Below are positions 1 to 32,099 of a stretch of DNA of 32,099 nt, in pieces. The DNA is from a bacterium (GTDB taxonomy: Bacteria; SZUA-79; Acidulodesulfobacterales; Acidulodesulfobacteraceae), in assembly GCA_021822625.1 (NCBI GenBank), contig JAKAQK010000008.1, positions 1 to 32,099 of the forward strand. Reading direction: 5' to 3'. Every line of letters begins with the position of its first letter. Positions within the stretch are counted from its first letter, which is position 1. The notes under the pieces were generated by a model. That model was not told the origin of the DNA, did no database searches, and saw only the letters and a list, made by a program, of their open reading frames with translations. A program made the translations under genes and the position numbers.

Positions 1-74
1 GCTACGGCAGAATTACCAAACCGTCTTACAATAGGATTTTCAGCTTAAACAAAACTTGGTAATTAAACAAAAAC

Positions 75-1175
75 TTGATTTTCGATATGAAAGAATATTA
101 TAATATCCGAATAATGGATAATACAAAACGGAATTCTGCCGTAGCATCTGAATTTAAATTAGAAAATACACAAACTGCTTCTGGAAAATCGTACGCTAGA
201 ATATTAACGGGAGACAGACCTACAGGACCTCTTCACTTAGGACACTTTTGCGGTTCTTTAAAAAATAGAGTCGCTCTGCAAAATATATACGATACGTTCA
301 TATTAATTGCCGATGTTCAAGCATTGACTACTAATTTTGACCATCCTGAACTTCTCAAGCAAAATATATTTAATGTTGCGCTGGATTATCTTGCCGTAGG
401 AATCATGCCTGAAAAATCTACCATTATAATTCAATCAATGATTAATGAGATAGCGGAATTGACAATATTTTTCTCGATGTTTGTTTCTATAAATGCATTA
501 AAACATAACCCGACTATTAAAACAGAGGCAAAAGAAAGAGGATACAAAGAGCTCAATTACGGTTTTTTAGGATATCCTATCAGTCAAACCGCAGACATAT
601 CTATATTTAAAGCAGACTTAGTCCCTGTCGGTATAGACCAGCTACCGCACATAGAATTTTCAAGAAAAATAGTGAGAAGATTTAACGAACTTTACGGCGG
701 AGCTTTGATTGAACCGGAAGCTCTTTTAAGCGAATTTCCAAAACTAATAGGTCTCGACGGAAATTTAAAAATGAGCAAGTCATACGGAAACGCAATTTTC
801 CTATCTGATGATTTTGACACAATAAAGTCTAAAATAAGAACGGCTCTCACCGATAAGTCGCGCATACATCCGTCAGATCCAGGACATCCCGATATATGCA
901 CTATTTTTTCTTATCATAAGACTTTTTCTGAGAGCAGCTTAACAAAAAATATTGAACACGACTGCATTGCCGGTTCAATAGGCTGCGTACAGTGCAAAAA
1001 TAATCTTCATGAATCGATTAAAAATATTTTAATACCTATGAATGAAAAACGGCAATATTATAAAGAACGGGCTTCCGAAGTCTGGGATATTTTATTCGCA
1101 GGCACAAATAAGGCAAAAAAAATTGCATCGGAAACTCTTAAGGAAATAAAAGAAAATATGAAAATTGATTATTAA
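75..1175 (+). CDS. trpS: Tryptophan--tRNA ligase (start uncertain: TTG 75, ATG 87 or ATG 114)
   Basis: Class I aaRS motifs: ARILTGDRPTGPLHLGHFCGSL (HIGH-type) and LKMSKSYGNAI (KMSKS). The N-terminus is about 30-40 aa longer than typical TrpRS, and no clear Shine-Dalgarno is visible. Confidence 0.93.
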   Translation: MIFDMKEYYNIRIMDNTKRNSAVASEFKLENTQTASGKSYARILTGDRPTGPLHLGHFCGSLKNRVALQNIYDTFILIADVQALTTNFDHPELLKQNIFNVALDYLAVGIMPEKSTIIIQSMINEIAELTIFFSMFVSINALKHNPTIKTEAKERGYKELNYGFLGYPISQTADISIFKADLVPVGIDQLPHIEFSRKIVRRFNELYGGALIEPEALLSEFPKLIGLDGNLKMSKSYGNAIFLSDDFDTIKSKIRTALTDKSRIHPSDPGHPDICTIFSYHKTFSESSLTKNIEHDCIAGSIGCVQCKNNLHESIKNILIPMNEKRQYYKERASEVWDILFAGTNKAKKIASETLKEIKENMKIDY

Positions 1176-1274
1176 TTTATCAATTGAAAAATAAAATTAA
1201 GTAAAATACAATTAAGCGGGGACGAATTAAATAAACTTAACTTAACTTAATTTAACTTTAATGAGGAGAAAAAC

Positions 1275-1652
1275 ATGGCAAACAAATTATTTATTATGCT
1301 TCAAAACACGACACCTGAAAATCCGCACCAGTTAGGCGCGCCGTTTTTTCAAGCTGCAGCTGCGGCTACTATGGATTATGAAGTTGAAATGATACTCACT
1401 GCGGATGCAGGACTTCTTATGAAGAAGGGTGTTGCGGAAAATCTAAGGGTAAAAGACGGCAGCCCAAAATCTGTATATGATTTCATTAAAGATGCTTATG
1501 AAGCCGGGGTTGTTTTAAAAGTCTGTACGCCTGCTTTAGAGCTAAACGATTTTACCAAAGATGACCTTATACCTGAATGCAGCGGAGTCGTCGGCGGAGC
1601 TTATGTCGTCGAAATGGCTATGGATGACGATGTAAAAGTATTGGCTTACTAA
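1275..1652 (+). CDS. DsrE/DsrF-like family small protein
   Basis: 125 aa, MANKLFIMLQNTTPENPHQLGAPFFQAAAAATMDYEVEMILTADAGLLMKKG, with C-terminal CTPAL and ECSGVVGG. Good SD (GAGGAG) upstream. Confidence 0.75.
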   Translation: MANKLFIMLQNTTPENPHQLGAPFFQAAAAATMDYEVEMILTADAGLLMKKGVAENLRVKDGSPKSVYDFIKDAYEAGVVLKVCTPALELNDFTKDDLIPECSGVVGGAYVVEMAMDDDVKVLAY

Positions 1653-1668
1653 AATTAATATACAATTA

Positions 1669-1694
1669 AGAGGACAGATTTAGGTCTGTCCTCT
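1669..1694. terminator. Terminator-like hairpin between convergent genes
   Basis: AGAGGACAGA-TTTAGG-TCTGTCCTCT, a perfect 10-bp stem, followed by T-rich GCCTTTATCTTTATATCTTT. Confidence 0.6.
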
Positions 1695-1729
1695 GCCTTT
1701 ATCTTTATATCTTTATGGTGCGTGCAATT

Positions 1730-2392
1730 TTATAAATTTATATCGCCTTTCTTGCTTGCAGCGTATTCAAGAACACCTTCAAGCAATGTAAATCTATCTA
1801 AACAAATTGTTTCCACAGGCATAGACTTTACAAAAAGCGCATTATTTACCAAACCGCCGGTCAAATAAATTTTAGCAGGTTTTCTTGCAAATCTGTACAT
1901 AGACATGCATACGCCTTTTATTAATCTTGCTGCTGCAATTCCAGGCTCGACGTTTGAAGCTACCATATCAAAAACGTGACCCATCCCTAAAAGTCCGCAA
2001 GTGGCAGTAATAAACTCTTTCTGAGGTTCTATAGTATTATAGTTTAAATTTAAATAACTTCCGAGAATCTCAATAGCCTGTCCGGTAAACGCCCCGCATT
2101 CGATATTCCAATCGCTGTGAATAAAATTACCGTCTTCAAAAATAACATATTTTGCATCCCTTGAACCGACGTCTAACAATGTAAATGATTTTTCTTTTAT
2201 TAATCTTTTGCCGGCATAAGAAAGCGCGATGATTTCATTCACGGACTGTCTTGCGAACCTGCTTATATTGTGCCCCGTCCCTATGTCCGCCTTAAATGTT
2301 TTTTCAAGATCTGCAACTTTTTTGACGGTCTTTTCATTAGTTTCGGTATTTAATATTTTTGCATATGTAGTTCCTGCGTCTAAAAGTATCAT
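1730..2392 (-). CDS. Compact BadF/BadG/HgdC-type ATPase (2-hydroxyacyl-CoA dehydratase activase-like)
   Basis: 220 aa ASKHA-like protein: MILLDAGTTYAKIL (phosphate 1), LLDVGSRDAKYV (cf. DIGGQDxK), NIECGAFTG (cf. KCAAGTG), ATCGLLGMGHVF (second Cys) and IYLTGGLVNN. Confidence 0.75.
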   Translation of the reverse strand: MILLDAGTTYAKILNTETNEKTVKKVADLEKTFKADIGTGHNISRFARQSVNEIIALSYAGKRLIKEKSFTLLDVGSRDAKYVIFEDGNFIHSDWNIECGAFTGQAIEILGSYLNLNYNTIEPQKEFITATCGLLGMGHVFDMVASNVEPGIAAARLIKGVCMSMYRFARKPAKIYLTGGLVNNALFVKSMPVETICLDRFTLLEGVLEYAASKKGDINL

Positions 2393-2478
2393 TTTAATAT
2401 TTCCGCCCGATTTTTTTTAATTAAACCCCTGTTAACAATCCTTACATTTCAAAATATGCAATTCAGTTATTTTTATAT

Positions 2479-3408
2479 TTAAACGACAACCCCGTTAAGC
2501 TGTAAAAATGCGGTAAGTTTAGCCACCGTGCTTCGCGTAAGACCTAAATCCATATCTATAAAAATACCCCTGGGATGTTTGCTTGCAAGATAGGAAGCTA
2601 GTCCGGCTTTTGGACAAAAACTCTGCGCAAAAAAAACAGTGGGCACGTCGGGGTCAAATTCCAACTCAAGTTTTAAATCGCCCGGCGTTAAATTTTCGAC
2701 GCACCTCGTCCAGCCGTAAATATGCGTTTCATCCGGAAAATAGCTTGCTAATGAAAAATCTCCCCACGGAGGCGTTCCCCAAAATGCGCATTTTGGCTTG
2801 ACATATTCGGGTCTGAACGGTTTTTTCTTTTCAATATCCCTATAAAAATAACCTGCAATTTGTCCGAATTTATCATCTAAAGGGATACCGCTTTTGCAAA
2901 TAAAATCTCCTTTTCTTTCCAAGTCGTTATTTTTAACACGGGTCAATTTTATTTTCAATTCATTTTCGATAAAATCCGCAACAAATCCCATTTCATTACA
3001 TCTCGATATTTCTGAATCTTCAATTATTATTTCTGATATAGGATTTCTCCCTACAAGAACAGAATCAACGACATCTTCTGTCCAGTAATCCGTCGCAGCT
3101 AAAATATTTGCTATAATACGTTTAATTTGGGCGCAATATGCTTTCGGAAGAATATTTTCGGTAGGTTCCGTAATTAATTGGTCGACTTTGTACATATCCA
3201 AGGACAAGATAATTGCATTTTTTTTGATAAGGTCTTCCATAACCGATTTTGGAGGAATTCCGATAATTCCTATAAATGGTTTGTCTTTTGGATTTTGAAG
3301 AAACGATTTTTCTTTGCCCTTGACAAAACCATGCCTTGTCAAAACCATATCCTGCGAAGGATCATAATTGATATTTTTGGTTTCTTTTTTATCTTTATCA
3401 TCTTCCAT
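2479..3408 (-). CDS. Uncharacterised protein with 6 Cys, upstream of the mini-activase in the same orientation; possible partner of the activase
   Basis: 309 aa ORF with no family recognised by eye. It ends 86 bp upstream of the activase start on the same strand. Cys residues lie in AYCAQ, SRCNE, FICKSG, PKCAFWGTPPWG, TRCVEN and SFCPKAG. Confidence 0.7.
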   Translation of the reverse strand: MEDDKDKKETKNINYDPSQDMVLTRHGFVKGKEKSFLQNPKDKPFIGIIGIPPKSVMEDLIKKNAIILSLDMYKVDQLITEPTENILPKAYCAQIKRIIANILAATDYWTEDVVDSVLVGRNPISEIIIEDSEISRCNEMGFVADFIENELKIKLTRVKNNDLERKGDFICKSGIPLDDKFGQIAGYFYRDIEKKKPFRPEYVKPKCAFWGTPPWGDFSLASYFPDETHIYGWTRCVENLTPGDLKLELEFDPDVPTVFFAQSFCPKAGLASYLASKHPRGIFIDMDLGLTRSTVAKLTAFLQLNGVVV

Positions 3409-3825
3409 TTTAACGGCCTCTTATTCTTTGCAGTTCAATATAATACAATCTCTTAATACAGAATATATAATAATGCATATTATATACGGTTATATATAAA
3501 TAATATTCTACTATTTAATTTTTATGTTAAATATGACATTTATCACAAAATGTATAACAATATAATATGTAATAAAAACTATATAATAACGTTTAAATGT
3601 AAAATAGCTCAAAACGGCTATAAATTAATATTGCATTTAAATTTAAATATTCATGTATTATCTATAAAACGCTATAACACAATAGATACCTAAAAGCATT
3701 ATATAGGAATTAATCTCGTTATTATTTTATACGCACATATCCATACCAACTATACTGCGGGTATATCTCAATTATAGGAGAAACATCAAACTATGCAAAT
3801 ATTAAAATAAGAGTGATATTCTGAA

Positions 3826-4737
3826 TTAACAAATATCGCAAACAAATTCTTCAGCAGAAGTTGCAGCTAAAGCGCCTTCTCCGACGGCAGTTGCCACTTG
3901 GAGAAGTTTCTTGGAATGTGAATCTCCTGCGCAAAAAACCCCAGGCATGGAAGTCATCAAGGTATAATGGTCTGCTTTAATAAAACCAAGTTCGTCTTTG
4001 TCAACATTATGCAAAAAAGAAGTCTGCGGTTTTATTCCGACAAATATAAAAACGCCTTTTACAGAAATGGTACTTCTTTCTTTCGTCTTAACATTTTCTA
4101 TAGTTATAGACTCCACTCCTTTATCCCCGTTAATAGAAACAGGTATATGCTCTAATTTAAGCGAAACGTTATTAGCATGGTTAAGTCTTTCCTGTATTAT
4201 TTTTTCCGCTCTAAGTTCTTTTCGTCTGTGTATTAATACAACGGATTTTACAAGTTTAGAAAGATAATGCGCTTCCTTTACCGCCGTATCTCCGCCGCCT
4301 ATAACGGCAATATCCTGGTCTCTGAAAAACGGACCATCGCATGTTGCGCAGTAAGAGACCCCCTTGCCGGTATATTCAAGTTCGCCAGGGATCCCCAACC
4401 TTTTTGGCGAAGCCCCGACTGCGATTATAATACTTCTTGTCTCGTAATTGTTTTCGGCGCCTTTTAATGTTTTGTATTCGACATTATCCGTTATTTCTTT
4501 TATTTCGTCATATACTATTGTTAAACCCAGTCCTTTTGCATGTTCTTCAAATTTATTCATAAGTTCGCAGCCCGAAAGCGAAGGAAAACCAGGATAATTT
4601 TCTATATTATCGGATAATGCTATTTGACCGCCGACTGCCATTTTTTCTATTAATATTATATTCATACGGGCTCTCAAGGCATAAATAGCTGCCGACAAAC
4701 CGGCAGGTCCGCCTCCGATAATTATTAAATCATACAT
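3826..4737 (-). CDS. trxB: Thioredoxin-disulfide reductase
   Basis: IIIGGGPAGLSAAIYALRA FAD motif, CATCDGPFF redox motif, VIGGGDTAVKEA NAD(P) motif and GVFCAGDS. Confidence 0.93.
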   Translation of the reverse strand: MYDLIIIGGGPAGLSAAIYALRARMNIILIEKMAVGGQIALSDNIENYPGFPSLSGCELMNKFEEHAKGLGLTIVYDEIKEITDNVEYKTLKGAENNYETRSIIIAVGASPKRLGIPGELEYTGKGVSYCATCDGPFFRDQDIAVIGGGDTAVKEAHYLSKLVKSVVLIHRRKELRAEKIIQERLNHANNVSLKLEHIPVSINGDKGVESITIENVKTKERSTISVKGVFIFVGIKPQTSFLHNVDKDELGFIKADHYTLMTSMPGVFCAGDSHSKKLLQVATAVGEGALAATSAEEFVCDIC

Positions 4738-5111
4738 AATTTATACCTCCTCAAATTTTTTATTTATTATTTTCTTAAATATTTTATTAATAAAATATAA
4801 ACGGTTAACAAAAAAATAATGCCGGATTTTTTGTCTTTAATATTGAATTTTCTTGAAATTTAAAAAATATTTGTGTACTATTTAATATTTATGCATTATT
4901 TAATAGTGTTATCAAATATAATTTATATAATTTCCTGCATTAGTTAAAAGTAATTATTAGAAATATAGCCGGAATCTATCTAATTAACTAATTTTAACTA
5001 ATTAAAATATATTTTTACAATATCTATCGTATTCAATAATATTTAATCATATTAAAAGTTTTAAATCAAATAATTACAATTAAGCAACCGAAAAAAATAA
5101 TTGAAAAAACA

Positions 5112-6686
5112 TTGGAAAAAAAATTAAAAAAATCATTGAATCTTTTACAGCTGACATTTGCTTCTACCGGCGCTATAATAGGTTCAGGCTGGCTTCTCGG
5201 GATATATTTCAGCGCTAAATATGCCGGCCCGTCCTCGATTATTTCCTGGATAGCCGGCGGTTTTGCAGTAATGCTTATCGCGCTTGTCTATAGCGAATTG
5301 GGCAGTATGCTTCCGCTTTCCGGCGGCATCGCCAGATATCCAAAATATACCCACGGAGCGCTCCTCGGTTTTATTTCAAGCTGGATATTGGTAATATCCG
5401 GAGCTGCCGTCAGTTCAATAGAAGCGGAGGCTTCAGTCCAATATTTAAATTATTATATTCATGGGCTTTACATAGAGTCTTCCCTTACGCCTTCAGGCTT
5501 ATTTGCAACATTTTGTCTGCTTATGCTATTTTTTGTTATTAATATATTCGGAGTAAAAATTCTTGCAAAAACCAATACATTCCTAACATGGTTTAAATTA
5601 GCTATTCCAATAATTACTGCATCGGCCTTAATTTATGCCGCAATTAAAAATAATAATATTTCTTATGTAAATCGTTACGGTTTTATGCCTTATGGATTTA
5701 GCGGAATGTTCAAAAGCATTTCTTTAGGCGGCATTATGTTTTCTTTCTTAGGATTCAGACAATCAATAGAGCTCGCGGGCGAATCTAAAAATCCGGGCAG
5801 AGATGTACCTCTGGCTACTATAATATCGGTAATTATCGGAATTATTATTTACGGAGCGCTATCGGTAAGTTTTATTTTTGCGGTTCCTTTTGTAAAATCG
5901 AATAATTGGCATGCCTTAAATTATTCATCGCCTTTTATATATCTGTCTAATAACTATAACCTAATTTTTTTGACCGTGCTTATTGTTATCGGCGCTATTA
6001 TTTCTCCGTTCGGAACCGGATTAACATATATGGGAACAACTTCGCGGGTCGGCTATGCTATGTCAAAAATGGATTTTTTGCCGCGTAAGCTTTCACAATT
6101 TAATAAATACGGCATTGCCTATATTTCGCTTATTTTTGTATTCTGTCTTTCCGTAATATACATAATGCCGTTTCCAAGTTGGCAAGCCTTAGTTGGGCTT
6201 ATAACTTCAAGTATCGTGTTCACATATACGCTAGGTCCTGTAAGTCTTATGTCTTTTCGGAAATTAACGCCGAAGCTTAAAAGACCGTTTTATCTTCCTT
6301 TTGCGTCAATTATATCTCCAATAGCTTTTATAGTCGGCACATTAATAATCTACTGGTCCGGTTTCGGGGTTTTATGGAAACTTTCTATCGGCATAGCTGC
6401 AGGATGTATAATATTTATAATAAAAAATCGCAAGAATAAAAATTTCAAAAAAAATTTTTTACCTGGACTCTGGTTTTTATTTTACATAATTACTATAATA
6501 ATTTTATCGTATTTAGGCAGCAGTGATTTTGGCGGAATAAATTTACTAATATTTCCTTATGATATTATAATTGTTATAGCGGCAGCTCTGATTTACTACG
6601 GCATATCTATAAGAGCATTCATTAAGACGAATGAAATTAAGATGATTCTGGAAGAGCAGTTTATAAGCGAAGAGTTTGATGAATAA
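5112..6686 (+). CDS. APC-superfamily amino acid permease (TTG start)
   Basis: 524 aa polytopic protein; N-terminal FASTGAIIGSGWLLGIYFSAKYAGPSSIISWIAGG is characteristic of APC permeases; SKNPGRDVPLA loop. Confidence 0.85.
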   Translation: MEKKLKKSLNLLQLTFASTGAIIGSGWLLGIYFSAKYAGPSSIISWIAGGFAVMLIALVYSELGSMLPLSGGIARYPKYTHGALLGFISSWILVISGAAVSSIEAEASVQYLNYYIHGLYIESSLTPSGLFATFCLLMLFFVINIFGVKILAKTNTFLTWFKLAIPIITASALIYAAIKNNNISYVNRYGFMPYGFSGMFKSISLGGIMFSFLGFRQSIELAGESKNPGRDVPLATIISVIIGIIIYGALSVSFIFAVPFVKSNNWHALNYSSPFIYLSNNYNLIFLTVLIVIGAIISPFGTGLTYMGTTSRVGYAMSKMDFLPRKLSQFNKYGIAYISLIFVFCLSVIYIMPFPSWQALVGLITSSIVFTYTLGPVSLMSFRKLTPKLKRPFYLPFASIISPIAFIVGTLIIYWSGFGVLWKLSIGIAAGCIIFIIKNRKNKNFKKNFLPGLWFLFYIITIIILSYLGSSDFGGINLLIFPYDIIIVIAAALIYYGISIRAFIKTNEIKMILEEQFISEEFDE

Positions 6687-6731
6687 AATGAAGAGCAGTT
6701 TATAAGCGAAGAGTTTTTTGATGAATAAAAT
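6651..6731 (+). repeat. Tandem duplication spanning the permease stop codon
   Basis: Copy 1, 6651-6689: GAAGAGCAGTTTATAAGCGAAGAGTTTGATGAATAAAAT. Copy 2, 6690-6731: identical apart from three extra T. Confidence 0.95.
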
Positions 6732-6747
6732 AATGTAATTATTCTAA

Positions 6748-7986
6748 TTATTTTTTTGATTTCTCAGGGGACATCCTTCTTATCATAAAATATAAAACAA
6801 TGGATAACAAAACTAAAATGAGCGGAATAATTCCGAAATAATTTTTAAATAAAAATCCTGCAAGAACGCCTCCAGCAAAACTTCCGGAAAATTGAAAAGT
6901 GTTATATATACCCATTGACGTTCCTACAAATGAAGGGTCGGAAGACGAAGAAACCAAAGACGGCATTATAGGTTCGGTAATTGAAAATCCCGTAAAGAAT
7001 AAAATTCCGCCTATTATTATTACAGGCAGCGAATACATTTCGCTGTTTGAGAATACAAACAATGCTGAAATCCCCATAAGCAGATAGCTTAATTTTAACA
7101 AATGGCTTTCATATCCCATATCTGCTTTTTTTGAAGCTTTCATCATTGCAAATAGAGAAAAAACGACCATAGGAATTAGCACTTTATAATAATCTGCCAT
7201 TCCAAGCCGCGATTTGACAATCATAGGAAGCGCAAAAAAGAAAACGGTCATAAAAAAAGATAGTATAAAACCCTGCATAGAAAGATTAGCAACTATTTTA
7301 TTTTTAAATATACTTATAAATCTGCCGAAAGACATTTCTATTTCTTCAAGAACTTTTTTATTTTTAGGTTCTTCAACAAACAGATAGATAAAAATTGCCG
7401 ACAGTATTCCGAGCGCGCCTGAAAAATAAAATAAAAAAGAATATCCGAAATACAGCGAAAGAAGCGGCCCCAGAACTATTCCCACCACAAAACTTAAACC
7501 TATTGGAATCCCAAGATATGCAAGAGCGGTCGCCCGTTGATTTTCCAAAACGGTATCGGAAACAAGGGCAAAAGCTACTGAACTTTCAGCTGCAACCCCC
7601 TGTAAAAATCTTAGCAGTATCAATTCTAAAATATTATTGGAAAATCCTATAAAAATAGTAAAAATACCGAATAGCAGCATGCCTATAAAAAGAATATTCT
7701 TCCTGCCGTATCTATCGGATAAAAATCCAAAAGGTATTTGAAATATTGCCCTTGATAAACCGTATATTCCAAAGGCAAGACCTATAAGCAGATAACTATT
7801 TGTAAATTGGCGGGCATATAAAGTAAAAACCGGCAATATTAAGAAAACTGCCAGCATTCTTAGCCCAACTACAGAACTCATTGCGCCTATAGTTTTTTTT
7901 TGTGCGGAAGTAAAAGACATATTATATAATTTTATTAACAATCTGATAAAAAGGAGTAAACAATAGCAAACGATATTTTTTATCAA
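6748..7986 (-). CDS. MFS transporter (start may be the internal Met of MSFTSAQKK)
   Basis: 12-TM-like hydrophobic profile and the MFS loop 2-3 motif GFLSDRYGRKNILFIG. Confidence 0.88.
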   Translation of the reverse strand: MIKNIVCYCLLLFIRLLIKLYNMSFTSAQKKTIGAMSSVVGLRMLAVFLILPVFTLYARQFTNSYLLIGLAFGIYGLSRAIFQIPFGFLSDRYGRKNILFIGMLLFGIFTIFIGFSNNILELILLRFLQGVAAESSVAFALVSDTVLENQRATALAYLGIPIGLSFVVGIVLGPLLSLYFGYSFLFYFSGALGILSAIFIYLFVEEPKNKKVLEEIEMSFGRFISIFKNKIVANLSMQGFILSFFMTVFFFALPMIVKSRLGMADYYKVLIPMVVFSLFAMMKASKKADMGYESHLLKLSYLLMGISALFVFSNSEMYSLPVIIIGGILFFTGFSITEPIMPSLVSSSSDPSFVGTSMGIYNTFQFSGSFAGGVLAGFLFKNYFGIIPLILVLLSIVLYFMIRRMSPEKSKK

Positions 7987-8079
7987 ATATACTTATTTAT
8001 TTCTTTTTAATTTATCAAACTATCAACCAAGTGTCAATAGTAACAATACGCTATCTATATATACATCCTGAAGTAATTT

Positions 8080-8916
8080 TTATCTGCCTTGTCTTATCTG
8101 GCGAAACTGATAACTTCTTATAGCTCTCAGAAAATCAATCTTTCTGAATTCAGGCCAGTAAGCATCGCAGAAATAATATTCGCTGTAGGCGCTCTGCCAC
8201 AACAAAAAACCTGAAAGTCTGACTTCTCCGCTTGTTCTTATAATAAGTTCAGGGTCTGGAACGCCTGTAGCGTAAATATACTTAGAAATATTTTCGATTG
8301 TTATTAGTTTTGATAAGCTGCTGCAAGACAATGTTTGAGCAGAAAATGTATTTTTATTGTTTTCATCTTCATTCACCGCAAGTGATATATCGCGAAAATT
8401 ATCCGCTATAAATTTGCCGAATGCATCGCAAATTTCTTGCCTGCCGCCGTAACCTAATGCTATATAAAGATACAGATTAGAATATGAAGCTGTTTTTTCT
8501 TCCAGCCGTTTAATGACGTCTTTTAAGTCATCCGGAAGTAAATCTTTTTTGCCTATAATATTAACTTTTATTCTATTTTTATTTATAAAATCGGAATCTA
8601 TATATAATTCTAATTTGGATTTTATAATATCAAATAATGAATCTACTTCCCCTTCCGTCCTCTTAAAATTGTCTGTAGAAAATCCCCATATAGTAACAAT
8701 TTTAATATTAAGTTTCATACACCATAATATTACTTCATCAATCTTGTCGGCGCCTTGACGGTGCCCTTGCGACACATTGGTAAAACCTTTTCTTTCCGCA
8801 TACCTTCTGTTGCCATCGAGTATAATGCCGACATGGGAAGGTACTTTTTTGTTTAATACTTCCTTATATAATTTTTTTTCATAATAGTAATAAATTAATT
8901 TTTTCAAGAAAAACAT
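8080..8916 (-). CDS. uppS: Isoprenyl transferase / undecaprenyl diphosphate synthase
   Basis: VPSHVGIILDGNRRYAERKG, GHRQGADKI, TIWGFSTDNFKR and PDPELIIRTSGEVRLSGFLLWQSAYSEYYF. Confidence 0.93.
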   Translation of the reverse strand: MFFLKKLIYYYYEKKLYKEVLNKKVPSHVGIILDGNRRYAERKGFTNVSQGHRQGADKIDEVILWCMKLNIKIVTIWGFSTDNFKRTEGEVDSLFDIIKSKLELYIDSDFINKNRIKVNIIGKKDLLPDDLKDVIKRLEEKTASYSNLYLYIALGYGGRQEICDAFGKFIADNFRDISLAVNEDENNKNTFSAQTLSCSSLSKLITIENISKYIYATGVPDPELIIRTSGEVRLSGFLLWQSAYSEYYFCDAYWPEFRKIDFLRAIRSYQFRQIRQGR

Positions 8917-9156
8917 ATTAACAAACAGTCCATATTTGATGTATTATGTATATTAGGTTAAATAATACCTTAAATAAATACAAAACGCATAACGCGCATA
9001 ACTTGATAAAATTTAATTTAAATTTAAATAAATTTAAATTATTATAACGTTTCCGTATAATCAAAAGAGATTAAAATAATTAATTATAAGCTGCAGCTTT
9101 AAGCTGAATAAATATAATTTATTAATATATCATAACAAGAAATAATCAAATTTAAT

Positions 9157-9996
9157 ATGCCTTTTATTACAATAGAGGAAGATTTAGAAATATTTTATAT
9201 ATTGCATAAAAAAAATGAATACGCAAAAACTATCGTTTTGGTCCATGGCGCCGGCGGCAATCATTTATCTATGCTTTATATTTTTAATTATATTAAAAAA
9301 AAATGGGGCGATTTTTTTAATATTATAACTTTTGACCTTCCGTTTCATTATAAATCAACTTATACAAAAAATACAAATGCAATATATACAATTAATAAAA
9401 AAATCACTATTAATTTTTATTCGTCGGTTTTGAATGAACTGCTTGAAAAACTGCATCTGATATATAAGAATAATATTATAATGGTCTGCCATTCTATGGG
9501 GGTTCAAATATCTTTGCGGTATGCCTCTCTTTTTGCCGAAAATATTAACAAGATTATGCTCATAGCAGGATGCGACAATGTTTTTGTAAAAGACAGCTTT
9601 ATTTTAAGTCTGCATAATAATTACGATAGAACAATTAAGCTGTTTTTGAAAGATGCTTATTCCAATGAAACATATCATGATAAAGTTAAATTTAAAAATG
9701 CTATAGACGATATAAACAGAACAGATTATAAAATTGTCATAAATGATTTCGCCGCGGTTAAATCTTTTAATAAATCCGATAAAGACATAGATTTTGCAGA
9801 ATTAAATAAAAAGAATATTCATTTTAATATTTTATACTCCGAACAGGACAAAATTATAAATCAAGATTGCATACTGGCTTTAAAAAATAAATTATCGTTC
9901 GTAAAATTAAATTTAATAGAAAAAAAAAGTCATATAGAAATTATTTTAAACAATCCTAAACTAAACATTTTTATAGACGAGTTTTTAGAACAATAA
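9157..9996 (+). CDS. Alpha/beta hydrolase
   Basis: VLVHGAGGNHLSM oxyanion region, CHSMGVQISLRYA (GxSxG-like nucleophile elbow) and a late His in KKSHIEI. Confidence 0.8.
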   Translation: MPFITIEEDLEIFYILHKKNEYAKTIVLVHGAGGNHLSMLYIFNYIKKKWGDFFNIITFDLPFHYKSTYTKNTNAIYTINKKITINFYSSVLNELLEKLHLIYKNNIIMVCHSMGVQISLRYASLFAENINKIMLIAGCDNVFVKDSFILSLHNNYDRTIKLFLKDAYSNETYHDKVKFKNAIDDINRTDYKIVINDFAAVKSFNKSDKDIDFAELNKKNIHFNILYSEQDKIINQDCILALKNKLSFVKLNLIEKKSHIEIILNNPKLNIFIDEFLEQ

Positions 9997-10155
9997 ATTT
10001 TTATTGACATCGCAATGGTATTAGTTATAAACTTAAAAATTGAATTTAAACTCCCTTCTCTGACATTTATATTCATATTTTTTATGTATTAATAAAAATT
10101 TAATAAAAAAATAAATTTAGTAATGCTAATTTAATAGTTATGTTTTATTTTATTT

Positions 10156-10176
10156 ACTTTTTACTTTTTACTTTTT
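10156..10176 (+). repeat. (ACTTTTT)x3 tandem repeat upstream of aspS
   Basis: Three exact ACTTTTT units in a row. Confidence 0.9.
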
Positions 10177-10274
10177 TTGGGAACATTTAAATTTTAACTT
10201 TAATATTTGCCAATTTATTGATAAGATATACAATCAAACAAAACTAAAACATTATTTTATTTAAGGGGTCATTT

Positions 10275-12131
10275 GTGGAAACCGGCAAGTTAAAAAGAAC
10301 GTTATCCGGAGAAATAAACGAAAGCTGCACAGATTCTGAATTTAACCTGAAAGGTTGGGTGATGCATTATAGAGACCACGGAGGGCTTATATTTATCGAC
10401 TTGCGTGATTATTCGGGCATTATTCAGATAGTTTTTGACGAGACGGTATCAAATAAATCGTTTAATACCGCAAAAAAGATTAAAAATGAATATGTTATTT
10501 CCGTTACCGGCAGGGTTAGAATACGTCCTGAAGGAACAGAAAATGAAAATTTAGAAACAGGTAAAATAGAAATTGAGGCTAAAGCTCTTGAAATCTTAAA
10601 CGAATGCGAAATTCTCCCGTTTCAGATAGAAGAAGAATCAGACACAAATGAACTGCTACGCCTGAAATACAGATACCTTGACCTTAGAAGAAAAAAAATG
10701 AAGGATAACTTAATATTCAGGTCTAAATTTAATTTTTTGACAAGAGAATTTTTAAATAAAAACGGTTTTTTTGATATAGAAACTCCATTTCTGACTAAAA
10801 GTACGCCGGAAGGTTCAAGGGATTTTCTTGTACCGTCAAGACTTAATAACGGAACTTTCTATGCCCTTCCCCAATCCCCTCAGTTATTTAAACAAATTTT
10901 AATGGTAAGCGGTTTCGAAAAATATTATCAAATAGTAAGATGCTTTAGGGATGAAGATTTAAGGGCGGACAGACAGCCGGAATTTACTCAGTTAGATATG
11001 GAGATGTCCTTCATTGAACAAAAAGATATTATGTCTCTTACTGAAGAAATGTTTGCGTTTATTTTCGACAAACTTCTAAATATTAAATTAGACCTGCCAA
11101 TAAAAATTATGGATTATGACGATGCAATGGAAATTTACGGCAGCGATAAACCGGATACAAGATTTGCAATGAAACTCAACACAGTTTCAGACATTTTTAA
11201 AAATTCTTCTCTGAATGTTTTTCAAGACTGTCTCTCAAAAAAAGGCGCTATAAAGGCTATATGTTTTAAAAACGGGGCAGACTTACTCTCCAGAAAAGAT
11301 ATCGACGAACTTTTAACGGTCGTTAAAGATTTTGGCGGAAAAGGTTTAGCATGGACAAAAGTCGCGTCGGATAAAGAAAAATTAAAATCAGACAAATCTT
11401 CCGATAATAACACCGAAAATATTTGTATTCATCAAAAATGCAAATTAGAAGGCGGAATAGCTAAATTTATCACGGAAGAGGAACAAGACATTCTGCTTGA
11501 CAGACTCGATGCGGAAAACGGCGATATTATCTTTTATCAGGCGGATTCAAAAAAAATTGCCGATATGGTTCTAGGCAGACTTAGACTCTATTTGGCAAAA
11601 AAATATAATCTTATCCCGGATGGCAAATTTAATTTTTTATGGGTTATTAATTTTCCACTTTTTGAATATTCTGAAGAGGAAAAGAAAATAGTTGCAATTC
11701 ATCATCCTTTTACAGCCCCAAACGTGGAAGATTTAGAGCTTCTTGATGCAAATCCGCTTATTGCAAAATCTCAGAGTTACGATCTGGTTTTAAACGGGGA
11801 AGAAATAGGCGGCGGAAGCATAAGAATACACAAACCGGAGCTGCAGGCGAAAATATTTGAAATTCTTTCAATCAAACAGGAAGATGCAAGATTAAAATTT
11901 GGTTTTCTCTTAGACGCTCTCAGCTTCGGCGCTCCTCCTCACGGCGGGATTGCTTTTGGGATAGACAGAGTGCTCATGCTTCTTAGAAACGAAGATTCTA
12001 TAAGGGACGTCATAGCATTTCCAAAAACTCAGAAAGCTCAGTGCCCCTTATCCGACGCTCCATCCGAAGTAAAATTTGAACAATTGCGCGAATTAGGAAT
12101 TAAAATAATAGAAAAAGATAAACATATATGA
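10275..12131 (+). CDS. aspS: Aspartate--tRNA ligase (GTG start)
   Basis: GWVMHYRDHGGLIFIDLRDYSGIIQIVF OB-fold, YRYLDLRR, FRDEDLRADRQPEFTQLDMEMSF (motif 2), GIAFGIDRVLMLL (motif 3); SD AAGGGG upstream. Confidence 0.96.
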   Translation: METGKLKRTLSGEINESCTDSEFNLKGWVMHYRDHGGLIFIDLRDYSGIIQIVFDETVSNKSFNTAKKIKNEYVISVTGRVRIRPEGTENENLETGKIEIEAKALEILNECEILPFQIEEESDTNELLRLKYRYLDLRRKKMKDNLIFRSKFNFLTREFLNKNGFFDIETPFLTKSTPEGSRDFLVPSRLNNGTFYALPQSPQLFKQILMVSGFEKYYQIVRCFRDEDLRADRQPEFTQLDMEMSFIEQKDIMSLTEEMFAFIFDKLLNIKLDLPIKIMDYDDAMEIYGSDKPDTRFAMKLNTVSDIFKNSSLNVFQDCLSKKGAIKAICFKNGADLLSRKDIDELLTVVKDFGGKGLAWTKVASDKEKLKSDKSSDNNTENICIHQKCKLEGGIAKFITEEEQDILLDRLDAENGDIIFYQADSKKIADMVLGRLRLYLAKKYNLIPDGKFNFLWVINFPLFEYSEEEKKIVAIHHPFTAPNVEDLELLDANPLIAKSQSYDLVLNGEEIGGGSIRIHKPELQAKIFEILSIKQEDARLKFGFLLDALSFGAPPHGGIAFGIDRVLMLLRNEDSIRDVIAFPKTQKAQCPLSDAPSEVKFEQLRELGIKIIEKDKHI

Positions 12132-12417
12132 TTATATTATTTTTATTTTTCTTCATAATTGATATATAAAACAAATTTTTATACATCAATTACGTTAATT
12201 AGTTTATGTTATAACTACGTCAGGAAGCGGACAGATAAAAAGGGGACCGATAGCGCATAAATACATAAATAAAGAAAAAAATTTATTAAACTAATATATA
12301 TATAACAAAAATTAATAAATAACTTTAATATATTATTATGTATTATGGATTATACAGCGATAATATTTTTAATAAAAATTATTTATTAACTATTTAATTT
12401 TATAGGAGGATATAAAA

Positions 12418-13917
12418 TTGGATAAAACAAATTCTTTACCACACCCTTATTTTGTTTCTCATCCAAACTGGAAATGGTTTATCCTTACCACGGTTTTGAT
12501 AGGTGCTACTATGTCGGCGCTTGATGTCAGCATAGTAAATGTTGCCATGCCGACCATGGAACATGGTTTTAATGTTTCTATGGCGGTTATAGAGTGGGTT
12601 GCTATGGCTTATATGCTCACTCTTACAATATTCTTACCGCTTTTCGGCAGACTCGCCGATATGTTCGGCAGAACAAAGATGTATAATATAGGTTTCATTG
12701 TTTTTACAACCGGTTCTGCGCTATGCGGTTTTGCTCCTGATGCAAATTTTATTATAGCGTCTCGCGTTATTCAGGCCGTCGGTGCAGGAATGCTTCAGGC
12801 AAACTCCGTTGCTATAATAACTCAGGCGTTTCCTTCCAATGAATTAGGAAAAGCTATCGGTCTTCAGGGTGCTGTTCAGGCTATTGCGATGTCAATCGGA
12901 CCTTTTATCGGCGGTATGATTATAAGTGCAATCGGATGGAGATTTATATTTTACGTTAATGTTCCTATAGGAATAATAGGAACAATTGCAGCCATGTATA
13001 TTTTACCGGCAAGTAAGAAAAACGAGAAAAATGAAAAAATTGATTTTCTTGGAATTTCCATTTTTGCAGCGGGTCTTGCATTGCTGGTTCTGGCAGTTAA
13101 CCAGGGAAGCACATTCGGGTGGTCGTCACCAATAATAATCGGATTTTTTATTGCGGCTGCTATTTTGCTGCCGTTATTCGTATATATAGAATTAAAAGTG
13201 GAACATCCAATGATAGATTTAACACTATTTAAAAAATGGGCTTTTTCTGCAGGAAATATAACCGGAATGATGTCGTACTACGTCTTATTCGCCGTCTTGT
13301 TTCTAATGCCGTTTTATTTTGAAGATGTTTTAAAATATAATGCCGCTGCAACAGGTATTATGTTAACGCCTATCCCTCTTTCAATGGCTATTATAGCGCC
13401 TTTTGCCGGATCTATCTCTGATAAAATAGGTTCGAGAATAATGACGTCTCTTGGAATGTTTGTATGCACAATAGCAACTCTAAGTTTTGTTTTTATCGGA
13501 ACAAGCGCAAATATTATTCTACTGCTGATAGAATTTATAGTATTAGGTATCGGTATGGGGCTCTTCACGCCGCCTAACAACAGCAGTATAATGCATTCTG
13601 CTCCTCCGGAAAGGCTCGGCGTAGCAGGCGGGATACTGAACATGATGCGCGCTTTGGGACTAATATTCGGCGTAGCAATTTCAGGTCTTTTATTCACTTC
13701 TTTACAGAATAACTATTTAACAAATTATATGGCTTCTCATCATATAAATATATCGAAAGTTTCCGAACTGATAAAAAACAACGCGTTTGTTCACGGTATA
13801 GCATTTGTTATGTTTACATTAGTTGCAATTAATTTGGTTGCAACAATTTTATCTGCGGCAAAAAAAGATGTTAAAGGCGGTAAAATTGAAGGTGCCGAAC
13901 CTATAGACCTTATGTAA
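12418..13917 (+). CDS. DHA2-family (EmrB/QacA-type) MFS drug transporter (TTG start)
   Basis: 499 aa; ALDVSIVNVAMPTM, GRLADMFGRTKMY, NVPIGIIGTIAA; strong SD AGGAGG upstream of the TTG. Confidence 0.9.
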   Translation: MDKTNSLPHPYFVSHPNWKWFILTTVLIGATMSALDVSIVNVAMPTMEHGFNVSMAVIEWVAMAYMLTLTIFLPLFGRLADMFGRTKMYNIGFIVFTTGSALCGFAPDANFIIASRVIQAVGAGMLQANSVAIITQAFPSNELGKAIGLQGAVQAIAMSIGPFIGGMIISAIGWRFIFYVNVPIGIIGTIAAMYILPASKKNEKNEKIDFLGISIFAAGLALLVLAVNQGSTFGWSSPIIIGFFIAAAILLPLFVYIELKVEHPMIDLTLFKKWAFSAGNITGMMSYYVLFAVLFLMPFYFEDVLKYNAAATGIMLTPIPLSMAIIAPFAGSISDKIGSRIMTSLGMFVCTIATLSFVFIGTSANIILLLIEFIVLGIGMGLFTPPNNSSIMHSAPPERLGVAGGILNMMRALGLIFGVAISGLLFTSLQNNYLTNYMASHHINISKVSELIKNNAFVHGIAFVMFTLVAINLVATILSAAKKDVKGGKIEGAEPIDLM

Positions 13918-14040
13918 ATATTATAAATATTATTAAATTGAATGGATGCCGTTACATCTTGAACATAAATAAAATATAAACAAAACAACAAATATTAAAT
14001 TACCAATACATGACAAACCATATATATATATATATTGCTG

Positions 14041-14079
14041 TTTGCGCAGATAAATAATTTAGTTAGTTATCTGCGCAAA
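14041..14079. repeat. Perfect 13-bp inverted repeat (hairpin or operator)
   Basis: TTTGCGCAGATAA (14041-14053), 13-nt loop, TTATCTGCGCAAA (14067-14079). No good U-tract on either strand. Confidence 0.85.
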
Positions 14080-14138
14080 ATTCTAACTGTATATAATTAT
14101 TACTTAATTTTTTTTACTCAACTAATTAAAGATAAATT

Positions 14139-15911
14139 ATGCAATTATTTAATAAAAATAATAAAAACGCCCTTTTGAATAAATTTGAAAAAAAAATAAC
14201 TCCCGGCATTGAAATAATTTTTCAAGGGGCTAAGAATAATGGCGTTAATAATCTTTTTTATGATGAGAATATTAATTATTTATTGCCTGAAATATTATCA
14301 GGCATGCCTGCCGTCAAAAAATACTCGAATATTAATTTACTATGGTTCAGCGTATTTGCTTTAAGCGTTGCGAGACAGAGAAGTTTAATCGTCTGCAATG
14401 CCGGTTCTTTTTTTAGTTTTTCGCAGCTTGAAGAGATTTTCTTAAAACAAAATCAATTTTATGGCGGCATAGTAATATGCCTGCTTAATAGAAGCGGCTA
14501 TAATAATTTTTCTACTGAAATTGAAAAAGAATTTCCTATTTTTAATTATTCTAAACTTGATGAATTTATTGATTTAATCCCCTCTAAATTTCAACTGTCT
14601 GAAAAATTAAAGCTTCCCGTGATAATTTATCTTAATAATTCTGTATTGTCTGAATATAAAATATGCGACGGGAATAAATTTGCAGAAAGGACTGAAGCAA
14701 AAACTATTCTTAAAGCAACCGACAATTTAGAACCCGGTAAAAATCAATTCATCTTGCCGGCTAACTATGAAGGTTTCAAAAATTACAATGATTCTATTGA
14801 AGTTATGCTGAATGAAAAATCAGACAATTTAATTTTATGCGACTCTAAGGCTTTTCCTCAGATAATAGAAAAATTTAACGAAGATAATATAATCTATTTC
14901 AAATTATTAAATCCGCCGGACGTGGAAAGACTTCAAGGCATATTCGATAATATTCCGGAGAAATTATTTAAACAGATTATAATTTATGATAGTTACAACC
15001 TATTATCAAAACCCTTATATTCTTTTTTTAAGAATAATAATAAAATTAAATTTAGTAAATTGACTTTAATAAATAATTCCGCTGATGAAAATACTGGCTG
15101 CTTTTATCTGGAAAATTTCACTCCGACGGATGTTCATATGAGTCCATCTTTTTGTATAGGGTGTAACCTTTTTGCCTTTTTACTGAAGATAAATAAAATT
15201 GACAACAAAGATACTATCTTGATAGGCGATACAAATTGTTTTTCGCTTATATCGTCAAGTCCTTTAAAATTTTCATTTCCCGATTTATTTTTGATAAAAG
15301 AACCTGTTTATTTTATTTTAAACTTGGATACTAAAAATTTAAACAAAAAAATCTATCTTTTTATCTCTTATTCTAATTTTTTGAACAATATTAACTTAAT
15401 TATTGATAAGATAAATAATCTTGCTCCTAAGGAAACAATTTATTTTGTTGTTTATGATTCAATTTTTGATTATAGCAACAATTCTATAAAAATTAATTAT
15501 GATTTGCCACAGATAAAAAATATTAAAACGGAAATACTAAAAAATAGCCTAACTCTTAATGATTTTAAAATAAAATATAAAACTAACCTTATTTTTATTG
15601 AAGATAGATGTATAGAAAAGTCTAACGGGACAAAGAATTATAACTTTTATAAATATTTAAAAATTAATAACGATATTTGTTTAAAATTTGAATGCAAACT
15701 ATGCTTCCAAATTAGCGGATGTCCGGCTATTAAAATAGAAGAAACAAATAATTTTGTTATTGACCCTGTTATATGCACGCATTGTAAATTATGTATTGCA
15801 ATATGTCCTCATAATGCAATAAAAATGCAAAAAAGAAGAAAAATAAAAATTAAAGAAAGCATTGAAAATAAAATCAATCTTAAAAAAATTAAAAAAAATA
15901 AAATTACTTAG
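14139..15911 (+). CDS. Divergent indolepyruvate:ferredoxin oxidoreductase alpha-like protein with C-terminal Fe-S motifs
   Basis: 590 aa; HMSPSFCIGCNLFAFLLKI (cf. PPxxCPGCPHR), LIGDTNCFSL (cf. GDIGCYTL), CKLCFQISGCPAIKIEE and CTHCKLCIAICPHNAIK. Confidence 0.72.
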   Translation: MQLFNKNNKNALLNKFEKKITPGIEIIFQGAKNNGVNNLFYDENINYLLPEILSGMPAVKKYSNINLLWFSVFALSVARQRSLIVCNAGSFFSFSQLEEIFLKQNQFYGGIVICLLNRSGYNNFSTEIEKEFPIFNYSKLDEFIDLIPSKFQLSEKLKLPVIIYLNNSVLSEYKICDGNKFAERTEAKTILKATDNLEPGKNQFILPANYEGFKNYNDSIEVMLNEKSDNLILCDSKAFPQIIEKFNEDNIIYFKLLNPPDVERLQGIFDNIPEKLFKQIIIYDSYNLLSKPLYSFFKNNNKIKFSKLTLINNSADENTGCFYLENFTPTDVHMSPSFCIGCNLFAFLLKINKIDNKDTILIGDTNCFSLISSSPLKFSFPDLFLIKEPVYFILNLDTKNLNKKIYLFISYSNFLNNINLIIDKINNLAPKETIYFVVYDSIFDYSNNSIKINYDLPQIKNIKTEILKNSLTLNDFKIKYKTNLIFIEDRCIEKSNGTKNYNFYKYLKINNDICLKFECKLCFQISGCPAIKIEETNNFVIDPVICTHCKLCIAICPHNAIKMQKRRKIKIKESIENKINLKKIKKNKIT

Positions 15912-16009
15912 TTTTACTTATATTTGTAAGACATTGTTAATTATTAAATGAAATTATAAATAAATTTTTTTTAAACTTAAGTTTATTTTACAAAGGATTA
16001 GCAAAATAG

Positions 16010-16600
16010 ATGGAAAACATAAATTTTAATTTTGTTATTAACGGAGCTGACATCGAAGAAATAAAACTTTTAAGTCAGATATTGTATTTATCATTATTAA
16101 ATGAGAATTACAGTACATCGATAGCCATAAAATCGTCGTCAAATATTTCTAATTACAATTTTTCTTTCAGCCTGATAAAAATTGGCAACACCCGCTCCGC
16201 CGTATGCGCAAAAAATATAAATGCATTAGTCAGCTTAGATTACCAGTCTGTAATGAACTATTTAGAATTTTTTGACGACAGCACGGTAATATTAGTTAAT
16301 TATTCTAAATTTAATATATGCAACTATTTTCTTTCGGACAATGACACTATTGACAACAATATAAAACAAAAAACGACTAATTTACTTAAAATTCCGGTAG
16401 AAAAAATTGCAAATATTGATTTGATGGGTAAAAATAAGGTAAGTCCAAATATCTCTTTGCTGGGTGCATTATCTGCTAAATCTGGAATAATTGATTTAAA
16501 TAATATTACGTCTGTTTTAGCTTCTATGGCTAAAAACGATGCTGAAAAAAAGAACTACATAAACACTTTAATTGCAGGTTACGATTTTGCCAATTCTTAA
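16010..16600 (+). CDS. Divergent IorB-like (POR/KOR gamma-domain-like) subunit
   Basis: 196 aa immediately downstream of the IorA-like gene; FSFSLIKIG (cf. ShiRiG) and NISLLGALSAKSGII...NTLIAGYDFA resemble IorB landmarks. Canonical GxGGQG is absent. Confidence 0.55.
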   Translation: MENINFNFVINGADIEEIKLLSQILYLSLLNENYSTSIAIKSSSNISNYNFSFSLIKIGNTRSAVCAKNINALVSLDYQSVMNYLEFFDDSTVILVNYSKFNICNYFLSDNDTIDNNIKQKTTNLLKIPVEKIANIDLMGKNKVSPNISLLGALSAKSGIIDLNNITSVLASMAKNDAEKKNYINTLIAGYDFANS

Positions 16601-16610
16601 CAAAAAGCCA

Positions 16611-17066
16611 TCAATTTGAAGTTTTATTTCTGCAATTATTGCATAGACCGAAAAATTCAACATTGTATCCGGTAATATCATATTCTTTTTTTAATTTAGG
16701 ATTAATATAAATTTCAGTCATATCATCGTTAGAATCGTCATAAACCTGCAAATCAATTATTTCTTTGCAATTTCTGCAAATTACGTGCGCGTGAGGAGAC
16801 ACATCGCCGTCATATCTGACGGCACTTTGAAAAGATTTAATCTCGCGGACTTCGTTTATTTCCAAAAGCATTGCAATATTTTTATATACAGTGTTCAATG
16901 AAATCATCGGATAAATAGATTTTACCCTTGAATAAACATCAACCGCCGAAGGATGATTTTTTGACTCCGCAAGTACCTTGATAATTTCATATCTTTGAGG
17001 GGTGAGGCTATAACCATGTTTTTTTACTTTATTTAATATTTGGTCTAATCTGCTATTATTAACCAT
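16611..17066 (-). CDS. Fur/PerR-family metalloregulator
   Basis: YSLTPQRYEIIKVLAESKNHPSAVDVY winged helix, SLNTVYKNIAML, HAHVICRNCKEIIDL and GLCNNCRNK. Confidence 0.92.
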   Translation of the reverse strand: MVNNSRLDQILNKVKKHGYSLTPQRYEIIKVLAESKNHPSAVDVYSRVKSIYPMISLNTVYKNIAMLLEINEVREIKSFQSAVRYDGDVSPHAHVICRNCKEIIDLQVYDDSNDDMTEIYINPKLKKEYDITGYNVEFFGLCNNCRNKTSN

Positions 17067-17249
17067 TTTATTTATTACTCTTTATAATGAATTAAATTAA
17101 ATTATACTTTATATTTAATAATTAATATTAATTATTAAATAGGAACTGATTAATATTCTTACATTAAAATTTTATTTAAACATAAGCTATTTATAAACTA
17201 TTGCAGTCAAACAAGATGTAAAACTACGTTCTGCAAGTTAAATTTATAT

Positions 17250-17268
17250 TATAATAATCATTATTATA
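17250..17268. promoter_or_regulatory. Fur/PerR-box-like palindrome upstream of the fur-like gene
   Basis: TATAATAAT-C-ATTATTATA, a perfect 9-1-9 palindrome close to the 7-1-7 Fur/PerR consensus TGATAATNATTATCA / TTATAATNATTATAA. Confidence 0.6.
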
Positions 17269-17369
17269 TAATTTATAAAATTAAATGTCAAATAAAATCA
17301 TTAATTTTACAATAGATATTCCTGCATTATTATTTTTAAAGTGGGAGTAATTATTTTTAAAGTTAGAGC

Positions 17370-20363
17370 TTATATGAAGCATTTATTGTTTTTATTTAAG
17401 CTGTCGTAAAAAGCTTCAAGTCTGGTAACATACCCTGCGTCTGCATTATGTTCGTCTATTTCAATTTCTAAATAAGGTTTATCTTTCATATAATCGGCAA
17501 AAAAAGTTTTGATAAACGAGTCTGGGCCGCAGCTGTAGCTGGTTAAATATACCGCATTTAGTTTAGGATTGTCTTTTATTATCTTCGCTGCCGACAATAT
17601 TTTATGTCCGGCGTGCCAAAACATATTATCGTGTTCCGAAAATATAGATACTTCATTATAATCAAGAAAATCCATCGGCATCACGGTCATGCCTAATGAC
17701 GTAATCTTATCGGGGATTGCAAGATTAATTCCATCATCCCCCGTATTATAAGGTCTGCCGATCAAAACTGTTACATCGTCGTATTTCTCAAGAATCTCCC
17801 TGCCTTTATTTTTAAGTGCATTGAAAAAATCAGCCTGTTTAGCTAATGCGTTATCTAATGCCTTAACAATTTTTTTCTTTGAAGTTTTAAACTTTTTTAA
17901 ATAATATGTTAAACTGCTAATGGTTATGTCTATATCCTGCTTATTATTATTTAGTCTAATTTCCGGCGTGATAAGATATATCCCGTTAAAATCGACAAGC
18001 GATTTAGTCGAAAAAGGAACGCCTTGTATATAAGGACACTGCGCTGTGTTAGTTTGGAGTATATGATTTTTTTCTCTGTTTATCAACGCAGGCAGAAATA
18101 TTGCATTCACCTTCTTGTCGATAAGATTTTTTGAGTGTCCCAGAAGTACTTTAACCGGAAGACACGTATCCGTTATAGACAGCATATTTGAACTGCTTAT
18201 TATAGATTTATTTGTTTCATCGGATAGCACTACAGTAAAACCGAGTTCCGTAAATAAGCTGTTGTAAAGCGGAAACAGGTCATATGTTTCCAAGCATAAA
18301 GGTATACCTATGCGCGGCTTAGAGAAATCATTTTCGTTTTTTTGCTTATCATATTTCTCAAATAATAAATTTTTTCTCTCAATAAAAAAATTATTGCCTT
18401 TTTTAATCTTATTTTTCTCTATTTCAAATATATCGCACCTTGCCCCATAATAATGCGGCGGTTCTTTCTCAACAGAAACTTTATTAACCTCGCATAGATT
18501 CGGACATTTTTTGCATTCAAAAGATTCTTGTTCATATTTTCTGTTTCTTAAATCAAATCCTACAAATTTTGATTTTCCCTCCGTTCTGTAAGACAGTAAT
18601 GCACTCCCTATAGCTCCCGTCACTTCATTGTGTTTCGGCACAATAATCTTTTTATTTAACAAAGTTTCAAAAGCGCTGACTACCGCCTTATTTAATGCAA
18701 CTCCGCCTTGAAAGAGTATATGTTCTCCTACCGGCTTCCCCAACACTACTTTATTTAAGTAGTTTTCAACAATAGAGTAGCTTAGTCCTGCCAGAAGCTG
18801 GTCCTTTGAAGCCCCTTTTTGCTGATGCGATACAAGATCGGATTCCATAAAAACAGTGCATCTTTCTCCAAGGCTGCATGGGCTTTCGGCCCTAAACGCC
18901 GATTCGGAAAATTCTTTTATTATATCGATATGCAATTTATCGGCCTGTTCCTCAAGAAAGGAACCCGTCCCTGCGGCGCATGCCTTATTCATTTCAAAAT
19001 CTATTACTACGCCGTTATTAATTCTTATATATTTTGAATCTTGTCCGCCTATTTCAAAAACTGTATCAACTTTATCATCTATAAATACCGATGCTTCCGC
19101 CTGTGCAGTTATTTCATTTTTAACGACATCGGCGCCTATAAAATCGGCAATTAAATATCTTCCCGAGCCGGTTGTGCATACTCCTTTGACTTCTGGAATT
19201 ATATGATAAGCGGTAAGTTCGCAATAAATTTCAAATAATGTTTCCATTACGACTTTAATAGGCTCACCGTTCGTTTTTTTATATTTTTTAATTATAAGCT
19301 CTTTATTGTCATCCAATAATACTATATTAGTAGAGACGGAACCTGTATCTACGCCTATATATACAGGGACTGTCAGTTTAGCATATTTAGTTAAATTTCT
19401 GTTTTGATCAAAACTACAATTAGATTCTTCTTCTATCGGCAGTTTATTAAGATTAGGATGGGATTTTCCGGTTAATCTGCTCTCGGTTAGAAATTTTTCT
19501 AATTTATCTAATCCGTCAAATTTAAAACAATTATTGCCGTCTTTTTCGACTTCATTTTTTGAGATTAGAGCAATTCCTATTGCCGCCATTACGGTATGAT
19601 GTTCCGGAATAATCAATTCTCCGCTCTTTAAACCTAATACGTCTTCAAACGCACGTATCATACCCTTATTGTATGCAACCCCGCCTTGGAAAATTACCGG
19701 TTTTTTTATTTTTTTGCCTTTAGCAACAACACCCATAAAATTTCGCGCAACGGCATAGCATAAACCTGCGACTATATCCTGTATAGGGGTAGAAATTTGC
19801 TGCAAATGAATCATATCTGATTTAGCAAATACCGTACATCTACCGGCTATTTTTGCGGGATTTTCTGATGAAACGGCCAATCTGCCAAAATCTTTTTCTA
19901 TATCTATATTAAGTCTGTCAGCCTGCTGGTCTAAAAATGAGCCTGTGCCGGCGGCGCATAAATCATTTAATCCAAAATCATCTAAGTAAATATCACCGGT
20001 TTTTTCATTTTTATTTAATAATATAAATTTTGAATCCTGCCCGCCCATTTCTATTACTGTTTTTACATCTGGATAAAAATATTTAACGGCTTCAGTCTGT
20101 GCAACAAGTTCGTTTATATTGGGTATATTTAATATATCGCCGAGAGTTTTAGAACCGGAACCTGTAACCCCCATTGAATAAAAATTTTCAACGGGAAATT
20201 CGCTAAAAGTATCTTTTAAAACATTATAGGCTGTTTTAAGGGATTCTCCGTTTGACCTTGTATATGTTTTGGCAACTACATTTAATTTTTCATCTAATAT
20301 CGCAGTTTTAACAGTCGTTGAACCTATATCTATACCTAAAAAAAGCTTATTCGTTTTATTCAT
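17370..20363 (-). CDS. Long acyl-CoA dehydratase activase: two BadF/HgdC ATPase domains plus DUF2229/HgdB-like C-terminus
   Basis: LGIDIGSTTVKTAILD...MGGQDSKFI...LCAAGTGSFLDQQADRL...GRCTVFAKSD, then the second copy IGVDTGSVSTNIVLL...IGGQDSKYI...KACAAGTGSFLEEQADKL...GERCTVFMESD. C-terminal IGIPLCLETYDLFPLY and IGRPYNTGDDGINL. Start set at the internal Met (MNKTNK), just after the moaE stop. Confidence 0.9.
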   Translation of the reverse strand: MNKTNKLFLGIDIGSTTVKTAILDEKLNVVAKTYTRSNGESLKTAYNVLKDTFSEFPVENFYSMGVTGSGSKTLGDILNIPNINELVAQTEAVKYFYPDVKTVIEMGGQDSKFILLNKNEKTGDIYLDDFGLNDLCAAGTGSFLDQQADRLNIDIEKDFGRLAVSSENPAKIAGRCTVFAKSDMIHLQQISTPIQDIVAGLCYAVARNFMGVVAKGKKIKKPVIFQGGVAYNKGMIRAFEDVLGLKSGELIIPEHHTVMAAIGIALISKNEVEKDGNNCFKFDGLDKLEKFLTESRLTGKSHPNLNKLPIEEESNCSFDQNRNLTKYAKLTVPVYIGVDTGSVSTNIVLLDDNKELIIKKYKKTNGEPIKVVMETLFEIYCELTAYHIIPEVKGVCTTGSGRYLIADFIGADVVKNEITAQAEASVFIDDKVDTVFEIGGQDSKYIRINNGVVIDFEMNKACAAGTGSFLEEQADKLHIDIIKEFSESAFRAESPCSLGERCTVFMESDLVSHQQKGASKDQLLAGLSYSIVENYLNKVVLGKPVGEHILFQGGVALNKAVVSAFETLLNKKIIVPKHNEVTGAIGSALLSYRTEGKSKFVGFDLRNRKYEQESFECKKCPNLCEVNKVSVEKEPPHYYGARCDIFEIEKNKIKKGNNFFIERKNLLFEKYDKQKNENDFSKPRIGIPLCLETYDLFPLYNSLFTELGFTVVLSDETNKSIISSSNMLSITDTCLPVKVLLGHSKNLIDKKVNAIFLPALINREKNHILQTNTAQCPYIQGVPFSTKSLVDFNGIYLITPEIRLNNNKQDIDITISSLTYYLKKFKTSKKKIVKALDNALAKQADFFNALKNKGREILEKYDDVTVLIGRPYNTGDDGINLAIPDKITSLGMTVMPMDFLDYNEVSIFSEHDNMFWHAGHKILSAAKIIKDNPKLNAVYLTSYSCGPDSFIKTFFADYMKDKPYLEIEIDEHNADAGYVTRLEAFYDSLNKNNKCFI

Positions 20364-20365
20364 AG

Positions 20366-20794
20366 TTAAATCCTTTTCCATTTTTCATATTCGCCGAAGG
20401 ATTCTTTTTTCCATATAGGCACTGTTTCTTTTATATTGTCTATCAAAAATTTTGAAGCCGTATATGAAGAATCTCTGTGGGGGCTGGAAACTGCAATGGA
20501 AATTGAAATTTCGCCTATTTCTATCTTCCCCGTTCTATGAATAACGGCAATCTTATTTAAATCATATTTTTCAAAAGCGGCTCTTATAAGTTTATCTATT
20601 TCTTTAATAGCCATTTCTTCATATGCTTCATAATAAAGAAACTTAACGGGCGTTCCGTCCTCATTGTCTCTAACGGTTCCATTAAACAAAAGCGTTGAAC
20701 CTGAAGCTGCATCATTCACAAAATTCAGAGCTATATTTACATCAATGGGTATTTTAACTATATCTATATAATAAAAATTATTATCGATAGCCAT
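20366..20794 (-). CDS. moaE: Molybdopterin synthase catalytic subunit
   Basis: LLFNGTVRDNEDGTPVKFLYYEAYEEMA, HRTGKIEIGEISISIAVSSPHR and PIWKKE. Confidence 0.93.
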   Translation of the reverse strand: MAIDNNFYYIDIVKIPIDVNIALNFVNDAASGSTLLFNGTVRDNEDGTPVKFLYYEAYEEMAIKEIDKLIRAAFEKYDLNKIAVIHRTGKIEIGEISISIAVSSPHRDSSYTASKFLIDNIKETVPIWKKESFGEYEKWKRI

Positions 20795-20809
20795 TATTTT
20801 AATTCCTTT

Positions 20810-21061
20810 TTATTTTAATCCGCCGCTGACCGGCATTATGATTGTAACTTCATCATTATTATTTAAAACGGGGTTGCAATCTTGATACTCCATATTTACT
20901 GCAAATTTAGAAATAAGGAGTAAATGACTTATCTGAGGGTAATGGGTCGTGAGATAATTTTTTAAATCTTCTAACGTATCGCCTTCCTTAAAATTTAAAT
21001 CTAACTCGCTTGTTCCTATTAAATCTTTAAACGCCGCAAATAGCCTTAATTTAATTTGCAT
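20810..21061 (-). CDS. moaD: MoaD-like sulfur carrier (C-terminus GGLK)
   Basis: 83 aa ubiquitin-like protein MQIKLRLFAAFKDLIGTSELDLNF...NNDEVTIIMPVSGGLK, directly upstream of moaE. Confidence 0.85.
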   Translation of the reverse strand: MQIKLRLFAAFKDLIGTSELDLNFKEGDTLEDLKNYLTTHYPQISHLLLISKFAVNMEYQDCNPVLNNNDEVTIIMPVSGGLK

Positions 21062-21106
21062 TTTTATATTATTTTTATATTATTATGTTATTAAAATTAC
21101 ACGCAG

Positions 21107-21625
21107 TTATTTAGTGATTTCATAGTATATATGTCCTATTTCTTTAATTATTATCTTTTCCATTGCCAATTTAACGGCATTTAGAGAGCCCGGGATAGAG
21201 AAAATAATTTTTTTATTATAAATGCCGCAAGATGCCCTTGACATAATTGACGCAGAACCGATTTCTTCAAAGCTTAAATATCTAAATAATTCTCCAAATC
21301 CGTATATCTCTTTATCGTAAAGTTCGCTCACAGACTCATATGTATAATCTCTTTGCGAAATACCCGTACCGCCGTTGATTATAACAGCGTTTAAATCTGC
21401 ATGAAAATTTTCAGCGCATATATTAACTAATTCTTTCTGTAGTAAATCTTTATCGTCTTTTAATATTTTATAACCTATTATACCGTGATTATTTTTAGTT
21501 AAGTAATTTTTCAGATAAATTCCGCTTTCATCTGTTTCTGTATTCCTCGTATCGCTTAATGTTATAACAAATATATTTAAAGATTTTTTTGCGTTGCTTT
21601 CTGATTTATGTTCTAAATGTCCCAT
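21107..21625 (-). CDS. moaB: Molybdenum cofactor biosynthesis protein B (MogA/MoaB-like)
   Basis: VITLSDTRNTETDESGIYLKNYL, VIINGGTGISQRDYTYESV and FSIPGSLNAVKLAME. Confidence 0.88.
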   Translation of the reverse strand: MGHLEHKSESNAKKSLNIFVITLSDTRNTETDESGIYLKNYLTKNNHGIIGYKILKDDKDLLQKELVNICAENFHADLNAVIINGGTGISQRDYTYESVSELYDKEIYGFGELFRYLSFEEIGSASIMSRASCGIYNKKIIFSIPGSLNAVKLAMEKIIIKEIGHIYYEITK

Positions 21626-21852
21626 AATATATGAAATTTTAAACTATATTTTTTTTATTGTCAAATAAAACAATTGATTGATAAATTATATTATATAATA
21701 AGATTTATTAAAAAGCTATACTTCCTTTAAGTTATTAACCGATTCTATTTTTAATCTAATTTTAATCTAATTTTTAGTTACAACATCAAAAGCGAACTGC
21801 ATCGCCCTTTCTGTTGGAACTTCTCGGCAATGTTTGTTAAATTTATTATCAA

Positions 21853-21906
21853 AAAAAATGCCGAACACAGAGTAATTACTTTTCACTCTGCTTTTCGGCA
21901 TTTTTT
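21853..21906 (-). terminator. Rho-independent terminator downstream of groEL
   Basis: AAAAAATGCCGAA (21853-21865) pairs with TTCGGCATTTTTT (21894-21906); inner stem CAGAGT/ACTCTG. The A-run on + gives a U-tract on the minus strand. Confidence 0.88.
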
Positions 21907-21956
21907 AATTTATTAATTTTTGGCTTAATATATTTTTCTTTATTAATTAAAATTAA

Positions 21957-23621
<1,665 letters not shown>

Positions 23622-23780
23622 TTAAATTTCATTTATAAATATTGACATTGCCGTAAACTTTTTTTACATTATAAATAATGCGCAAAATGCACAGTTTTAT
23701 AAAGTACGGCTTTTTACTCATTTATTATTTTATTATTTGCTTTTATTGCTAAGCAAGTATTGCCAAGAAGATATCGTTGC

Positions 23781-24071
23781 TTACTTTTCGATAATAGCTA
23801 AAACATCATCTTCTTTCATGATAAGATATTCTTTGTCGTCTACTTTAATTTCATTACCTGAATATTTTGCAAATAAAACTAAATCGCCCTCTTTAATTTC
23901 AAGAGGTATTTTTTTTCCGTCTTCGGATGTTCTTCCGTTACCTACGGCAATAACTTTGCCCTGCATAGGTTTCTCTTTTGCAGCATCCGGTATAAACAAG
24001 CCGCTTTTAGTTTTTTCTTCTTCTTGAAGCCTTTCAACAAGTATTCTGTCCTGTAAAGGTTTAACTTTCAT
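23781..24071 (-). CDS. groES: Co-chaperonin GroES
   Basis: MKVKPLQDRILVERLQEEEKTKSGLFIPDAAKEKPMQGKVIAVGNG...YLIMKEDDVLAIIEK, directly upstream of groEL. Confidence 0.98.
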   Translation of the reverse strand: MKVKPLQDRILVERLQEEEKTKSGLFIPDAAKEKPMQGKVIAVGNGRTSEDGKKIPLEIKEGDLVLFAKYSGNEIKVDDKEYLIMKEDDVLAIIEK

Positions 24072-24316
24072 AAATGTTCTCTCCTTAATTATTTAAATTG
24101 GTTATCTTACTAAAATTATCATAAAAGGTATTATCTATTTCTTCTTTTTCGCTACAACGTTTCTTTGAAAATATCATGCTAAAAAATATTTTGCGTAGTA
24201 TATAATTTAATTTCAACTATAACATTTTTCTTCATAAATGTTTACATGATACGCTCTGCTTTGCTATATAAATATTAGTATTCTTAATTTGTTGAGCATA
24301 CCAGAATCATTATATT

Positions 24317-24343
24317 TTAGCACTTAAATATATTGAGTGCTAA
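24317..24343. promoter_or_regulatory. CIRCE element (HrcA operator) upstream of groES-groEL
   Basis: TTAGCACTT-N9-GAGTGCTAA versus consensus TTAGCACTC-N9-GAGTGCTAA: one mismatch, exact 9-nt spacer. Confidence 0.95.
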
Positions 24344-24515
24344 CTTTTCTAAATATACACTCACTTTTTTGAAAACACAATCATATAAATTTGCATAATA
24401 TTGCCATAAAATAGGCTAATATATCTGAATATAAGAATATATTACGTTTTTTTTAAGTTTTTCTTAATCTTTCAATTTATTATTAATTTATCATTTTAAA
24501 ATTGTTTTTTGAACT

Positions 24516-25316
24516 TTATGAAATCATTCTTTTTTTTATAAAATAAACCGAAAGATAAAAAAATATAAGGGTAAAAATTATAATAATTAATAAATCTATC
24601 AGTAACGGCAGTAAATTAAACTGCCCCAAAAATAACGCTCTGGTAATTTGTACCGTATAATATAAAGGCATTATATAAACAATGTGTCTAATTATAGCAG
24701 GCAGCGCCGAAACCGGATAAAAAACACCCGAAAATAGAAACATAGTAGAAATTGCCACCGTAAAATAATACGAAAAAAAATCGTAAGACGGAGCAAACGA
24801 CGTTATAAATAAAGATAAGGATGCAAATAACAATCCGTTTAAAATAATAACAATTGGTATTAGCAGGATGAAAACGGAAATATACGGTCTGAAAAAAATT
24901 AACGATATTAATAATACTGCCACACCGCTCATAAACGCTTTTACCGACGACCATAAAACTTCTCCAGCCACAATTTCTTCAATACTTACCGGAGTGACTA
25001 ATATTGCATCAAATATACCTTTCGTAGTCATTCTTGTATACGAACCAAACGTACCTTCAAAAGAAGCTGCATACATTGAAGAAGAGGATATTATTCCGGG
25101 GATAATGTACAAAAGATATGGCGTGCCGTTTATATTATGTATAAATTTTCCTATGCCAAGTCCTAAAGCAGCGAGAAAAAGCAGCGGCTCAAGAATATCC
25201 CCAATGATACTGGGTTTGTAAAATCTGAGCCAGACTCTGAAATTTCTATAAAAAACCGCATAGGATCTAAGACTTATATTGCTATTTATTTCATTAATTA
25301 CTTTTAAAATTTTCAT
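24516..25316 (-). CDS. ABC-2 type transporter permease
   Basis: 266 aa, about 6 TM; FYKPSIIGDILEPLLFLAALGLGIG...YLLYIIPGIISSSSMYAASFEGTFGSYTRM...LFSGVFYPVSALP. Confidence 0.88.
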   Translation of the reverse strand: MKILKVINEINSNISLRSYAVFYRNFRVWLRFYKPSIIGDILEPLLFLAALGLGIGKFIHNINGTPYLLYIIPGIISSSSMYAASFEGTFGSYTRMTTKGIFDAILVTPVSIEEIVAGEVLWSSVKAFMSGVAVLLISLIFFRPYISVFILLIPIVIILNGLLFASLSLFITSFAPSYDFFSYYFTVAISTMFLFSGVFYPVSALPAIIRHIVYIMPLYYTVQITRALFLGQFNLLPLLIDLLIIIIFTLIFFYLSVYFIKKRMIS

Positions 25317-26121
25317 TTTTAACTATATCCATAAAAATTTCCTCTAATGACTTCAATCTTTTATTATTATATTCATCGCTGTATGGATACTCTTTTTTAT
25401 ATGCCGCATTATCCGATGCGCCCTGTATATTTTCATTATTATTTTTATTTAGAATATAGTCCATAGACCCGTTCAAAACTATTTCTCCATGGTTTAGCAA
25501 TATGACATTTTTAAATAATTTCTCTGCTTCGTCCATATAATGCGTTGACATTAATATCGTAATACCGCTCTTGTTTAACAATTTCAATTTATTCCATATA
25601 TTTAGTCTATACTCAGGATCCAGCCCAATTGTAGGTTCATCGAGTATTATAATATCAGGACTATTAATTAAAGCTCGCGCTAAAAGCAATCTTCTTCTGT
25701 AGCCTCCCGATAAATTAATAACTTTAGAATTTTTCTTTTCGGCAATACTAAAAAAATCAAGCAATTCTGAAGCTCGTCTAAAAGATTCTTTTTTATTAAT
25801 TCCAAAATACATAGAATATATTATTAAATTTTCAAAAACACTTAAATCTTCATCAAGATTATCATCCTGCGGAACGACACCCAATCTGGCTCTAATTTTT
25901 TTTGCATCATTCATAGGGCTTAAACCGAGTATATCGATACTGCCGGCCGACGGAATCGCGACGGAATATAGAATTTTCAAAATTGTAGTTTTTCCGGCTC
26001 CATTTGGACCTATTATGCCAAAAAAATCTCCTCTTTTAATCTTGAATGAGATATTATTAAGGGCTGAAAAATCATTGTAAAACTTGGTTAAATTTTCAAC
26101 TGAAATAGCGTAATCGTTCAT
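25294..26121 (-). CDS. ABC transporter ATP-binding protein (start set at internal Met MNDYAIS)
   Basis: Walker A GPNGAGKTT, signature NLSGGYRRRLLLARAL, Walker B IIILDEPTIGLDPEYR; overlaps the permease start. Confidence 0.93.
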   Translation of the reverse strand: MNDYAISVENLTKFYNDFSALNNISFKIKRGDFFGIIGPNGAGKTTILKILYSVAIPSAGSIDILGLSPMNDAKKIRARLGVVPQDDNLDEDLSVFENLIIYSMYFGINKKESFRRASELLDFFSIAEKKNSKVINLSGGYRRRLLLARALINSPDIIILDEPTIGLDPEYRLNIWNKLKLLNKSGITILMSTHYMDEAEKLFKNVILLNHGEIVLNGSMDYILNKNNNENIQGASDNAAYKKEYPYSDEYNNKRLKSLEEIFMDIVKNENFKSN

Positions 26122-26149
26122 AATTATGATAGCAGAAAGCGTCAAATGC

Positions 26150-26698
26150 TTAAAGACGCGGAAGAGTTATACCCGTTTGCGATTGATATTTGCCTTTTTT
26201 GTCTTTATATGAAACTCTGGGCGATTCTCCTTCAAAAAATAGCACTTGAGCGAGACCCTCATTGGCATATATCTTAGCGGGTAACGGGGTTGTATTTGAA
26301 ATTTCAAGAGTAACGTATCCTTCCCATTCGGGTTCAAAAGGAGTAACGTTCACTATTATGCCGCATCTGGCGTAAGTAGATTTGCCGAGACAAATAGTGA
26401 CTACGTTTCTTGGAATTTTAAAATATTCAACTGACCTTCCAAGAGCAAAGGAATTTGGAGGCACAATGCATTCTTCGGTGGTTATGTCAACAAATGACTT
26501 TGTATCAAAATTTTTAGGGTCAACTATCGTAGTATTAATATTGGTAAAAATTTTGAATTCGTTAGATATCCGCAAATCATATCCAAATGATGAAACGCCG
26601 TAAGATATAACACCGTTTCTAACCTGTGCATTTTCAAATGGCGTTATCATAGCATACTCTTTAGCCATTTTTTCAATCCAGATATCGTTCTTAATCAT
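26150..26698 (-). CDS. dcd: dCTP deaminase
   Basis: [85 protein letters not shown]. Confidence 0.95.
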
Positions 26699-26758
26699 TA
26701 TAAAAATAACCGCCGATTTAAATTTGTAAAAATCTTAAATTGTATAACTTAACTTTGC

Positions 26759-27451
26759 TTAACTTAAATTAAATTTCAAGATAGTATCGATAATTTCGTC
26801 AGGGTCATCCTTTATCTGTAAAATATCAATATCCGAAAGCGAAATATAGCCTTTTTTAAGGGTATTGCTTTTAATCCAATCTATAAGTCCGCTCCAGTAA
26901 TCGGAACCGTACAATATGACAGGGAAAGGCTTCGTTTTATTGGTTTGAATTAATTCTGCCGTTTCAAAAAGTTCATCTAATGTGCCAAATCCGCCAGGCA
27001 TCATTATATAAGCTGAAGCATACCTGACGAGCATGACCTTTCTCACAAAAAAATAACGGAATTCAAGTGTAAAATCAGCGTATTTATTGATATTCTGTTC
27101 CTTAGGAAGTTTAATGTTAAGTCCTACCGAGTTAACCTGAAGGTCAAACTCATCTTTAGCCTCCCTGCACCCCCTGTTTGCAGCCTCCATTACCCCCGGG
27201 CCGCCGCCGGATATTATGGAGAAACCTTTCAACGCTAAGCCTTTGGCGATTTCTTTTGTATTTTTGTATACATCGCTATTTTCATCAACTCTGGCGCTTC
27301 CATAAATAGTAACGGCTGGACAAACCGAAGGAAGAACATCGAATCCGTCTACAAATTCGCCCATGATTCTGAATAACCGCCATGGTTCGCCTTTATTCAG
27401 CGCATTAAGTTCATAATCATAATTTTTAGAATTTTCTTTTGTTATAGCCAT
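26759..27451 (-). CDS. LOG-family (lysine decarboxylase-like fold) protein
   Basis: VTIYGSARV, SIISGGGPGVMEAANRG, MMPGGFGTLDELFE (PGGxGTxxE). Confidence 0.9.
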   Translation of the reverse strand: MAITKENSKNYDYELNALNKGEPWRLFRIMGEFVDGFDVLPSVCPAVTIYGSARVDENSDVYKNTKEIAKGLALKGFSIISGGGPGVMEAANRGCREAKDEFDLQVNSVGLNIKLPKEQNINKYADFTLEFRYFFVRKVMLVRYASAYIMMPGGFGTLDELFETAELIQTNKTKPFPVILYGSDYWSGLIDWIKSNTLKKGYISLSDIDILQIKDDPDEIIDTILKFNLS

Positions 27452-27590
27452 AGATACCCTTTTTATTATGTATTATGATTAAATTATATTATCTATTTAT
27501 CTATTTATATATATTATCTATTTATCTATACATACATCGCATCCTCATACCATTTTTATTTTATGCGGATATAAGACATAAAAAATACAC

Positions 27591-27711
27591 GCAGCGTATA
27601 AGTATAAGTTCACGGGAATAATTTATATATACGCCTAAAACTAACACGCAGATATCAAACAATATAATAAATATAACAGGCAGCTGCCTGCAAAAAGAGG
27701 TCTTACGCTGC
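27591..27711. repeat. Nested inverted repeats in an intergenic region (possible structured element)
   Basis: GCAGCGTA (27591-27598) is the reverse complement of TACGCTGC (27704-27711); the interval contains the perfect 14-bp palindrome CAGGCAGCTGCCTG (27677-27690). Confidence 0.5.
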
Positions 27712-27843
27712 CATTGTGAAGAACAGCTGCAATAATCTGATTAATTTAATTTTGTCTTCGTTGCAATAATAATATAAAAATATTTTAAATATTATTAATT
27801 AATCGAATATGTCTAAAATTAGCAGGAATTAATACAAAATTAA

Positions 27844-28107
27844 TTAAAATTTAAAATCAGTTTTGTCCGGATGAATTTTTTTTGCTTTTGCTTCGAGCTG
27901 CTCCTTGGTTTCTTTATGGTTATCATCAGGAATACAGCAGTCAACAGGGCATACTGAAGCACACTGAGGAGAATCATAAAAACCGTGACATTCAGAACAA
28001 AGATCAGGAGATATAACATAAATATCCCCTTCCGTTATTGCGTCATTTGGACATTCTGGAACACAAACACCGCATGCGATACATTCATCAGTGATAATTA
28101 TAGCCAT
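27844..28107 (-). CDS. 2[4Fe-4S] ferredoxin (YfhL-like)
   Basis: DECIACGVCVPECPNDAI and LCSECHGFYDSPQCASVCPVDCC cluster motifs in 87 aa. Confidence 0.92.
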   Translation of the reverse strand: MAIIITDECIACGVCVPECPNDAITEGDIYVISPDLCSECHGFYDSPQCASVCPVDCCIPDDNHKETKEQLEAKAKKIHPDKTDFKF

Positions 28108-28310
28108 TTAAAACCTCCATAATAATTTTAAATTTAAGTTTTGTTTTTAAAAAACAATGCAATGCAAAATTCAAGCCGAACATTTGATACTTAATTATAG
28201 CAAATAATTTTATCGAATTAAATAAAAAAAAGTAAATAAAAATACATCAAGCATAATGATACTAATATGCAAGCAGATCTAAAATGTATTATGAATGTCC
28301 TTTTAATTTT

Positions 28311-29645
<1,335 letters not shown>

Positions 29646-29647
29646 TT

Positions 29648-29760
29648 ATTTTTATCTTATTTAGTATTTATCGTATTTTTTTATTTTTATCTTATTTAAG
29701 TATTTGCCGTATTTCATTTTCATTTTTATCTTATTTTAGTATTTTTTATTTTATTTTATT
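29648..29760. repeat. Imperfect tandem repeat between phosphohexomutase and enolase genes
   Basis: Three diverged copies beginning ATTTTTATCTTATTT at 29648, 29683 and 29722 (periods about 35 and 39 bp). The last copy overlaps the 3' end of the mutase gene. Confidence 0.75.
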
Positions 29761-31413
29761 TATCTCGGTTATGGCCTTTTTGATTAATAATTCAGTTTCC
29801 TTTTTATCGCTAGATTCTGCGTAAATTCTTAAAACAGGCTCCGTTCCGGAAGGTCTTATCAGAAGCCATGAATTATCGGTATATTCAAATTTATAACCGT
29901 CAATAAGATTAATTGCGGCAATTTTTTCTTTAAATGGTATATTAAAGCTATTATTTTTTAGTATTCCTATTAATTTTTCTTTAATATTATTGTCGATATG
30001 GATATCCAATCTTTTATATTCTAACGGATATTCTTTATCATAAATATCATTTAGTAATTCATTTAAATTTTTTTCACGTACCAGCATAATTTTTAAGAGC
30101 ATTAAAGAATTAAAAACTCCGTCTCTTTCCGGTATATGAAACTTAATTCCTATACCTCCCGATTCCTCGCCACCTATAAGAATATTATTTTTCGGGTTTA
30201 TCATAAGATTAGCTATGTTTTTAAATCCGATAGGCACTTCATGTAATTTGATTTTATATTTATTGCATAAATAATCAATAGTTTTTGATACGGACACTGT
30301 TTTTACGACTTCCCCTTTAAATCCTTCTTCTAATAAATAGTTTAATAATATAGAAAATATTTTATGAGAATCTATGAAATTTCCTTGATAATCAACGGCG
30401 CCTATCCTATCTGCATCCCCGTCCGTTGCAAAACCCACTGCAAATTTATTTTTTGCGCCTGCCTTTTTTACTGCTGCCGAAAGTTTTTTTAAATTTAATT
30501 CTATAGGTTCAGGATTAATTCCGGGAAAATTCGGATTAATTGAATTATTGATAGTTCTATGCCGTACAAAATATTTTTTCAGTACTGCGGATATATAACC
30601 GATACCAGCTCCGTACATAGGGTCTATAACAATATCTATATTTTTTAAAATAGAACTATTTACACTGTCTAAGTCTATTATTTTTATGATATGGTCTAAA
30701 TATTTTTTTTTAAAATCAACTCTTATTAATTTTCCTGGGTTAATATTATCGCCAAAATAGGTATTAAGCGATAATTCTTTATTTAATAAAATATCATTGG
30801 CTATCCCTTCAATTTTTTTAACGTCAGATTCCAGCATTGAACCGCCGTAATTATTTTTAAACTTAATGCCGTTATACATAAATGCATTGTGACTGGCAGT
30901 AATCATAATACCGCATTCACATAAATTATTTTTTACTGAATAAGATAATACGGGGGAAGGACAAAAAAAATCGGACAGCAAAACGTTAAACCCCATTTTC
31001 ATAAGGTTATTAGCGCATGATAGAGCAAATTCTTCAGATAAAAAACGGGTATCGTAACCTATCGCAATAGACTGAATATTGTTAATATTGCTAGATGCTG
31101 CGGCTGGAGCATTATTGTTATCGGTACTATATAATGAAATGTCTTGCGCGCTACTTATATCATTCCTATTATTTATACTACCGCTGCTTCTTTTTTCTGC
31201 GGCGCTGCGGCTATTACTTTCGGAATCGATAGTTGACTTATTTTTTTTCAGTAAATATAATCCTAAAGCTGCAGAAATAATATTTATTTTATCAAAATCA
31301 AAATTCTCGGCTATAATACCTCTAAAACCGTCAGTACCAAAATTGATTTTAATGTGATTATTATCTTTTTTTATGATATTAGAGATATTAGAAAATTTCA
31401 AATTATCCATCAT
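29746..31413 (-). CDS. Phosphoglucomutase/phosphomannomutase (alpha-D-phosphohexomutase) with low-complexity insertion
   Basis: FGTDGFRGIIAENF, ITASHNAFMYNGIKFKN (active-site Ser), GFATDGDADRIGAVD, GGEESGGIG and RPSGTEPVLRIYAES. Confidence 0.93.
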   Translation of the reverse strand: MMDNLKFSNISNIIKKDNNHIKINFGTDGFRGIIAENFDFDKINIISAALGLYLLKKNKSTIDSESNSRSAAEKRSSGSINNRNDISSAQDISLYSTDNNNAPAAASSNINNIQSIAIGYDTRFLSEEFALSCANNLMKMGFNVLLSDFFCPSPVLSYSVKNNLCECGIMITASHNAFMYNGIKFKNNYGGSMLESDVKKIEGIANDILLNKELSLNTYFGDNINPGKLIRVDFKKKYLDHIIKIIDLDSVNSSILKNIDIVIDPMYGAGIGYISAVLKKYFVRHRTINNSINPNFPGINPEPIELNLKKLSAAVKKAGAKNKFAVGFATDGDADRIGAVDYQGNFIDSHKIFSILLNYLLEEGFKGEVVKTVSVSKTIDYLCNKYKIKLHEVPIGFKNIANLMINPKNNILIGGEESGGIGIKFHIPERDGVFNSLMLLKIMLVREKNLNELLNDIYDKEYPLEYKRLDIHIDNNIKEKLIGILKNNSFNIPFKEKIAAINLIDGYKFEYTDNSWLLIRPSGTEPVLRIYAESSDKKETELLIKKAITEINKIK

Positions 31414-31795
31414 TATTTATAAAATTATTTTATCTTATTATCATAATTTTATATAAAAAAATCAAGATTTTTTTTGTTTAGTTGTTATTGCGCTGTTATA
31501 GCGTGCCATAAAAAAGCCAAGCCGCTAGTATATTGCAACCTGCTTGATGCTGTATAACATAAAATGGGCATTAAGGAAATTTATCAATATTTCTCAGAAA
31601 CCATCCCTTCATTTATAGGTATAAACATCTTTGCAACAAATATGCATTTGGTAAAGGAAATAGTGGAAAAATGTCAATGTAGATTCCAAAAGTTATTGAT
31701 ACTATTTAAAATTATTTTTTTTGATTTTATCATATTTTTTAAAAATATAAATTACAAAATTTAATGAAACTATACCACAATATAATGAAAATAAC

Positions 31796-31824
31796 TTGAC
31801 AAATACAAAAGTAAATGATACTAT
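31796..31824 (+). promoter_or_regulatory. Near-consensus sigma-70 promoter upstream of the TnsA-like gene
   Basis: TTGACA (31796-31801), 17-nt spacer, TACTAT (31819-31824). A second TTGACAAA lies 30 bp downstream of the first, at 31826. Confidence 0.7.
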
Positions 31825-31869
31825 ATTGACAAAGCTAAAATTTAATTAATTTTAAATAGGATAATTAAA

Positions 31870-32099
31870 ATGGCTTTAGTCAGAAAAATCCCCGTTCAAA
31901 CAAGATCCGTCGCCGGATACTTTTACAGCGTCAAGAATAAAAGAAATATCGATTTCGAATCACAGCTCGAAAAGAAATTTTATCTTATGTTCGAATTCGA
32001 CGACGAAATAGAAAGCTATCAGGAACAGCCCGTTAAAGTCGAAACTTTGCTTAACGGCAGAAAAATAACGTATATTCCAGACTGCTTGATTTACTTTAA
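31870..32099 (+). CDS. TnsA-like endonuclease N-terminal domain protein, 5' part only (runs off window)
   Basis: Translated by hand, open for 76 codons to the edge: MALVRKIPVQTRSVAGYFYSVKNKRNIDFESQLEKKFYLMFEFDDEIESYQEQPVKVETLLNGRKITYIPDCLIYF. Matches the TnsA_N pattern (ES.LE...l..FEFDd.v..y.eQPv.....gr...YiPDcl). Confidence 0.8.
   Translation, partial: MALVRKIPVQTRSVAGYFYSVKNKRNIDFESQLEKKFYLMFEFDDEIESYQEQPVKVETLLNGRKITYIPDCLIYF

Follow-up and report, generated by a model that had tools for sequence, protein, structure and literature searches.

Two adjacent genes of the window (the whole stretch of 32,099 nucleotides that was analysed, contig C8 of a 2.31-Mb, 237-contig MAG), here called A and B, are best read as a lineage-specific, catalytically retired IorAB complex that works as a three-cluster electron relay or redox adaptor, an interpretation to which we give a probability of roughly 0.55. 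Its observed basis, as judged by sequence comparison, is a two-subunit chassis derived from IorA and IorB that is vertically inherited and under purifying selection, and from which the catalytic motifs are gone while the cluster cysteines are kept. A first-pass annotation of this DNA had proposed a repurposed, possibly non-catalytic complex serving in electron transfer or as a scaffold; the evidence below fits that proposal, with all 12 cluster cysteines selectively retained, though the function itself is inferred.

Profile comparisons, made with a canonical reference set of 25 IorA and 31 IorB sequences from relatives, confirm A and B as distant homologues of IorA and IorB. Aligned by hhalign, the 25-member A family matches the 25 canonical IorA sequences with an E-value of 3.8e-11 over 507 columns; after removal of the ferredoxin domain A, in register over residues 12-162, still scores 44.1, where 40 column shuffles reach at most 21.5, and B scores 60.9 against canonical IorB (shuffled maximum 21.1). 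The old TPP (PP) domain of A, taken alone, scores 39.2 as against 22.6 in shuffles, but no more than the first 35 columns (CxGC to GDxxC) can be aligned, and the TPP-binding half of the domain is unrecognisable. In A the only Pfam domains are of the ferredoxin type, and B passes the POR domain PF01558 at 35.6 bits (gathering cut-off 27.4). Against the NCBIfam IorA model TIGR03336, A reaches 54 bits, its best stretch being C-terminal, and thus falls short of the cut-off of 650.9, although this is a weak test by itself because the canonical IorA of the same genome, at 581 bits, likewise lies below it. Profile searches of the PDB with A minus its ferredoxin domain, or with B, gave no match, and AlphaFold2 models of A and B built from five genus-level sequences (mean pLDDT 38 for both) were not used for any conclusion.

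Table 1. Positions in the window of A, B, their diagnostic sites and neighbouring genes.
Feature	Position	Strand	Conservation or basis
aspS, upstream in the same conserved gene row as A-B	10275..12131	+	Named from sequence, without family search
EmrB-type (DHA2) MFS permease, upstream operon neighbour of A	12418..13917	+	TIGR00711 above cut-off
ORF A, IorA-like 590-aa protein without recognisable TPP site	14139..15911	+	Open, complete; hhalign and homologues
Site of IorA YPGTP substrate loop, here FYDEN (residues 40-44, F40-N44)	14256..14270	+	0/25 retain any of Y, P, G, T, P
CIGC, C339 and C342, proximal [4Fe-4S] ligands (StOFOR2 Cys12/Cys15)	15153..15164	+	Invariant 25/25; canonical IorA aligned to 5b48_B
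C367 of GDTNC, third proximal-cluster ligand	15237..15239	+	25/25; IorA GDIGC, aligned to GIGC Cys of 5b48_B
Site of TPP/Mg GDS motif, here ISY (residues 409-411)	15363..15371	+	Canonical G462>I409, D463>S410
C491 (FIEDRC), fourth proximal-cluster ligand (IorA REC)	15609..15611	+	25/25
C-terminal ferredoxin domain, C514/519/522/528 and C546/549/552/556, two [4Fe-4S] clusters	15678..15806	+	Cys 25/25; Fer4 matches 25/25
ORF B, IorB-like 196-aa protein (POR gamma-type domain)	16010..16600	+	Open, complete; Pfam PF01558
Site of IorB GxGGQG, here GADIEE (from G12)	16043..16060	+	0/25 B vs 31/31 canonical IorB
Site of IorB QRGG, here NISN (N45-N48; invariant SNISN)	16142..16153	+	0/25 B vs 30/31 canonical IorB
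C66 of B	16205..16207	+	Invariant in 25/25 B; canonical IorB without conserved Cys
C104 of B	16319..16321	+	Invariant in 25/25 B; canonical IorB without conserved Cys
1003-aa activase (BadF/BcrA-type)	17370-20381	-	Two BadF/BadG/BcrA/BcrD ATPase domains and DUF2229

In StOFOR the Mg ligands come from a Gly-Asp-Gly motif and an Asn, a Glu serves to activate TPP, and a YPITP loop is essential (PMC5020499); the canonical IorA of the window's genome aligns with the StOFOR2 beta subunit (5b48_B) with CxGC, GC and GD all in register. The GD of the TPP/Mg motif is present in 25/25 canonical IorA sequences as against 0/25 A proteins, and the conserved Glu of the NEK segment (E67 in the IorA sequence L007), which we infer to be the equivalent of StOFOR Glu294, aligns to I65 of A, where Glu occurs in 0/25. 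At the Asn of the LDN motif the hhalign result is a gap, with alignment to N448 (Asn in 21/25 A proteins), in a stretch that is not reliably alignable. The Pfam family TPP_enzyme_C matches none of the 25 A proteins, whereas the genome's own canonical IorA matches at 4e-23. The earlier annotation had located the lost motifs by hand: its YPGTP, GDS, GxGGQG and QRGG positions agree with hhalign and the absence of GxGGQG and hGmxqRGG extends to all 25 B proteins, but the LDN Asn, which it placed at VYDS, is set by hhalign, with the uncertainty just mentioned, at N448. A profile alignment of the TPP-motif columns, one of the checks it advised, likewise places no intact GD(S/G) motif in any of the 25.

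The cysteines present the opposite picture. Of the 13 that are invariant in canonical IorA, each of the 25 A proteins retains 12, the one lost being the equivalent of L007 C437, and those kept are exactly the four proximal-cluster and eight ferredoxin positions; among the other aligned invariant IorA residues only 21/133 reach a retention of 90% or more across A proteins (Fisher one-sided p 3e-8, a value that is merely indicative because the sequences compared are related). The CxGC motif is known to ligate the proximal cluster (PMC5020499). The role of C491 is assigned from its alignment with the IorA REC cysteine, which lies six residues beyond the end of the 5b48_B match and which, if no gap intervenes, would correspond to residue 197 of 5b48_B, inside the 194-210 loop that in StOFOR2 is placed around the proximal cluster (PMC5020499). 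The CIGC, GDTNC and two ferredoxin motifs listed as landmarks in the first-pass annotation are thus real, whilst this fourth proximal ligand had been missed. For the two invariant cysteines of B a disulphide, a metal site or a redox switch were considered as possible roles.

Within a phylum sample of 30 genomes, all of one family, A was found in 25, spanning six genera at 36-90% identity, and B (45-92% identity) lies directly downstream in 25/25. Values of dN/dS (Nei-Gojobori) are 0.105-0.171 for A and 0.04-0.10 for B, those for canonical IorA between the same genomes being 0.05-0.08. The five genomes without A-B also have neither the activase nor GroEL, and in three of them aspS is missing while in the remaining two the contig breaks off soon after aspS; since neighbouring essential genes are missing too, or the contig ends there, we take these absences to be assembly gaps and not losses. 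On the same grounds, groEL being absent and aspS missing or at a contig end, the joint absence of A-B and the activase was rejected as a sign of a functional link. In the assemblies of two genomes, G002 and G009, the block seems to be missing or masked, for none of aspS, the activase and GroEL has a match there despite completeness ratings of 97% or more. A further genome, G024, carries two copies of A (on C130 and C159), the B match of the second covering only 84 residues; this second copy may be contamination (3%) or a genuine second copy. Profiles of A minus ferredoxin and of B were run against 386 sampled genomes, of which approximately 356 lie outside the phylum, and recovered no additional member; two weak B-profile matches in that sample are short and partial. 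Restriction of A-B to its phylum is likely but, because this sample is small in comparison with GTDB, not proven.

Contigs C147 and C177 of the window's own genome carry two canonical IorAB pairs with GDSTFYHSG/GDSTFFHSG and GxGGQG preserved, so that the 2-oxoacid job is covered elsewhere in the genome. The further checks advised at the outset, namely a search for canonical iorAB, dN/dS across related genomes (about 0.1, constrained) and joint conservation of the pair, have all returned positive answers, and the description of A and B as long, uninterrupted and adjacent is borne out, both being full length.

The order of genes around A-B (alpha/beta hydrolase, aspS, EmrB-type MFS, A, B, Fur, 1003-aa activase, MoaE, MogA, GroEL) is essentially unchanged in the 12 relatives' loci that were read. 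Spacing between A and B ranges from -14 to 126 bp over 13 loci measured and from -14 to 42 bp outside the window's genus, where the MFS gene, if present, precedes A by 1-33 bp; because both gaps are short, joint transcription of A-B and the genes upstream is suggested outside that genus. In genome G007 (locus L096) the flanking MFS and Fur genes have been lost or replaced and A-B retained, indicating that the pair is independent of both. The 1003-aa protein, found in the same place in 12/12 of these loci, is of the acyl-CoA dehydratase activase type and possibly an ATP-dependent electron-transfer protein; activases of this class (BadF/BcrA-type) usually require a low-potential electron donor. 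Elsewhere in the window a degenerate BcrAD/BadFG-like protein of 220 residues (1730-2392, minus strand; Pfam E 0.007) adjoins a 309-residue protein (2479-3408, minus strand) that has no match in Pfam, and a DsrE-like gene (1275-1652) lies beside this pair. Between the MFS gene and A is a perfect 13-bp inverted repeat, TTTGCGCAGATAA...TTATCTGCGCAAA (14041-14079), unique in the genome; it was rejected as a regulatory site as it is not conserved, with a recognisable variant in G003 and none in L015 and L018.

In PFOR electrons travel from TPP to the protein surface by way of three clusters (PMC5020499). A-B, related to a thiamine-dependent keto-acid enzyme, are probably an old enzyme put to new use as a wire for electrons or a redox device. 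In such a device B would still bind A, an association suggested by adjacency and co-conservation alone, and the three clusters of A would be occupied, with electrons passing from proximal to medial to distal as in intact 2-oxoacid:ferredoxin oxidoreductases. At one end a ferredoxin-like partner would meet the C-terminal domain of A, and at the other a second redox partner would dock at the former TPP pocket, making A-B an electron relay or redox adaptor and not a 2-oxoacid oxidoreductase. Two observations count against this reading: a pure relay does not account for the invariant C66 and C104 of B, and the alignable part of the former TPP domain stops after 35 columns, which leaves room for an unrelated new active site.

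A more specific version, which we put forward only tentatively and hold to be rather doubtful as it stands, is a phylum-specific electron-transfer complex in which the catalytic site of a 2-oxoacid:ferredoxin oxidoreductase was stripped and the three-cluster wire kept, now feeding or draining a dedicated low-potential partner such as the adjacent ATPase-type activase, nitrogenase or sulfite reduction. The activase is a candidate partner solely by being next door, and this is weak evidence because the whole block is syntenic and the activase lies on the other strand. The uncultured acid-mine bacteria of Candidatus Acidulodesulfobacterales are predicted to be capable of nitrogen and CO2 fixation as well as sulfate reduction (PMC6776010).

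The strongest rival, unlikely in our estimation, is a neofunctionalised enzyme in which the TPP pocket was rebuilt as a different active site, for another cofactor or substrate, with which the clusters still exchange electrons. The region from C367 to C491 stays at about 120 residues and has invariant residues of its own (S374, L376, F380, P389 and Y439), and B, with its SNISN motif and two cysteines, is more conserved than A, all of which would suit a new site; against it, Pfam and NCBIfam yield no cofactor domain besides the ferredoxin-type and POR domains, and the profile lacking ferredoxin finds no counterpart in the PDB. We consider it distinctly improbable that A and B are regulatory or structural pseudo-subunits, joining canonical IorAB or acting as a redox sensor or scaffold with clusters kept for stability or sensing. 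The presence of two canonical pairs in the genome is compatible with such a role, as is the organisation of known OFORs as dimers of heterodimers with neighbouring active sites (PMC5020499). However, twelve strictly kept ligands at three wire-like positions fit electron flow better, and canonical IorA matches vary from one per genome (G007, G008, G010) to two or more whilst A-B is always a single pair, so that there is no matching dosage.

That A-B remains a TPP-dependent 2-oxoacid oxidoreductase with unorthodox motifs is very improbable: the architecture is kept (PYR, proximal cluster, ferredoxin and a separate gamma subunit) and N448 lies near the old LDN site, but GD, YPGTP, the Glu67 equivalent, GxGGQG and QRGG are each found in 0/25, and the new 2-oxoacid oxidoreductase subfamily entertained in the first-pass annotation is accordingly not supported. 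Decay to a pseudogene or an assembly artefact, for which the low similarity to IorA and the origin of the window in a MAG contig might speak and which the same annotation already thought a poor explanation, is refuted by reading frames open in 25 genomes at the same locus, by dN/dS of about 0.1, by synteny and presence in 25/25 assembled loci, and by the probable assembly gaps in the five remaining genomes.

OFORs are known as TPP enzymes, and A-B is a clade-wide, strongly selected OFOR pair without a recognisable TPP site in which all cluster ligands of the electron path are kept. Should the relay reading be true, the electron wire would be separable from catalysis and retained for its own sake, and in any case POR and Fer4 domains are insufficient grounds for labelling A-B a 2-oxoacid oxidoreductase. 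A literature search, with most subscription journals outside its coverage, returned no description of a TPP-less Ior or OFOR. The nearest known system is IorAB itself (IorA of TIGR03336 with a POR-domain IorB), which shares with A-B the split and order of subunits (PYR, proximal-cluster domain and ferredoxin in A, gamma in B), an alpha gene followed directly by the gamma gene, and the 12 Fe-S ligand cysteines, but differs in possessing the TPP/Mg GD, the YPGTP loop, the Glu, GxGGQG and QRGG. PFOR, OGOR and StOFOR2 have the same CxGC...GC...C proximal cluster, and A-B the same three-cluster chain as PFOR, although these enzymes keep GDG...N and bind TPP-Mg (PMC5020499). If A-B is indeed a relay, its working would be similar to that of RnfB, the ferredoxin insert of HdrA and FwdF, to which the A ferredoxin domain has weak matches; unlike these, A-B retains the IorA PYR and proximal-cluster domains and the IorB partner.
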